From: an uncultured SAR86 cluster bacterium
GTDB taxonomy: Bacteria; Pseudomonadota; Gammaproteobacteria; Magnimaribacterales; AG-339-G14
Assembly: GCA_902522825.1 (NCBI GenBank)
Contig: CABYXE010000003.1
Location: 66,212-124,627 of the forward strand
DNA length: 58,416 nt
Direction of reading: 5' to 3'
Under the pieces are notes generated by a model. The model was not told where the DNA came from and did not search any database. It saw only the letters and a program-made list of their open reading frames with translations. The position numbers and the translations under genes were made by a program. Below are positions 1 to 58,416 of the stretch, piece by piece; position 1 is the stretch's first letter, and each line of letters opens with the position of its first letter.

Positions 1-1
1 T

Positions 2-394
2 GATATAAGAATTGTTGAGAACAAACTAAGCAAAAATATTAACATCTCTGGAGAGAGGATGGTCAAAATTTCAAATGATGGTAAAGACTCAATAACTGAG
101 TTTAAAATTTTAGAAAAAGGTAAATTTTTTACTAAATTATCATGTAATTTGATCACTGGAAGAACTCATCAAATTAGAGTTCATACTTCATCAAAGTCAT
201 TTCCAATAGTTGGAGATCTAAAATATGGAGATAAAGATAAAGATAAAAATTTTTTAAATAGCGATTTAAAAAGAATGTATTTGCATTCTAAATCATTAGA
301 AATGAAAGATTTAAGTTTAAAGATTTCCTGTGAAGAACCAAAAGAATTTAAAAAAATGATAAAAGTTAGTGAATCTGAATCATTTTTATCCTAG
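2..394 (+). CDS. rluC: 23S rRNA pseudouridine synthase RluC, C-terminal part
   Basis: This is the 3' end of an RluC/RluD-type pseudouridine synthase; the frame is open to the left edge, so the start lies outside the window. The remaining 130 residues hold the family motif GRTHQIRVH followed by PIVGDLKYGD and a late MYLHSKSLE segment, which match the C-terminal half of the catalytic domain. The catalytic Asp and S4 domain would lie upstream and are not seen. It is called RluC rather than RluD because of the GD after KYG, the LHS-type ending, and its position next to rpmF, the usual context of rluC in gammaproteobacteria. RluC modifies 23S rRNA. The gap to rpmF is only 18 nt, where yceD would usually sit. 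Confidence 0.85.
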   Translation, partial: DIRIVENKLSKNINISGERMVKISNDGKDSITEFKILEKGKFFTKLSCNLITGRTHQIRVHTSSKSFPIVGDLKYGDKDKDKNFLNSDLKRMYLHSKSLEMKDLSLKISCEEPKEFKKMIKVSESESFLS

Positions 395-412
395 AATCCA
401 CATCTAAATATT

Positions 413-619
413 ATGGCTGTACAAAAAAGTAAAGTATCAAGATCAAGAAGAGGGGCAAGACGATCTCATAATGCCCTAAAATCTCCTGCTCTTTCTACAG
501 ATCAAACAACAGGGGAAAGACATCTTCGTCATCACATGACTGAAGACGGTTTCTATAAAGGAAAAAAAGTTATGGAAATCAAAATAAAAGAGAAAGATAC
601 AGAAACACCTTCAGAGTAA
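413..619 (+). CDS. rpmF: 50S ribosomal protein L32
   Basis: This 68-residue protein starts [19 protein letters not shown] and continues with the L32 hallmarks ALS-T---TGE-HLRHH and [10 protein letters not shown]32 is a component of the large ribosomal subunit. The protein has a Lys/Glu-rich tail of about 14 residues ([12 protein letters not shown]) beyond the usual end. There are no zinc-binding Cys pairs, so it is the C-minus form. The stop is one base before the GTG of fabG, so the two are very probably cotranscribed. In most relatives plsX, fabH and fabD lie between these two genes; here they are absent. Confidence 0.96.
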
Positions 620-620
620 A

Positions 621-1355
621 GTGTCACTAAAAAAAGTCTTAGTCACAGGATCTTCTAGAGGAATAGGTAATTCTATTCTTGAGATCTTTTTTTCAAAAGA
701 ATTTATACCTATTGGAACTGCCACTTCAAATATTGGTGTAGAAAAAATAAAACAAAACTTTATAGATAACAATGTTCAAGGTTTTGCATATGAACTTAAC
801 CTTGATGATAAAAATTCTATTGATAATTTCTTTGCTGCAATTAAAGATGATGATCTAAATCCTGATATTTTGATAAATAATGCTGGTATTGCTAGAGATA
901 ATTTAATGTTGAGGATGTCAGAAGAAGATTGGTCAGAAGTAATAAATGTTCACTTAACTGGGCAGTTCAAATTAATGAAAAATTTTTTAAGGGGTATGCT
1001 TAAAAACAAATGGGGAAGAATTATAAATATTTCTTCTGCAGCAGCTGCTTTAGGAAACAAAGGACAGTCAAATTATGTGGCAGCAAAGGCTGGTATTGAG
1101 GCAATGTCTAAAACTTTGGCTAGAGAAGTTGGAAGTAAAAATATTACTGTAAATTGCGTTGCTCCAGGTTTTATTGAAACAGATATGCTTAAGGACTTAG
1201 ATAAGGATTATTTAAAAATGATAACTGGAGAAATTCCTTTGCAAAGGTTTGGAAAAACAGAAGAAATTGCAAGTTTAGTAAAATTTCTTTCTTCTGATGA
1301 GGCGAATTATATAACTGGACAAACGGTACATATAAATGGTGGTCTATTTATGTAA
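621..1355 (+). CDS. fabG: 3-oxoacyl-ACP reductase FabG
   Basis: NADPH-dependent reduction of 3-oxoacyl-ACP in type II fatty acid synthesis, cytoplasmic. The 244-residue SDR has the cofactor motif TGSSRGIG (9-16), NNAG (86-89), and the catalytic residues Ser139, Tyr152 and Lys156 in a GNKGQSNYVAAKAG context typical of true FabG. The C-terminal TGQTVHINGGLFM also fits FabG. The start is GTG at 621, one base after the rpmF stop; no upstream in-frame ATG is available. Because acpP and fabF follow, assignment to FabG rather than to a generic SDR is secure. Confidence 0.95.
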   Translation: MSLKKVLVTGSSRGIGNSILEIFFSKEFIPIGTATSNIGVEKIKQNFIDNNVQGFAYELNLDDKNSIDNFFAAIKDDDLNPDILINNAGIARDNLMLRMSEEDWSEVINVHLTGQFKLMKNFLRGMLKNKWGRIINISSAAAALGNKGQSNYVAAKAGIEAMSKTLAREVGSKNITVNCVAPGFIETDMLKDLDKDYLKMITGEIPLQRFGKTEEIASLVKFLSSDEANYITGQTVHINGGLFM

Positions 1356-1390
1356 ATTACATTCTAGAAAGATTTTTTTCTAGTTTCGTA

Positions 1391-1416
1391 TATAATTGCA
1401 CAGATTTAATGGAGAG
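1391..1416 (+). promoter_or_regulatory. candidate acpP promoter (-10) and Shine-Dalgarno
   Basis: The 66-nt gap between fabG and acpP holds a perfect TATAAT (1391-1396) and a GGAGAG ribosome binding site (1411-1416) 5 nt before the ATG. No convincing -35 hexamer is seen 16-18 nt upstream. A small AT-rich inverted repeat, CTAGAAA/TTTCTAG (1364-1370, 1377-1383), precedes it. A separate promoter for the abundant acyl carrier protein would be expected; that it is used is inference. Confidence 0.5.
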
Positions 1417-1421
1417 TTCAT

Positions 1422-1655
1422 ATGAGTAGCACTGAAGATAGAGTAAAAAGAATAGTATGCGAACAACTCGGAGTTGGCGAAGAAGAAGTTACTAATAGCG
1501 CATCATTTATTGATGATCTAGGTGCTGATTCTTTAGATACAGTTGAGCTTGTCATGGCTTTCGAAGAAGAATTCGAAATAGAAATCCCTGATGAAGAAGC
1601 TGAAAAAATTTCTACTGTTCAAGATGCAGTAGAATATATTGATTCCGCATCTTAA
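1422..1655 (+). CDS. acpP: acyl carrier protein
   Basis: A 77-residue acidic helical protein with the phosphopantetheine attachment motif [10 protein letters not shown]; Ser37 is the attachment site. It carries the growing acyl chain for FabG, FabF and other synthase enzymes. The length and the [16 protein letters not shown] segment are standard. The ATG has a clear GGAGAG site 5 nt upstream, stronger than most genes here, which fits high expression. fabF starts 7 nt downstream. Confidence 0.97.
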
Positions 1656-1662
1656 AACTTAA

Positions 1663-2901
1663 ATGGATCAAAAAAGGCGGGTAGTCGTTACTGGCCTGGG
1701 ACTTATTAGTCCTTTAGGAAATACCGTTGATTCTTCATGGAAAGAAGCCATCGAGGGTAAAAGCGGTGCAGAACTTATTTCTAAATTTGATACAGAAAAT
1801 TTTCTTACAAAGTTCGGGGCTACAGTTAAGAATTTTAAAGATTTAAACTGTATTGATCCCAAAGAGGCAAGAAGAACAGATTTATTTATTCAATATGGAA
1901 CCGCTGCAGCAATAGAGGCAATAGAAGATTCAGGTTTCATGGATTTCTATGAATCAAAAAGAATTGGAGTTTCTGTTAGTTCTGGGATTGGAGGACTTGA
2001 AACAATCGAAGAAAATGCCATCATTTTAAAAGAGCGAGGACCTAGAAAGATTTCTCCTTTTTTTGTGCCAGGATCAATCATTAATATGGCCTCAGGAAAT
2101 ATAGCCATTAAATACGGATTCAATGGCCCCAACTTATCAATGGTTTCTGCTTGTTCTTCAGCAGGACATAGTATTGGATACTCGGCTCGAAGTATTTCAT
2201 ACGGAGATGCAGATGTAATGATTGCAGGTGGAGCAGAAGCAGCAATGTCGCCTCTTGGTATGGCAGGATTTAATGCAGCAAAAGCTTTATCTACACGAAA
2301 TGATTCTCCTAAAGAAGCAAGTCGCCCTTGGGATAAAGAAAGAGATGGATTTGTGTTAGGAGAAGGAGCAGGAGTTTTGATTTTAGAAGAACTTGAATCT
2401 GCTAAAAAAAGATCTGCAAAAATTTATGCAGAAGTAACTGGATTTGGAATGAGTGATGATGCCTTTCATATTACAGCACCAGCAGAAGACGGAATAGGAG
2501 CAAAATTAGCAATGAAAAATGCTCTTGCAGATAGCAAAATAGATCAATCTGAAATTGATCATATAAATGCTCATGGTACTTCTACGCCTTTGGGAGATAT
2601 TGTTGAATCCATAGCCATAAGGGAAGTTTTTAAAGATAATGCAGATTCAATTCTGGTGAGTTCAACAAAATCAATGACAGGACATCTTCTTGGAGCTGCT
2701 GGAGCTATAGAATCTATATTCAGTATTTATGCAATTAATAATAATCTCGTACCTCCTACAATTAATTTAAATAATCCTGATAACGAAGCTAAATTAAATC
2801 TTGTAGCTAATACTTCAAAAGAAAAAGATATCAAATCCGTTATGAATAATACATTTGGTTTTGGTGGTACCAACGTATCACTTATTTTTAGTGAATTTTA
2901 A
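1663..2901 (+). CDS. fabF: 3-oxoacyl-ACP synthase II (KASII) FabF
   Basis: Condensing enzyme that elongates acyl-ACP with malonyl-ACP. The 412-residue thiolase-fold protein has the catalytic triad Cys164 (VSACSSAG), His304 (NAHGTSTPLGD) and His341 (TKSMTGHLLGAAG), plus Lys336, all one residue off the E. coli numbering. The ending NNTFGFGGTNVSL is diagnostic. It is directly followed by mltG; pabC, which commonly lies between them, is missing. Spacing to acpP is 7 nt, so they are one transcript. Confidence 0.97.
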   Translation: MDQKRRVVVTGLGLISPLGNTVDSSWKEAIEGKSGAELISKFDTENFLTKFGATVKNFKDLNCIDPKEARRTDLFIQYGTAAAIEAIEDSGFMDFYESKRIGVSVSSGIGGLETIEENAIILKERGPRKISPFFVPGSIINMASGNIAIKYGFNGPNLSMVSACSSAGHSIGYSARSISYGDADVMIAGGAEAAMSPLGMAGFNAAKALSTRNDSPKEASRPWDKERDGFVLGEGAGVLILEELESAKKRSAKIYAEVTGFGMSDDAFHITAPAEDGIGAKLAMKNALADSKIDQSEIDHINAHGTSTPLGDIVESIAIREVFKDNADSILVSSTKSMTGHLLGAAGAIESIFSIYAINNNLVPPTINLNNPDNEAKLNLVANTSKEKDIKSVMNNTFGFGGTNVSLIFSEF

Positions 2902-2905
2902 ATAA

Positions 2906-3835
2906 GTGCGATTATTAGCTCTTCTTTCTCTTTTTTCTTTTTTTCTTTTCTTTTTTTCCTTTTCATTACTTACTAAAAATTTAGATTTTAAAGAAAATTA
3001 TATTTATACAATTGAAGAAGGAGAGTCTCTTGAATCAATTAAAGCAAATTTTAAGGATCTTGATATTAATTTTCCATTTATCATAGATTTATATTTTTAT
3101 ATCTCAGGAGCAGATAAATCGCTTAGGAAGGGCGAATATCTTTTAACTAAAGATTCTGACTTATTTTCAATTTCTAGAAGATTAGCAAAAGGAAAAGTTT
3201 TTTATCGATCATTTTATATTCCTGAAGGTTCAGTAGTTTCTGATTTTCTTACGAATAAAGAGCAAAATTCATTTTGTAATTTTAAAGGTATAAAAGAATG
3301 TCAATTAGAAGGAATGTTTCACCCAAATACTTATTTTTATGAAACCGGAGAAAATTTAAATAATATTTTAAATGAATCCTTTAATGCTCAATTAGCTTTT
3401 GCTGCAGACCAATTCGAAAGGCTAAACGATAAAAAATTCATAAAAAGTTATTATGACTTAATCACAGTAGCTTCTATTTTAGAAAAAGAGTCTTGTGCTA
3501 ATGAAAGAAGCTTAATTTCTGGTGTTATATATAATAGACTCAATAGAAGAATGAAGTTACAAATAGATTCTACGGTTATATACGGCATTAAAAATTTTAA
3601 TGGTAATCTTACAAGAAAGGATCTTAAAACTAATACGCCTTTTAATTCTTATATAAATTTTGGATTACCTCCAAAACCAATTTCAATGCCCTCTAAATTG
3701 TCATTAATTGCAGCAGCCAATCCTAAGAAAAGTGAATATCTTTATTTCGTTAGCAATGGTAAATGTTCTCATAAATTTTCAGTAAATTACTCCGACCATC
3801 TTGAGGCCATAAAAAAATATCAATTAAATAAATAA
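2906..3835 (+). CDS. mltG: endolytic murein transglycosylase MltG
   Basis: Inner-membrane lytic transglycosylase (YceG/MltG family) that cuts nascent glycan strands. The N-terminal 22 residues form one strongly hydrophobic, Phe/Leu-rich membrane anchor; then comes a LysM-like region (residues 35-110), then the YceG domain with LEGMFHPNTYFY and the catalytic segment ASILEKE (Glu193), followed by RSLISGVIYNRL and LQIDSTVIYGI. The start is GTG at 2906, 4 nt after the fabF stop. The stop overlaps the tmk ATG by one base (TAATG). The protein is slightly short (309 aa against about 340). Confidence 0.93.
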   Translation: MRLLALLSLFSFFLFFFSFSLLTKNLDFKENYIYTIEEGESLESIKANFKDLDINFPFIIDLYFYISGADKSLRKGEYLLTKDSDLFSISRRLAKGKVFYRSFYIPEGSVVSDFLTNKEQNSFCNFKGIKECQLEGMFHPNTYFYETGENLNNILNESFNAQLAFAADQFERLNDKKFIKSYYDLITVASILEKESCANERSLISGVIYNRLNRRMKLQIDSTVIYGIKNFNGNLTRKDLKTNTPFNSYINFGLPPKPISMPSKLSLIAAANPKKSEYLYFVSNGKCSHKFSVNYSDHLEAIKKYQLNK

Positions 3836-4449
3836 TGTTTATATCTTTTGAAGGAATAGAAGGTTCAGGAAAGTCATCTTTGATTAAAAATTTAAAAAAT
3901 TATTATAAAAATCATGCTCTAGATGTTTTTTTTACTAAGGAACCTGGAGGGACAGAACTGGGAGAAAAAATTAGAGAAATATTATTGGACCCAACATCTG
4001 AGATCGATCCTTCATCTGAACTGTTTCTTCTTATGGCGGATAGAATTCATCACGTTAAAAATAAAATAAATCCTAATTTGAATGAAAATAAAATTGTATT
4101 TTGTGATAGATATATTGATTCAACTATTGCTTATCAAGGCGGTGGGAGAGATTTGGATGATAAAGACATTGAGGGAATGATTAAAATGTTGAAATTACCT
4201 ATCCCAGATTTAACCATTTTATTAGATGTACCGGTTGAAATGGGATTGATGAGAGCAAAGGAAAGAAGTGAACTGGATAGATTTGAAAAGGAAGATATAG
4301 ATTTTCACAAAAAAATTAGACAATCTTATTTAAATCTACAAAAAAAATATCCAGATAGGATTATTATTTTTAATGCATCAATGAATGAAAATGATGTATT
4401 TGAAGAAGTTCTTAATTATATAAAAAGTAAGATTGATGATCGAGATTAA
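3835..4449 (+). CDS. tmk: thymidylate kinase
   Basis: Phosphorylates dTMP to dTDP. This 204-residue P-loop kinase has GIEGSGKSS (7-15), the DRY motif (91-93) followed by STIAYQGGGR, and the LID-type RAKERSELDRFE segment. The Arg-rich LID with a P-loop Gly-Ser is the bacterial arrangement. Its ATG overlaps the mltG stop, and its last 17 nt overlap the start of holB, giving the conserved order mltG-tmk-holB. Confidence 0.96.
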   Translation: MFISFEGIEGSGKSSLIKNLKNYYKNHALDVFFTKEPGGTELGEKIREILLDPTSEIDPSSELFLLMADRIHHVKNKINPNLNENKIVFCDRYIDSTIAYQGGGRDLDDKDIEGMIKMLKLPIPDLTILLDVPVEMGLMRAKERSELDRFEKEDIDFHKKIRQSYLNLQKKYPDRIIIFNASMNENDVFEEVLNYIKSKIDDRD

Positions 4450-5413
4450 ATATCCTTGGTTGAGCCGATACGTTGATCGTTTCAATATTAACAAGTTGGC
4501 TCATTCTCAACTATTTTCTGGAAAATCAGGAATTGGAAAATTTTACTTTGCTAAAGAAATTTCCAAATCAATTTTATGTACCAAATCATCAAACTTATTT
4601 GAATATTGCAATGAATGTTCATCTTGCAAATCTTTTGATTCGGGCTTTCATCCAGACTTCAAATTAATTCAATTAGAAAGCGATAGTAAAGTTATTAAAA
4701 TTTCTCAATTACGTGGCGGATCAAAAGAAAGTGACTCCGAAGGAATAATTAATTTTTCTAATGAGACGCCATTGCTTAGTAAATCTAAGATTATTGTCAT
4801 TAATTCATCTGATAAAATGAATGCAGAGTCTCAAAATTTTTTGTTAAAGACTTTGGAAGAGCCTTCTAAAAAAACTTATATTTTTTTAATATCCTCTAAA
4901 CCCTATTCTCTAAAACCAACTCTGTTGAGTAGGCTAAATCATATGGAAATTAACTTCCCCAAAAAAAACGAAATTTTAGCTTGGCTTCAGAAATCTAATA
5001 TGGAATTAGATAGCCAAGAATTAAATTTTCTTGATGATTTGAACTTAATTGATATAAATCCAGATGAGTTGATTAAAGCAAGAAGTGAAAGGAACGAATT
5101 TTCAACTGATCTTATGCAATGCCATTCTCCCAAACAATTAGAAAAAATAGCATCTAAATGGGATGATTCATTTCTTTCAACAAAATTAAATTGGCTATCA
5201 AAAATAATTTTTTATTCAATCTGTAAAAAATTAAATGATAGAGAAGTTCAAAGTTATTATTTTAACGAAAATATTTCTTACTTAGCTAAAACAAAAGACT
5301 TAGTTGAGCTATTTAAATTATCTAATGAGTTAAATATTTTTATTAAAGAATTAGCAGGCGGAATTAATTTGAATAATAAAATACAAATTAAGGCTCTACT
5401 TTCATCATATTAA
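4433..5413 (+). CDS. holB: DNA polymerase III subunit delta'
   Basis: Clamp-loader subunit, AAA+ fold. The four zinc-finger cysteines Cys49, Cys59, Cys62 and Cys65 match the E. coli delta' pattern, followed by HPDF. The P-loop region (SGKSGIGKF, 29-37) keeps the glycines but lacks the final Ser/Thr, as expected for a subunit that does not hydrolyse ATP. FLLKTLEEPSKKTYIFLISS is the conserved helix/strand around sensor 1. Two consecutive ATG codons (4433, 4436) are possible starts, both inside tmk. In relatives pilZ and tatD follow; here tatD is at 19.2-20.0 kb and no pilZ is seen. Confidence 0.92.
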   Translation: MMIEIKYPWLSRYVDRFNINKLAHSQLFSGKSGIGKFYFAKEISKSILCTKSSNLFEYCNECSSCKSFDSGFHPDFKLIQLESDSKVIKISQLRGGSKESDSEGIINFSNETPLLSKSKIIVINSSDKMNAESQNFLLKTLEEPSKKTYIFLISSKPYSLKPTLLSRLNHMEINFPKKNEILAWLQKSNMELDSQELNFLDDLNLIDINPDELIKARSERNEFSTDLMQCHSPKQLEKIASKWDDSFLSTKLNWLSKIIFYSICKKLNDREVQSYYFNENISYLAKTKDLVELFKLSNELNIFIKELAGGINLNNKIQIKALLSSY

Positions 5414-5457
5414 AAAAATCTCATATGTTTCTTATATATTTAAATTAAAATAGCATT

Positions 5458-6567
5458 ATGAACAAATTAAAGCTTAGCCTAATTTCACTTTTATTTTCTT
5501 TTTTGTCTTTTAATATTTTTGGAGAGAAACAATATAATTTAGAGGTATTTGTTGATGGATTAGATCATCCATGGAGTCTTGTCGAATTATCTAGTGGAGA
5601 ATTTTTATTAACCGAATTACCAGGAAATCTAAAGCTAATTTCACAAGATGGATCGAGCATTAAAGAAATAGCTAATGTTCCAGAAGTTCTATTTAGAGGT
5701 CAAGGAGGTCTCTCTGATATTGTTTTACATCCAAATTATAAAGATAACGGATGGATTTATTATTCATATTCAGCTTATATTGATGATCAAAAAGAACTAA
5801 ATACTTTATTTGTGGATAGAGCAAAAATTGAAGATTTTGAATTAGTTTCTATCGAAAATATTTTTATAGCGAAAGCAAATAGAAAGGCACCAGCTCATTT
5901 TGGAGCAAAACTTTTTTTTCTTGAAGATGGAACTTTAATGATTACAAGCGGAGATGGTTTTGATTATAGAGAGTCTGCTCAATTTCTGAATAATCATTTT
6001 GGAAAAGTTTTAAGAATTAACGATGATGGATCAATACCTTCAAATAATCCTTTTTTAAATATTCCCGGAGCTTTGCCTGAAATCTGGAGTTATGGAATAA
6101 GAAACCCTCAAGGAATTTTTCAAGATAAGAATGGTCTAATCTATGAGAATGAACATGGGCCAAGAGGAGGCGACGAATTAAATATACTTAGACCAGGTGT
6201 TAATTATGGATGGCCCGCCATAACTCATGGAATAGATTACTCAGGGGCACTAATATCGCCTTTTAAAGAAATGGAGGGAATGGAACAGCCATTATATTAT
6301 TGGACGCCTTCTATAGCTCCATCTGGAATGACTATTTATGAAAAAGATTTATTTCCTGAATGGAAAGATAAAATTATGATCTCTAATTTAGTATACAAGG
6401 ATGTAAGAATTTTAGCTTTAAATGAAAAAAAAGAAGTTATAAAAGAAGAAATCTTGTTTAAAGAAATTGGAAAAAGAATAAGAAATATTATTACCCTTTC
6501 TAATGGAGAATTAATGTTGATTACTGATAAAAAAAATGCTCAGTTGATAAAAGTAAAAAAAATATGA
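5458..6567 (+). CDS. PQQ-dependent aldose sugar dehydrogenase family, secreted
   Basis: A 369-residue soluble beta-propeller of the GSDH/YliI family that oxidises sugars in the periplasm with PQQ. A signal peptide (residues 1 to about 22, ending NIFGEK) precedes the family motifs DHPWSLVEL, the APAHFGAKL segment (the conserved His of the active site), TSGDGFD, and PEIWSYGIRNPQG with ENEHGPRGGDELN. The C-terminal NGELMLITD repeat closes the propeller. No PQQ synthesis genes are in the window, so cofactor supply is unknown. The next gene overlaps its stop by 4 nt (ATGA). Confidence 0.88.
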   Translation: MNKLKLSLISLLFSFLSFNIFGEKQYNLEVFVDGLDHPWSLVELSSGEFLLTELPGNLKLISQDGSSIKEIANVPEVLFRGQGGLSDIVLHPNYKDNGWIYYSYSAYIDDQKELNTLFVDRAKIEDFELVSIENIFIAKANRKAPAHFGAKLFFLEDGTLMITSGDGFDYRESAQFLNNHFGKVLRINDDGSIPSNNPFLNIPGALPEIWSYGIRNPQGIFQDKNGLIYENEHGPRGGDELNILRPGVNYGWPAITHGIDYSGALISPFKEMEGMEQPLYYWTPSIAPSGMTIYEKDLFPEWKDKIMISNLVYKDVRILALNEKKEVIKEEILFKEIGKRIRNIITLSNGELMLITDKKNAQLIKVKKI

Positions 6568-7013
6568 TGGGATTTATTAGAGTCACTTCGTTATTGCTGT
6601 TTGCTGCAATAATTACTTCTTTTTTAAGTGTCCCTATAACAACTGCAAGTTATACCATTTGGCTTTCTAGTATTGATATGCCAACAACTCTAAATTTATT
6701 TATAGCAAGCCTGATTCATGATTGGTTTAATTTAGGCATTACTCTTTTTTTACTTTTTTTATTAGGATTTTTGCTAGCATTTTTAATAACTTTTGTAATC
6801 CGTAGATATTTTTCGATTCAATTAATATCTGAGCCTGTTTCATATGCAATAGCTGGATCAGTATGCGTTGCCTTAATTTTGGTTTTTACAGTAGCACTTT
6901 TATTTGAAACACAAGTAATAGCTGGAAACAGAACCTCTTTAGGGACTATTCTGCATATTTTTGCAGGTTACATAGGAGGTTATTTTTTTGGTTATTTTTT
7001 AAATAAAATGTAA
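6564..7013 (+). CDS. small multi-pass membrane protein, unknown function
   Basis: 149 residues with about four hydrophobic segments (roughly 5-25, 50-78, 92-112 and 128-147) and few charged residues. I do not recognise a family. The start is ATGATG; the first ATG overlaps the stop of the sugar dehydrogenase, so the two genes are translationally coupled. Conserved-looking features are a SLIHDWFN stretch between the first two segments and a Gly-rich HIFAGYIGGYFFGYF end. A partner role for the dehydrogenase is possible from position only. Confidence 0.75.
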   Translation: MMGFIRVTSLLLFAAIITSFLSVPITTASYTIWLSSIDMPTTLNLFIASLIHDWFNLGITLFLLFLLGFLLAFLITFVIRRYFSIQLISEPVSYAIAGSVCVALILVFTVALLFETQVIAGNRTSLGTILHIFAGYIGGYFFGYFLNKM

Positions 7014-7025
7014 TAAAATAGATTT

Positions 7026-7598
7026 ATGAGTAAGGTAGCAAAATTTAGAGAAATGAAAAATGGAGTCGCGGAAGACTATATTCCTATTGCTGAGGCCGCA
7101 ATGGAACATGCGGTCAATCTGCCAGAAAGAATAATTCAACATTTAGACATGTTAAAGGGCGATCATGGAGGCTTTGCGGTTGATAGATATACTCATTGCC
7201 TTCAAACAGCTACCAGAGCATATAGAGATGGAAGAGACGAAGAATATATTGTATGTGCTCTTCTTCATGATATTGGAGATATTTTAGCTCCTGCAAATCA
7301 TGCAGATTTTGCTGCTACGTTATTGGAGCCGTATATTTCAGACAAAAACTTTTGGATATTAAAACATCATGGAATTTTTCAAGGTTATTACTTTTTTCAT
7401 TTTTTAGGTCTCGACAGACATATGAGAGATAAGTACAAAGATAGCGAGCACTGGAAAGATTGTGTAGAGTTTTGCGCAAGGTACGACCAAAATTCTTTTG
7501 ATCCAGAATACGATACTTTACCTATAGAAACATTTTTACCTATGTTAAAAAACGTTTTGTCTCAAACTAAAAAATCAATTTATAAGTCAGATAGTTAA
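7026..7598 (+). CDS. HD-domain protein, possible diiron oxygenase (MIOX/PhnZ-like)
   Basis: A 190-residue single HD domain. The metal-ligand series H57, H81-D82, H92, H115, D154 follows the H-HD-H-H-D order. The H57 to HD spacing (24) and the H92-H115 spacing (23) resemble PhnZ and myo-inositol oxygenase more than phosphohydrolases. The motif ALLHDIGD and the later FQGYYFFHFLG and ARYDQNSFDP are typical of a widespread uncharacterised proteobacterial group. The substrate is unknown. The stop codon overlaps the stop of the convergent SDR gene. Confidence 0.8.
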   Translation: MSKVAKFREMKNGVAEDYIPIAEAAMEHAVNLPERIIQHLDMLKGDHGGFAVDRYTHCLQTATRAYRDGRDEEYIVCALLHDIGDILAPANHADFAATLLEPYISDKNFWILKHHGIFQGYYFFHFLGLDRHMRDKYKDSEHWKDCVEFCARYDQNSFDPEYDTLPIETFLPMLKNVLSQTKKSIYKSDS

Positions 7599-8497
7599 AT
7601 AGGCTCTCCTTTTTTCTCTACCTCTTCATCGTGTATCTTTTTTGCATCTATTAAATCTGGCATAACTCTATTCAGTTTTTCTAAATCCCAAACAGTATCA
7701 CTCTTAAAAGACTTAATTACTGCAGGTTGTTGCATTATTCCAACATTACCCTGAGAGATATGAAATATTTGATTTGTTATTTCATTTGCTTCATCAGAAC
7801 TTAACCAGGCAATAACTGGAGCAATTTGTTGAGGACCCTGTTTCCAGTCATTTTCGTCTACATCTCTACCTGCAGCTTTCATCAAATCAATGGTCAATCT
7901 TGTAGCCGCACCTGGAGAGATGGTATTTACTGTGCATTTATATTTAGCCATTTCCATTGATAGCGATCTAGAAAACCCAGCAATTCCTGCTTTAGCAGCT
8001 CCATAATTAGTTTGACCAAAATTTCCAATTAATCCCGATACAGAAGACATATTTATAACTCTGCAATTCAATCGATTAGTTTCTCTGATATAGCAGACAA
8101 ATGGCTTCGTACAATTAAAGTGACCTTTGAGATGGACTGCCATTATTATATCCCAGTCAGATTCTTCCATATTAAATAAAGTTTTATCTCTCAAAATGCC
8201 CGCATTATTTATTAATATATCTACTGCGCCGAACTCAGATAATGCTGAATTGAATATATTTTGACCACCTTCAAATGAATCAACGCTATCATAATTTGCT
8301 AATGCTTTTCCTCCAAGATTAGTAATTTCTGATACAACTTCATCAGCAATTTTATCTTCACCACTCCCATCTGGATTTGCTCCAAGGTCATTTACTAAAA
8401 TTTTCACACCTTGTTTTGCTAAAAATAAGGCTGTTTCTTTGCCAATTCCTCTTCCAGCACCCGTGATTATTGCAACTTTATCCTTTAAAATAGTCAT
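7595..8497 (-). CDS. SDR family oxidoreductase, MFE-2/HSD17B4 type
   Basis: A 300-residue NAD(P)-dependent dehydrogenase with GAGRGIG (13-19), NNAG, and an SxxxG-FGQTNYGAAKAG active site containing the catalytic Tyr and Lys. The long loop after the first strand (NDLGANPDGSGEDK) and the C-terminal extension (about 50 residues ending EKKGEPI) are those of the (3R)-hydroxyacyl-CoA dehydrogenase part of multifunctional enzyme 2. A role in beta-oxidation of branched or steroid-like acyl-CoA is therefore likely, though not proven. A GGGGAG ribosome site precedes the ATG. It is divergent from the transporter gene at 8539. Confidence 0.86.
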   Translation of the reverse strand: MTILKDKVAIITGAGRGIGKETALFLAKQGVKILVNDLGANPDGSGEDKIADEVVSEITNLGGKALANYDSVDSFEGGQNIFNSALSEFGAVDILINNAGILRDKTLFNMEESDWDIIMAVHLKGHFNCTKPFVCYIRETNRLNCRVINMSSVSGLIGNFGQTNYGAAKAGIAGFSRSLSMEMAKYKCTVNTISPGAATRLTIDLMKAAGRDVDENDWKQGPQQIAPVIAWLSSDEANEITNQIFHISQGNVGIMQQPAVIKSFKSDTVWDLEKLNRVMPDLIDAKKIHDEEVEKKGEPI

Positions 8498-8516
8498 ACT
8501 TTCTCCCCATTTTATT

Positions 8517-8533
8517 TAATATTATTAATATTA
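8517..8533. promoter_or_regulatory. 17-bp palindrome in a divergent promoter region
   Basis: TAATATTA-T-TAATATTA is a perfect inverted repeat with 8-bp arms and a single central base. It fills the middle of the 41-bp gap between the divergent SDR (8497, minus) and the GPH transporter (8539, plus). It could be an operator for both genes. In such AT-rich DNA chance palindromes are common, so confidence is low. Confidence 0.3.
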
Positions 8534-8538
8534 GCTTA

Positions 8539-9993
8539 ATGAAAGATTCAATTGCAAAAGGTGTAAGTAATTTAACTCTGATTCTATATGCTTCGGGATC
8601 AGGAACGATGGGCATAAATTCTGCAATTTTTGGTGGATGGGTTTTATTTTATTACAATCAGGTTTTAGGCTTAAATGCAGTTCTCGCCTCCACCGCATTA
8701 GGAATATCTTTGGTATTTGATGCTATCTCAGATCCTTTGGTAGGGGCCTGGTCTGACAGATTTAAATCTAAGTGGGGAAGACGACATCCATTTGTGTACA
8801 TTAGTATCATTCCATTAGCATTGGGATTCTATTTCTTATTTTCTATTCCTTCATCAAGTGACCAAAACTTTCTTTTTTGGAAATTATTGCTATTGGTAAT
8901 CTTAATTAGAATATCTTTAACTTTTTATGAAACTCCAAGAGCTGCTCTTGGCCCAGAACTAACCAAGGAATATGATAGAAGAACTTTTGTGACCGGATGG
9001 TCTTATGTAATGGGAGTGATGGGTGCAATCATTCTTAGTTATTTGATGTATGAGTTTTTTCTTGTAGAAACAGAAGAATTTCAAAAAGATATGGCGTTTT
9101 TAAATCCCATTTCTTATACATATTTAGGAATATCTTCGGCAATTATGATTTTAATTTTTGGATTAACGTCATGTTTAAGCACTCACAAGTTTATTCCAGA
9201 GCTTCACAAACCAACGTCGACGCAAAATTTTTCTTTAAAAAGACTTTTAAATGAATTATTAGAATGTTTTTCGAATAGATCCTGGCTTGCAATTTTAATT
9301 TCAGGTTGTTTTCTTGGACTTCAGGTAGGAATAGGTACTGGGGTGGGAATTTACATAAATAAATTTTTCTGGGAATGGACTCCAGAAGTTTTAGCTCTTT
9401 TTCCAATTGTTTCTGGCATAGGAGCAATAATAGGAGCAGTACTTGCTACTACTATTGCTAGTGGGCAAGAGAAAAGAAATGTTTGTATAACTGTTTTTAT
9501 AATTACAATTCTTACAGCCCCAATTCCCTTAGCTTTAAGATTATTAGACCCATATACTTCTTTAACTTTATTTCCAGAAAATAATACTGAACTTATATGG
9601 TGGATTTTAATACTCCATACAGGTATCGAAGATTTATTGAGAGCAATGGGTTTTACTTTAGTAATATCTATGATTTACGACATAGTTGAGAATAGCGAAA
9701 TCACTACTGGAAGGAGAGATGAAGGAATTTTTATGACCGGGCCTGGATTAATTCAAAAAATTCTTTCTGGTCTTGGAATTTTTATTCTTGGATTTGTATT
9801 GCAGTATTTGAATTTCGATCCAAACATGACATCTAATATCAAATCAACTCCACCTATAAACGAGCTAGTTTTATTTCAAATAACCGTTGGGCCGCTTTTG
9901 ACACTAATCGGAACTTCATTTCTTTTTTTATATAACATTTCTAGAGACTCTCATCATGATGCTGTTGAATCTCTAGGCTATGATGAAAATTAA
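8539..9993 (+). CDS. MFS transporter, GPH (glycoside-pentoside-hexuronide) family
   Basis: A 484-residue 12-helix permease. The GPH signature is clear: FDAISDPLVGAWSDR followed by WGRRHPF at about residues 62-88, then ETPRAALGPEL. GPH proteins are sodium- or proton-coupled importers of sugars or glycosides. The closest feature within the window is the second GPH transporter at 13030 (same ALGPEL, HKFI/HKHI and GRR-EG motifs), so they are paralogs. No ribosome site is visible upstream. The stop overlaps the rhomboid ATG by one base. Confidence 0.88.
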   Translation: MKDSIAKGVSNLTLILYASGSGTMGINSAIFGGWVLFYYNQVLGLNAVLASTALGISLVFDAISDPLVGAWSDRFKSKWGRRHPFVYISIIPLALGFYFLFSIPSSSDQNFLFWKLLLLVILIRISLTFYETPRAALGPELTKEYDRRTFVTGWSYVMGVMGAIILSYLMYEFFLVETEEFQKDMAFLNPISYTYLGISSAIMILIFGLTSCLSTHKFIPELHKPTSTQNFSLKRLLNELLECFSNRSWLAILISGCFLGLQVGIGTGVGIYINKFFWEWTPEVLALFPIVSGIGAIIGAVLATTIASGQEKRNVCITVFIITILTAPIPLALRLLDPYTSLTLFPENNTELIWWILILHTGIEDLLRAMGFTLVISMIYDIVENSEITTGRRDEGIFMTGPGLIQKILSGLGIFILGFVLQYLNFDPNMTSNIKSTPPINELVLFQITVGPLLTLIGTSFLFLYNISRDSHHDAVESLGYDEN

Positions 9994-10784
9994 TGTTTTT
10001 TCCAATATCAGACGATAATCCAAGTAAAACACTACCGCTGATTACATATATATTAATTGGTATATGTGTATTTGTATTTTTTTTACAAATTCTTTCAGAG
10101 ATGAATCCCATCATTTACTACAATTTCGGCTTTATAGCTTCAAATTTTTTTAATTCCAATTCTTTTGTCGATGCATTTATTCCAGTGATAACTTCTATGT
10201 TTATTCATGGAGGTTTTGCACACATAATCGGAAATCTTCTTTATTTATGGATATTTGGAGATAACGTAGAAGATTCGATGGGAAGAGCAAGGTTTGTACT
10301 TTTTTATATTCTTTGTGGTGCATCTGGAGCTATCCTGCAAGGTATCGTAGATCCAACTTCGAATATACCAATGGTTGGCGCTAGTGGAGCTATAGCAGGA
10401 GTTTTAGGAGCGTATTTATTATTATTTCCTCAAGCAAATGTAAGATGTTTAATTTTTATTATAATTTTTATCCAAATGATTAGAGTGCCTGCATTTATAG
10501 TCTTAGGTATTTGGATATTAGGTCAATTTTTTAGTCTACCCGGATCCTTAGATTCCTCCGGAGGAACGGCTTACCTTGCTCACATAGGAGGTTTTTTAAC
10601 AGGAATGATATTGATACCATTTTTTAAAAAAACCAATGTAAGATTACTTCAGGAAAAAAATAGTATTCCATGGGCGATGGAATCAAACTTTAATTTAAGA
10701 AAGAATTCGAACAAGATTGAAACTAATGACTTTATTAATAATTTTATAAATAAATCAGAAGATGAGGTAAAAAAACGCAAATGA
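9993..10784 (+). CDS. rhomboid family intramembrane serine protease
   Basis: A 263-residue membrane protein with the rhomboid catalytic dyad Ser131 (GASGAIAGV) and His197 (AHIGGFLTG), and the conserved FIHGGFAHIIGNLLYLW segment (His72, Asn81). Six or seven membrane segments are seen. It cuts single-pass membrane proteins within the bilayer. It lies between transporter and DUF3604 genes with overlaps on both sides (TAATG and ATGA), so it belongs to that operon. The N-terminal FPISDDNPSKTLP is typical of the large bacterial rhomboid group. Confidence 0.93.
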   Translation: MFFPISDDNPSKTLPLITYILIGICVFVFFLQILSEMNPIIYYNFGFIASNFFNSNSFVDAFIPVITSMFIHGGFAHIIGNLLYLWIFGDNVEDSMGRARFVLFYILCGASGAILQGIVDPTSNIPMVGASGAIAGVLGAYLLLFPQANVRCLIFIIIFIQMIRVPAFIVLGIWILGQFFSLPGSLDSSGGTAYLAHIGGFLTGMILIPFFKKTNVRLLQEKNSIPWAMESNFNLRKNSNKIETNDFINNFINKSEDEVKKRK

Positions 10785-13024
10785 GAATATTTTTAAAATC
10801 TATGTTTTGGCTTTTTGGTGTTGTTTTAACAATCGTAATTATAATTTCAGCTTATTATTTCGCTTTTTTCTTTAACTTTTTTGGCACGTTAGAAACTTCT
10901 GGTATGAATTTAAACAAACCATATCCAGATTATCTTCTTCAATCAAAAATACAGTCTCAGTTAAAACATACTAATACTGAAAAACAAATTTTATTTGGCG
11001 ATACTCACGTCCATTCTACTTACTCAACCGACGCATTTTTATGGAGTTTAAAAAATTTCAATGGAGAGGGGCCTCATTTAATGGCCGAAGCGTGTGATTA
11101 CGCAAGATTCTGTTCCGCTATAGATTTCTGGGTAAATACAGATCATGCGGAAGCAAGCACTCCTAGAAAGTGGTCTGAGACAATAAAAGCTGTTCAGAAT
11201 TGTGAAGCGGTTAATCAAGGCGATAGAGCAAAAGACTTAATAAGCTTTGTTGGGTACGAATGGACTCAAATAAATCCGAGTGACAAAGAAGACCATTATG
11301 GACATAAAAATGTATTGTTTCTTGAGACTGACGAGAAACTTCTTCCAAATGTTCCTTTCGGAGCAGCTGGATACACTTCAGCAGGTTTTAGAGATCGAGA
11401 GGGGCTCGTAAATGCAAAAATAAATATGCTTTCTGCTTCGATAGTGGACTTTTCAAATAGAAATAGATATGCAGACTTTATAGCTTTTTACGAAGAAGTT
11501 GTTGCTAACCCAGATTGTGATCCTGAAGATATTAATTATCTTGACTGTTATAAATCTGTTTATACGCCCAAAGACTTATTTTCAATTTTAGAAACCGTTC
11601 AGTCTGATTCAATTGTGATTCCTCATGGAAATACCTGGGGCTATTATACTCCAACAGAATCTAGTTGGGATAAACAGCTTTTGAATGAAATGCATGATCC
11701 CTCTAAACAAATTTCTATTGAAGTTTTTTCAGGGCATGGAAATTCAGAGGAATATAGAGATTGGACAGGAACACTTACCAAAAAAGGAACTAAAACATGC
11801 CCAGCTCCAACGGAAAATTACTTGCCTTCCTGCTGGAGAGCTGGAGAAATTATCCAAGAAAGATGCTTGGAAAATGGATCAAGCGAAGAAATATGTTTAG
11901 CAAGGGCAGAACTGGCTAGACAGACATATATAGAAGGTGGTCAATATGGTCATTGGTCTGTGATGGGAGCAGAACCATCTGATTGGTTGGATTCAGGTCA
12001 ATGTAAAGATTGTTTTGTGCCAGCCTTTAATATGCGACCCAATGCTTCAGTTCAATATGCCTTAGCATTAAGAAAATTTGAGGGGGAAAAAATAAATTCT
12101 TTTGACTTTGGTTTTATTGCCTCAAGTGATAATCATAGAGCAAGACCAGGAACAGGTTACAAAGCAATCGATAGGCTAGTTACAACAGAAGCAAATGGTC
12201 CATCAAGCCAATTTTTTTATGAAAATATTTATCCGGTAGAACAAAAATCTGATATTCCATGGGAGGTAGTTCCCAGTGAAATTAATACAGCTAGCGAATT
12301 AACTATGTTTGAAGCTGAGAGGCAATCGTCTTTTTTTACGACGGGTGGATTAGCTGCTGTTCATGTATCTAAAAGAGATAGAAATGGAATATGGGAAGGT
12401 TTTAAAAAGAAAGAAACATATGCAACCAGTGGGCCACGAATTTTACTATGGTTTGATCTTATAAATTCAGAAATAGGGAGATTACCTATGGGTTCAAAAG
12501 CAGAGATGTCTAAAAATCCTATTTTTGAAGTAAAAGCAGTTGGATCATTTAAACAAAAGCCTGGATGTCCAGACCTAGGTTTATCTAAGTCCGAAAATGA
12601 AAAGATCATGAAACTTTGCAAAAATGAATGTTTTAACCCTTCAGAAGATAGAAGAGAGATAACAAGAATAGAAATTATAAAAATAACCCCTCAAAATTAT
12701 AACGATGAACCGGTTAATGATTTAATTAAAGATGTTTGGAAAATTCATGAATGTAAACCTAATTCTCAAGGGGAATGCAGATTTAGATTTTCAGATCCTG
12801 ACTATTCAAAAGATGGCAGAGACAGTGTTTATTATGTAAGAGCAATAGAAGAACCATCTTTAAGAATTAATGGCGGCAATTTAAGATGTGATTATGATGA
12901 GAATGGAATTTGTAAGAAAGTGAATATTTGCCATGGCGGATTTCAAACTAATAGAGACGATAATTGCACTATGCTTTCAGAAGAAAGAGCATGGTCTTCG
13001 CCTATTTATATAGATCAATTTTAA
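10781..13024 (+). CDS. DUF3604 domain protein, membrane-anchored
   Basis: A 747-residue protein of the DUF3604 family, whose reaction is not established. One N-terminal membrane helix (about 8-35) is followed by a large domain, probably extracytoplasmic. It opens with LFGDTHVHSTYSTDA (His76, His78), a PHP-like metal motif. Further candidate ligands follow in NTDHAEAS, GYEWTQ, IPHGNTWGYY and ASSDNHRARPG. The many Cys residues (for example CEAVN, CDPED, CKDC and CHGG) suggest disulfides and export. The gene is embedded between two GPH transporters, which suggests that it acts on the substrate or a precursor of those transporters; that link is inference. Confidence 0.85.
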   Translation: MRIFLKSMFWLFGVVLTIVIIISAYYFAFFFNFFGTLETSGMNLNKPYPDYLLQSKIQSQLKHTNTEKQILFGDTHVHSTYSTDAFLWSLKNFNGEGPHLMAEACDYARFCSAIDFWVNTDHAEASTPRKWSETIKAVQNCEAVNQGDRAKDLISFVGYEWTQINPSDKEDHYGHKNVLFLETDEKLLPNVPFGAAGYTSAGFRDREGLVNAKINMLSASIVDFSNRNRYADFIAFYEEVVANPDCDPEDINYLDCYKSVYTPKDLFSILETVQSDSIVIPHGNTWGYYTPTESSWDKQLLNEMHDPSKQISIEVFSGHGNSEEYRDWTGTLTKKGTKTCPAPTENYLPSCWRAGEIIQERCLENGSSEEICLARAELARQTYIEGGQYGHWSVMGAEPSDWLDSGQCKDCFVPAFNMRPNASVQYALALRKFEGEKINSFDFGFIASSDNHRARPGTGYKAIDRLVTTEANGPSSQFFYENIYPVEQKSDIPWEVVPSEINTASELTMFEAERQSSFFTTGGLAAVHVSKRDRNGIWEGFKKKETYATSGPRILLWFDLINSEIGRLPMGSKAEMSKNPIFEVKAVGSFKQKPGCPDLGLSKSENEKIMKLCKNECFNPSEDRREITRIEIIKITPQNYNDEPVNDLIKDVWKIHECKPNSQGECRFRFSDPDYSKDGRDSVYYVRAIEEPSLRINGGNLRCDYDENGICKKVNICHGGFQTNRDDNCTMLSEERAWSSPIYIDQF

Positions 13025-13029
13025 AATAG

Positions 13030-14454
13030 ATGACTACTGAAAAATTACCAGTTTTAACAAAATTTTTATATGGGTTTGGTTCTATGTCTTATGGCATAAA
13101 AGATAATGCCTTTGCTTATTTTTTGTTATTTGTATACGTTCAGATTTTTGGTCTTGCACCTGACTTAGCAGGTTTAGCTATTCTTTTAATGTTGGTATTT
13201 GATGCTTTTTCTGACCCTTTAGTTGGCTATTTTTCGGATCGTCATAGATCTGCTTGGGGTCGAAGACATCCGTTCATGTATTTCTCTGCTATTCCAGTAA
13301 GTTTATCCTTTTTTCTCCTATGGGATCCTCCGCAAGAATTATCTCAAACACAGCTTTTTTTCTATTTGCTTGGTATTGGAGTATTTATAAGAACAGCTAT
13401 TACTTTTTATGAAATTCCTAGTACTGCTTTAGGGCCTGAATTATCTAAAGATTATGTTGAGAGAAGTTCTTTATTGTCATATCGATATTGGTTTGGATGG
13501 TGGGGTGGACTTTTAGTTTGGAACTCGCTTTGGATATTTGTTGTCTACAGCAGTTATACAGGTACGACAGACGCACGATATCTTCCAGAAACTTGGAAAA
13601 TTTATGGATTAGTTTGTAGCGCAGTTATGTTCGTCGCAATAATGGTCACTGCATTAGGAACACACAAGCATATTAAAGATTTACACACACCTGAAGTAAA
13701 AAAGATTTCTTTAAAAAGAACTTTAGGCGAGCTTTGGGAAACAGTCACAATTAGTAGAGATTATTTAGTTTTGTTTTTAGCAATGATTATTACTAGCATT
13801 GCATCAGGAATTGCCACTAATTTAACCTTATTTTTTTATAGTTATTTTTGGGAATTCAGTCCTGTAAATATCTTAACTATAGGCTTAACTTTATTTCTTA
13901 CGCCATTAGTAGGATTGAAAGTTTCACCATTTCTTGCAGCAAAATTTGGCAAAAGAACCACTATTTTGTATTTGTTCATGTTCGCATTTGTTGCTGAAAA
14001 CTTGATTATTTTAATGAGAGTTTTGGATTTATTACCAAATAACGATTCATCATTTATTTTGCCATTAGTGCTTATATTTCATTGGATTGCAGTTAGTTGC
14101 CAAATAATTTCATATACAACACTGGCTTCTATGGTATTCGATACAGTTGAAGAAGTTGAAAAGTTAACGGGCAGAAGAATGGAAGGTACTCTGCTTGCTG
14201 CAAGATCTTTTGCTGCAAAATGTATGAGTGGTGCAGGAGCATTTTTAGCTGGATTAATTCTCTCTTTTTCAGCTTGGCCAAAAGGAGCAGTTGCAGGACA
14301 GGTAGAATCTAATATTTTGAATAGCGTAGGACTATGGGCAATATCTATTTCTGCTATTTTATGGATTTCTGCTATTTTTGTTTTTTCAAAAGTAAAAATG
14401 ACAAGATCTTCTCATGAAGAAAATCTTGGAGAATTAAATTACTCAAATGATTAA
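13030..14454 (+). CDS. MFS transporter, GPH family (second copy)
   Basis: A 474-residue 12-helix permease, paralogous to the gene at 8539. It has VFDAFSDPLVGYFSDR plus WGRRHPF, ITFYEIPSTALGPEL, and GRRMEGTLLAARSF near helix 10-11. It starts 5 nt after the DUF3604 stop and its last 8 nt overlap bolA. Two distinct GPH permeases in one operon suggest two related substrates or an uptake/export pair. Confidence 0.88.
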   Translation: MTTEKLPVLTKFLYGFGSMSYGIKDNAFAYFLLFVYVQIFGLAPDLAGLAILLMLVFDAFSDPLVGYFSDRHRSAWGRRHPFMYFSAIPVSLSFFLLWDPPQELSQTQLFFYLLGIGVFIRTAITFYEIPSTALGPELSKDYVERSSLLSYRYWFGWWGGLLVWNSLWIFVVYSSYTGTTDARYLPETWKIYGLVCSAVMFVAIMVTALGTHKHIKDLHTPEVKKISLKRTLGELWETVTISRDYLVLFLAMIITSIASGIATNLTLFFYSYFWEFSPVNILTIGLTLFLTPLVGLKVSPFLAAKFGKRTTILYLFMFAFVAENLIILMRVLDLLPNNDSSFILPLVLIFHWIAVSCQIISYTTLASMVFDTVEEVEKLTGRRMEGTLLAARSFAAKCMSGAGAFLAGLILSFSAWPKGAVAGQVESNILNSVGLWAISISAILWISAIFVFSKVKMTRSSHEENLGELNYSND

Positions 14455-14755
14455 AGTTCAAATCGAAGACCAACTTAATACAGGTTTAGATCCTTGGCAT
14501 TTAGAAGTAATTAACGAATCACCGAATCATAATGTGCCTGATGGGGCAGAGTCTCATTTTAAAATAATAATCGTCTCAAAAGAGTTTTCTGAACTTAGGA
14601 TGGTTAAAAGACATCAGATGATATATTCAATTCTTTCAGAAGAAATGAAATTAATTCATGCCATTGCTATTCATCCGTTTACACCTGAAGAATGGAAAGA
14701 AAAAACAGGCGAAGAGCTCAAATCACCTAAATGTCTTGGTGGAGGAAATGATTGA
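14447..14755 (+). CDS. bolA: BolA family protein
   Basis: 102 residues with the BolA core: HNVPDGAESHFKI, FSELRMVKRHQMIYSIL and IHAIAIHPFTPEEW. BolA proteins pair with monothiol glutaredoxins in Fe-S handling and have a DNA-binding-like fold. The conserved His in RHQMIY is present. It overlaps the transporter by 8 nt, and the next gene begins within its last codon. Confidence 0.9.
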   Translation: MIKVQIEDQLNTGLDPWHLEVINESPNHNVPDGAESHFKIIIVSKEFSELRMVKRHQMIYSILSEEMKLIHAIAIHPFTPEEWKEKTGEELKSPKCLGGGND

Positions 14756-15639
14756 TTGTCAAAAAAAAGAAAGGTTTTTATACATATACTTTTTATAATT
14801 GTATTTATATTAAAAATCCCTCGTCACTAAGACAAAAAATCAGAAAACAAGCAGAAAATCTTAAGATAATTGGTACGATTATCCTCACGGAAGAGGGCAT
14901 TAATTCTACGATTTCTTCAGAATCAAAAAAGAATCTAGACAGCATGATTTTACTTCTCGAAAAAAAATTTGGAAGAATTGTGTTTCGAGATTCTTTTTCT
15001 GAAAAAAAGCCCTTTAAAAGATTAAAAGTAAAAGTTAGAAAAGAGGTTGTCCCATCTAATACCGAGATTTTAATTAATAAGAGCACGAGTAATTATATTA
15101 AACCCGAAAAATGGGACGATTTTATTAAACAAAAGTTTGTTTTAACAATAGATGTAAGAAATGAATATGAAGTCGAAGTAGGAACCTTTAATAATTCTAT
15201 TTCTCCAAAAACAAAGAATTTTAAAGAATTTAATGAGTTTATTAATAATTCTAAAAACGATTTCAAAAATAAGAAAATAGCTATTTTTTGTACAGGAGGT
15301 ATTAGGTGTGAAAAAGCATCTGCTTTATTTCTTCATCAAGGCTTTGAAGACGTATACCAACTGGAAGGAGGCATATTAAATTACTTTGATAAAGCTAATG
15401 ATAAAAAAAACTTTGATGGAGAGTGTTTCGTCTTCGACGAGAGAGTTACTGTAGATAAAAATCTTTCTCCTGGCGATTATACTCAATGTTTTGCTTGCAG
15501 AAGACCTATAGCTAAAAGAGATTCAAATAGACCTGAATACATAGAAGGTATTTCTTGCCATAATTGCATTGATGAAAAAACCGATAAAGATAGAAAAAGA
15601 TTTGCTGAGCGTCAAAAACAGAATAATTTAAAAAATTAA
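14752..15639 (+). CDS. trhO: tRNA uridine(34) hydroxylase TrhO (rhodanese family)
   Basis: TrhO (YceA) carries out oxygen-dependent hydroxylation of U34 in tRNA. The 295-residue protein has the N-terminal acylphosphatase-like domain (EGINSTIS), the rhodanese domain with active-site loop FCTGGIRCEKA near residue 180, and the C-terminal Cys cluster CFACRRP...CHNC. The only plausible start is TTG at 14752, overlapping the bolA stop; the next in-frame starts are far inside the conserved domain. The protein is slightly shorter than E. coli YceA because the N-terminus is trimmed. Confidence 0.9.
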   Translation: MIVKKKKGFYTYTFYNCIYIKNPSSLRQKIRKQAENLKIIGTIILTEEGINSTISSESKKNLDSMILLLEKKFGRIVFRDSFSEKKPFKRLKVKVRKEVVPSNTEILINKSTSNYIKPEKWDDFIKQKFVLTIDVRNEYEVEVGTFNNSISPKTKNFKEFNEFINNSKNDFKNKKIAIFCTGGIRCEKASALFLHQGFEDVYQLEGGILNYFDKANDKKNFDGECFVFDERVTVDKNLSPGDYTQCFACRRPIAKRDSNRPEYIEGISCHNCIDEKTDKDRKRFAERQKQNNLKN

Positions 15640-15641
15640 AT

Positions 15642-18092
15642 ATGAATTTTTTGCATTGGATATCTGAATATCCCAAATCAAATATAACAATTTTATTTTT
15701 TATAAGTTTATTTCTTGGGTTGGGTATTTCAAATTTTAAATTAGATGCTTCGTCGGATACTCTTCTTTTAGAAAATGATCCAGATTTAAAGCTTTATAGA
15801 GAAAATTCTGAAAAATATGGATCCAATGATTTCTTAATTGTTACTTTTAGCCCCAAACAAGAACTTCTTTCTAAGCAATCAATTTCACTAATTAAAGAAA
15901 TAGTAAAAGAAATTTCTTCCTTGGAAAGAGTTGAAAGTGTTTTAACACTTTTAGATGTTCCCTTATTAGAGAGTAACTCCAATTTATCTTTAAATGACGT
16001 TGCGGATAATGTAACGACCCTTAATTCAGAAGAAATAGATTTAGATTTGGCTAAAAGAGTTTTTGCCTCTAATACTGTTTACCAAAATTTATTAATAAGT
16101 GATGACCTTAACACTACAGCTTTTCAAGTAACGTTAAAAAGAAATATTGAATATGAAAATCTAATCAACGAAAGATATTTAATCTACGAATCTTCTTCTT
16201 CGAATAAAGAAGAAAAGCTTAAAGAAGTTAGCCAATTAATAGAAATAGAAAAAAATAAGTCTTCTTTGGACGACGAAAAGTTGGTTTCTTCAATGAGACT
16301 GTTGTTATCGTCTTACCAAGATTACGGAGAACTTTTTTTAGGCGGCGGGGCTATGATTACTGTCGATACAATAAAATTTATTTCACAAGATTTAGTTGTG
16401 TTTGGTCTTACAGTCTTAATGATATTTATTCTGGTTTTGTCATTTATTTTTAGAAATTTTTTCTGGGTATTAATTCCATTAGTTACAGCAACTCTAACTT
16501 CATTATTGAGTATGGGTGTAGTTGGATGGTTTGGCTGGAAGGTAACAGTAGTCTCAGCGAATTTTGTTTCTATCTTAATGATTATAAGTATTTCATTGAT
16601 GGTGCATTTAATAGTTAGATATCAAGAATTAGGAGCTCTGAATAAAGAAAGCAATCAAAAAGATTTAGTTAAGCAGACGTTAAATCAAATGTTTTTACCA
16701 TGTTTATATACTGCTCTTACTACAATAGCTGCATTTGCATCTTTAGTGGTGAGCGATATCAAACCAATAATTGATTTTGGCTTAATAATGGTTATCGGAA
16801 TTATAATTACTTTTATTTTTGCCTTTATATTATTTGGTTCTTATACATCAGCATTAAGAAAAGAATCTCTAGATTTAGGCTTAGATAAGTCAAAAAATAT
16901 CACTTTGTATATTCATAAATTTGTTGAGAGATACCCTATACAAATTTTAATAATATCTTCTGTTATTTTCTTATTCTCAATAGTAGGAATTTCAAAATTG
17001 ACAGTTGAAAATAAGTTTATAGATTACTTCAAATCAACAACCGAAATTTATAAAGGATTATCCTTAATAGATAAAAAGTTAGGCGGTACAGCAACTTTAG
17101 ATGTAATCATTGATGCTCCTCAATTAAATGAGAGCGTTATGGACGATTTATTCGATGACGAGTTTGACGATGAAGATTTTGGAGGAATCTTAGATGATGA
17201 AATTGATAAGCAGGGCTACTGGTTTAATACTGAAAATTTAGTCTATTTAGAAACTATTCATGATTACTTAGAAAATAGACCTGAAATAGGTAAAGTTTTG
17301 TCTGTTTCAAGCGGAATAAAGTTAGCTGAGATTGCAAATAATAATGAAAGATTAAGTGATCTCGAGCTTGCTTTGCTCAGAAAGTTACTTCCAAAGGATA
17401 TTGAGTCTCAATTACTATCTGCTTATATTACTAACGAAGATAATCAAGTTAGACTTTCAGCGAGAGTCATAGAGTCTTACGAGGGCCTTAATAGAAAAGA
17501 ATTGATAAATTCAATTAAATTTGATTTGGAAAATAAATTTAAAATTGAGGCAGATAGATATAAATTAACAGGTATATCAGTAATTTATAATAACTTGTTA
17601 CAAAGTTTATTCGGCTCTTTAATTGGCAGCATTGGTATTGTTTTTCTGTCAATATTTATTATGTTTTTATTTTTGTTTAGATCGATAAAATTGGCTGCTA
17701 TAGGGATGCTGCCAAATTTTCTTGCTGCGGGAGCAGTAATTGGAACAATTGGACTCACAGGCATCCCTTTAGACGTAATGACAGTGACTGTTGCAGCTGT
17801 AAGTATAGGAATGGGAGTCGACAATACCATTCACTATATTTTTCGATTTAAAAAGGAATATTTAGAATGCGGTGATTATTTAAAAAGTACAAAAAAAACA
17901 CATGCAACAATAGGAAGAGCACTTTTCTACACCTCTTCAACCATCGTATTGGGCTTCTTGGTTTTAGCTACTTCAAACTTTAGTCCAACAATATTCTTTG
18001 GAATCTTCACTTCTTTGTCTATGATAATGGCAATAATAGGGTCTTTGGTTTTATTGCCAGTCCTTTTAATTAAACTTAAAGCTATGAATTGA
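15642..18092 (+). CDS. MMPL/RND superfamily transporter (HAE3-like)
   Basis: An 816-residue protein with two repeats of one membrane helix, a large periplasmic loop and a five-helix bundle (helices about 12-30, 240-400, 430-450 and 665-812). The second bundle holds VSIGMGVDNTIHYIFRF, the sterol-sensing-domain-like motif of MMPL proteins. Such proteins export lipids or hopanoids or act as general efflux pumps. An odd feature is a very acidic stretch in the second periplasmic loop (residues about 501-522, 13 of 22 Asp/Glu). The gene starts 2 nt after trhO and is followed after one base by the racemase gene. Confidence 0.87.
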   Translation: MNFLHWISEYPKSNITILFFISLFLGLGISNFKLDASSDTLLLENDPDLKLYRENSEKYGSNDFLIVTFSPKQELLSKQSISLIKEIVKEISSLERVESVLTLLDVPLLESNSNLSLNDVADNVTTLNSEEIDLDLAKRVFASNTVYQNLLISDDLNTTAFQVTLKRNIEYENLINERYLIYESSSSNKEEKLKEVSQLIEIEKNKSSLDDEKLVSSMRLLLSSYQDYGELFLGGGAMITVDTIKFISQDLVVFGLTVLMIFILVLSFIFRNFFWVLIPLVTATLTSLLSMGVVGWFGWKVTVVSANFVSILMIISISLMVHLIVRYQELGALNKESNQKDLVKQTLNQMFLPCLYTALTTIAAFASLVVSDIKPIIDFGLIMVIGIIITFIFAFILFGSYTSALRKESLDLGLDKSKNITLYIHKFVERYPIQILIISSVIFLFSIVGISKLTVENKFIDYFKSTTEIYKGLSLIDKKLGGTATLDVIIDAPQLNESVMDDLFDDEFDDEDFGGILDDEIDKQGYWFNTENLVYLETIHDYLENRPEIGKVLSVSSGIKLAEIANNNERLSDLELALLRKLLPKDIESQLLSAYITNEDNQVRLSARVIESYEGLNRKELINSIKFDLENKFKIEADRYKLTGISVIYNNLLQSLFGSLIGSIGIVFLSIFIMFLFLFRSIKLAAIGMLPNFLAAGAVIGTIGLTGIPLDVMTVTVAAVSIGMGVDNTIHYIFRFKKEYLECGDYLKSTKKTHATIGRALFYTSSTIVLGFLVLATSNFSPTIFFGIFTSLSMIMAIIGSLVLLPVLLIKLKAMN

Positions 18093-18093
18093 T

Positions 18094-19227
18094 ATGGGGC
18101 CACTAAAAGGTATAAAAGTAATTGAATTTTCTGCTCTAGGACCAGGGCCTTTTTGTGGGATGATATTAGCAGATCTAGGAGCTGAAGTTATTGTAATAGA
18201 CAGATTTGAATCTGCAGGACAAGTAACTAAAACTGATATTGCAAGTCGTGGAAAAAAATCTATTGCTATAGATCTTAAAAAGAAAGAGTCTATAGATTTA
18301 ATAAAAGATATTGTCCAAAACGCAGATGTTGTAATTGAAGGATTAAGACCAGGAAAAATGGAAAAACTTGGCATGGGGCCTGACAATTTTTTTGAAGTAA
18401 ATCCTAAATTAATTTACGGAAGAATGACAGGCTGGGGACAACACGGACCTCTTTCTTCCGCTCCTGGTCACGATATTAACTATATTGCATTAACTGGAGC
18501 GCTTTCTTCAATAGGTTCAAAAAATAGCGCTCCACTGCCACCATTAAATCTAGTAGGAGATTTTGGAGGAGGAGGCATGGTATTAGCTATGGGTATATGT
18601 GCCGCGTTAGTTGAAGTATCAAAATCAGGAAAAGGACAAATTATAGATTCCGCTATGACAGATGGCTCTGCTTTATTGATGTCTATGATGTACGGCTTTT
18701 ATTCAGCAGGAATTTGGACAGATCACAGAGAATCAAACTTACTGGATGGCGCTGCTCATTTTTATGGCTGTTATGAATGTAAAGATAAAAAGTTTGTCTC
18801 TATAGGTTCGATAGAACCCCAATTCTACCAAGAGCTAATTAAAAGATTGGATTTAGACTATAACGTTTTTAAAGATCAGATGGATAGATCTAAATGGCCT
18901 GAATTTAAAAAAATAATAGAGAAAAAATTTAAAGAAAAAACGCGTGATGAATGGTGCGATGTAATGGAAGGCGGCGATGTTTGCTTTGCGCCAGTCCTTT
19001 CTTTAGAGGAGTCTATTAATTATAAACATAATAAAGAAAGAGAGACCTTTTTAGATATAGATGGCGTCATTCAGCCAGCACCTGCTCCTAGATTTTCAAA
19101 TACCCCCGGAGAGATAAAACATTCGCCAGTTAAAAAAGGTGAAAATACTAGAGAAATCTTAAAAAATATTGGCAAGGAAAATTTAATAGAAGAACTTCTA
19201 AATTCAAATATTATTTCTGAAGGTTAA
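18094..19227 (+). CDS. alpha-methylacyl-CoA racemase (CoA-transferase family III)
   Basis: A 377-residue class III CoA-transferase fold. The racemase residues His126 (APGHDINYIALTG) and Asp156 (VGDFGGGGM) sit at the same positions as in the mycobacterial enzyme MCR, and GRMTGWGQHGP precedes them. It epimerises the 2-methyl group of branched acyl-CoA so that beta-oxidation can proceed, as in isoprenoid or steroid side-chain use. The last 17 nt overlap the 3' end of convergent tatD. A true formyl/succinyl-CoA transferase would have a catalytic Asp in a different context. Confidence 0.9.
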   Translation: MGPLKGIKVIEFSALGPGPFCGMILADLGAEVIVIDRFESAGQVTKTDIASRGKKSIAIDLKKKESIDLIKDIVQNADVVIEGLRPGKMEKLGMGPDNFFEVNPKLIYGRMTGWGQHGPLSSAPGHDINYIALTGALSSIGSKNSAPLPPLNLVGDFGGGGMVLAMGICAALVEVSKSGKGQIIDSAMTDGSALLMSMMYGFYSAGIWTDHRESNLLDGAAHFYGCYECKDKKFVSIGSIEPQFYQELIKRLDLDYNVFKDQMDRSKWPEFKKIIEKKFKEKTRDEWCDVMEGGDVCFAPVLSLEESINYKHNKERETFLDIDGVIQPAPAPRFSNTPGEIKHSPVKKGENTREILKNIGKENLIEELLNSNIISEG

Positions 19228-19999
19228 AAAATGAAAGACTATTCTCATAAAGAGTCTCTATAATTTCTTCTTCTTTTTCATTTCTGTGTTTAATTATTTT
19301 CTTTAAAACCTCGCGTAAATATATAGGCTCATTTCGTCTTCCTTTGACTTCAAGATTTTTTGGTAATAAATATGGGCTATCCGTTTCAATGAGAAGTTTA
19401 TTTAATGGTATTAATGAAATTAATTTTTCTAGATGAGCTCCTCTTTTGGGGTCGCAAATCCATCCTGTCAGTCCAATAAAAAAACCTTTTTTTAAATAAT
19501 CTTTCAACTCTTCTTCTTTACCTGTGAAACAATGAACCACACACTGCGTCAAAGGATTTACTTTCTCTAAACAACTCATAAAAGACTCATGAGCATCTCT
19601 TTGATGAAGGAACATTGGCAGATTTAAGGAATTTGCAATTTCGATATGGTTGAGAAATGATTGAATTTGTTTTCCTTTTTTTGAAAAATTCCTATTAAAA
19701 TCTAAACCAGTCTCACCAATTGCTTTAACCAAAGAATTTTTACAGATACTTATAATTTCTGAAGAAGAATTCTCATCAAATGAATCCGCATAATGAGGGT
19801 GTATACCGCATGTTGTAATCAAGTTTTTTGGGAATAATTTAGCAATTTCTATAGCTTTTCTACTATCCTCTAAATCACATCCAGTCACGCAAATATTTTT
19901 AATTCCATTAGTTAAAGATTTTTCTATAACGTTATTTAAATCTTTGTTGAAAGATTCGTGAGTTAAATTTGCTCCAATATCAAATAAGTTAGATGGCAT
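19211..19999 (-). CDS. tatD: TatD family metal-dependent 3'-5' nuclease
   Basis: TIM-barrel nuclease of the TatD branch proper. It opens LFDIGANLTHESF, with the HxH replaced by the DIGxNLT form as in E. coli TatD. TTCGIHPHYA, AIGETGLDFNRNFS, HQRDAHESF, VHCFTG and IETDSPYLLP follow. The ATG at 19999 is chosen over a TTG 9 nt upstream because the family begins near this Met. The role is in DNA repair or degradation after oxidative damage. It has moved away from holB, its usual neighbour. It is divergent from the thioesterase with about 31 nt between starts. Confidence 0.93.
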   Translation of the reverse strand: MPSNLFDIGANLTHESFNKDLNNVIEKSLTNGIKNICVTGCDLEDSRKAIEIAKLFPKNLITTCGIHPHYADSFDENSSSEIISICKNSLVKAIGETGLDFNRNFSKKGKQIQSFLNHIEIANSLNLPMFLHQRDAHESFMSCLEKVNPLTQCVVHCFTGKEEELKDYLKKGFFIGLTGWICDPKRGAHLEKLISLIPLNKLLIETDSPYLLPKNLEVKGRRNEPIYLREVLKKIIKHRNEKEEEIIETLYENSLSFFNLQK

Positions 20000-20030
20000 A
20001 ATGAACAATATAAACTAGCTCTTATAAAAA

Positions 20031-20840
20031 ATGAAAACCTCTTTTGAAAATTTTAACGACGATATTAAAGCCGTTAAAGAAAGTGATAATCTGTGGAAAG
20101 GAAATCTATCTGACAGATGGAGTATTGGAAAGACTCCTAATGGAGGATATTCAATGGCTTTTGCTGCAAAGGCTATCTCTAACTCACTAACCCATAAAGA
20201 TCCCTTGGCTATTTCAGCAAATTATTTAGAGCGAGTAGATTTTGGTGAAACATATATAAAAGTTGTTCCAGTTCATATTACTAAAAGTTTAAGCACTGCC
20301 AGAGCTGAGCTAATTCAAGATAAAAAAATAAAAGTTATATTTACAGCCACATTTACTGATTTTTCGAAATCTAATGGTCTTGATCTTTCTGTGCGTAAAG
20401 CACCAGATTTTGAGCCATATGAAAATTGTATTCTTCAACCTTACAAAGAAGGATTCAATCCTTTGCTTGAAAAAAATTTAGAGAAGAAATATTGCAATGA
20501 CTCCTTGTGGTGGAAAAAAAATAATGAAGATAATAAAGCTTCATTGAACCTTTATATGTCTTGGCCAGAAAAAGAAGCGGCAGATTTATATACATTAATA
20601 CTATTCTTAGATGCCACAACTCCACCCATCTTTAATAAATTAGGCTCTGTTGGCTGGGTTCCAACAATATCTTTAACATCTCATATAAGAGGCATCCCTG
20701 TGCCTGGTCCATTAAAAGTTTCTGCAAAAACTGAATTTGTAACGAAAGGATTTATGGAGGAAGACAGAGAAATATGGGATTCAAAAGGAAATTTGGTAGG
20801 GCAGTCTAAGCAAATGGCAAAACTAAGATTAAAGAAATAA
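20031..20840 (+). CDS. acyl-CoA thioesterase, double-hotdog (TesB-like) family
   Basis: A 269-residue protein with two hotdog domains. The N-terminal half has TPNGGYSMAFAAKAI and the second half LFLDATTPP followed by SLTSHIRGIPVPGP. It probably hydrolyses an acyl-CoA to a free acid and CoA, consistent with the nearby racemase. The catalytic Asp is probably in FLDATTPP. The exact chain length is unknown. It is separated from the MoxR gene by 55 nt that contain a promoter-like element. Confidence 0.8.
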   Translation: MKTSFENFNDDIKAVKESDNLWKGNLSDRWSIGKTPNGGYSMAFAAKAISNSLTHKDPLAISANYLERVDFGETYIKVVPVHITKSLSTARAELIQDKKIKVIFTATFTDFSKSNGLDLSVRKAPDFEPYENCILQPYKEGFNPLLEKNLEKKYCNDSLWWKKNNEDNKASLNLYMSWPEKEAADLYTLILFLDATTPPIFNKLGSVGWVPTISLTSHIRGIPVPGPLKVSAKTEFVTKGFMEEDREIWDSKGNLVGQSKQMAKLRLKK

Positions 20841-20852
20841 ACACCTTCTTTT

Positions 20853-20880
20853 TTGTTAATATATGTCAAAAATTTATAAT
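20853..20880 (+). promoter_or_regulatory. sigma-70-like promoter upstream of moxR-VWA operon
   Basis: TTGTTA (20853-20858), a 16-bp spacer and a perfect TATAAT (20875-20880). Transcription would start near 20887, leaving a leader of only about 9 nt, close to or within the GAGGA site (20886-20890) before the ATG at 20896. The short leader makes the assignment uncertain; the mRNA could be nearly leaderless. Confidence 0.5.
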
Positions 20881-20895
20881 TAAAAGAGGATCACA

Positions 20896-21744
20896 ATGAA
20901 ATTTAAAGGAACTAAATCGTATATTTCTACAGAAGACTTAAGTCTTTCAGTCAACGCAGCAGTAGAGCTCGAAAAACCATTATTAATTAAAGGTGAGCCT
21001 GGAACAGGAAAAACTATGCTGGCTCAAGAGATTGCCGATTCTTACAAAGTTCCTTTAATCGAATGGAATATTAAATCTACTACAAAAGCTCAGCAAGGGT
21101 TGTATGAATATGATGCAGTTACTAGGTTGCGTGATTCTCAATTAGGAGACGAAAGAGTTAAAGATATATCTAATTATATTCAGAAGGGCAAACTTTGGGA
21201 GGCTTTTGAAGCAGAAGAAAGAGTTGTATTGCTGATAGATGAAATTGATAAAGCTGATATTGAGTTCCCAAATGATTTGCTTCAAGAAATAGATAAAATG
21301 GAATTTTATGTTTATGAAACTAAACAAACTGTTAAAGCTAAGAAAAGGCCAATAGTAATAATCACTAGTAATAATGAAAAAGAACTTCCAGATGCTTTTC
21401 TTAGAAGATGTTTTTTTCACTACATCGCTTTTCCAGACAGAGATACTATGAAAAAAATTATAAAGGTTCATCATCCTAAGGTTAAAGAAAAGCTTGTAAA
21501 AGAAGCTCTTGAAATCTTCTTTGATGTTAGAAAGGTTCCTGGATTAAAAAAGAAACCGTCTACGTCAGAATTGGTAGATTGGCTAAAATTATTAATGGCA
21601 GATGATTTGCCAGATGAAATTTTAAAAAACAGAGATCCTTCTAAAGCTATTCCACCTTTATATGGAGCATTAGTAAAAAATGAACAAGACGTACAGCTAC
21701 TTGAAAGACTCGCATTTATGACAAGGAGAGAAGGTAATTCTTAA
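20896..21744 (+). CDS. MoxR-family AAA+ ATPase
   Basis: A 282-residue MoxR ATPase with Walker A GEPGTGKT (33-40), Walker B VVLLIDEIDKAD at about residues 110-121, and sensor/Arg-finger segment PDAFLRRCFFHYIAFPD. MoxR ATPases act with von Willebrand factor A proteins as chaperones that mature metalloenzymes or complexes. The adjacent VWA gene starts at the very next base, which fits this pairing. Confidence 0.92.
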   Translation: MKFKGTKSYISTEDLSLSVNAAVELEKPLLIKGEPGTGKTMLAQEIADSYKVPLIEWNIKSTTKAQQGLYEYDAVTRLRDSQLGDERVKDISNYIQKGKLWEAFEAEERVVLLIDEIDKADIEFPNDLLQEIDKMEFYVYETKQTVKAKKRPIVIITSNNEKELPDAFLRRCFFHYIAFPDRDTMKKIIKVHHPKVKEKLVKEALEIFFDVRKVPGLKKKPSTSELVDWLKLLMADDLPDEILKNRDPSKAIPPLYGALVKNEQDVQLLERLAFMTRREGNS

Positions 21745-22920
21745 ATGTTAATTAATTTATTTAAAACTTTAAAAGATACCGGAGTTCCTTGTACCTTGAG
21801 GGAATTGCTTGATCTAATCAAAGGTTTAGAACATCAAATTGCCTTTGCTAATATAAATGACTTTTATTATTTATCTAGATCCATTTTAGTCAAGGATGAA
21901 AAACATTACGATAAATTCGATAGAGCTTTTGATATCTATTTTAAGGGCTTAGAAACTTTAGATGATGTTATTCAAGCAATGATTCCTGATGAGTGGTTAA
22001 GAAAAGAATTCGAAAAATTTTTAACAGAAGAAGAGCTAAAAAAAATTAAAACGATGGGCGGTTTAGAAAAACTCCTTGATGAATTTAAAAAAAGACTTGA
22101 AGAGCAGAAGGGTAAACACGAAGGCGGTAATAAATGGGTTGGGACTGCTGGAACCTCACCTTATGGAAATGATGGAGTAAATCCTGAGGGAATTAGGGTA
22201 GGTGGTGAAGGAAAACAAAACAAAGCTGTCAAGGTCTGGCAACAAAGAGATTATCGAAATTTAGATGATTCTATTGAGCTAGGAACTCGAAATATAAAAA
22301 TTGCGTTAAGAAGATTAAGAAAATTCGTAAGAGAATCTAGAGAAGATGAATTTGATCTCGATGGAACAATTAAGTCAACCGCTAAAAATGCTGGTCTTTT
22401 AGACATCAAGATGATTCCTGAAAAAACTAATGCAGTAAAAGTTTTAGTTCTATTTGATGTTGGTGGGTCAATGGATCCGCATGTCAAAATTTGTGAAGAG
22501 CTTTTTTCCGCTTGTAAAACAGAATTTAAAAATCTTGAGTATTTTTATTTTCATAATTTTATTTATGAAACTGTCTGGAAAGATAATAGAAGAAGGCATA
22601 ACGAGAGAATGGAAACTCAAGATGTACTCCATAAATATGCTTCTGATTACAAAATAATATTTGTGGGCGACGCAACTATGGCTCCATATGAAATTACCAA
22701 CGCCGGAGGAAGTATAGAACATTGGAACGAGGAACCAGGATCGTTATGGATGAAAAAATTCTTTAATAATTACGAAAGACTTATATGGTTAAATCCTGTA
22801 CCTGAAGATCACTGGGATTACTCTGCATCAATTGATTTATCAAGATCCTTGATCGAAAATCAAATGTTTCCCTTGACTCTTAAAGGTCTTGAAGACGGCA
22901 TGTCCTTTCTAACAAAATAA
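21745..22920 (+). CDS. VWA domain protein, CoxE-like
   Basis: 391 residues. The N-terminal helical part (1-125) precedes a Gly-rich linker (125-160) and a C-terminal VWA domain with the MIDAS variant DVGGSM at Asp238, as in the CoxE group. It forms a pair with the MoxR ATPase immediately upstream (adjacent stop and start). The client is not shown; neither carbon monoxide dehydrogenase genes nor another obvious metalloenzyme is nearby. The yadGH exporter genes follow one base downstream. Confidence 0.88.
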   Translation: MLINLFKTLKDTGVPCTLRELLDLIKGLEHQIAFANINDFYYLSRSILVKDEKHYDKFDRAFDIYFKGLETLDDVIQAMIPDEWLRKEFEKFLTEEELKKIKTMGGLEKLLDEFKKRLEEQKGKHEGGNKWVGTAGTSPYGNDGVNPEGIRVGGEGKQNKAVKVWQQRDYRNLDDSIELGTRNIKIALRRLRKFVRESREDEFDLDGTIKSTAKNAGLLDIKMIPEKTNAVKVLVLFDVGGSMDPHVKICEELFSACKTEFKNLEYFYFHNFIYETVWKDNRRRHNERMETQDVLHKYASDYKIIFVGDATMAPYEITNAGGSIEHWNEEPGSLWMKKFFNNYERLIWLNPVPEDHWDYSASIDLSRSLIENQMFPLTLKGLEDGMSFLTK

Positions 22921-22921
22921 A

Positions 22922-23839
22922 TTGTCTAATATAGCTTTAAATATAGAAGGTCTTTCAAAGACCTATCCAGGAGAAGTAAAAGCTCTAAAAAATATTTCTT
23001 TGCAAGTTGAGTCTGGAGACTTTTATGCTCTTTTAGGGCCAAATGGAGCTGGTAAATCTACAGCAATTGGGATCATTAGTTCTCTTGTTACAAAGACTTC
23101 AGGTCTAGTAGAAATTTTAGGTATAGATATTGATAAAAATCATTCCCTGGCCAAAAAAAAATTAGGAGTAGTTGGGCAAGAAGTAAATTTCAATCAATTT
23201 GAAACGGTTTATCAAGTTCTTTCTCACCAAGCCGGTTATTATGGAATGTCTTCTAAAGAAGTTGTAAAAAATACTCATTATTATCTTAAAGCCCTTGGTT
23301 TATGGGACAAAAGAAATGAGCAAGGGAGAAATTTATCAGGAGGTATGAAAAGGAGATTAATGGTAGCCAAAGCTCTAGTAAATAATCCTGATCTTTTAAT
23401 TTTAGATGAGCCTTCAGCTGGAGTAGACATTGAATTAAGAAGATCACTTTGGGACTTCTTAAAAGAAATAAATAACCAAGGCACCACTATAATTTTAACA
23501 ACCCACTATTTAGAAGAAGCAGAAAAATTATGCAAAAATATTTCTATAATAGATGAAGGATCTATTGTTAAAACTTCTTCAATGAATTCTTTGTTAAACG
23601 AATTGGAGACTCAAAATTATTTATTTGAATTAAAAAATTCTATATCTTCTGAACTAGATAATTCAGGTTTTGACTTTAATTTTATTAATGATCGTCAGAT
23701 TTCTATAAATGTAAGTAAAAAAAATTCCCTTAATGAAGTAATTAGATTCTTTTCAGAAAACAATATAGAAGTTGTAAATATGACAAATGAGACTAATAGG
23801 TTGGAAGAATTATTTTTAAATTTAACCAATAAAAAATGA
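22922..23839 (+). CDS. yadG: ABC transporter ATP-binding protein YadG
   Basis: A 305-residue ABC ATPase very like E. coli YadG: Walker A GPNGAGKST (39-47), GQEVNFNQFETV, signature LSGGMKRR, Walker B LLILDEPSAGVD, and the C-terminal NRLEELFLNL. It works with the membrane protein YadH in an ABC-2 exporter of unknown substrate. The start is TTG at 22922, one base after the VWA stop; it places the first strand exactly as in YadG. It overlaps yadH by 4 nt. Confidence 0.93.
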   Translation: MSNIALNIEGLSKTYPGEVKALKNISLQVESGDFYALLGPNGAGKSTAIGIISSLVTKTSGLVEILGIDIDKNHSLAKKKLGVVGQEVNFNQFETVYQVLSHQAGYYGMSSKEVVKNTHYYLKALGLWDKRNEQGRNLSGGMKRRLMVAKALVNNPDLLILDEPSAGVDIELRRSLWDFLKEINNQGTTIILTTHYLEEAEKLCKNISIIDEGSIVKTSSMNSLLNELETQNYLFELKNSISSELDNSGFDFNFINDRQISINVSKKNSLNEVIRFFSENNIEVVNMTNETNRLEELFLNLTNKK

Positions 23840-24609
23840 ATTCAATCGAACAATTAAGATCTTTAAAAACTCTTACTTATAGAGAAATTAGACGTTTTTT
23901 TAGAATTTGGCAACAAGCCTTAATTCCTTCTGTGATAACTACAATGTTGTATTTTGTGATATTTGGATCCTTCATTGGAAGCAGAATTGGATCTATGGGT
24001 GGGTTTGAATATATGCAATTTATGGCACCAGGGTTAATAATGCTTGCGGTTATAACAAACTCTTATTCAAATGTTGTTTCGTCTTTCTACGGTAATAAAT
24101 TTGCAAGAAGTTTAGAAGAATTGCTTGTTTCTCCTATGCCAACCTATTTAATTTTAATTGGTTTTGTTGCAGGAGGCGTTGCCAGAGGAATTATAGTGGG
24201 TATTCTTGTTTTGATAACCTCCTTATTTTTTACAGAAATTGTTGTTCAAAATATTTTTTTAACCTTGTTAGTAATAATTTTGACGGCAATATTATTTTCT
24301 TTAGCTGGATTATTAAATGCAATATTTGCAGATAGCTTTGACGATATTAATATTGTTCCAACTTTTATATTAACTCCTCTTATATATTTAGGTGGCGTCT
24401 TCTATTCAATAACTTTGCTTTCAGAAACTTGGCAAATAATTTCAAAACTCAATCCTGTTTTATATATGGTCAATGCTTTTAGATATGGTATGTTGGGCGT
24501 TTCAGATATAAATGTTAATTTCGCGATAGGAATGATTTCTTTTTTTATAGTAGTTTTTTACACAGCTAGTTTGTATATTTTAAAAAAAGGGATGGGCATA
24601 AGGGATTAA
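23836..24609 (+). CDS. yadH: ABC-2 type permease YadH
   Basis: A 257-residue six-helix ABC-2 permease matching YadH: FRIWQQALIPSVITTMLYF, GSRIGSMGGFEYMQFMAPG, ARSLEELLVSPMPT, and FILTPLIYLGGVFYS. The four-base ATGA overlap with yadG implies coupled translation. The substrate of the YadGH exporter is not known. The tRNA-Ser gene begins 16 nt after the stop. Confidence 0.93.
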   Translation: MNSIEQLRSLKTLTYREIRRFFRIWQQALIPSVITTMLYFVIFGSFIGSRIGSMGGFEYMQFMAPGLIMLAVITNSYSNVVSSFYGNKFARSLEELLVSPMPTYLILIGFVAGGVARGIIVGILVLITSLFFTEIVVQNIFLTLLVIILTAILFSLAGLLNAIFADSFDDINIVPTFILTPLIYLGGVFYSITLLSETWQIISKLNPVLYMVNAFRYGMLGVSDINVNFAIGMISFFIVVFYTASLYILKKGMGIRD

Positions 24610-24625
24610 AATGCTTGTCATGAGA

Positions 24626-24715
24626 GGAGAGATGGCAGAGTGGTCGAATGCGCTCGCTTGGAAAGCGGGTAAGGGGGAAACTCCTTCAAGGGTTCGAATC
24701 CCTTTCTCTCCGCCA
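24626..24715 (+). tRNA. tRNA-Ser(GGA)
   Basis: A 90-nt class II tRNA. Acceptor stem GGAGAGA/TCTCTCC, discriminator G and encoded CCA are present. The anticodon arm is CTCGC-TTGGAAA-GCGGG, with anticodon GGA. A long variable arm (GGGGGAAACTCC) and the TTCGAATC T-loop confirm serine identity. It sits between yadH and an acyltransferase gene that starts 2 nt after the CCA. Confidence 0.97.
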
Positions 24716-24717
24716 CA

Positions 24718-25590
24718 ATGAAAGATATGGATTATATAGATTCAAAATATTTCAGTTATGCAGATCCTGATGACCCAATATTAAAAAAAATTTTAATTAG
24801 GTCTATAGAGTATCTAACTGGGCAACCAAAGCTATTTAAGCTTTATAAAACTTATCAAGAAAAACCGGAACGGTGGAAAAGCTTCTGGGACGGTTGTGTA
24901 AATTTACTCAAATTGCGCATAAATATTTCAAATATTGATTTAGATAATATTCCAGCGACTGGCCCAGCTATTGTTGTAGCCAACCATCCTTTCGGAGTAC
25001 TTGATGGATTGGTTCTTAGTTGGATAGTTAGTCAAAAACGCAAGGATTTCAAATTATTAGTTCATTCATTACTTTTAAGGGCCCCAGAAACCAAAGGAAA
25101 TCTTCTGCCTATTGATTTTACTGGCGATAAACAAGCTCTATTAACAAATCTCGATACTAGAAAGAAAGCAAGAAAACATATTTCAGCTGGCGGTTGTATA
25201 ATTATCTTTCCATCTGGAACTGTATCTACAACTCTTAAGTTTTATCAAAAAAAGACCAAAGCATTTGACTGCGAATGGAAAAAATTTACATCAAGACTTA
25301 TAAAACAAACAGATCCAAATATCATTCCAATCAATTTTCCTGGAACTAATTCACTGGCATTTCAGATTTTTAGTCATATAAGTCTAGTTCTGCGATCTTC
25401 TTTGCTGTTTTTTGAAATTAAAAGAAGAATTAATAGTGATGTTGAAGTATTCATAGGAGAAAGCTTCAAGTATTCAGAATTAGAAGACGAATTATCAAAT
25501 GATGAGCTTGCAGATTTGCTTAGAACAAAAACTTATCTTTTAGATCAGAGTTATTCTTCCCCTCCGCCTTACGGTTTAGATCCAGACTAA
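24718..25590 (+). CDS. lysophospholipid acyltransferase family protein
   Basis: A 290-residue PlsC-type acyltransferase with the HxxxxD box in NHPFGVLDG (about residues 91-99) and a second box IIFPSGTVSTT, where the usual FPEG is FPSG. It resembles the group of soluble or peripheral acyltransferases related to hemolysin/ornithine-lipid enzymes rather than PlsC proper. It likely transfers an acyl chain to a lysolipid or amine. The ATG at 24718 lies 2 nt beyond the tRNA CCA, so no normal leader exists; a second ATG at 24727 is an alternative. Confidence 0.82.
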   Translation: MKDMDYIDSKYFSYADPDDPILKKILIRSIEYLTGQPKLFKLYKTYQEKPERWKSFWDGCVNLLKLRINISNIDLDNIPATGPAIVVANHPFGVLDGLVLSWIVSQKRKDFKLLVHSLLLRAPETKGNLLPIDFTGDKQALLTNLDTRKKARKHISAGGCIIIFPSGTVSTTLKFYQKKTKAFDCEWKKFTSRLIKQTDPNIIPINFPGTNSLAFQIFSHISLVLRSSLLFFEIKRRINSDVEVFIGESFKYSELEDELSNDELADLLRTKTYLLDQSYSSPPPYGLDPD

Positions 25591-25605
25591 TTTTCTCAAT
25601 TTTTT

Positions 25606-25625
25606 ATGTACTTGATGTTGTACAT
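25606..25625. promoter_or_regulatory. inverted repeat upstream of csrA
   Basis: ATGTAC-TTGATGTT-GTACAT has 6-bp perfect arms between the acyltransferase stop and csrA. A weak -10 (TATTAT, 25633-25638) follows it. It may be an operator or part of a weak terminator. The role is not determined. Confidence 0.3.
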
Positions 25626-25667
25626 CTTGTCGTATTATTGCTAAGTTAAGAATAAGGGAGAAATATA

Positions 25668-25826
25668 TTGTTAGTTTTAAGTAGAAAGCAGCATCAATCT
25701 TTAGTTATAGGTAATGAGATTAAAATAACCGTACTTGAAATTAAAGGCAATCAAGTTAGATTGGGAATAGATGCACCGGAATCAATAGTTGTTCATAGAG
25801 AAGAAATTCACAATAAAATAACTTAG
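25668..25826 (+). CDS. csrA: carbon storage regulator CsrA
   Basis: A 52-residue protein beginning MLVLSRKQHQSLVIGNEI and continuing KGNQVRLGIDAPESIVVHREEI, which is unmistakable CsrA. The RNA-contact residues Leu4 and Arg44 are both present. CsrA dimers bind GGA motifs in mRNA leaders and control translation. The start is TTG, with a good ribosome site AAGGGAG (25654-25660) 7 nt upstream. The C-terminal tail of E. coli CsrA is missing (52 against 61 residues). The link csrA/tRNA-Arg(ACG) is conserved in gammaproteobacteria, which supports the call. Confidence 0.96.
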   Translation: MLVLSRKQHQSLVIGNEIKITVLEIKGNQVRLGIDAPESIVVHREEIHNKIT

Positions 25827-25847
25827 ATTCTGTAGAATAGTTCTATT

Positions 25848-25924
25848 GCGCCCGTAGCTCAGCTGGATAGAGCACGTGGCTACGAACTACGGTGTCGGAG
25901 GTTCGAATCCTTCCGGGCGCGCCA
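25848..25924 (+). tRNA. tRNA-Arg(ACG)
   Basis: 77 nt with acceptor GCGCCCG/CGGGCGC, D arm AGCTCAGCTGGATAGAGC, anticodon loop CTACGAA (anticodon ACG), and TTCGAATC T-loop; discriminator G and CCA are encoded. It reads CGN codons after deamination of A34. It lies 21 nt after csrA; a TAGAAT element (25833-25838) just upstream could be a -10. The convergent MaoC gene ends 2 nt beyond the CCA. Confidence 0.97.
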
Positions 25925-25926
25925 AA

Positions 25927-26721
25927 TTAAAATTGATACAAACCGGACATTAATATTTGATTTTCATCACCTAATACCTTAACCGAATTATTATCTGCAT
26001 AAATATGCAGACCATTATTTACGTACGAAGGTGACAAAATATTGAATTCAAAATTTTTGAGAGCTTTTTTTGGATTTTTAGATTGAATTAAGTTCATAGC
26101 AATACTTGCAATTAAAGGACCTTGAACTACTAATTCTGGATAATTTTCTTCATTCAGAGCATAGTCTTTGTCATAGTGAATTCTATGAGAATTAAACGTA
26201 AGAGCAGAAAATCTAAATAACATTAAATTATCTGGAATTATCTTAAATAATTTTTCTTTGTTATCAATTTTTTCTATTGGAGGTTCTTTTCTCGAAGATG
26301 GATTTTTATAAACTAGAGTTTGAGTTTCGTCTAAAATTAATTCTTTTTTTTGAAAATAGTTATGCTTCAAACAAACAAAATAAAGTTCTCCAGAATTTTT
26401 GCTCTCTTTCAATTCTATTTTTATTATTTCCGAATTTCTTTCAACTTCTTCATTAAAGATTAATTTATGATAAAAATTTATCTTACTCGATGCCCACATT
26501 CTTTGAGGTAACTCAATAGGTGGAAAAAAATTTCCTCTTTTAATGTGTCCATCCTCGCTTAAATTTGATCTAGGTTCTCCCGGTTGAGTAACACACCAAT
26601 GCAAACCAAGTAAATTTGGAAGATCTATTCCTAAGGATAAGGTATTTTCAAATTTAGAGGCTAAAGAATCAGTCAGAAGTTCTTTTGTAGTTTCTTGCTT
26701 GTTGAGCCATTCTTTATACAT
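25927..26721 (-). CDS. MaoC-like (HTD2/mesaconyl-CoA hydratase type) dehydratase
   Basis: A 264-residue hotdog-fold hydratase. The features GNFFPPIELPQRMWASS, the central FVCLKHNYF, and RFSALTFNSHRIHYDKDYA followed by ELVVQGPLIA are those of the HTD2/mesaconyl-C4-CoA hydratase family. It probably hydrates an enoyl-CoA or acts in an acyl-CoA pathway. The ATG is followed by KEWLNKQ. It lies 5 nt downstream of the hydrolase gene on the same strand, so they form a two-gene operon. The stop lies 2 nt from tRNA-Arg. Confidence 0.84.
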   Translation of the reverse strand: MYKEWLNKQETTKELLTDSLASKFENTLSLGIDLPNLLGLHWCVTQPGEPRSNLSEDGHIKRGNFFPPIELPQRMWASSKINFYHKLIFNEEVERNSEIIKIELKESKNSGELYFVCLKHNYFQKKELILDETQTLVYKNPSSRKEPPIEKIDNKEKLFKIIPDNLMLFRFSALTFNSHRIHYDKDYALNEENYPELVVQGPLIASIAMNLIQSKNPKKALKNFEFNILSPSYVNNGLHIYADNNSVKVLGDENQILMSGLYQF

Positions 26722-26726
26722 AAAAA

Positions 26727-28013
26727 CTATATATTACTAGCATTACATTCTCTAATAAAATCACTAACAGCCGATGCACACCCTAAAGGGTTTTCAATTA
26801 CATTGAAGTGAGCAGAGTCAGGTATTAAAGCAAAAAAATTCATTCTTGCATTTGTTAATAACTTCACCTTCTTATAGTGGTCTTTATCATCTATAAATTG
26901 TTTTTTGTATTTATCAGATTCTTGTGAAACACAATTTGGATATAGATCTTCAATTTCATTTCTAAATAAATTGTATTTACCAAAGTAAGGTTGGTCTGAT
27001 ATTAATCTATTTTTTGAGTTAAGTTTAAATTCATCTTCACCCTGAAATTGCATTATTTTAATGTCCAAAGGCAAGTTTCTTCTGTTTTCTATTTCTTCAA
27101 GAGAGTCAGTTTGCATCATTGTCTGACTAATCTTTAAAAGGAATTTCTTTTTAGGATTATTTGTCTTATAGGTTAAATGAGTAAATCTGTTATATAAATC
27201 AGACCCTTTATTTGCTTTCTTACTTTTAGCCTTAAATCCTTCTGATCTTATTGCAAAAGGGAACTCAAAAAAAGAAACTAAATTGAATAGAAGTTTTAGT
27301 TGCCAGGGTCTAGTAAAGAATCTGTGAGGAGGACCTACACATATTACTGGGGCTAATTTAGCCCAGTCTTTTTCATAATAATTCCATACTTGAGCTCCTC
27401 TCGATAGACTTAAAAATAAGTCTTTATTTTTTATCATTAAGTATTCAAACACAATTACTCCTCTATCATGACCAATAAAATGAGCTTTAGTTATATTTAA
27501 CTTAATTAAAATTTCTTCTACTATTTTTGATTGATTTATGTGACTAAATTTTGAATCAATTTTTTTTGATTCATTTGAGACCTCTCTACTAAATGGAATA
27601 GTCAAAGTTTTGAAAGAGGCTTTATCATTATTCATTATCATTTGAGAATACTTTTCATAGAACGGCAAATGTAAAATTAAAATTTTGAAGGAAGGATTTT
27701 TTTTAATCATTTCGCAAGCCATCCAAAACATAGATTCACTGGGATCTGTTGGTATACCTCCCATCATCACCAGTGTTTCATTTTCTTTAGCTTCAGGGTT
27801 GCCACAAATAGTAAATTGGTGATTAAAATTATTAATACTAAGAGTTTTTCTTTTGAACTTAATATTATCAATTTCAAAATAAATTTTATTTTCATAGTTT
27901 CCTTTACCTTCTCTCACAAAGATTATGAGAGAAACAACAAAGTTACTTGATAACAGATATATGTATGCAATAAGAAAAAAAATATATTCGATTAGTATTT
28001 GAAAAAATTTCAT
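26727..28013 (-). CDS. alpha/beta hydrolase with Asp nucleophile, membrane-anchored
   Basis: 428 residues. A hydrophobic N-terminus (4-33) is probably a membrane anchor. The alpha/beta hydrolase core has the oxyanion-side MMGGIPTDPSES, the nucleophile elbow IGHDRGV (Asp183) of the epoxide hydrolase/dehalogenase type, and a late His in PDSAHFNVIENP. The Asp nucleophile argues against a simple esterase. The insertion between core strands (about 200-330) is long and Lys/Phe-rich. It is operonic with the MaoC gene. The substrate is unknown. Confidence 0.72.
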   Translation of the reverse strand: MKFFQILIEYIFFLIAYIYLLSSNFVVSLIIFVREGKGNYENKIYFEIDNIKFKRKTLSINNFNHQFTICGNPEAKENETLVMMGGIPTDPSESMFWMACEMIKKNPSFKILILHLPFYEKYSQMIMNNDKASFKTLTIPFSREVSNESKKIDSKFSHINQSKIVEEILIKLNITKAHFIGHDRGVIVFEYLMIKNKDLFLSLSRGAQVWNYYEKDWAKLAPVICVGPPHRFFTRPWQLKLLFNLVSFFEFPFAIRSEGFKAKSKKANKGSDLYNRFTHLTYKTNNPKKKFLLKISQTMMQTDSLEEIENRRNLPLDIKIMQFQGEDEFKLNSKNRLISDQPYFGKYNLFRNEIEDLYPNCVSQESDKYKKQFIDDKDHYKKVKLLTNARMNFFALIPDSAHFNVIENPLGCASAVSDFIRECNASNI

Positions 28014-28071
28014 ATTAATTTAAATCTGATAGGCTAATTGTAATTTTAATTCATTTTGTAAGAGAAAAATC

Positions 28072-28515
28072 ATGAAGAAAATATTATTTATTCTATTGTT
28101 AGCATCATTTCATGCATTTGGAGATTTTGAAATTTGGAATTCTTCTGGAGATCAATCTATAAAGTTCTATCTTGATCTTGAAATTTTATCTACTGAATCT
28201 GAAGAAGCAGTCGAATTAATAGAAGAAATGGTAATTTTTATAAAAAAAACAGAACGAGATACTAAGCTTTATGAATACTACATATCAAAAGACAAAAAAA
28301 GAATTTCTTTAACTGAGCACTATAAAAACGATACTGCTGCTCTTAAGCATGTATTAGATTTTCAAAATGGACCTTATCAAGAAACCTTTTTTAAATTAAT
28401 GAAAGTAAATTCTTTTCAAGTAATGGGCCCCGCGTCTGAGGAGCTGATAAATTCTCTCGAAGGGTTAACTGATGATTTTAGAATTAAAGTTGACGGCTTT
28501 AAAAGAAATAATTAG
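28072..28515 (+). CDS. secreted protein, ABM (quinol monooxygenase)-like fold
   Basis: 147 residues with a short signal peptide (1 to about 17, ending FHAFG). The mature part (LYEYYISKDKKRISLTEHY, KHVLDF, VNSFQVMGPASEEL) resembles the antibiotic-biosynthesis-monooxygenase dimeric barrel. Export of such a domain is unusual. The function is not known. The stop overlaps by 4 nt with the stop of the convergent ferritin-like gene. Confidence 0.7.
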   Translation: MKKILFILLLASFHAFGDFEIWNSSGDQSIKFYLDLEILSTESEEAVELIEEMVIFIKKTERDTKLYEYYISKDKKRISLTEHYKNDTAALKHVLDFQNGPYQETFFKLMKVNSFQVMGPASEELINSLEGLTDDFRIKVDGFKRNN

Positions 28516-28952
28516 CTAAAGTCTTTAAGCATTTTTCTCAACTCAAGCTGATGTTGTTCTTCTTCACCTATAAGAGCTCTTGTATATTCTTCTAAATATA
28601 TTGACGCATCTGCAACTATTATTAGTAATTTTTTATACAAACTTAAAGCAAGAAGTTCATGTTCTAAGCTTTCTTCCAAAATATCTTTAATAGTATGATT
28701 ATTAGTTTCAACTATCTTGGCAATTTTTTGAGTTGGGTGTCCGTCTAAACCAGTTAAAAAATCTCCAGCTTTTTGTGCATGCAAAAGAGATTCATTTGCT
28801 TGTTCTTGCAAGAATCCAACGATTGGGATTCTATGAGGACCAGTTACCATTAATGCGGAATGAGTATATCTAACTACTCCAGCTAACTCACATTCCATAA
28901 TTTCATTTAAAATCTCACAAACTTTATTTTCATCCAATTCTTTAATTTCCAT
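28512..28952 (-). CDS. bacterioferritin-like (ferritin superfamily) protein
   Basis: A 146-residue four-helix protein. Diiron-type ligands are visible: Glu22, Glu54 with His58 (ANESLLHAQ), Glu97 region (EESLEHELLAL) and Glu131/His134 (EEEQHQL). It probably stores or oxidises iron. Where haem-binding bacterioferritins carry Met52, this protein has Leu, so haem binding at the dimer interface is doubtful. A Fur-box-like sequence lies 55-72 nt upstream of its ATG. Confidence 0.84.
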   Translation of the reverse strand: MEIKELDENKVCEILNEIMECELAGVVRYTHSALMVTGPHRIPIVGFLQEQANESLLHAQKAGDFLTGLDGHPTQKIAKIVETNNHTIKDILEESLEHELLALSLYKKLLIIVADASIYLEEYTRALIGEEEQHQLELRKMLKDFS

Positions 28953-28989
28953 TCAGAAATTATATTCCAAATTATAAGTAAAACGTTTG

Positions 28990-29024
28990 ATGAGAATTAA
29001 GATAACAATGAGAATCGTTTTCAT
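28990..29024. promoter_or_regulatory. candidate Fur operator (tandem)
   Basis: AATGAGAATCGTTTTCAT (29007-29024) is close to the classical Fur box (AATGAGAATCATTTTCAT type). The half-site ATGAGAAT is repeated at 28990-28997 and 29008-29015, 18 nt apart, as seen in overlapping Fur sites. It lies between the divergent ferritin-like and MAPEG genes and could act on either. Iron control is inference from the match and from the iron-related gene next to it. Confidence 0.55.
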
Positions 29025-29085
29025 AAAATTTTAAATATAAATCTTATATTTATGTAAAAATGAATTTTTACTAGGAGAATTTAAT

Positions 29086-29502
29086 ATGAATACAGACATT
29101 TTATTACCAATATTTTATTTAGCAGTTTTTACTTTTACTATACAGATAATTTCAACAGTCTTTAGAAGTAGGGCGGTAAATAATAAAGAGCACACTCCCG
29201 AGGAGATGTTTGGAATTCCTCTACCTGATAATTCTAGCGACTTAATAAAACGTTTAGACAGAAATCATACTAACTTATTTGAGTACACTGTCCTTTTCTA
29301 TGCCGTTTGCATTTCAATTTATATCACCGGAAAAGTAGATGGATATTTTGTTATTCTTGCAAACTCTTACGTCGTTTTAAGATTAATTCATTCTGCTTAT
29401 CATATTGCATCCAATACTAATTTTAGCTTACGTGCTTTGGTATGGCTTGGAAGCAACGTCGTAATGTTATGGATGTGGATAAGATTGGTTATGATGTTTT
29501 AG
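29086..29502 (+). CDS. MAPEG family membrane protein
   Basis: 138 residues with four membrane helices. The family motif RLDRNHTNLFEYTV (about 61-74) and RLIHSAYHI in helix 3-4 fit MAPEG proteins (membrane-associated eicosanoid/glutathione metabolism). The bacterial role is not clear; glutathione-linked detoxification is a family-based guess. A ribosome site AGGAG is 7-8 nt before the ATG. The last 14 nt overlap the 3' end of the convergent YciC-like gene. Confidence 0.82.
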   Translation: MNTDILLPIFYLAVFTFTIQIISTVFRSRAVNNKEHTPEEMFGIPLPDNSSDLIKRLDRNHTNLFEYTVLFYAVCISIYITGKVDGYFVILANSYVVLRLIHSAYHIASNTNFSLRALVWLGSNVVMLWMWIRLVMMF

Positions 29503-30175
29503 TATATTTATAAATAAAAAAGATGGGATAGCTTATTAAAACTAATTGAGTATAAGATAAAAAGGCATTCGCTAATGTGTTAGTAAAAAACAAACTTGTG
29601 TTTGGCTCAGAACTTATTACAAAAGCAGAGATAATTGAAAGAGTAAAAAAAGTAATTAGAATTAATACTGCCCAATAATAAATTAGATAGAAAATATAAT
29701 GTCTTTGATTTTTTTTTGTAGTTTGCCAGGATAAATCTAAAGACTCTAAAACAGTTTTTCCTTCTAATATTAAAAAATAAGGACTGTAAAGTAATCTTGA
29801 AGCCAAATAAGCTCCAGGCACAATGAACAATATTAAACCTCCTATAACGATCAAGCCTGTTATTAGAGTTAGCAACAAAACCTTCAACATCAATTGAAAC
29901 GAAACAATGTAATAACCTATAGTTTCTTTGAGACCGTCCTTTTGTAAATCGTTTACAACCAATATGCAAAATGTAGTTATGAATGGAGTTAAAAAAAGAT
30001 TAGTAAATATAAAAAGTAAAATACCCCAAGTAAATAATACTTCATCATTCAAATAGATATCCCCAGAAGAAGCTAGCAAACCCAATAAAATAAAAATTGG
30101 AAAGGTTATTAAAGTAAACTTTTTATAAGTACTAAAGTAGCACTTGAATCCTTCTAAAAGTGGAGCTATTGTCAT
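29489..30175 (-). CDS. YciC-like inner membrane protein
   Basis: About 228 residues with six hydrophobic segments. The central IVPGAYLASRLLYSPYFLIL and LESLDLSWQTTK resemble the conserved loop of YciC/UPF0259 membrane proteins. The function is unknown. An ATG at 30175 is preferred; a TTG 18 nt upstream (30193) is the alternative and would leave only 15 nt to glutaredoxin. Confidence 0.68.
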   Translation of the reverse strand: MTIAPLLEGFKCYFSTYKKFTLITFPIFILLGLLASSGDIYLNDEVLFTWGILLFIFTNLFLTPFITTFCILVVNDLQKDGLKETIGYYIVSFQLMLKVLLLTLITGLIVIGGLILFIVPGAYLASRLLYSPYFLILEGKTVLESLDLSWQTTKKNQRHYIFYLIYYWAVLILITFFTLSIISAFVISSEPNTSLFFTNTLANAFLSYTQLVLISYPIFFIYKYTKTS

Positions 30176-30208
30176 GTTTGGTATTATATTCAATTATAGG
30201 AGAAAATA

Positions 30209-30436
30209 ATGATAGAAATTTGGTCTAAACCTAACTGTCCATTTTGCGACAAAGCAGAAAATCTCTGTATTCAAAAAAATCTTAACTTTAAAAAATATAT
30301 GCTGGATATAGATTTTTCGAGAGAGGAGTTATTTAAAAAATTTCCAACGGCAAGAACTTTTCCTCAAATAACGATAGATGGGGATTTAATTGGCGGCTAT
30401 ACAGAATTCTCTGCAAAAATACTTGAAGATAAATAA
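30209..30436 (+). CDS. glutaredoxin
   Basis: 75 residues with the dithiol active site Cys10-Pro-Phe-Cys13, TFPQI with the conserved cis-Pro, and GGYTEF for glutathione binding. It reduces disulfides with glutathione. It is short at the C-terminus compared with GrxC (about 80-85). A GGAGAAA site precedes the ATG. The symporter starts 3 nt after its stop. A MAPEG gene nearby may also use glutathione. Confidence 0.92.
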   Translation: MIEIWSKPNCPFCDKAENLCIQKNLNFKKYMLDIDFSREELFKKFPTARTFPQITIDGDLIGGYTEFSAKILEDK

Positions 30437-30439
30437 ATA

Positions 30440-32074
30440 GTGGATCAGTTAAATAAATATATTTTATTAATTGATTCATATTTTGGAAGCGCGCCTTGGT
30501 TTCCACTGACTCTATTAGCAACAGGAATTTTCTTTAGCATTTACTTAGGTTTTCCTCAGATAAGAAATTTTAAAAATGGATGGAAAATAATTTTTAATGG
30601 AGGATTTTCTGGTTCCAAGGGCTATACGAGTCCATTCCAAGCATTAAGTACAGCTCTTTCTGGAACTGTCGGTACTGGAAATATAGGTGGTGTTGCAATG
30701 GCTATTTTCATAGGAGGCCCAGCAGCATTATTCTGGATGTGGGTTACCGCTTTTTTAGGAATGACTACCAAGTTTGTAGAGGTTACTTTGTCACATAAAT
30801 ATAGAAAGCTTGATAAGTCAGGATCAATATCAGGTGGTCCAATGCTATATATGGAAAATGGACTGAACATGAAATGGCTTGGGGTAATTTTTTCTTTTTG
30901 TCTTTTAGTATCTACTTTTGGTTCCGGAAATATGCCTCAAATTGACAATATTGCTAGCACTTTGAATTCAAGTTTTGGATTAAGCCCAATAGTATCTTCA
31001 TTGGTAATTACAATTTTAGTTGGGCTGGTCATAATTGGAGGTATAAATAGAATTGCAAGTTTTGCTGGATCTATCGTTCCTGTAATGGCATTTGTTTATA
31101 TTGTAGGTTCTTTGAGTGTTTTAATTTTTAACTATTCAAATATTTTGCCTTCTTTTTATATCATTATTCACGATGTTTTTAGTGGAAGCGCAATAGCTGG
31201 AGGGTTTTTAGGGGCTTCTTTTTCAACTGCGTTTACTTATGGAGTGGCAAGAGGATTATATTCTAACGAAGCCGGTCAGGGATCTTCGCCAATTGCTCAT
31301 GCAACATCTAATACAAAACACTCGATAGAAGAGGGCTTTGTATCAATTTTAGAGCCGTTTATAGATACTTTAGTTATTTGTACATTAACTGGTTTAGTGA
31401 TTCTTGCTTCTGGAGTTTGGACAGAAAAATATGAAAACGATTTTGAAAGAACTTCACTTTATTTTTTAGGACAGTCTGATTCTGAAAAAAACATTACTAA
31501 CCAAATAAACTCTTATACAAAATGCAGAGATGATGGAGCTAAATGTTTCACTGGAGAAATTTCAGTTGAAATGGGTATTGCAGACAAAAAAAATACAATT
31601 TTTCACAATAGATCTCTCGCTGAGAATGTTATTTTTACAAAAGATGGTGAGTTATTTACAGGATTAATAAAGGTTAATAATGGATTGATGGTTTCATCTG
31701 GTATTAATGTTAGAGGAGAGTCTCTTGTTAAGTCAGCAGTTCTAACTAGCAAAGCTTTTAACGCAGGGTTTTTTGGTAATTATGGCGAATATATTGTTTC
31801 TATTGGTCTATTATTATTTGCATTTTCTACAATGATCACATGGTCCTATTATGGTGATAGGTGCACTTTGTATTTGTTTGGTGAAAAAGCTCTTATCTAT
31901 TACAGAATTTTTTATTTACTAGCTATGTTTATTGCCGGAAGCGGATTAATAGATACGGAAGTTATTTGGAATTTTGCCTTAATAACTGTTGCAGCTTCGA
32001 CACTTCCAAATTTGTTAGGAATTTTTCTTTTAAGAAAAGAAATGAAATTTCTTTTACAGGATTATTTAAAGTAA
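30440..32074 (+). CDS. AGCS-family sodium:amino acid (alanine/glycine) symporter with insertion
   Basis: 544 residues, longer than the usual 440-480. AGCS motifs are clear: GTVGTGNIGGVAMAI (75-89), GGPAALFWMW, GGINRIASFAG, RGLYSNEAGQGSSPIAHA (271-288), and the late FAFSTMITWSYYGDR. About 95-100 residues (roughly 330-430) are inserted between GVWT and the TSKAFNAGFFGNYG helix; this part is soluble, contains two Cys (CRDDGAKC) and looks like a small beta domain. The start is GTG at 30440. It imports small neutral amino acids with sodium. Confidence 0.9.
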   Translation: MDQLNKYILLIDSYFGSAPWFPLTLLATGIFFSIYLGFPQIRNFKNGWKIIFNGGFSGSKGYTSPFQALSTALSGTVGTGNIGGVAMAIFIGGPAALFWMWVTAFLGMTTKFVEVTLSHKYRKLDKSGSISGGPMLYMENGLNMKWLGVIFSFCLLVSTFGSGNMPQIDNIASTLNSSFGLSPIVSSLVITILVGLVIIGGINRIASFAGSIVPVMAFVYIVGSLSVLIFNYSNILPSFYIIIHDVFSGSAIAGGFLGASFSTAFTYGVARGLYSNEAGQGSSPIAHATSNTKHSIEEGFVSILEPFIDTLVICTLTGLVILASGVWTEKYENDFERTSLYFLGQSDSEKNITNQINSYTKCRDDGAKCFTGEISVEMGIADKKNTIFHNRSLAENVIFTKDGELFTGLIKVNNGLMVSSGINVRGESLVKSAVLTSKAFNAGFFGNYGEYIVSIGLLLFAFSTMITWSYYGDRCTLYLFGEKALIYYRIFYLLAMFIAGSGLIDTEVIWNFALITVAASTLPNLLGIFLLRKEMKFLLQDYLK

Positions 32075-32084
32075 ATTTTAATAC

Positions 32085-34127
32085 TCACTCGTCTAAAAGG
32101 TTTAATAAAAAAGCATCATCTAAAGAACTTTCTTCGATAGAATTTAATCTGCCGCTTTTACCTGAATGTCCGCCAACAAGATTCATTTTTAAAAGAATTG
32201 GGTTTTCGGAGGTACTATTTTCTCTTAGCTTAGGAACATATTTTGCTGGTTCAAAATACTGAACTTGAGAATCATGCAGGCTTGAAGTAACAAGAACTGA
32301 TGGATAATTTGAAGGTTTCAAATTATCATAAGGAGAATATTTTTTCATGTAATCATATTCTTTTTTATTTGCAGGATTACCCCATTCTTTATACTCAAAA
32401 GTTGTTAATGGAATTGATTCATCTGACATCGTAGTGAGAACATCAACAAAAGGTACAGCTGAAATTATGCCTCTATATAACTCCGGTTCTAAGTTGATAA
32501 TTACACCCATCAAAAGTCCGCCAGCACTTCCTCCCATTGCGAATATTTTTCCTTCGTTGCCGTAATTCTGTTTTATAAGTCCTTTAGTAGAATCAATAAA
32601 ATCATAAAAAGTATTCATTTTTTTAAGCATTTTTCCATCCTCATACCATTGGCGACCCATCTCAGAACCGCCACGAATATGAGCAATAGCAAAAATAAAT
32701 CCTCTATCCAACAAAGGAAGTATGGAGCTTTTAAAAGAAGCATCAATTATTGCGCCGTAAGAACCGTAACCATACATTAAAAGAGGGGAATCTTTTAAAT
32801 CAATGCCTTCCTTATAAACCAATGAGACGGGTACTTCTGTATCGTCTCTAACTTTAATTTTAAGTCTCTTTGATGTGTATAAAGAAGGATTGAAATTTTT
32901 TACTTCTTGCATCCAAACCTTTTCACGTTTTCCATTTTTATGATTTTCTTTGAAAACCGTACTTTGACAATTTGGACTTGAATAACCGTAATAAACTTCT
33001 TCAGATAAATATTCACCTATACCAGTTAGATAAGTGCTATAAGCTGGATCATCAAATTTAATATACTCAATAGACAAATCATCTTTTTTAACTTTTTTTA
33101 TTTTCGGCAATCCATCTTCTCTAGTTTCTAAATAGAAATATTTTTCAAAACTATCTAATCCTTCTATATAAGATTTTTCAGAATGTTCAATTATCGTTTC
33201 CCATTTTGATAAATCTGAAGGTATATTTAAGTTGGTTTTTAAAACTTTAAAATTTTTACAGTTATCTGAATTTGAAATAACATAAAAACAATCTTCATTT
33301 TCTGTAACTCCATATAAATGGTTTTCTTTTCTTTTTAGAAAACAAATTGGTTTTGCTTCCTGGTTCCTTAAGTCTAAAAACCAAGTTTCAGAAGATTCTG
33401 TTTTGCTAACACTTATAGAAAGATATCTCTTCATTCTAGATTTTGAAATACCTAAATTGAATTCAGGGTCTTTTTCTTCATAGATTAGTAGATCTTTTTC
33501 CTGACTTTCACCAATTTTATGTTTAAAAACTTTATTTGTTATTAAAGTTTTAGGATCTTTTTTTGTATAAAAAATAAATTGATTATCTGTGCTCCAAACT
33601 ACACTTCCCGAACTATTAAAAATGTTTTGATCTATAATTTTATTTTTGGTCAAATCTTTTATCTTAAGATTAAATTCTCTTCTTCCAGAAAGATCTTCAC
33701 CATATGCAATTAAGGAATGATCTGGGGAGGGCGATATGCCAGAAATGCTGAAATAATCCCTATCTTCCGATAGTTCGTTTACGTCTAATAAGAGTTCTTT
33801 TTTTGATTCAGCATTTTCTCTAAAGTATTTACTGTATTGTTCGTTAGAATTAATTTCAGAAAAATAGTAAAACTGATCTTTTTTTACTTTCATAGAAATT
33901 TCTTTGTCAGGAATTTTATTTACCATCTCTTCATAGATTTCAGTTTTATAATCTTTTTTTTCAGCAAACCATTTTTCTGAATATGTATTTTCTTCCTCCA
34001 GATAAGAAATTACTTCTTTATTTGATCTCGTGTCATCCCTTAGCCAATAATATTCATCTACCCTAATATCATTATGGGATATAAGTTCTTTTCTGATTTT
34101 TTTTGGTTTTGGTGCGTTGTTACTCAT
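32085..34127 (-). CDS. ptrB: oligopeptidase B (S9A prolyl oligopeptidase family)
   Basis: 680 residues, the standard length. An N-terminal propeller domain (to about 400) precedes an alpha/beta hydrolase domain with Ser534 (MGGSAGGLL), Asp619 (SSLHDSQV) and His654 (GGHSGKSG). The segment AHIRGGSEMGRQWYEDGK is diagnostic. It cleaves short peptides after basic residues in the cytoplasm. No signal peptide is seen. Its ATG overlaps the stop of the small membrane gene upstream by 4 nt. It converges on the symporter with a 10-nt gap. Confidence 0.95.
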   Translation of the reverse strand: MSNNAPKPKKIRKELISHNDIRVDEYYWLRDDTRSNKEVISYLEEENTYSEKWFAEKKDYKTEIYEEMVNKIPDKEISMKVKKDQFYYFSEINSNEQYSKYFRENAESKKELLLDVNELSEDRDYFSISGISPSPDHSLIAYGEDLSGRREFNLKIKDLTKNKIIDQNIFNSSGSVVWSTDNQFIFYTKKDPKTLITNKVFKHKIGESQEKDLLIYEEKDPEFNLGISKSRMKRYLSISVSKTESSETWFLDLRNQEAKPICFLKRKENHLYGVTENEDCFYVISNSDNCKNFKVLKTNLNIPSDLSKWETIIEHSEKSYIEGLDSFEKYFYLETREDGLPKIKKVKKDDLSIEYIKFDDPAYSTYLTGIGEYLSEEVYYGYSSPNCQSTVFKENHKNGKREKVWMQEVKNFNPSLYTSKRLKIKVRDDTEVPVSLVYKEGIDLKDSPLLMYGYGSYGAIIDASFKSSILPLLDRGFIFAIAHIRGGSEMGRQWYEDGKMLKKMNTFYDFIDSTKGLIKQNYGNEGKIFAMGGSAGGLLMGVIINLEPELYRGIISAVPFVDVLTTMSDESIPLTTFEYKEWGNPANKKEYDYMKKYSPYDNLKPSNYPSVLVTSSLHDSQVQYFEPAKYVPKLRENSTSENPILLKMNLVGGHSGKSGRLNSIEESSLDDAFLLNLLDE

Positions 34128-34324
34128 GTGTTAAATAATGATAGAAATATTGCTGACGATGAAATCGAAAAAGCTGAAGTTAAAATTAAAGCTAAAAAGC
34201 CAAAGGCCATATATAAATTTTCATCCTTTACAGAAGCAAGATATTTATTTTTCAAAAAAATAAAAAATTTATAACTAAAGATGAAAGTAAAAAAAAATAT
34301 GACTGCTGAAAGAATATAAATCAT
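34124..34324 (-). CDS. small membrane protein, unknown function
   Basis: 66 residues with two hydrophobic segments (2-24, 40-62) separated by a charged loop KNKYLASVKDEN. No family is recognised. It is taken as a real gene because it is tightly coupled to ptrB by a 4-nt ATGA-type overlap and has an ATG. The opposite-strand frame over the same region is rejected. Confidence 0.5.
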   Translation of the reverse strand: MIYILSAVIFFFTFIFSYKFFIFLKNKYLASVKDENLYMAFGFLALILTSAFSISSSAIFLSLFNT

Positions 34325-34472
34325 AATTGAATATTATATTATTAGGGGTAAATATATTAGATGATTCTTTTTATAGAATAATCATATTATCAAAATAAGA
34401 AAACTTTTCTCATACAAGATGAGTTTAATTAAAATAAATTCCTGTAATTTTTGTGTTTAATCTGGAAAATAT

Positions 34473-35438
34473 ATGTTAAAAAATTATGCATTTACCATCG
34501 CAATTTCATCGGTTTTAGCCTTTTTTATCTTTTATTTTTTATTTGCTTACTCTGGCGTAATGCTTTCAGTAGAAGAGGGTTACAAAATTGGAGAAAGTTC
34601 TAGATGGTGTGAAAGAATTAGTCCTGGCTATTTTAGAGAACCCTCTAACGCCTTAAGTAATATTGGATTTATTCTTACAGGAATTCTTATGGTTTGGATT
34701 CTTTCCAGAGAAGAAGTTACAGGTCAGAACCTATTTATCGGACTTACCTCTGTGTCAGCACTTTACGCTTCTGCATCTATTTTTCTAGGTCCAGGGTCTA
34801 TGATGATGCATGGAGCCCATACAGTTTGGGGTGCATGGATCGATAATGTCAGTATGGTAGCTTATATAATTATTCCATGGCTCCTCAATTTTAAAATCTT
34901 AAATGGATGGACGGAAAATCAATTTTTGAGAGCTTATTTTGTAATTTTATTTTTGTTTTCTCTGCTCAGTTGGTTTTATGGCTCAGAATTAGGTATAGGT
35001 TTTAGTTTATTTGGTGTGTCGATAGGTTTATGGATAATTTCTGAATTTTTATACAACTTTTATTCCAATTCGATGAGATTTTTTTCAGGTTTCGTAGGTT
35101 ACTTTGTACTTTGGATATTTGGTACTTCACCTTACGAAGTATTTATAAATATTCAAGAATTTTGGTGGACTCTTTTATTTTGGCTCCCAGGACTTATAGC
35201 CACACAAAAACCTGAAAGCGTGAGAAAGTATAACCCTTGGTTTTTTGCTGGGTGTTTCTTCTACATACTAGCATTTACAATATGGCTGCAAGGAAATTTA
35301 ATGGTGAATCCTGATTCTGAATGGTGTTATCCAGATTCAATTATTCAACCGCATGCTTTGTGGCATATTCTTTGTGCATTAGCGACATTGTCTTATTTCT
35401 TTTTTTATCGAACTGAAAAAAGGCTAACAAACACTTAA
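34473..35438 (+). CDS. ceramidase-like (CREST superfamily) membrane hydrolase
   Basis: 321 residues with seven or more membrane helices. The CREST signature is present: Glu56-Pro-Ser-Asn59 and Ser62-Asn63 (EPSNALSN), Ser109 and His113 (GPGSMMMHGAH), Asp124 (WIDNVSM), and His294/His298 (QPHALWHIL). These residues make the zinc site of alkaline ceramidases and adiponectin receptors. It likely cleaves an amide in a lipid, but ceramide as substrate is inference. It is part of an envelope-related cluster with the downstream genes. Confidence 0.82.
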   Translation: MLKNYAFTIAISSVLAFFIFYFLFAYSGVMLSVEEGYKIGESSRWCERISPGYFREPSNALSNIGFILTGILMVWILSREEVTGQNLFIGLTSVSALYASASIFLGPGSMMMHGAHTVWGAWIDNVSMVAYIIIPWLLNFKILNGWTENQFLRAYFVILFLFSLLSWFYGSELGIGFSLFGVSIGLWIISEFLYNFYSNSMRFFSGFVGYFVLWIFGTSPYEVFINIQEFWWTLLFWLPGLIATQKPESVRKYNPWFFAGCFFYILAFTIWLQGNLMVNPDSEWCYPDSIIQPHALWHILCALATLSYFFFYRTEKRLTNT

Positions 35439-35443
35439 AAGTT

Positions 35444-35689
35444 ATGAGATTAATTTTTGTTTTTTGTATTATTTTTTTTCTATCAATTAATGCATATGCT
35501 GAAAATAAAAAAATCATTATTCCTTTTAAGGAAATGTCTTCTTTTCAAGCTTGTTATGCTTTTATGATTGGTGCAAATGATTTAGAAAAAAAATCTATGC
35601 TAGAGGATTGGATCAAAATTAAAGATATTAATTGCAATCAATATGCCGAAGTAATTTATCGAGCAAAAATTTTAGGAAATATAAAATAA
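35444..35689 (+). CDS. small secreted protein, unknown function
   Basis: 81 residues with a signal peptide (1-19, ending NAYAEN). The mature part is about 60 residues with two Cys (SSFQACYAF and DINCNQYAE), perhaps one disulfide. No family is recognised. It starts 5 nt after the ceramidase-like gene and 7 nt before the DUF5916 gene, so it belongs to the same transcript. Confidence 0.65.
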   Translation: MRLIFVFCIIFFLSINAYAENKKIIIPFKEMSSFQACYAFMIGANDLEKKSMLEDWIKIKDINCNQYAEVIYRAKILGNIK

Positions 35690-35696
35690 TTTTCTC

Positions 35697-38036
35697 ATGC
35701 ATAAATTAAATAATTTTCTTTATTTCGTATTGTTATTCTTTTTCAACACCTTTTTGCTAGCAATTAATATAGACGGCAATCTTTCAGAAGAGGAATGGCA
35801 GCAAGCTGAATATTTAGATAATTTTTTAACTGTTTTTCCAAACGATAAGTCAGCTCCAGAATATAAAACAAAAATTAAATATTTTTCTAATGAAAAAGGA
35901 ATTTATATTGGAATTATCAATGAACAACCATTATCTACTCAAGTTTCCCAGAAACATCCCAGAGACTCATGGGCTGTAGATGCAGATAGAATCAGCTTGA
36001 TCATAGATTTTAATGCAAACGCAAATATAGGTTATGAGTTCACGGCATCTTTAGGAGATTCTTTACGAGATGCGATCTGGGTGAATGAAAATGATATTTC
36101 TGATAATTGGGATGCTATCTGGCAAGCTAAAACATCTCAATCTGAGAACGAATGGTTTGTAGAATATTTTCTTCCATGGGGAATTGCTCCTATGTCCAAT
36201 GTGAATGATGAATATAGAAAAATCAAACTATCTGTAGCAAGAAAAGTTCATCATTTATCTAAATATTTTAATATGCCTGGATTGTGGGTAGAACAATCTC
36301 CTTTTTTGTCTCGAATGCAAGAAGCTTCTGTAAAAAACTATAAAGATGAAAGCTCGAATAAAACAAATATAGATTTTTTTCCTTATATTAGTGCAACTAA
36401 TAATTTTATAGAAAATAACAGAAAAATTAATTTTGGAGGAGAAATCTTCTGGGATATAAATTCTGAATCAAAATTAGATATTTCTATAAATCCAGATTTT
36501 GGACAAGTCGAAAGTGATGATGTGATTGTTAATTTCTCTGCAAATGAAACCTTCTATCCTGATAAACGTCCTTTTTTCACTGAAAATCAAACTTTGTTTG
36601 ACATAACAGGCTGGGATTTAAGATTTATTAATACAAGGAGGATAGGTGGAATTCCTGATAAATGTTCTAGTACTAATGAAAGTCATAAAGGGGAATGCGA
36701 TGACTATATTTATGACTCTACAGATATTAACTTTGCTCTTAGATACACAAAGGAAGGCAAAATAAATAAATATGGGGCATTTATTGCTAGCGAAGATAAT
36801 TCAATTTATTCAGAAGGCAGAGACTTTCTGGCATTCAGATATAAAACTAATCTAGCTAAAAATAATGGAAAAGTGGGATATCTGATAACTTCTGCAGATA
36901 GACCTTCCATTGATAGAAAGGCCACGGCCAATGTTTTAGATTTTGATTTCAAACCTTCTTCTAATAAAAGAATATATGGATGGGCAGGAGAAATTGATAT
37001 AGACGAGAAGGGCGTAAACACAAAAGGATATGGCTTTAAAGCTAACTACACTGTAAGAGTAAGCCCAGAATTATTTCTTCTGTTTTATTCAAATTATCAT
37101 GATGAAAATTTTGATATTAACGATATGGGTTATATTAAACAATATGATAATTTTTCATTAGGAACTTACATTCAATACATTAAGCCTAATAAAAATATAA
37201 ATTCTTCGATATCGCAAACTGAATTTAGTCTTGATCTTTACCATCAAAGATCAGTAGATGGAGAATATGGAAATGGTATCGGAACCTTTTTTAATTATAA
37301 ATTTCAGTATAGGGACAGTTCTTCTTTAAATTTCAAATGTTATTGTAATATTATTAGGGGCAAAGACTATGAAGAAACTAGAAAATTTCCGAGCGCTCCT
37401 TTTATAGAAAAACTTTCTGGGGCTAAACTAATGGTTGAATACGAAAGCCCAAGAACTAATAAAATACAATCAATTTATAAAGCTTCAGCTGGAAGTTTTG
37501 GATACGAAACTGAAACAGAAAATTTAGATTTAAGAAATGAAAGTTATTCAGTAGGGTATTCAAATATTTTTAAGCCTTCAGGTCTTTTCAAGTTAAATAT
37601 AGGATGGTTTGATTACCAAAAAAAATCTAATTGGAGTATTTGGAGAAAAGAAAATTTATTTGGTTACTATGATAAAGAACAAATCTCCTCTAGTTTGAGT
37701 TTAGATTATTTTTTTTCATCCAATCAAGAATTTAGAATAAAAGGAAAAATTTACGCCATCAAAGCAAAAAATCCTCGTTCTTACCGCGTAAGCTCGAGCG
37801 GATATATGAATGCTTCTATAGATAATGTAAATGCTTTTCAACTCTCTGAAACTGCGTTTCAAATCAGATATAAATATGAATTCTCTCCTTTATCTAATTT
37901 ATATGTTGTTTATACAAGGGGAGGAAAATTAACGAATTTATTTAATCAGACTGATAATTTTAAAGATATATATTCTGATGCTTGGACCAATGAAACTTTA
38001 GATAAATTTATAATTAAATTAAGATTAAAATTTTGA
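35697..38036 (+). CDS. DUF5916 outer-membrane beta-barrel with CBM9-like domain
   Basis: 779 residues. A signal peptide (1-23) precedes a family 9 carbohydrate-binding-like domain (25-210, opening NIDGNLSEEEWQQAE), then the DUF5916 region with the hallmark SINPDFGQVESDD and FYPDKRPFFTENQ. The remainder is alternating beta strands, ending in IIKLRLKF with the C-terminal Phe typical of outer-membrane barrels. It may bind or pass a polymer or act as a surface receptor. No TonB plug is seen. Confidence 0.87.
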   Translation: MHKLNNFLYFVLLFFFNTFLLAINIDGNLSEEEWQQAEYLDNFLTVFPNDKSAPEYKTKIKYFSNEKGIYIGIINEQPLSTQVSQKHPRDSWAVDADRISLIIDFNANANIGYEFTASLGDSLRDAIWVNENDISDNWDAIWQAKTSQSENEWFVEYFLPWGIAPMSNVNDEYRKIKLSVARKVHHLSKYFNMPGLWVEQSPFLSRMQEASVKNYKDESSNKTNIDFFPYISATNNFIENNRKINFGGEIFWDINSESKLDISINPDFGQVESDDVIVNFSANETFYPDKRPFFTENQTLFDITGWDLRFINTRRIGGIPDKCSSTNESHKGECDDYIYDSTDINFALRYTKEGKINKYGAFIASEDNSIYSEGRDFLAFRYKTNLAKNNGKVGYLITSADRPSIDRKATANVLDFDFKPSSNKRIYGWAGEIDIDEKGVNTKGYGFKANYTVRVSPELFLLFYSNYHDENFDINDMGYIKQYDNFSLGTYIQYIKPNKNINSSISQTEFSLDLYHQRSVDGEYGNGIGTFFNYKFQYRDSSSLNFKCYCNIIRGKDYEETRKFPSAPFIEKLSGAKLMVEYESPRTNKIQSIYKASAGSFGYETETENLDLRNESYSVGYSNIFKPSGLFKLNIGWFDYQKKSNWSIWRKENLFGYYDKEQISSSLSLDYFFSSNQEFRIKGKIYAIKAKNPRSYRVSSSGYMNASIDNVNAFQLSETAFQIRYKYEFSPLSNLYVVYTRGGKLTNLFNQTDNFKDIYSDAWTNETLDKFIIKLRLKF

Positions 38037-38078
38037 TAATTTTCATAAAATATTAATCTTTTTGATATATTAATTATC
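38035..38078. promoter_or_regulatory. inverted repeat between DUF5916 and TPR lipoprotein genes
   Basis: GATAATT (38035-38041) and AATTATC (38072-38078) are perfect 7-bp arms 30 nt apart, flanking an AT-rich segment just upstream of the AAGGAG ribosome site at about 38085-38090. It could be an operator or an attenuator hairpin; chance is possible in this AT-rich context. Confidence 0.3.
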
Positions 38079-38097
38079 ACTACTAAGGAGACTAGAA

Positions 38098-39768
38098 ATG
38101 AACAAAACTTTATTTTTTTTAATAACATTAATTTTATTATCTTGTTCAGATAATCAACCTAAAATAAATATAGATGAAATAGTAAAAATAGCTAATGCAC
38201 CTTTGCTGAAAGGATTAGGTAATCATTCATTTAAAATTTCTTCAGATGTAGAAGGTGTTCAAGAGTATTTCGATCAAGGTTTGATTATGGCATTTGCTTT
38301 CAATCATGCAGAATCAGTAAGAAGTTTTAAAGCTGCACAAAGACTAGATCCAAATTGTGCAATTTGTTTTTGGGGCGAGGCTTTAGCTAGAGGACCCAAC
38401 ATCAATGTTACGAGTGATGGAAAAGCTGTAATGTCTCCTGAAAATAGAATAGAGGCACTTAAGGCCTTCAAAATTGCTTTTAGTCTCAAAGAGAGCGCAT
38501 CATTAAAAGAAAGAGATTTTATAGAATCTTTGAAAACTAGATACAATGGAAAACCAGAGACCTCAAGAGTAGATTTAGATCTAAATTATGCTAAATCAAT
38601 GGAGGATTTATATAAGAAATATCCCAATGATAATGACGCTGCTTCTTTATATGCTGAAGCTCTTATGATTACTATGCCATGGAATTATTGGGCAGAAGAT
38701 GGAAATCCAAAACCTGACACCGTGAAAGTAATTTCAACTATAGAAAGAGTTCTCGAGCTAGATGAAAATCATCCTTTAGCAATTCATTTATATATCCATG
38801 CAGTTGAAGCCTCTAGTGATCCCGGGCGAGCTGAAGCTGCAGCAGATAGGCTAGGTAAATTGGTCCCCGGAGCAGGACATTTAGTTCATATGCCTTCTCA
38901 CATATACTGGAGAGTTGGTAGATATAAAGATGCATCGCAAGCTAATATTGAAGCCGCAAAAGTAGATGAAGATTATATAGCTCAATGTAATGCTCAGGGT
39001 TTTTATCCTGCATTATATTATCCTCATAATATTCATTTTTTATGGGCTGCCTCAACTATGGAGGGCAAGAGCGAGTTATCAATAGAATCAGCTTTAAAAG
39101 TTTCAAACTATGTTTCTGAAGAACAGATTAGATCAGTTCCTTTTTTAGAATTTTTTCATACGCCACCCCTTCTTTCTTATGTTAGATTTGGTAAATGGCA
39201 AGAGATTCTTGATTATGAAGAACCTATCGAAGATTTTAAGTATTCACGAAGTATTTATAATTATGCTAAATCCATTGCTTATGCTGCAACTGGGGATATA
39301 GAAAAGGCAAAAAAACACCAAAAATTAATTACTTCATTTGTAGATTCTTTAGAAGTAGGAGCAATGGTAAAAGCAGGGCATCCAACTAAACAATTGATAG
39401 AAATTGCGAATAATTTAGCAATGGGTTCAATAAGTATGTATCAAAAAGATTATTTATCTGCGATAAATAATTTTGAAAAAGCAGTCTTGCTTCAGGACAA
39501 TCTGCCTTATACAGAACCTCCTTTTTGGTATTACCCAACAAGACAAACACTAGGTCACGTTTTATTACAATCAGAAAAACCTTACGAAGCCATTAAGACT
39601 TTTAAAGAGGACTTGGAAGATTATCCGAAGAATGGTTGGTCATATTACGGACTGCATAAAGCTTATGAGGAAATTGGCGATAGCTTAAATTCTAAAAAAT
39701 CCTTTAATATGTTTGAAAACTTATGGAAAGAATCAGATATAAAAGTTTCTTCTTCTATAATTTATTAA
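38098..39768 (+). CDS. TPR-containing lipoprotein
   Basis: 556 residues. A lipoprotein signal ends in the lipobox LLSC (Cys at about 16). The segment VQEYFDQGLIMAFAFNHAESVRSFKAAQ is the first of several helical TPR-like pairs; NCAICFWGEALARGPNIN and LVHMPSHIYWRVGRYKDA are typical of a secreted TPR family of unknown role. A clear AAGGAGA site precedes the ATG. The cyclase gene follows by a few bases. Confidence 0.83.
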   Translation: MNKTLFFLITLILLSCSDNQPKINIDEIVKIANAPLLKGLGNHSFKISSDVEGVQEYFDQGLIMAFAFNHAESVRSFKAAQRLDPNCAICFWGEALARGPNINVTSDGKAVMSPENRIEALKAFKIAFSLKESASLKERDFIESLKTRYNGKPETSRVDLDLNYAKSMEDLYKKYPNDNDAASLYAEALMITMPWNYWAEDGNPKPDTVKVISTIERVLELDENHPLAIHLYIHAVEASSDPGRAEAAADRLGKLVPGAGHLVHMPSHIYWRVGRYKDASQANIEAAKVDEDYIAQCNAQGFYPALYYPHNIHFLWAASTMEGKSELSIESALKVSNYVSEEQIRSVPFLEFFHTPPLLSYVRFGKWQEILDYEEPIEDFKYSRSIYNYAKSIAYAATGDIEKAKKHQKLITSFVDSLEVGAMVKAGHPTKQLIEIANNLAMGSISMYQKDYLSAINNFEKAVLLQDNLPYTEPPFWYYPTRQTLGHVLLQSEKPYEAIKTFKEDLEDYPKNGWSYYGLHKAYEEIGDSLNSKKSFNMFENLWKESDIKVSSSIIY

Positions 39769-39778
39769 TGGATTGTAT

Positions 39779-40801
39779 ATGAAGAAGTTTATAAAAATAT
39801 CTTTCTTTTTTTATATTATTTTTTCTCTTAATCTTTATTCGGAATATGAAGATCAAAGAGGGATGACTAAACTTTTAGGAAATGAAACTTATCTAAGATG
39901 TGCTAAAGAGATGAGTAAATCAAATGCAAAGGTTTATGAACTTTCCTATAACAGAACATCATCTATGCCATTGTCTCCATTTGCAGGTGAATATAAACCT
40001 AAGTTTTTACCAGAAGTACCTTGGGCCGGTTCCAGGCAAGTCTTTACTATGGATGTTCTTAATGAAAATGTTAACGATGGAAATCAAGGGACTCAAATGG
40101 ATGCTTTGGGACATTTTGGACATACTGAAGAAGTATGGATAGGAGAGGGTGAGGCTGATCTTTCATCTTTAAAGTATTTTAATAATTTTACAGGCAAGGA
40201 AGTAAAGCCAACCCCTGATTCACCGTTAAAAAAATTAGGTATTGAAACTGTTCCGCCTATAGTAACAACAGCAATTTTTTTAGATGTTAGAAAACATATA
40301 TTCAATGGCAAGGCTATGAAAGCTGGTGAATATGTAACAGTTAAGCATATCAAAGAAACTATAAAAAAAACGAGTCTTAAAAATAGAGGAATTCTTCCTG
40401 GAGACGTAGTTTTAATTAATACTGGTTGGAGTGATAATTATCAAGATCCAGACGTTTTAAAAGTTTATTATCAAAAAGCTCCTGGAGTTTCTTACAACCT
40501 CGTTAAATATTTATCTGATAAAAAAGTAGTTGGTGTAGGTCTGGATACTTGGGGTGTTGATACATTTGCAGATGAAGTCGAGTATGGACCAGAAAGAGAG
40601 CAGAATCCCTCAGGGATAGCTAATCCAGCTCATCATTATTTTCTTACAGAATCGGGTATTCATACTTTAGAAAATTTCAATCTTAAGGGTTTGGCAGAGG
40701 ATAATGTAAGTTTATCTTGTGTAATGATATTGCCTTTAAAGACAGTAGGTAGTTCGGCTTCTCCAATTAGACCTGTAGCTATAGGGGCGCCTAATCAATA
40801 A
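39779..40801 (+). CDS. secreted cyclase-family protein (kynurenine formamidase-like)
   Basis: About 340 residues. The ATG at 39779 is preferred to a TTG 6 nt upstream because it begins a proper signal peptide (KKFIKISFFFYIIF...LYSE). The cyclase domain (PF04199 type) has GTQMDALGHFG at about 104-114. The canonical HxGTHxDxPxH metal motif has two His changed (Asn102, Gln106) while Asp108 and His112 remain. Other conserved parts are PGDVVLINTGW and VGLDTWGVD. It probably hydrolyses an amide or lactone in the periplasm. Confidence 0.82.
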   Translation: MKKFIKISFFFYIIFSLNLYSEYEDQRGMTKLLGNETYLRCAKEMSKSNAKVYELSYNRTSSMPLSPFAGEYKPKFLPEVPWAGSRQVFTMDVLNENVNDGNQGTQMDALGHFGHTEEVWIGEGEADLSSLKYFNNFTGKEVKPTPDSPLKKLGIETVPPIVTTAIFLDVRKHIFNGKAMKAGEYVTVKHIKETIKKTSLKNRGILPGDVVLINTGWSDNYQDPDVLKVYYQKAPGVSYNLVKYLSDKKVVGVGLDTWGVDTFADEVEYGPEREQNPSGIANPAHHYFLTESGIHTLENFNLKGLAEDNVSLSCVMILPLKTVGSSASPIRPVAIGAPNQ

Positions 40802-40813
40802 ATACTATTTAAC

Positions 40814-40827
40814 ATAATATATATTAT
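40814..40827. terminator. AT-rich palindrome between convergent genes
   Basis: ATAATATATATTAT is a perfect 14-bp palindrome, in a longer imperfect repeat (ACAT-AATATATAT ... ATATATATGT), in the 43-nt gap between two convergent genes. It might slow polymerase on both strands, but it lacks a GC stem, so the call is weak. Confidence 0.22.
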
Positions 40828-40844
40828 ACGAATATATATGTAGT

Positions 40845-41702
40845 TCAATTTCCCATTGGGATAGGACTTGGAGTATATCCGCCGTTTAAAATCCATCTAT
40901 CTTCTTGAACTGTTAGCATATAAAAAATTCTACTTTTTAAGTAAGGATCACCTTCTTTGTTGTGTCTTGCAAAATCAAAAGAAATCAACGCGGCATGGCC
41001 GTTATTAAATAGTGTCTTAGTATCAATTACAGATGAATAAGACCAACCATCACTCTTTAAGCCATCAAAGTTAAAAGCATCTGTATATTTATTATATTTC
41101 TGATCATTGAAATAAAAAGGAGAACTAGTAATTTTTTCAATATTCAATTTATCTTGAGCATTGAAGAAAATAAGAAACTCTTCTACAAATTCTTTTGGAT
41201 CTCCAACCTCATTAGGATCAGTAGAAACAAGTTTATTTTTATAAAGTCTCGTGGCTACTAGTAAATCACTATTGTATTCTACTAAGGAAATAATCTTGTC
41301 ATCTTTGAACTTAAATACAAATACATAATCATTATCATATTCTCCGTTAATACCTTCTGCATCTCCTTTCAGAAGAACTGCTGTACCCTCTTCATCTGAA
41401 ATTACATCTTCGATGAAAAGTTCTATACCATTCGGCAGTAAAGCTGGAATAATTTCTCCATTCCATTGTTCAATCCAATTTTTAGTATCGTAGGCTTTTT
41501 TTGAAATAACGGTGTTACCCATAAAAGTGAAGTTAAAATTTTCATGCAATAAAGGTTTAACCTTATCTATATCTAATATATTTTCCATAAAGAAAATTGC
41601 TGTTTTTTTATTTAAAACTTCTTTTTTCTCATTATTTGTGGCGTCTGTATTGCCACATGAAAATAAGAAAATTAAACTAGAAAAAATTAAAAATTTTTTC
41701 AC
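40845..41702 (-). CDS. lipoprotein with two NTF2/SnoaL-like domains
   Basis: 285 residues with a lipoprotein signal (lipobox FSCG, Cys at 16). Two similar NTF2-like halves are suggested: residues 32-150 (KKTAIFFMENILDIDKVKPLL... YVFVFKFKDDKIISLVEY) and 165-280 (FVEEFLIFFNAQDKLNIEKI... ILNGGYTPSP). The start is GTG at 41702, which overlaps the stop of the large secreted protein gene upstream by one base (TAGTG), so the two are coupled. The role is unknown. Confidence 0.75.
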   Translation of the reverse strand: MKKFLIFSSLIFLFSCGNTDATNNEKKEVLNKKTAIFFMENILDIDKVKPLLHENFNFTFMGNTVISKKAYDTKNWIEQWNGEIIPALLPNGIELFIEDVISDEEGTAVLLKGDAEGINGEYDNDYVFVFKFKDDKIISLVEYNSDLLVATRLYKNKLVSTDPNEVGDPKEFVEEFLIFFNAQDKLNIEKITSSPFYFNDQKYNKYTDAFNFDGLKSDGWSYSSVIDTKTLFNNGHAALISFDFARHNKEGDPYLKSRIFYMLTVQEDRWILNGGYTPSPIPMGN

Positions 41703-43426
41703 TATTTAAGATAATTTGAATAGAGAGACTTTCCTGAGTTTTTGAAATTTGTCCAATCTGGCTGAAAAGGAGTAATGTTATTATCGACAGCGTCGTCTAC
41801 ACCATCTTGATCAGCATCTAAACTTTTAAGAGCATTTTCCGGAAAAGCATCCAAATAGTTTAAGACACCATCTCCATCATCGTCTCCGTTTTTAGAAAAA
41901 GATTTACCTTGCAAATATTCATCTGCCAAAGGATTAGAAGAGAATTTGTTAACTAGTACAGCTCCTGACTTAGGTATGTTAATGACTGGATAATTAAAAA
42001 ATTTATGATCTGGTGTATCTAAAGTTGCTTGAAGAGTTAATGTTGCACAATCCGAGTCTCCGACGGGTTTCATTGGATAAACTTTTTTTACTCCTAACTG
42101 CCTTATATAATATTCATTACCTTGAGCGTCAGTTAATACGGTTCCCTCTGGAACGTCAAAAAAAGGAAAGTTTGAATAATACTCTCCATTAATAAGAACT
42201 ATGGTAGCTACATCTCCTATTGAGGTCCCAGGGCAAATAGTATTTCCATAAGAGCTACCATCTGCAATTTTTTTGCATTGCATACCAGTTCCAACCCAAC
42301 TACCACTAAAAATTTTTGCAGTTCCATTGTAGGTAGCATTATTTGCAGTGATATTATTTATGGCCTGTAAGTCATAATTGACTGATAAAGGTGTATTGGG
42401 ATTTCCATCCCCGTCTGGATTATTATTTATTCTGTCACCAGAAGTATTGTAGACACCATAATTTTGAGGTCCAACATATGTCCAACTACCAGTTCTTGCA
42501 ACGCACAATTCTGAATTTTGAGAAGATGCTTGAAATTGACCACCGCCACTAGGTCCTGCATTTAACCAAACACCATTTTTGGCACCAGAATAACCTTCAG
42601 TAACTTCAAATTTTATAACTTTATCATTGTAAGCAAAGTTAACCGTTTGTATCGAAATTGGATTTCCATCAGGGTAATTTCCTGTATAACCTACTGGAAA
42701 ATATTGAGGATATATTTGAGCGAAATAATCAACATATTTAATTCCTCCCAGCGCTGGAATTGTTGCGTTTGGACTAAAGTTAAATGCATTTGCAGTACCA
42801 TGCCCTCCTGAGTTAGAAGTATGGATAATTTTTGATGAATAAAAATATTTTTCGTAGCCAGCAGGCAACAAATTATTCACAACAACACCATCTAAATAAT
42901 ATGCTGCTTCAAATTTAATTTGATTTTCTGAAAGTTTCTTAGATTCATAAGTTGCGACATACAATGGTAATGAATTAGCTTTCGATACAGCGCTGTAATC
43001 CAAAGTAAGTGTTCCATAAGGATTAGAATCTGAGGCTTCTTCTTCCAAAATTAACTTCATTTTATAGTCAGTTATATCATCTGGTCCTGCTATAGATAGC
43101 TCCATATCTAGGTTTGAATTTTCTGTTTCTTGTTTCGAAACTATTGTCCAAGGGCGAGAAACTTCTGCACCTTCACATGCAGCATTATCCAAGATTACTT
43201 TGTAACCAATTCCATCTTCCAAATTTGAATTATTTTTATAATCGGAGTTATTAATTAGGCACAGATAACTATTTACTCTACCAAAAGCTACATCCAGCAA
43301 ATATTGATGCACGTAAAAGATTTTTGGATTTTTCCAGATAAGTTTAGTTTTATCGAATGTATTTAAATCTGGAAAAGAAAATATGCTACTGGAAAAAATT
43401 AAGGTTATGAAAAGAATTTTCTTCAT
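41702..43426 (-). CDS. large secreted protein with C-terminal calcium-binding repeats (paralog of 46739-49639)
   Basis: 574 residues with a signal peptide (1-17). No known enzyme domain is recognised. The N-terminal segment (about 40-85, VNSYLCLINNS ... GYKVILDNAACE) and a later VPEGTVLTDAQGNEYYIRQL correspond to VNFLLCFLSNT ... PYKALIDEASCE and LPDGAILTDKTGSDNIKVRAL in the 966-aa protein, so the two are paralogs. The C-terminal part (about 515-555) has two thrombospondin type 3-like repeats (DDDGDGVLNYLDAFPE, DADQDGVDDAVDN), which bind calcium. It is the middle gene of a three-gene operon, between a tiny lipoprotein and the NTF2-like lipoprotein. Confidence 0.78.
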   Translation of the reverse strand: MKKILFITLIFSSSIFSFPDLNTFDKTKLIWKNPKIFYVHQYLLDVAFGRVNSYLCLINNSDYKNNSNLEDGIGYKVILDNAACEGAEVSRPWTIVSKQETENSNLDMELSIAGPDDITDYKMKLILEEEASDSNPYGTLTLDYSAVSKANSLPLYVATYESKKLSENQIKFEAAYYLDGVVVNNLLPAGYEKYFYSSKIIHTSNSGGHGTANAFNFSPNATIPALGGIKYVDYFAQIYPQYFPVGYTGNYPDGNPISIQTVNFAYNDKVIKFEVTEGYSGAKNGVWLNAGPSGGGQFQASSQNSELCVARTGSWTYVGPQNYGVYNTSGDRINNNPDGDGNPNTPLSVNYDLQAINNITANNATYNGTAKIFSGSWVGTGMQCKKIADGSSYGNTICPGTSIGDVATIVLINGEYYSNFPFFDVPEGTVLTDAQGNEYYIRQLGVKKVYPMKPVGDSDCATLTLQATLDTPDHKFFNYPVINIPKSGAVLVNKFSSNPLADEYLQGKSFSKNGDDDGDGVLNYLDAFPENALKSLDADQDGVDDAVDNNITPFQPDWTNFKNSGKSLYSNYLK

Positions 43427-43552
43427 TCAATCTAGAATCGTTAAATCCTCAGGAACATTTTTAAATTGGAATGAACTGTCAGTACTTGAATTAGATCCAC
43501 TTCCGCAAGAAAAAACAAAAAAACAAAAAATTACTAAAAGAAAAAATCTCAC
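43427..43552 (-). CDS. very small lipoprotein (41 aa)
   Basis: A GTG-started frame of 41 residues: a hydrophobic N-terminus RFFLLVIFCFFVFSC gives a good lipobox (VFSC, Cys16), then GSGSNSSTDSS and a short tail. Its TGA is directly adjacent to the ATG of the 574-aa secreted protein. An earlier in-frame GTG at 43564 would add four residues. Lipobox and position support a real gene; the opposite-strand frame here is the shadow. The poly-Gly/Ser linker after Cys parallels the lipoprotein before the paralogous large gene. Confidence 0.55.
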   Translation of the reverse strand: MRFFLLVIFCFFVFSCGSGSNSSTDSSFQFKNVPEDLTILD

Positions 43553-43658
43553 AATTCCAATCACTAAATGACAAAAATAATTTAATATAATTTAAAAAAA
43601 AAATAAAGGGCTTTTTCAAAATTTAAAGAATATTAAATTTAATTACGTCAGCTTTAAT

Positions 43659-44783
43659 TTACAAAATGTCTTTAAGATTTATATCTTTCTTTTTTACTTC
43701 AAAGCCTTGAGGATTTCCATTTATAAAATCAATTATAAGTTGTGCATACTGCGGACCAGCCTCTTCCTGTATAAAATGTCCTGGGCCTTTTATAACTATT
43801 TCTTGAGCAGAAGGAATTCTTTTTAAGCCTTCTACAATTCCAGGATTATTTCCTGTAACTGGATCATTATCGCTATTAGCTATTAAAAATGGCTTGTCCC
43901 ATTTTTCTAATACATTTCTGAAAGCCATTTCATTTTTTCTTAGTTCGCTTGGTATTAAATAGGGAAATATTTGCGCGCCAGCTTTATATGACGCATTGGG
44001 ATAAGGAGCTTCATATCCTAATCTTTCTTCAGAGTCCACAGAACCTAAAGTTTGCATAACACCACCTACATCAATATTATCTGTGTATCTTGAATATCTT
44101 ATCCAGTTAGAAAAGCCATTACCGCCGATAAATTCTTCCCATGTCACTGGACCTTGCAACCAGATTGTTAACTTGAATATAGGCCCTAGGAAAAAACCTC
44201 TAATATCGTTTATTAATCCTCTACCTGGAGCAATTAAACCTGTATTAGAAGCAATTACTCTTGAAAATCTTTCAGGTTCTTCAGCAATAACTCTTAAACC
44301 TACCAATCCTCCCCAATCATGAACATGGGCTGTCATATCATTTAAATCGAGCTTTCTTATTAGCTCAGACATTGTGTCGACATGCATTTGATGTGAGTAA
44401 TCATCAATATCTATATATTTATCCGATTTTCCAAACCCAACCATATCTGGAGCAATAACCCTATATCCAGCATCAACAAGCGTAGGAATCATTTTTCTAA
44501 ATAAATAACTCCATGCTGGTTCTCCGTGAAGAAGGTATATCACATCTCCATCTATGGGACCTTCATCTAAATAGTGAATCCTTAAACCATTTATTTCGAG
44601 ATAATTTGGTTCAAAATTATAGTCTTTTAAATTCTCAAATCTTTCTTCTGGTGTTCTCAAAATCCCCGGGGAAATTAGATTAAACCTCTCATAGTTAATT
44701 TCTGTATCGACATTTCTAATATATTGAAAAATCCCTATGGAGAATAATCCTACGATAAATAATATAGAAAATATTTTGTTCAT
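43659..44783 (-). CDS. haloalkane dehalogenase-like alpha/beta hydrolase, membrane-anchored
   Basis: 374 residues with an N-terminal membrane helix (4-21). The dehalogenase core shows HGEPAWSYL, nucleophile Asp156-Trp157 (HVHDWGG), acid Asp in NSDNDPVTG, and His in GPGHFIQEE. The HGEP form and the Asp acid resemble the HLD-I subfamily (DhlA type). It hydrolyses carbon-halogen bonds, or possibly epoxides; the exact substrate is unknown. GlcG/HbpS lies 7 nt upstream on the same strand. Confidence 0.84.
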   Translation of the reverse strand: MNKIFSILFIVGLFSIGIFQYIRNVDTEINYERFNLISPGILRTPEERFENLKDYNFEPNYLEINGLRIHYLDEGPIDGDVIYLLHGEPAWSYLFRKMIPTLVDAGYRVIAPDMVGFGKSDKYIDIDDYSHQMHVDTMSELIRKLDLNDMTAHVHDWGGLVGLRVIAEEPERFSRVIASNTGLIAPGRGLINDIRGFFLGPIFKLTIWLQGPVTWEEFIGGNGFSNWIRYSRYTDNIDVGGVMQTLGSVDSEERLGYEAPYPNASYKAGAQIFPYLIPSELRKNEMAFRNVLEKWDKPFLIANSDNDPVTGNNPGIVEGLKRIPSAQEIVIKGPGHFIQEEAGPQYAQLIIDFINGNPQGFEVKKKDINLKDIL

Positions 44784-44790
44784 GATTATA

Positions 44791-45249
44791 TTATGTTATC
44801 TGAGAGTGCCCTACTGTCAGACCTGCAGCTTCAATACCTGCTACCGCAGCAATTTCATCTTGATCAGATCTATCGCCAGAAACTCCAATTGCACCTATGT
44901 TTTTGCCATCTTTTTGTATTAAAAGTCCTCCTGGAGTTGGAATAAGATTGCCCCCTGCTAATATTTGCATACCAGTAAAGGCTTTATCTAGCCTAGGTTG
45001 ATCCTCTAAAATTCCTCTTAACGTGTTCGATGAGGCTCCAAACGCCAAACAGGTAGAAGCTTTTGCATATGCAACATTGGCTCTTGTTGGGCCTGAACCG
45101 TCTTCGGCTAAAGTAGCTCTTACAACTCCTCCGACATCAATAACTGTAACAGTCAAAGGCATAAATTCTTCTTCTCTGCCTTTTTTTAATGTCTCTTGGC
45201 ATATTTTTAATGCAGCATCTAGATTTATTTCTCCTGGATTTAATATCAT
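44791..45249 (-). CDS. GlcG/HbpS (heme-binding) domain protein
   Basis: 152 residues of the GlcG/HbpS family: an N-terminal helix (LDAALKICQETL), VTVIDVGGVVRATLAEDGSGP, AYAKASTCLAFG, and the Gly-rich ending GGLLIQKDGKNIGAIGVSGD. The family is often next to oxidoreductases or catabolic enzymes; some members bind heme or cobalamin-like ligands. It is paired with the dehalogenase at 43659 and divergent from that at 45310. A shared small role for the two dehalogenases is possible. Confidence 0.86.
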   Translation of the reverse strand: MILNPGEINLDAALKICQETLKKGREEEFMPLTVTVIDVGGVVRATLAEDGSGPTRANVAYAKASTCLAFGASSNTLRGILEDQPRLDKAFTGMQILAGGNLIPTPGGLLIQKDGKNIGAIGVSGDRSDQDEIAAVAGIEAAGLTVGHSQIT

Positions 45250-45278
45250 TTTAATTTCCTAATAATAAGTTTTTTTAA

Positions 45279-45300
45279 TTTATAATTTATTAATTATAAA
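45279..45300. promoter_or_regulatory. 22-bp inverted repeat with opposed -10 boxes between divergent genes
   Basis: TTTATAATT-TATT-AATTATAAA is a perfect repeat with 9-bp arms. It contains TATAAT on the plus strand (45281-45286) and on the minus strand (45298-45293) and ends directly at the GGAG ribosome site of the dehalogenase gene (45301-45304). It could be a divergent promoter or operator shared by glcG-like and dehalogenase genes. No -35 elements are convincing. Confidence 0.4.
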
Positions 45301-45309
45301 GGAGTAAAT

Positions 45310-46173
45310 ATGAGCGCTGATAAAAAATATAAAGAAATTTTAGGAAAAAAAATGGCTTATATTGATCATGGTGAGGGAGACTCAATAGTTTTTCTACATG
45401 GCAACCCTGCCTCTTCTTTTTTATGGAGAAACATAACACCTCATCTTGAAGGCATCGGGAGAATAATAGTTCCTGACTTAATTGGAATGGGTGATTCAGA
45501 AAAATTAGAAGGGATTGATAATCCTGACTATAAATATCACGGACAATATAAATATTTATCAACTTTATTAGAGGAATTAGATTTAGGCGACAAAATTAAT
45601 TTAGTTATTCATGATTGGGGTTCAGCAATGGGCTTTCAATATGCAAGAGAAAACTCAAATCGTATTAAATCAATAAGCTTTATGGAAGCCATAGTGATGC
45701 CTCTTCAATGGGATCAATGGCCTGAAAATGCGAGGAATATATTTCAACTAATGAGATCCGATGCTGGTGAAGAAATTGTTTTAGAAAAAAATGTATTTGT
45801 CGAAAGAATTTTGCTTAACGATTCAGCTAATGGTTTCTCGGAGGAAGAAAAGTCTGAATATATAAGACCGTTTAAAAACTCTGGAGAAGATAGGCGCCCT
45901 ACTCTTACTTGGCCCAGACAAATACCTATAGAAGGAGAGCCCAGTGAGGTTGTTGAAGAAGTAAGTAAAAATGCGGAATTTCACAAAGGTTCAGACATTC
46001 CTAAGCTTTTTATAAATGCCGACCCTGGATCTATATTAATAGGCGATCAAAGAGAGTTTGTGAGGAGTTGGAAAAATCTTAAAGAAGTTAAAGTAAAAGG
46101 AAATCATTTTATTCAAGAACATTCTCCTGATGAGATAGGTTCACATATAAAAGAATTTCTAAATTCTATTTAA
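45310..46173 (+). CDS. haloalkane dehalogenase, HLD-II type
   Basis: 287 residues with the full catalytic set of the LinB/DhaA type: Asn32 (HGNPASSFLW), Asp102-Trp103 (HDWGSAMGF), Glu125 (SFMEAIV), and His266 (GNHFIQE). It hydrolyses haloalkanes to alcohol and halide. The ATG has a GGAG site. It lies divergent to the GlcG/HbpS gene, and its last 8 nt overlap the convergent 116-aa gene. Confidence 0.92.
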   Translation: MSADKKYKEILGKKMAYIDHGEGDSIVFLHGNPASSFLWRNITPHLEGIGRIIVPDLIGMGDSEKLEGIDNPDYKYHGQYKYLSTLLEELDLGDKINLVIHDWGSAMGFQYARENSNRIKSISFMEAIVMPLQWDQWPENARNIFQLMRSDAGEEIVLEKNVFVERILLNDSANGFSEEEKSEYIRPFKNSGEDRRPTLTWPRQIPIEGEPSEVVEEVSKNAEFHKGSDIPKLFINADPGSILIGDQREFVRSWKNLKEVKVKGNHFIQEHSPDEIGSHIKEFLNSI

Positions 46174-46516
46174 CCCCAAATTTTTGAATATTATCGAAAG
46201 CTTTCAAAGTAAATTTATTAAATTTTTTTAAGGCTTTGTTGAGGTTTGAATAATCGTAAAACTCGTTTACTGCATAGCCATCCCAGTAAGTAACTCTGTA
46301 TTGATTATCGATGGATTGAATTGATATTTCTATGGGATCCGGATTGTTTGAATTTATCTTTATAGAAATTTCATTTGAATTCTTTGAAATCGAAGTATTT
46401 TGGAGTTTATTACTTAAAGTTTCATAAATTAGATTAACTCTATCTTCTTTTGCTAACAAGCTTTCCTTGTCTATCACATTTATGCCTATCGATTTGGTTG
46501 CTTCTTTTTGCAACAT
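46166..46516 (-). CDS. hypothetical protein, uncertain start
   Basis: 116 residues from the first ATG; composition is Lys/Asn/Ser-rich with a plausible beta-rich middle (EISIKINSN, IEISIQSIDNQYRVTYWDGYAV) and a helical end. No family is recognised. The ATG at 46516 would overlap the upstream gene by 77 nt, which is very long for this window; a TTG at 46459 would reduce this to 20 nt. The C-terminus overlaps the convergent dehalogenase stop by 8 nt. Confidence 0.55.
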   Translation of the reverse strand: MLQKEATKSIGINVIDKESLLAKEDRVNLIYETLSNKLQNTSISKNSNEISIKINSNNPDPIEISIQSIDNQYRVTYWDGYAVNEFYDYSNLNKALKKFNKFTLKAFDNIQKFGVK

Positions 46517-46697
46517 GTTTTGTTTTTCTTCCTGAAACTCTTTTTCTCCAAAGTTTAAAGCTACTTGGCTTTAAATTATTTCTCATTAAACGCTCTAAAT
46601 CATTCTGAGTTATATCAAACTCTTTATAAATCACATCAAAAGGAGTTCTATCCTCCCAGGCCATTTCAATGATTCTATTTAAATTATCTTGATCCAT
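46440..46697 (-). CDS. DUF2805 (TIGR03643 family) protein
   Basis: 85 residues. The first 60 match the TIGR03643 pattern: NRIIEMAWEDRTPFDVIYKEF and LKPSSFKLWRKRVSGRKTKH, a small helix-rich, basic domain of unknown role. The last 25 residues (VAKRSNQIDRHK...) are basic and overlap the next gene. A hairpin lies just upstream, marking the end of the large secreted protein gene. Confidence 0.85.
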   Translation of the reverse strand: MDQDNLNRIIEMAWEDRTPFDVIYKEFDITQNDLERLMRNNLKPSSFKLWRKRVSGRKTKHVAKRSNQIDRHKCDRQGKLVSKRR

Positions 46698-46711
46698 AGT
46701 GTGTAATTTAA

Positions 46712-46732
46712 GACCTTCTTAAAAAGAAGGTC
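46712..46732 (-). terminator. hairpin terminator downstream of the 966-aa gene
   Basis: GACCTTCTT-AAA-AAGAAGGTC is a perfect 9-bp hairpin with a 3-nt loop, starting 7 nt after the stop of the large secreted protein gene. On the minus strand the tail is TTAAATT, a weak U-tract. It is the clearest intrinsic-terminator-like stem in the window. Confidence 0.65.
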
Positions 46733-46738
46733 AATAAA

Positions 46739-49639
46739 TTACTGACTTGGTGCTGCTACAGTTTCGCCGTGTATAACTGAGGCTTTACCACTATTGAGAA
46801 TTCCAGTTGTTGGCTTGCTGCCATTAGTAGTACTTACAGTAACTAAATCACTGGATGTTGGTAAGTCAGACAAAGCTTTCGTATAAACTCTCCCGCTAGG
46901 TAGAGTACTTAATTTTTTCAAGTATTCGTCACCTCTTAAAGCTCTTACCTTAATGTTATCACTCCCCGTTTTATCAGTTAAGATTGCGCCATCAGGTAAT
47001 GTAAATTCTGGGATGAAGCGATAACATTGATTCCAAGAATCAACATATCTTCCAACAACCGCTCCAGTACAAGTATTGAAGACTTGTCCTGGAAAATTAT
47101 GAAGTTCTCCATATCCTTCAAATTTAAGAGTGTATTTCTTTCCGGCTAGATTTGTACCAGCGAAATTATAAGTTATGCCACTTGCAGGAACCTCATATTC
47201 ATAGCTCTTCGGAGCAGAAATAGTTGTAATTTGCGAATCAGTTACGTTGTAAACTCTGTAATCCGGCCTCTTGGTTAATTCAAAAGTGTAAGAAGTAACA
47301 CTGCCGTCTCTAATTTTATCAGCGCAATAGTAAGAATTACCCGTTACAAGTAAAGCATCGTCGTCAGCAACCGCACGCCATCGATTGGTGTAACCTCTTG
47401 AATTGCCACTATCAACACCACATAAGATATTGGCTTTATTGGTATTTTCCACAGCATTCATGCGGAAAGAGTGACCATAATTATTTGACCAATTATCTAC
47501 TGTATAAGTAGGTTCTTTGGATTTGTATCTATATTTTCTAATTCCATCTCTATATGATGCAGAATCTAATTTTGTTGCATTTGGTGATGTCCAAGCGATA
47601 TTACCTCCATCGGCATTTGCTCCTACAAGCACTCCGTTAGTAACGGTATAACTAGATAAGTCAGCCTCTACCACTCCACCAATATTGTTATACCTTCCTG
47701 CACCTTCACTAGATTCTCCACCATCTTGATCGCCATTTCCATTACCATCGTAATAACTAGCAACTTTAAAATAGGGACCTTTATTTACATAAGGAGTTTT
47801 ATCTAAAGTGGCTGCATCAGCTTCGGCATCAACTTTTGTGAAAGCTTCGGCGATAGCAGCGTTTAAATTAGTTGCCCCCAAGCATCTTTCGACACATATA
47901 AAAGTTTTTCCTTCCAATGAAGTGATATCAACTTTAGCTTCGCTAGTAATTTTAACTAATGCATTACCAACATTTTGAAATGCAGTATAAGGAATTTGAT
48001 ATTGTTCTCTGGAATCTGGATTATAAAAATGCATAGTCTCATTCCAACCAGAACCATTGGTCATATAATCGACCCAATTAGCAGCAGTAAAAGTCAAAGC
48101 AGTATTCAATTCAAAGGGTTTTATCCCAGCATTCCAGTCCATTCCATGGGTAGCAGTAAAAGTAACGGCACTGCCGCTAACAGAAATTGTGCCAGAATAT
48201 TCAGGACAATTACCTTGGGCAGCATTACAGCTTCCACTTGTTGGCAAATCCAGACCGCTTTCTCCAATTTTACTTGACCATTCTGGATGAGTTTTTAAAT
48301 GGCCCAAATACCACTGAAAGCCAACTCCAGCTAATTGATTGAGAGGTTTTGATGAAGTTGTTTTTTGAAAAACCTGATAATAATTTTTTCTTAAATTATA
48401 AGTATCTGTATCAGACGAATTTCTTTGATTTTTAAATATCGTTGAATCGGTAACATTCGATTTATCAGAGTCATTCACGTGCGTACCATAATAACTAGCA
48501 TGTGCATGAATGGACTTAGTTAATCCAGAATTATCAGTTGAGTTAGCTTCTAAAGTTAAAGAAGTATTTGCTAAATCGTATTTAGCTCCTGTTGAATTTA
48601 AATAAGTTCCATACTCATACACCTGTCTGGTTGCGTTTGCTACATCTGTACTCCAACAATGTTCTCCAGTTATGGATCCTTGTGTTCCCCCTTCTGTATT
48701 TACTGCAGCAGTTGGAGGATTTGTGAATGCAGCTGCAATTTCAGTATTAAATGCCGTTGAATCAGCATAGGTTGTATTTGATGCAACTAATCCTTGCTGA
48801 CTTTGATTGTATTTCACCGCATTGTCAAAGATCTGACAGTAAACTTTATTTGCATTGTCCTGATATATTTTATATCTCGCTTGATAATAATCTGTTGTAT
48901 TAAAATTATTGCCAGAAAACTTCTGAATATTTGAAAGCAAATAACCATCACGCTTGTTATTAGCGACGTCGGCGACAATGGATCTAGGCGTAAAAGAAGG
49001 CCCATCTTCATAATATTTTATCGTGGTTCCATTTATGTCTAAGTAACCTTGTAAAATCGTTGTTCCAGCTTCCAAAGTTTGTCCACCACCTAGATTAACA
49101 GCATTATTAGTTTTAATTTCATAAGTCATGGTGAAATTTCCATAGGGTCGTCCAGCTGCTTCGTCTTTATCAGCAGTCAAAACAGTCAGTGTATAAGCTG
49201 TAGAAGCAACTTCTACACCAGGACCCATTTCAATCACAATATCAAACCAACCTTTTCCAGTAAGCGCCCCGTTAGCATCCGAGGTTACATTTATAATTCC
49301 AGGACTATAAGTGACCTCTTCAACTGTTGCTGCTGCTGTATCTGTAGAAGTAGCAGCACTCCCACCAGTGGCAGCTTGTTGTTCTGCCGCCGCATCACTT
49401 CCATCTGCTGTTTCACATGAAGCTTCGTCAATTAAAGCTTTATATGGACCGGCATTAGCAAAAGTTCCAAAATTAGTATTTGATAAAAAACAAAGTAAGA
49501 AATTAACCTGAGACATTGCATCGTTTGCCAAAATACCAGGTACATAAAAATCTACTTTTGTTGCGTCATCATCATAGTCTGCTGCGAATAAATTTACATT
49601 GAAAATTAAAATGAAAGCTAAAAAAAATCTTTTATTCAT
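46739..49639 (-). CDS. large secreted protein, unknown function (paralog of 41702-43426)
   Basis: 966 residues with a signal peptide (1-19, cleavage near FAADYDD). No enzyme domain is recognised. It shares with the 574-aa protein an N-terminal Cys-containing segment (VNFLLCFLSNT ... PYKALIDEASCE, about 43-75), PYGNFTMTYE (PYGTLTLDYS there) and a C-terminal LPDGAILTDKTGSDNIKVRAL. An Ala/Thr-rich low-complexity insert at about 75-112 (GSDAAAEQQAATGGSAAT) is coded by locally GC-rich DNA. It lacks the calcium repeats of the paralog. An AAGGAG site precedes the ATG and a hairpin follows the stop. It is probably an abundant surface or periplasmic protein. Confidence 0.78.
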   Translation of the reverse strand: MNKRFFLAFILIFNVNLFAADYDDDATKVDFYVPGILANDAMSQVNFLLCFLSNTNFGTFANAGPYKALIDEASCETADGSDAAAEQQAATGGSAATSTDTAAATVEEVTYSPGIINVTSDANGALTGKGWFDIVIEMGPGVEVASTAYTLTVLTADKDEAAGRPYGNFTMTYEIKTNNAVNLGGGQTLEAGTTILQGYLDINGTTIKYYEDGPSFTPRSIVADVANNKRDGYLLSNIQKFSGNNFNTTDYYQARYKIYQDNANKVYCQIFDNAVKYNQSQQGLVASNTTYADSTAFNTEIAAAFTNPPTAAVNTEGGTQGSITGEHCWSTDVANATRQVYEYGTYLNSTGAKYDLANTSLTLEANSTDNSGLTKSIHAHASYYGTHVNDSDKSNVTDSTIFKNQRNSSDTDTYNLRKNYYQVFQKTTSSKPLNQLAGVGFQWYLGHLKTHPEWSSKIGESGLDLPTSGSCNAAQGNCPEYSGTISVSGSAVTFTATHGMDWNAGIKPFELNTALTFTAANWVDYMTNGSGWNETMHFYNPDSREQYQIPYTAFQNVGNALVKITSEAKVDITSLEGKTFICVERCLGATNLNAAIAEAFTKVDAEADAATLDKTPYVNKGPYFKVASYYDGNGNGDQDGGESSEGAGRYNNIGGVVEADLSSYTVTNGVLVGANADGGNIAWTSPNATKLDSASYRDGIRKYRYKSKEPTYTVDNWSNNYGHSFRMNAVENTNKANILCGVDSGNSRGYTNRWRAVADDDALLVTGNSYYCADKIRDGSVTSYTFELTKRPDYRVYNVTDSQITTISAPKSYEYEVPASGITYNFAGTNLAGKKYTLKFEGYGELHNFPGQVFNTCTGAVVGRYVDSWNQCYRFIPEFTLPDGAILTDKTGSDNIKVRALRGDEYLKKLSTLPSGRVYTKALSDLPTSSDLVTVSTTNGSKPTTGILNSGKASVIHGETVAAPSQ

Positions 49640-49658
49640 GTCTGCTCCTTAAAATATA

Positions 49659-50183
49659 TTAGTTAGTTTCGGTGAATTCAACTTGACTGGACTGATTACC
49701 AATAACAATATTAATTGTTCCTCCCATCCCACTGTGATTTTGACAGTAATAGTAGAGAGTCGACGGAGTTGAAGAATTAACGACAATTGTTGTTTTTCCA
49801 GTTGAACCAGGAGAACCTGAGGTAGAAACTCCGGTAGTATAAGCTGAACCACTACCATGTGTTCCATCACTTGTTGTAGAAAATGCTATTTGATGAATGC
49901 GTGCCGTACCATAAGCTCCAGCAGGAGTAACATTTGAAGAATTTGTTTGATCAAATGTATATGTTCCAGCATTCAAAGTTAAAGTTTTTTGGGAGACTCC
50001 TGTAGAAGAAGTATTTTGAACAACGAATTTACCTCCAGCTACAGTAATACATAAATTTGTCGTACTAGGTGAACAACTATTAGCTGGTGTAGATGCAGCA
50101 GTACCGCCTCCGCCTCCGCCTCCGCCACAAGCAGCTAAAATAAATAAAGATAAAAGAAGTAAATTTAAACTTTTATATGACAT
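49659..50183 (-). CDS. lipoprotein with cupredoxin-like C-terminus
   Basis: 174 residues from the ATG at 50183; a TTG 12 nt upstream lies before the GGAGAGG ribosome site, so the ATG is the start. Lipobox LAAC (Cys19) is followed by eight Gly. The later part contains His97 and TLYYYCQNHSGMGG with Cys147, His150 and Met153, the C-x2-H-x2-M order of type 1 copper sites such as amicyanin. A similar YYC-HSGMGG motif is also met in marine phage proteins, so copper binding is inference. It is the gene directly before the 966-aa secreted protein (19 nt). Confidence 0.75.
   Translation of the reverse strand: MSYKSLNLLLLSLFILAACGGGGGGGGTAASTPANSCSPSTTNLCITVAGGKFVVQNTSSTGVSQKTLTLNAGTYTFDQTNSSNVTPAGAYGTARIHQIAFSTTSDGTHGSGSAYTTGVSTSGSPGSTGKTTIVVNSSTPSTLYYYCQNHSGMGGTINIVIGNQSSQVEFTETN
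50104..50127. repeat. hexanucleotide tract coding poly-glycine
   Basis: CCGCCT occurs three times in a row followed by CCGCCA. On the minus strand it codes alternating GGC/GGA Gly codons right after the lipoprotein Cys. Gain or loss of a unit would change linker length by two Gly without a frameshift. Confidence 0.7.
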
Positions 50184-50261
50184 GTTCCTCTCCAAAATGT
50201 TAACTAAAAATTAACACTTAGGAGACGCTTTGTCTTCTATTTATTTGTTATAAAAATTTAT

Positions 50262-51029
50262 CTACTTAGGCTGCATTCTTATAGCCCCATCGAGTCTGAT
50301 GGTCTCACCATTTAAGAAAGGATTTTCTATAATTTGAGCTACCAATTTAGCAAACTCATCTGGATAACCTAACCTTTTTGGAAATTGTGTCATTTCTATA
50401 AGAGGCTTTCTTACTTCGTCTGAAGCCATTGCCATCAAAGGAGTATCAAATATTCCAGGAGCAATAGTATTATTTCTTATGCCCATTCGAGCTAAATCTC
50501 TAGCAATAGGTAAAGTCATACCAACAACGCCAGCTTTGCTTGCGCTGTAAGCAACTTGACCAACTTGACCATCGAAAGCAGCAACTGAAGCGGTATTTAT
50601 TATCACCCCACATTCATTATCAGTTTCAGGTTCATTTTTGCCCATGGCATCTGCAGCGAGCCTAATTGCATTAAAAGTTCCAGTAAGATTGATGTCTAGA
50701 ACTAACTTAAAGTAATCTAAAGGATGAGGGCCATCTCTTCCTACCGTTTTGCTAGCACTTCCGATACCAGCACAATTAACTAAAATATTTACGCCACCAA
50801 ATTTTTCTACGGTTTTATCTATTGCCGCTTTGACACTATCTTCTTCAATTACATTGGTAATTGAATAATCTGAAATATCTCCTAATTCTTCAACCGCTGC
50901 TTTTGCGTTATCTTCATTTAAATCTAGAAGCATTAATTTCGCTCCTTTTTCTTTTAATAATTTTGCTGTTGCTAAACCAAGACCTGAGGCACCACCTGTT
51001 ATAACTGCAACTTTATCTTTGATATTCAT
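50262..51029 (-). CDS. SDR oxidoreductase, HSD10-like 3-hydroxyacyl-CoA dehydrogenase
   Basis: About 255 residues from the ATG at 51029, chosen because GGAGAG lies just before it; an ATG 30 nt upstream has none. The SDR features are TGGASGLGLA, NCAGIG, and QVAYSASKAG with the catalytic Tyr and Lys. The GRDGPHPLDYFKLVLDINLTGTF segment and the ending LNGETIRLDGAIRMQP are those of type II (HSD17B10-like) 3-hydroxyacyl-CoA dehydrogenases, acting on branched or short acyl-CoA. It is divergent to the crotonase gene. Confidence 0.88.
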   Translation of the reverse strand: MNIKDKVAVITGGASGLGLATAKLLKEKGAKLMLLDLNEDNAKAAVEELGDISDYSITNVIEEDSVKAAIDKTVEKFGGVNILVNCAGIGSASKTVGRDGPHPLDYFKLVLDINLTGTFNAIRLAADAMGKNEPETDNECGVIINTASVAAFDGQVGQVAYSASKAGVVGMTLPIARDLARMGIRNNTIAPGIFDTPLMAMASDEVRKPLIEMTQFPKRLGYPDEFAKLVAQIIENPFLNGETIRLDGAIRMQPK

Positions 51030-51091
51030 TTTCTCTCCTATAAGTATGTCGAGAGGCATTATTACAGTTCTGAAAAAAAAATAAAGTCATA

Positions 51092-51129
51092 GGTTCTCTA
51101 TAGACTCAACGAGTAACCTTTATTAAGAT
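51092..51129 (+). promoter_or_regulatory. candidate promoter and operator for the crotonase operon
   Basis: TAGACT (51101-51106), 17 bp, TAAGAT (51124-51129) is a weak sigma-70 arrangement. It is overlapped by an inverted repeat GGTTCTC (51092-51098) / GAGTAACC (51111-51118), with one base bulged. The region lies between two divergent catabolic genes, where a regulator site would be expected. No regulator gene is nearby. Confidence 0.3.
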
Positions 51130-51158
51130 GAACATCAAATTTTTTTTAGGAGAAAAAC

Positions 51159-51950
51159 ATGAAAACAGATTTTGAATTTTTAACAACAGAAATAGACGGT
51201 CACATCTTAACTGTTACTATTAATAGACCGGAAGTAATGAATGCTTTGCACCCACCAGCTCACGCAGAATTTGATGAAGTCTGGAATGAATTTGAGAAAG
51301 ATGAAAATCTTTGGGTTGGGATTGTTACTGGTGCAGGAGATAGAGCATTTTCTGCTGGAAATGACCTTAAATTCCAAGCTCAAGCAGGTGGAAAAATGGA
51401 TATAAATATAGCTAGTTCAGGTTTTGCTGGATTAACATCAAGATTTAATCTTACGAAGCCTTTAATAGCAGCAGTGAATGGTGTTTCTATGGGTGGAGGC
51501 TTTGAAATAGCCTTAGCTTGCGATTTAATCGTTGCTTCTACTAACGCTAAATTTGCACTACCAGAACCAAAGGTAGGCTTGGCAGCATTAGCTGGAGGCA
51601 TGCAGAGATTACCAAGACAAATAGGTATGAAAAATGCTTTAGGAATGATGTTAACGGGAAGACATGTTTCCGCTGAAGAAGGTATGAAGTTAGGCTTTGT
51701 TAATGAAGTTGTAGAGCCTGAAAACTTAATTGAAGCTGCTAAAAACTGGGCTAAACAAATTGAACAATGTTCTCCTATGTCCATCAGAGCTACAAAACAA
51801 GTTGCATATGAAAATTTCAATGAACCTGATTTAGAGAAATCAATGAAAGCTAAATATTCGGCAGTAGGCGAATTATTTGGTAGTGAAGATTTTATTGAAG
51901 GTCCTGTGGCATTTGCAGAAAAAAGATTGCCTAATTGGAAAGGAAAATAA
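51159..51950 (+). CDS. enoyl-CoA hydratase/isomerase (crotonase family)
   Basis: 263 residues. The oxyanion-hole segments FSAGNDLK and NGVSMGGGFEIALACD and the catalytic Glu in ALPEPKVGLAALAGG are present. The GNDLK and PEPKVGL details resemble the carnitinyl-CoA dehydratase/branched group. It hydrates or isomerises an enoyl-CoA. A GGAG site precedes the ATG. It leads a run of four same-strand genes. Confidence 0.9.
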   Translation: MKTDFEFLTTEIDGHILTVTINRPEVMNALHPPAHAEFDEVWNEFEKDENLWVGIVTGAGDRAFSAGNDLKFQAQAGGKMDINIASSGFAGLTSRFNLTKPLIAAVNGVSMGGGFEIALACDLIVASTNAKFALPEPKVGLAALAGGMQRLPRQIGMKNALGMMLTGRHVSAEEGMKLGFVNEVVEPENLIEAAKNWAKQIEQCSPMSIRATKQVAYENFNEPDLEKSMKAKYSAVGELFGSEDFIEGPVAFAEKRLPNWKGK

Positions 51951-51962
51951 GGAGTTATTTTT

Positions 51963-52727
51963 ATGTTTGATTTAACTGGAAAAAATGCAGTAATTACTGG
52001 CTCATCTAAAGGTATCGGTAAATCTATCGCAGTAGCTATGGCAAAACAAGGTGCAAACGTCGTAATTTCAAGTAGAAAAGTTGACGTGTGTGAAGCAACT
52101 GCTGAAGAAATAAATAACCTAAATGTTGAAGGAGCAGGCAAAGCAATTGTTATACCTTGTAATATTTCAGATAAAACAGCTTTAGAAATGCTTGTTGAAG
52201 AATCTAGGTCGCAATTAGGTCAAATAGATATTCTAGTTTGTAATGCTGCTACCAATCCTTATTTTGGATCGATAAAAGATATCACTGACGATGCCTTTGA
52301 AAAAATTATGAATAATAATATCAAAAGCAACCATAATCTTTGTCAAATGGTAGTTCCTGAAATGATGGAGAGAAAAGATGGAAGCATCATTATTGTTTCT
52401 TCTATTGGAGGTCTCAATGCTAGTCCAGTAATAGGAGCTTATAATATTTCAAAAGCTGCTGATATCATGCTGGTTAAGAATTACGCGCTAGAATTTGGAC
52501 AATACAATATAAGGACTAATGCTATTGCTCCTGGCTTATTTAAGACTGACTTTGCAAAAGCGCTTTGGGAAAATCCAGAAATACTTAAACAATCTACAGC
52601 AACCTGCCCTATGAAAAGAATTGGCGAGCCTGATGAAATTGGCGGTGCCGCGGTATTTTTAGCTTCCCAAGCCGGCAGTTTTGTTAATGGGCATACTTTA
52701 GTAATTGATGGCGGAACAGTTGTTTAA
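51963..52727 (+). CDS. SDR family oxidoreductase
   Basis: 254 residues, starting MFDLTGKNAVITGSSKGIG. Cofactor motif TGSSKGIG, CNAATN in place of NNAG, active-site Ser in VSSIGG and YNISKAA (Tyr, Lys), and the ending GHTLVIDGGTVV. The SSRK after the second strand suggests NADP use. The group (DHRS4-like) often occurs with acyl-CoA genes. A GGAG site and 12-nt spacing from the crotonase gene indicate one operon. Confidence 0.88.
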   Translation: MFDLTGKNAVITGSSKGIGKSIAVAMAKQGANVVISSRKVDVCEATAEEINNLNVEGAGKAIVIPCNISDKTALEMLVEESRSQLGQIDILVCNAATNPYFGSIKDITDDAFEKIMNNNIKSNHNLCQMVVPEMMERKDGSIIIVSSIGGLNASPVIGAYNISKAADIMLVKNYALEFGQYNIRTNAIAPGLFKTDFAKALWENPEILKQSTATCPMKRIGEPDEIGGAAVFLASQAGSFVNGHTLVIDGGTVV

Positions 52728-52729
52728 AA

Positions 52730-54448
52730 ATGACGACAAATAAATTATTTAATAATCAAGGAAGATTAGATCTTCTAAATGAAGTTACCAAAGAAGGTCT
52801 TCTTAGTTTAGAAAAAGCTGAGATTAGAGGAAATGACTATTTTGTCTTTAAAGAAGCGCCAAACAATCTAAGAGAATATTATCAACTAGGTCTCGTGCAC
52901 GGCGATTGGACTCATGTGGTATACCAAGAGGAGAGATATCAATTTAACGATACTTTAAAAATCTCTACTAAACTGGCTAACACTCTTCAGACAAAATTTA
53001 ATATTAAAAAAGGCGATAGAGTCGCTTTCTCTATGAGGAATTATCCTGAATGGATGTTTTGTTATATGGCAATTACTTCTATTGGCGGTGTTGTTGTTCC
53101 ATTGAATTCATGGTGGAAAGGAGACGAGATTGAGTATGGTTTAACAAACAGTGAAGCTAAATTATTTATAGGAGACGAAGAAAGATTAGATAGATTGCAA
53201 GGAAGAATAGTTGATCTACCAAAAATTTCTGTGCGTTCGGAAAAACCAGAGTATCAAGAAATTGATTTTTATGATCTTATTAAAGATGCGTCTGAAGAAT
53301 TGGAAAACGTAGTTGAGATAATTCCTGAAGACGATGCCTCTATTATGTATACCTCAGGAAGTACTGGGTACCCTAAAGGAGTTGTTTTAACTCACCGTGG
53401 AATTATTTTTGCACCATTTTATTGGATCTTATTAACATCAATGGCGAATGCGGCTTCGGACGAAGAACCCCAAACAGAAGAAGTTTCAGAAATTTCTGAA
53501 CAAGCGGCATCGTTAGTAGGAGTTCCGTTATTTCATGTTACCGGCTCTCATGCTCTATTTTTATTATCTATACCTGTGGGAAGAAAAACGGTTCTTATGT
53601 ATAAATGGGATCCAGAAATTGCTTTAGATATGATTGAGCAGGAAAAAATTACTGCTTTTACAGGTGTTCCTACTATGTCATCAGAAATGGTAGAAGCGCA
53701 AATTAAAAATCCAAGAGATATTTCTACTTTGAAAGATTTGTTTGGTGGAGGAGCTCCAAGACCCCCTGAGCAAGTTAAAAAACAAAAAGAGCACATGCCT
53801 AAAACTAACCCCGGTATTGGCTACGGGCTTACAGAAACCAACGCGTTAGGGGCTAATAACGCTGGAGAAACATATTTGGCAAAACCTACAAGCACAGGGT
53901 TTCCAGTTCCAAAAATAATTGAACTCAAGGTTATTGATGACGAAGGTAGGACGTTGAATGAAAATGAAAATGGAGAGGTTTGTATTAAGTGTGCGGCTAC
54001 TTTTAGATGTTATTGGAAAAATCCAGAAGCTACAGAAGATTGTCTAGATTCTGAGGGATGGTTTAAAACAGGAGATATTGGTTATTTAGATGAAGATGGC
54101 TTTCTTTTTATAAATGATAGAAAGAAAGACATGGTTATTAGAGGCGGAGAAAATATTGCCTGTCCAGAAATAGAAGCAGCTATTGCTGAGCATCCAGATG
54201 TATTGGAAGCCTCTGTGTTTGGTGTTCCGGATGAAAGATTGGGAGAAATTTTAGCTACTAATGTTTGCATTAGAGATGAAAGTGAGTTGAATGAGACAGA
54301 CTTAAATAACTTTCTAGCAATTAAATTAGCTAATTTTAAAATACCTTCTCATGTTTGGATTCAAAAAGAGAAATTACCAAGAATTGCATCTGGAAAAATA
54401 GCAAAAAAGGATCTAAGAGCTTCAGCCATTGAATTATTAGGAAAATAA
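52730..54448 (+). CDS. acyl-CoA synthetase (AMP-dependent ligase)
   Basis: 572 residues of the ANL superfamily. Motifs: YTSGSTGYPKGVVLTHRG (P-loop), GYGLTETNA, GWFKTGDIGYLDEDGFLFINDR, and catalytic Lys in LPRIASGKIAKKDL. It activates a carboxylic acid to acyl-CoA through an acyl-AMP. A charged insert (DEEPQTEEVSEISEQAA) lies between the P-loop and the next strand. The start is 2 nt after the SDR stop. The substrate is not defined. Confidence 0.92.
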   Translation: MTTNKLFNNQGRLDLLNEVTKEGLLSLEKAEIRGNDYFVFKEAPNNLREYYQLGLVHGDWTHVVYQEERYQFNDTLKISTKLANTLQTKFNIKKGDRVAFSMRNYPEWMFCYMAITSIGGVVVPLNSWWKGDEIEYGLTNSEAKLFIGDEERLDRLQGRIVDLPKISVRSEKPEYQEIDFYDLIKDASEELENVVEIIPEDDASIMYTSGSTGYPKGVVLTHRGIIFAPFYWILLTSMANAASDEEPQTEEVSEISEQAASLVGVPLFHVTGSHALFLLSIPVGRKTVLMYKWDPEIALDMIEQEKITAFTGVPTMSSEMVEAQIKNPRDISTLKDLFGGGAPRPPEQVKKQKEHMPKTNPGIGYGLTETNALGANNAGETYLAKPTSTGFPVPKIIELKVIDDEGRTLNENENGEVCIKCAATFRCYWKNPEATEDCLDSEGWFKTGDIGYLDEDGFLFINDRKKDMVIRGGENIACPEIEAAIAEHPDVLEASVFGVPDERLGEILATNVCIRDESELNETDLNNFLAIKLANFKIPSHVWIQKEKLPRIASGKIAKKDLRASAIELLGK

Positions 54449-55237
54449 ATGGATGTTAAAGGTAAAAGAGTTGTAGTGACTGGCGGAGCCAGCGGAATAG
54501 GAAAAGCATTAGCAAAAGCTTTTATTAACGAAGAAGCTGAATATGTATTAATTGTAGACGTTAGCAAAGAAAATTTAGCAAACACTAAAGTTGAGCTTGA
54601 TTGTGATGCCTATCAAATTGACGTCAGCAAAGAAGAGGAAATAAAAGCGCTCGTGTCGTACATGGATGAAAAAGCAGGAGGAATTGATATATTCTGCTCA
54701 AATGCTGGCATCGGGGGAGTACCTGGGTTTTTTGAAGTAACGACTGAAGATTGGCAAAACATCTGGGATATAAATGTTGTTGGACATATTCATGCGGCTA
54801 AGCATGTTATGCCGCAAATGTTAGAAAGAGGAAGTGGTTATTTAATGAATACAGCTTCAGCTGCAGGCCTACTTACTCAAATAGGATCAGCGCCCTACTC
54901 AGTAACCAAAGCTGCAGCTTTAAGTTTGGCTGAATGGTTAAAAATTACTTATGGAGAAAAAGGTATAGGAGTTTCTTGTTTGTGTCCTCAAGCTGTAGAA
55001 ACGCCTATGACTGCTCAAGGTGCAGGTACTGCTGGTGTTGATGGAATGATTTCAGCGGATGAATGTGCTGCGGATGTAATAGATGCAATAAAAAAAGATA
55101 GATTCCTAGTGACGCCTCATAAAGAAGTGCTTGAATATATTCAAAGAAAATCTTCCGATTACGATCGTTGGATATCAGGTATGCAAAGACTTCAAAAAAA
55201 ATTTGAAGATTTTTATAATAAATTTAATTCGAGTTAA
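54449..55237 (+). CDS. SDR family oxidoreductase
   Basis: 262 residues with TGGASGIG, SNAGIGG in place of NNAG, and APYSVTKAA for the catalytic Tyr/Lys. The C-terminus (VTPHKEVLEYIQRKSSDYDRW) differs from the other SDRs. It starts at the base after the acyl-CoA ligase stop, so it is in the same operon. The product is probably a dehydrogenase for a hydroxyacyl-CoA or an alcohol. The last 14 nt overlap the convergent lipoprotein gene. Confidence 0.88.
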   Translation: MDVKGKRVVVTGGASGIGKALAKAFINEEAEYVLIVDVSKENLANTKVELDCDAYQIDVSKEEEIKALVSYMDEKAGGIDIFCSNAGIGGVPGFFEVTTEDWQNIWDINVVGHIHAAKHVMPQMLERGSGYLMNTASAAGLLTQIGSAPYSVTKAAALSLAEWLKITYGEKGIGVSCLCPQAVETPMTAQGAGTAGVDGMISADECAADVIDAIKKDRFLVTPHKEVLEYIQRKSSDYDRWISGMQRLQKKFEDFYNKFNSS

Positions 55238-55565
55238 GACAGTTTCTTGCCAGCAAATAAGTAGATTTGTTTAGCTTTCCACTGAAACCCCAAATTCTAC
55301 ATAAAGGGTATCCGTCGCTTCTAGTTATCAGATCAAAACTTTCAACAGTTATTCTATCTATGTACGAGTTATCTAAAAGATTATAAATTTCCAATACTCC
55401 ACCTAGATAAGCAGTTTTTCCGCCCACATCAACAAAATAATATGCTTTTTCTCCATCGTAATAATCCAATTCATCTAGCCAAAAAATTTTATTATTTTCA
55501 TCATCTTTTGAACATGAAGTTAATACTAAGGAAAGAATTACGAATGAGAGAATAGTATTTTTCAT
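55224..55565 (-). CDS. small lipoprotein, unknown function
   Basis: 113 residues. Lipobox LTSC (Cys18), then DDENN and a mature part of about 90 residues with two further Cys (YPLCRIWGF and LARNCLN), rich in aromatic residues. No family is recognised. It is divergent to the YwaF-type gene with 14 nt between starts and overlaps the SDR stop. Confidence 0.68.
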   Translation of the reverse strand: MKNTILSFVILSLVLTSCSKDDENNKIFWLDELDYYDGEKAYYFVDVGGKTAYLGGVLEIYNLLDNSYIDRITVESFDLITRSDGYPLCRIWGFSGKLNKSTYLLARNCLNSN

Positions 55566-55579
55566 ATAGAATTTATTAT

Positions 55580-56302
55580 ATGTTTGAAGTAGAGGAATTT
55601 AAAATATTTGGGTTCGAGCATCTTTTAACAATTTTTTTAATAATCTGCTTCTCTGTTTTTTTTCCTTTTTTGCTTAGAAAATTAAAAACTAGTTCAAAAT
55701 CTAAAATAGCTCTAGGTTTGGCAATTTTTATTATTCTCAATGAAGTAATAAAACCTTTTTACTATCCAGCTTTGTATCCGGAAAGATATGACTTTCTTTC
55801 TACCCTTCCACTACACCTTTGTAACCTTGCCTCTTTATTTATCGCCATATTCTTTATAAGTAAAATAAGATTTTTCTTTAATCTTTCTTTTTTTTGGGGT
55901 ATTTCAGGAGTCTTAATGGCATTGACTCAACCTGACTATCCATATGACTTTCCGCATTTACATTTTATTTTATTTAACTTTAATCATGCTTTATTGTTAT
56001 TTTCTATCTTCTTTGCTTTTATTACTTTAAAAAATATTCCTGATTTTAAATCGTATCAAGATACCATTTTTTATAGCATTCCAATTGTTTTGGTAGTTTT
56101 TTCAATAAATTTATTAATCAATTTTTTATCTAAAAATACTGTTGCAAACTATATGTATTTAATAGAGTTTCCGCTGGGCGAGAATTTAACAAGATTCATG
56201 CCTGATCCTCCGTTTCACGTACTTATATTTATTCCTATTGCTTTATTACTTTTCTCTATAACTTATTTACCTTTTTATTTTAAAGATAGGTTTTATAGTT
56301 AA
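55580..56302 (+). CDS. YwaF/TIGR02206 family membrane protein
   Basis: 240 residues with six or seven membrane helices. FGFEHLLTIFLI at the N-terminus, LPLHLCNLASLF, and the short loop TQPDYPYDFPHLHFILFNFNHALL are those of the TIGR02206/YwaF family of integral membrane proteins. The role is unknown. It starts 14 nt from the divergent lipoprotein gene and is followed after 28 nt by the peptidase gene. Confidence 0.83.
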   Translation: MFEVEEFKIFGFEHLLTIFLIICFSVFFPFLLRKLKTSSKSKIALGLAIFIILNEVIKPFYYPALYPERYDFLSTLPLHLCNLASLFIAIFFISKIRFFFNLSFFWGISGVLMALTQPDYPYDFPHLHFILFNFNHALLLFSIFFAFITLKNIPDFKSYQDTIFYSIPIVLVVFSINLLINFLSKNTVANYMYLIEFPLGENLTRFMPDPPFHVLIFIPIALLLFSITYLPFYFKDRFYS

Positions 56303-56330
56303 TAATAAAAAAAATCTATAAACTTTAATT

Positions 56331-58352
56331 ATGAAAAATCCTCTATTAGAAAATTTTGATAATGAATACGGAATGCCGCCCTTCGAACTTATCAAAGAAG
56401 ATCATTATATCCCTGCCTTTAAAACAGCAATTAAAGAGCATGCTGAAGAAATAAAATTAATCCTAGATAACAAAGAAGAACCTGACTTTGAAAATACTAT
56501 AAATGCCTTAGAAAAATCTGGAGAATTATTAAGTAAAGTTAGTCGAGTTTTTTATAATCTTCTATCTGCCCACTCTAACGACAATTTAAATAACATAGCT
56601 TCTGAAATAAGCCCTCTTCTTTCTAGACACAACGATAGTATTTCTTTAAATCAAGAGTTGTTCGTAAAAATTAATAAAGTCTATGAATCGCAGGAAAATT
56701 TAGATGATGAACAGAAAAGATTAGTTAAGGTGATTTTTGATAATTTTAAACTCCGCGGTGCGTTATTAGATAATACGCAAAGAGAGGATCTCAAAACAAT
56801 GAACGAAAAGCTGTCGTCTCTTTCTTTAAAATTTAATCAAAATACACTAAAAGAAACTAATAATTTTAAATTACTAATTAATCATTCTTCAGATCTTGAT
56901 GGGCTCCCTGAGGACTTGATTGAATTAGGAAAAAAACAAGCAGAGGCGGAAGACATTAAAAATGGTTGGTTATTTAAAGCTAGTAGAGAAAATTTATATC
57001 CTTTTTTGACCTTTTCAAAGAATCGAAATTTAAGAGAAAAAATTTATAAAGGTTATGTCTTAAGAGGCAAAAATAAAAATTCAGAAAATAATGAACATCA
57101 CATTAAAGAAATGTTTTCCCTAAGAAAGCAAAAAGCAAAACTTCTTGGGTTCGATTGTCACGCGGATTTGGCGCTTCAAAATAGTATGGCCGAAACAACA
57201 ACAAACGTGATTGATTTACTAGATCAGGTTTGGAAGCCAGCAAAAAAAAGAGCTAACCAAGAGATAAGTGAAATGCAGACTCTCATTCAGAAGGAAGGAA
57301 ATAATTTTGAATTAGAGCCTTGGGACTGGTGGTTTTATTCAGAAAAAGTAAGAAAAGAAAAATATGATTTTTCTGAAGAAGATATGCGTCCCTTCTTGTC
57401 TTTAGAAAATATTAGAGAAGCTGCTTTTACAACTGCGGAGAGATTATTTGATATTAAATTTATCAAACTAGATAAATTCCCAAAATATCATGAAGAGGTT
57501 GAGGCATTTAAAGTGGTTGACGAGAAAAAAAATATAGTTGGTATTTTTCTCACTGATTATTATGTCAGGTCTTCTAAACAAGGCGGCGCTTGGATGACAA
57601 GCTATAGAGATCAAAGCAAAAACAACGGTAATAAGTATCCACTAATCATAAATGTGTGTAATTTTCCTAAACCGACAAAGAACAAACCATCGTTATTAAA
57701 TTTTGAACATGCCATTACCCTTTTTCATGAATTTGGACACGCTCTTCATGGCTTGCTATCCGATGTTACCTACCCTTCTTTATCTGGAACTAGTGTCCCT
57801 AGAGATTTTGTTGAGTTTCCTTCTCAAATGATGGAGAACTGGATTAGAAATCCTGAGGTTTTAAATGAATTTGCTTGCCACTTCGAAACAGGCGAAAAGA
57901 TTCCAAAAGAATTAATGGATAAATATTTAAATTGTCAAAAATTCAACCAAGGGTTTGCTACTACCGAGTATATTACTGCTTCTTATTTAGATTTAGCCTG
58001 GCACACAACAAATAATGATGTTGATAACATTAGTGATTTTGAAGACCAATTATATAAAAAAATAAGCAAGCCCAAAGAAATTGATAGTCGTTACGGCAGT
58101 ACGTACTTCAATCATATTTTTTCTGGAGGCTATTCATCAAGTTACTACAGTTATATGTGGTCCGAAGTTTTGGATTCATCGGCTTTTGAAGTATTTGAAA
58201 AAAATGGAATTTATGACAAAGACTCTGGAAAAAAGTTGAAAGAGTTTGTTTACTCATCAGGAAACTCAAAAGACTTAATGGAGCAATTTATCAAATTCAA
58301 TGGGAAAGAACCCGATCCTCAAAGATTGTTAGAAAAACGAGGTTTAGCATAA
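56331..58352 (+). CDS. dcp: M3 family peptidase, peptidyl-dipeptidase Dcp type
   Basis: 673 residues. The zinc motif FHEFGHALHG has His466, Glu467 and His470, with Glu495 (DFVEFPSQ) as third ligand. The N-terminus (NPLLENF... MPPFELI, DFENTINALEKSGELL) follows Dcp rather than oligopeptidase A. It removes dipeptides or degrades short peptides, probably in the cytoplasm, as no signal peptide is seen. Together with oligopeptidase B at 32-34 kb it serves peptide turnover. Confidence 0.93.
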   Translation: MKNPLLENFDNEYGMPPFELIKEDHYIPAFKTAIKEHAEEIKLILDNKEEPDFENTINALEKSGELLSKVSRVFYNLLSAHSNDNLNNIASEISPLLSRHNDSISLNQELFVKINKVYESQENLDDEQKRLVKVIFDNFKLRGALLDNTQREDLKTMNEKLSSLSLKFNQNTLKETNNFKLLINHSSDLDGLPEDLIELGKKQAEAEDIKNGWLFKASRENLYPFLTFSKNRNLREKIYKGYVLRGKNKNSENNEHHIKEMFSLRKQKAKLLGFDCHADLALQNSMAETTTNVIDLLDQVWKPAKKRANQEISEMQTLIQKEGNNFELEPWDWWFYSEKVRKEKYDFSEEDMRPFLSLENIREAAFTTAERLFDIKFIKLDKFPKYHEEVEAFKVVDEKKNIVGIFLTDYYVRSSKQGGAWMTSYRDQSKNNGNKYPLIINVCNFPKPTKNKPSLLNFEHAITLFHEFGHALHGLLSDVTYPSLSGTSVPRDFVEFPSQMMENWIRNPEVLNEFACHFETGEKIPKELMDKYLNCQKFNQGFATTEYITASYLDLAWHTTNNDVDNISDFEDQLYKKISKPKEIDSRYGSTYFNHIFSGGYSSSYYSYMWSEVLDSSAFEVFEKNGIYDKDSGKKLKEFVYSSGNSKDLMEQFIKFNGKEPDPQRLLEKRGLA

Positions 58353-58416
58353 ATAACTTTACTCATTTATGTATAAATTATTTGGTTCAGAAATATCGCC
58401 CTACTCTATAAAAGTA

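Follow-up and report, generated by a model that had tools for sequence, protein, structure and literature searches.

A repeated gene pair of a SAR86 bacterium as a candidate split surface lipoprotein

The window, a 58,416-nucleotide stretch of DNA from an uncultured SAR86 cluster bacterium, carries two copies of a module in which the gene for a small lipoprotein lies directly before that for a large secreted protein. Judging from sequence comparisons, we propose, with a probability of about 0.65, that each module encodes a naturally split surface lipoprotein that is exported by the type II secretion system (T2SS), the small gene providing both the anchor and the export address. Most likely, the lipoprotein would anchor its large partner in trans by its C-terminal tail. 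Three observations favour tethering: the small gene precedes 36 of 38 family genes, its tail is conserved, and the same tail occurs within the N-terminus of single-gene homologues. They lend support to the original prediction of a surface two-component system tethered by the lipoprotein; the surface location and the physical binding of the two parts are what we infer from these patterns.

Results

Two related large proteins, each behind a small lipoprotein gene

All genes described here lie on the (-) strand. The large partner of the first module is a 966-aa secreted protein of family A1 (46739..49639), with a Sec-type signal peptide recognized by eye. Ahead of it, a 174-aa anchor lipoprotein (49659..50183; ATG start at 50183, GGAGAGG upstream) comprises a lipobox, a cupredoxin-like body and a conserved C-terminal tail, NQSSQVEFTETN (49662..49697, from the tail alignment). 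The second module encodes a 574-aa secreted protein of family A2 (41702..43426; Sec-type signal peptide, again by eye), preceded by a mini-lipoprotein ORF of 41 codons (43427..43552) whose stop abuts the ATG of the large gene. Its GTG start at 43552, in a frame open from 43564, was set by eye against two relatives (L032 and L042). The lipobox FSC, followed by GSGSNSSTDSSFQFKNVPEDLTILD, leaves a mature lipopeptide of 26 residues, CGSGSNSSTDSSFQFKNVPEDLTILD, with the tail FQFKNVPEDLTILD (43430..43471); 7/7 A2 members have (F/Y)K.VP near this C-terminus. The lipoboxes of both anchors of the window were assigned by rule and by eye; after the lipid cysteine the two anchors are Gly/Ser-rich (CGGGGGGGG in the 174-aa lipoprotein, and CGSGSN), as originally described. 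The cupredoxin likeness, also part of that description, holds in so far as C-x2-H-x2-M is kept in 6/6 aligned relatives, but there was no Pfam match above cut-off.

The two large proteins, which had been said to share several segments, match in BLASTP over residues 1–90 (E 7e-6) and, weakly, at the C-terminus (VPEGTVLTDAQG/LPDGAILTDKTG, E 0.02), and the profile comparison was significant: hhalign matched residues 2–182 of the 966-aa protein with residues 1–153 of the 574-aa protein at 96.7% and E 4.4e-10, over a range that takes in the signal peptides and the PYG motif. The likeness thus consists of an N-terminal region and a short C-terminal motif. By hhalign and alignments, the N-terminal region is common to both large proteins and the single-gene homologues described below, and we presume it to be the docking domain. 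It spans residues ~20–182 of the 966-aa protein (49094..49582, supported by hhalign, alignments and an AF2 model of residues 1–340) and, by hhalign, residues 1–153 of the 574-aa protein including the signal peptide (42968..43426).

Neither large protein matches Pfam or NCBIfam above cut-off, in line with the earlier failure to recognize an enzyme domain, nor do nine homologues, single-gene and split, from a class-wide draw of genomes (curated cut-offs). Profile searches of PDB sequences returned nothing at E 0.1, and Foldseek returned no match at E <= 1e-3 for the whole model or its N-terminal 340 residues. Nine cysteine columns are filled in 28/28 rows of the A1 alignment, and the AF2 model of the 966-aa protein (pLDDT 81.2, pTM 0.64) is mostly beta. 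We consider very improbable an arrangement like that of LptDE or SusCD, in which the large protein would form a beta-barrel in the outer membrane and the lipoprotein its plug or lid. Such a barrel would account for the all-beta, up-and-down strands of the models and for the TonB receptors, porins and LptD in the top VIA rows; however, the best Z scores, 8.1 for the whole model and 8.7 for the N-terminal 340 residues, fall among tied porin and TonB-receptor rows, close to what the tool's own note gives for models without a clear match, and we took this likeness as uninformative. Moreover, two of 11 predicted strands have four charged residues, several lack a hydrophobic face, no barrel family is among the Pfam matches, and C-termini such as APAVIEGELQ and SVIHGETVAAPSQ lack the terminal aromatic residue that is the C-terminal signature of outer-membrane beta-barrels. 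Given that no enzyme domain was found, that divergent copies stand in tandem and that length is variable, the large protein probably acts at the cell surface, in binding or adhesion. As for the calcium-binding repeats ascribed to the 574-aa copy, its C-terminus does hold Asp-rich repeats, but the only Pfam match there, TSP_3 over residues 513–532, is sub-threshold (E 0.055).

The upstream lipoprotein is conserved in relatives

Among SAR86 loci, a lipoprotein ORF lies directly upstream of 36/38 family genes as opposed to 15/214 control genes, and none of the 214 control ORFs has an upstream lipobox ORF with C[GS][GS]. The count covers the window and loci L031–L057, for family genes of at least 400 aa with at least 400 nt of upstream DNA (family ORFs below either limit were left out), and some of its 38 rows come from genomes that are close relatives of one another. 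The two exceptions (L046 and L047) are one paralogue in two genomes of a single SAR86 genus. In the 574 family, the small ORF, of 41–45 codons, was present in 7/7 members examined; the apparent absence of a lipoprotein before the 574-aa gene was an artefact of ORF lists with an 80–90 aa cut-off. The prediction that relatives keep a lipoprotein upstream is therefore borne out by both counts.

The lipoprotein bodies differ, and their lengths range from 41 to 994 aa. Outside the window, the sequence from the lipid cysteine onwards is mostly CGG, CGS or CSS, with CGKD, CLGG and CSHS as exceptions and CADN or CNGC in some single-gene forms. Within module loci, CGGGG lipoproteins also occur that do not adjoin a family start (L038:4987-6693 and L076:12065-14242), and the Gly-rich motif is therefore not specific to the module.

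A conserved tail whose similarity follows that of the large partner

Despite this range of lengths, 53 distinct lipoprotein C-termini align without internal gaps as variants of one motif, roughly LP..I.VIE (hydrophobic-P-x-x-I/V/L-x-V-I-E), in a set restricted to lipoproteins whose lipid cysteine is followed by G, S, K, L or N and from which ORFs ending in RLGE or CRYL were left out as spurious. The tail directly precedes the start of the large gene, with most gaps between -4 and +29 nt, as would be expected if the tail were conserved only at the DNA level, for ribosome binding at the next gene or coupling to it, and not for what the protein does. That explanation is scarcely credible: the gaps extend from -97 to +29 nt, changes in tail codons are mostly synonymous, and the motif persists in single-gene homologues, where no gene start follows it, a finding that largely refutes the explanation. 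Over 59 close pairs, tail codons showed 328 synonymous and 95 non-synonymous differences, where random single changes would be expected to be 23% synonymous, an excess inflated by the choice of pairs by similarity.

A natural chimera in genome G041 separates tail from body: the body of the lipoprotein corresponds to that of another paralogue, at 78% identity, whereas the tail, YSATGSIPEKIEVVEAE, agrees letter for letter with the one found before the orthologue of its partner, the large proteins being 88% identical. Across 47 pairs, similarity of the tails correlates with that of the N-terminal domains (Spearman 0.49; 0/500 permutations as high; uncorrected for phylogeny).

Single-gene homologues carry the tail motif behind the lipid cysteine

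The family is present in 41/203 genomes of the order and in 18/369 genomes of the class-wide draw, several of them with between two and four diverged copies. A single-polypeptide form occurs in 12 other gammaproteobacterial genomes, which are 12 of the 18 module genomes of the class draw; in it the tail motif stands ahead of the large domain, 9–28 residues after the lipid cysteine (for L162, which is cut by a contig end, counted from the first residue). A profile derived from the tails found its best place at this motif in 12/12 homologues, and 11/12, each with shuffle p <= 0.037, outscored all 25 control lipoproteins (maximum 6.5 bits), of which some are long anchor lipoproteins, scored over their first 140 residues only; the remaining homologue, L158 (4.1 bits, shuffle p 0.56), did no better than controls. 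Since the motif resides inside these polypeptides, the small lipoprotein has the look of a lipoprotein N-terminus split off from the rest.

These forms also bear on whether the lipoprotein is a dedicated chaperone or pilot that uses its tail to hold or fold the large protein during export and then releases it unanchored. The same genomic pairing and the same match between tail and domain would be expected of a chaperone, and the mature mini-lipoprotein, with its 26 residues, is closer to a tag or pilot than to a structural partner; but in 12/18 class-draw module genomes the two are one polypeptide, so that there the large domain stays joined to the segment behind the lipid cysteine, and we regard release as distinctly unlikely.

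In a 33-row tree (11 of the 12 single-gene forms and 22 split ones, including two of the 574 family), the single-gene/split label needs two changes, of which the starred branches force one. Given its long branches and weak deep support, the tree is compatible with a single origin and with either direction, fission or fusion.

Type II secretion as the probable export route

From the gene content of module genomes, export of the module is probably by type II secretion. The window's genome has gspC, D, E, F, G, I, J, K, L, M and N in one stretch; GspD scores 544 bits (cut-off 351), gspC, E, F, G, J, K and M are over their Pfam cut-offs, and gspI, gspL and gspN are below, the protein directly after gspM matching PF01203 (GspN) at 23.6 bits against a curated cut-off of 29.6. 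In two distant lineages (G100 and G254), a lipoprotein/large-protein pair adjoins gsp genes. In the class draw, gspD is present in every one of the 18 module genomes (17 over cut-off among the matches listed; G254 at E 2.5e-159), compared with 235/369 over cut-off in the whole draw (P 2.3e-4). GspN likewise has a match at E 1e-3 in all 18 (below the curated cut-off in G000 and G008), compared with 177/369 (P 1.1e-6), both P values being uncorrected for phylogeny. In T2SS/GspN-dependent surface lipoproteins, the lipid cysteine is immediately followed by a sorting motif, GGG or ND(N/D), which is needed but not enough by itself, a further secretion signal having been inferred (PMC12802150); the CGGG stretch of the anchors matches this published motif.

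The same split complex might instead face the periplasm or arrive at the surface by some route other than the T2SS. Such a route would fit the module genomes of SAR86 families f3 and f4, in none of which (0/12) GspN was found, and the 8/41 module genomes of the order in which gspD was not seen, seven of them less than 90% complete and one (G012) 93% complete. Against it stand the two distant lineages in which the pair adjoins gsp genes, the presence of gspD and of a GspN match in 18/18 module genomes of the class draw and the CGGG sorting-type motif on the anchors, and we consider it unlikely.

For the split, T2SS-exported lipoprotein that we favour, the following course can be envisaged. Both parts would pass the inner membrane through Sec, and the small one would be acylated; in the periplasm, the large protein's N-terminal domain, the only domain common to the 966 family, the 574 family and the single-gene forms, would take up the lipoprotein tail as one of its strands. 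Joined noncovalently, the two parts would then be moved to the outer leaflet by the T2SS, with the Gly/Ser stretch after the lipid cysteine as a GspN-type sorting signal. The small gene would thus provide anchor and export address, and the large surface protein itself would carry neither. In its most specific version, a lipopeptide of as few as 26 residues docks by strand complementation and a large beta protein hitch-hikes on it through the T2SS, sorting and cargo signals being on different polypeptides; this we put forward tentatively, its odds falling just short of even.

Relation to known systems

In two-partner secretion, a large secreted protein is encoded beside a dedicated partner, the TpsB barrel. 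The module resembles it as a gene pair with a large secreted protein, but its partner is a lipoprotein, and the TPS domain was absent from the large proteins in Pfam searches at E up to 1. Slam-dependent surface lipoproteins have beta-rich surface domains, as here, and the Mfa2 anchor of Mfa1 fimbriae is a lipoprotein. TbpB and fHbp, which need Slam (PMC5449769), likewise have an N-terminal lipid anchor but, unlike the module, are single polypeptides; module proteins have no TbpB-type Pfam match. Mfa2 of Porphyromonas is likewise a separate anchor, with strand donation between fimbrial subunits (PMC5954841, PMC5789003), whereas the module, from another phylum, shows no sign of a pilus, has one large protein per anchor and gave no fimbrillin match in Pfam scans. 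Closest in their signals are InvL and FilF of Acinetobacter and PulA of Klebsiella, which, like the anchors here, combine an SPII lipobox with Gly/Ser-rich P2'–P4' positions (PMC12802150). GspD in the genome and a large domain presumed to be surface-anchored are further common ground with these T2SS/GspN lipoproteins, GspN having a match below cut-off in the window's genome; in them, however, anchor, sorting motif and cargo form one polypeptide (PMC12802150). In the window and its relatives, by contrast, anchor and sorting motif are encoded by a gene of their own, in the smallest case as a lipopeptide of 26 residues, and the parts would be joined by the tail strand.

We found no description of the large-protein family or of a split lipoprotein in the literature searched (mostly open-access, no bioRxiv preprints). 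If the proposal is correct, 41/203 genomes of the order encode an undescribed family of surface proteins, anchored by a separate lipopeptide gene. With the anchor on its own gene, body and anchor could be recombined; the separation of the lipid and sorting part from the cargo part would allow one to ask which of them the T2SS reads, and the 26-residue anchor could serve as a display tag. SAR86 is an abundant clade of the surface ocean, and its cell surface is little described in the literature searched.

A neighbouring NTF2-like lipoprotein

Downstream of the 574-aa gene, and overlapping it by one base, lies the gene for a 285-aa lipoprotein (40845..41702) with CGNTDATN after its lipobox. It was originally described as coupled to the 574-aa copy, and the NTF2-like assignment refers to a SnoaL_2 match (E 4.6e-4) below the curated cut-off. 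The window, L032 and L042 (3/7 members) are the only places where it adjoins the 574 family; locus L033 lacks it, and L031 has a 144-aa partial relative. As a tether of the 574-aa protein it was ruled out, because it has no tail motif and accompanies only 3/7 members; it is a separate, accessory neighbour.

A lipoprotein gene precedes most genes for the large secreted proteins

Both gene groups lie on the minus strand of the window, and the coordinates and lengths given for them in the original prediction were as stated, as was the lipoprotein ahead of the 966-aa gene. The small lipoprotein predicted ahead of the 574-aa gene proved to be the product of a 41-codon mini-gene (43427-43552, minus strand), missing from an ORF list with a threshold of at least 90 aa. 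This mini-gene runs right up to the 574-aa gene, its stop codon touching the start ATG; the NTF2-like lipoprotein gene is on the other side of the 574-aa gene, downstream. In the window and at loci L031-L057, 36 of 38 family genes (close relatives included, and only genes with enough upstream DNA considered) have in front of them a lipobox ORF whose end lies -110 to +40 nt from the gene start. The same is true of 15 among 214 further ORFs of 250 aa or more from these loci, none of the 15 with C[GS][GS]. Over all loci, the family forms 86 clusters at 95% identity. An upstream lipoprotein was found in most cases and in all seven members of the 574 family, where it is a mini-lipoprotein, and was missing from L046 (8044-11271) and L047 (8450-11653), which represent one large-family paralogue in two genomes of a single SAR86 genus. 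No lipoprotein was present in 420 nt upstream of this paralogue read in three frames; it may be anchored by the lipoprotein of another copy, or released. In genome G433 (L165, about 1940-2130), a repeat-like insertion separates mini-lipoprotein and large gene, with a gap of 186 nt.

The similarity proposed for the two large proteins held for the N-terminal region and a weak C-terminal match, and not for the rest of their length: pairwise BLASTP aligned residues 1-90 (E 7e-6) plus the C-terminal match, and profile-profile comparison (28 versus 7 members) gave 96.7% (E 4.4e-10) in the N-terminal region alone. Split-form members of the 966 family, those with a separate anchor gene, range from 513 to 2453 aa, and nine cysteine columns are filled in 28/28 rows of the family alignment (A1). 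With the window's own genome counted, the 966 family is carried by 41/203 genomes of the order and 18/369 of a class-wide draw of Gammaproteobacteria, and the 574 family by 7/41. The window's genome is of SAR86 type, named relatives of the 966-aa protein coming from SAR86, SAR92 (HTCC2207) and K189A, besides other gammaproteobacteria. No Pfam or NCBIfam model matched either family, or nine class-draw homologues tested, above cut-off. Single-chain structure prediction gave pLDDT 81 and pTM 0.64 for the 966-aa protein, and pLDDT 75 and pTM 0.72 for its N-terminal 340 residues.

The lipoprotein tail recurs in single-gene homologues

Among the anchor lipoproteins only the signal peptide, the Gly/Ser stretch and the last residues are shared. 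The body is a bare linker (whole lipoprotein 41-107 aa), a cupredoxin-like domain (window, L031, L032, L034, L042, L044) or several hundred residues, partly cadherin-like by eye (whole lipoprotein up to 994 aa). By contrast with these differing bodies, 53 distinct C-termini could be aligned without internal gaps (consensus PGYNLPGQVEVVETQ). In the chimeric anchor of genome G041 (C3:22274-22471; also L109), the body is that of a different paralogue's lipoprotein (78% identity) and the tail is identical to the one before the partner's orthologue. The tail kept is the one matching the large gene. Exactly this arrangement would arise from a deletion running from one module into its neighbour, and such an event is suggested by a decayed C-terminal family-gene fragment with internal stops downstream of the anchor. 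A 568-aa CGGGGGG lipoprotein (L038:4987-6693), not directly ahead of a family gene, has a C-terminal part similar to the cupredoxin-like domain of the anchor lipoprotein in the window.

In the 18 module genomes of the class draw, the family occurs as two genes in six and as one gene in 12. In the one-gene form the lipobox is followed by a linker (frequently Gly/Ser), then by a motif (GLVMPSNISVI, for example), a second linker and finally the large domain; a lipobox can be seen in 11/12, L162 being cut by a contig end. A position-specific matrix built from split tails only found its best place at this motif in all 12, 9-28 residues past the Cys (counted from the first residue in L162). Eleven, with shuffle p ≤0.037, scored higher than any of 25 control lipoproteins (maximum 6.5 bits); some of these controls were long anchor lipoproteins, of which the first 140 residues alone were scored. 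The homologue at L158 fell below that maximum (4.1 bits, p 0.56). The small lipoprotein's tail thus corresponds, in both sequence and place, to the N-terminal segment of the lipoprotein encoded by a single gene. On the tree, split and single-gene labels need two changes, but deep support is weak, and the change may have run either way.

Type II secretion genes in genomes that carry the module

The window's genome carries gspC, D, E, F, G, I, J, K, L, M and N in a single stretch, with gspI, gspL and gspN under their Pfam cut-offs. In G100, of the same order, a pair follows directly behind a presumed gspM after gsp genes (F, G, J and K by Pfam match, L and M from position alone); no PF01203 match was obtained in this genome, and the pair (L170:5458-13984) sits where gspN would be expected. 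In the distant lineage of G254, the large gene and its small lipoprotein lie behind gspN, M, L and K (Pfam) and J and I (by eye). Two tandem, similar CLGGGG lipoproteins of ~600 aa adjoin the gsp genes and family gene there (L167:1378-5122).

Within the class draw, gspD was present in 18/18 module genomes (17 over cut-off among the matches listed, G254 by E 2.5e-159) versus 235/369 genomes over cut-off (hypergeometric P 2.3e-4, kinship ignored), and GspN at E 1e-3 in 18/18 versus 177/369 (P 1.1e-6, kinship likewise ignored), that of the two SAR86 module genomes being under the curated cut-off. Co-occurrence within the order is less clean: gspD was found in 33/41 module genomes versus 92/162 others (Fisher P 0.007) and PF01203 in 21/41, with none in the 12 module genomes of families f3 and f4, and eight genomes of family f2 have GspN without the module. 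According to an Acinetobacter study (PMC12802150), several type II secretion system (T2SS) lipoproteins require GspN and carry GGG or ND(N/D) after the lipid Cys, and one of them, InvL, lost its surface localisation when the signal peptide and post-Cys segment of Pal were swapped in. The CGGG of the module lipoproteins fits this motif rule.

A probable split surface lipoprotein

The observation was confirmed, and comparative genomics supports its interpretation, a lipoprotein that tethers or assists the large partner. The sequences are best explained by a split surface lipoprotein of T2SS type, with the anchor encoded by a lipoprotein gene of its own, the smallest anchor then being a 26-residue lipopeptide. 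For the N-terminal domain to retain whatever contact it may make in single-gene relatives, the two separate parts would still have to come together; this domain is the likely receptor for the tail, because it is the region common to both large-protein families and the single-gene forms. Lipobox, sorting motif, T2SS and lipid-anchored beta protein are parts of known kinds, and in the literature searched we found no description of a split lipoprotein whose tail stays with its partner. Two alpha/beta-hydrolase genes, haloalkane-dehalogenase-like by eye, lie between the two modules of the window (43659-44783 and 45310-46173), and at several SAR86 loci one or both have relatives close to the module.
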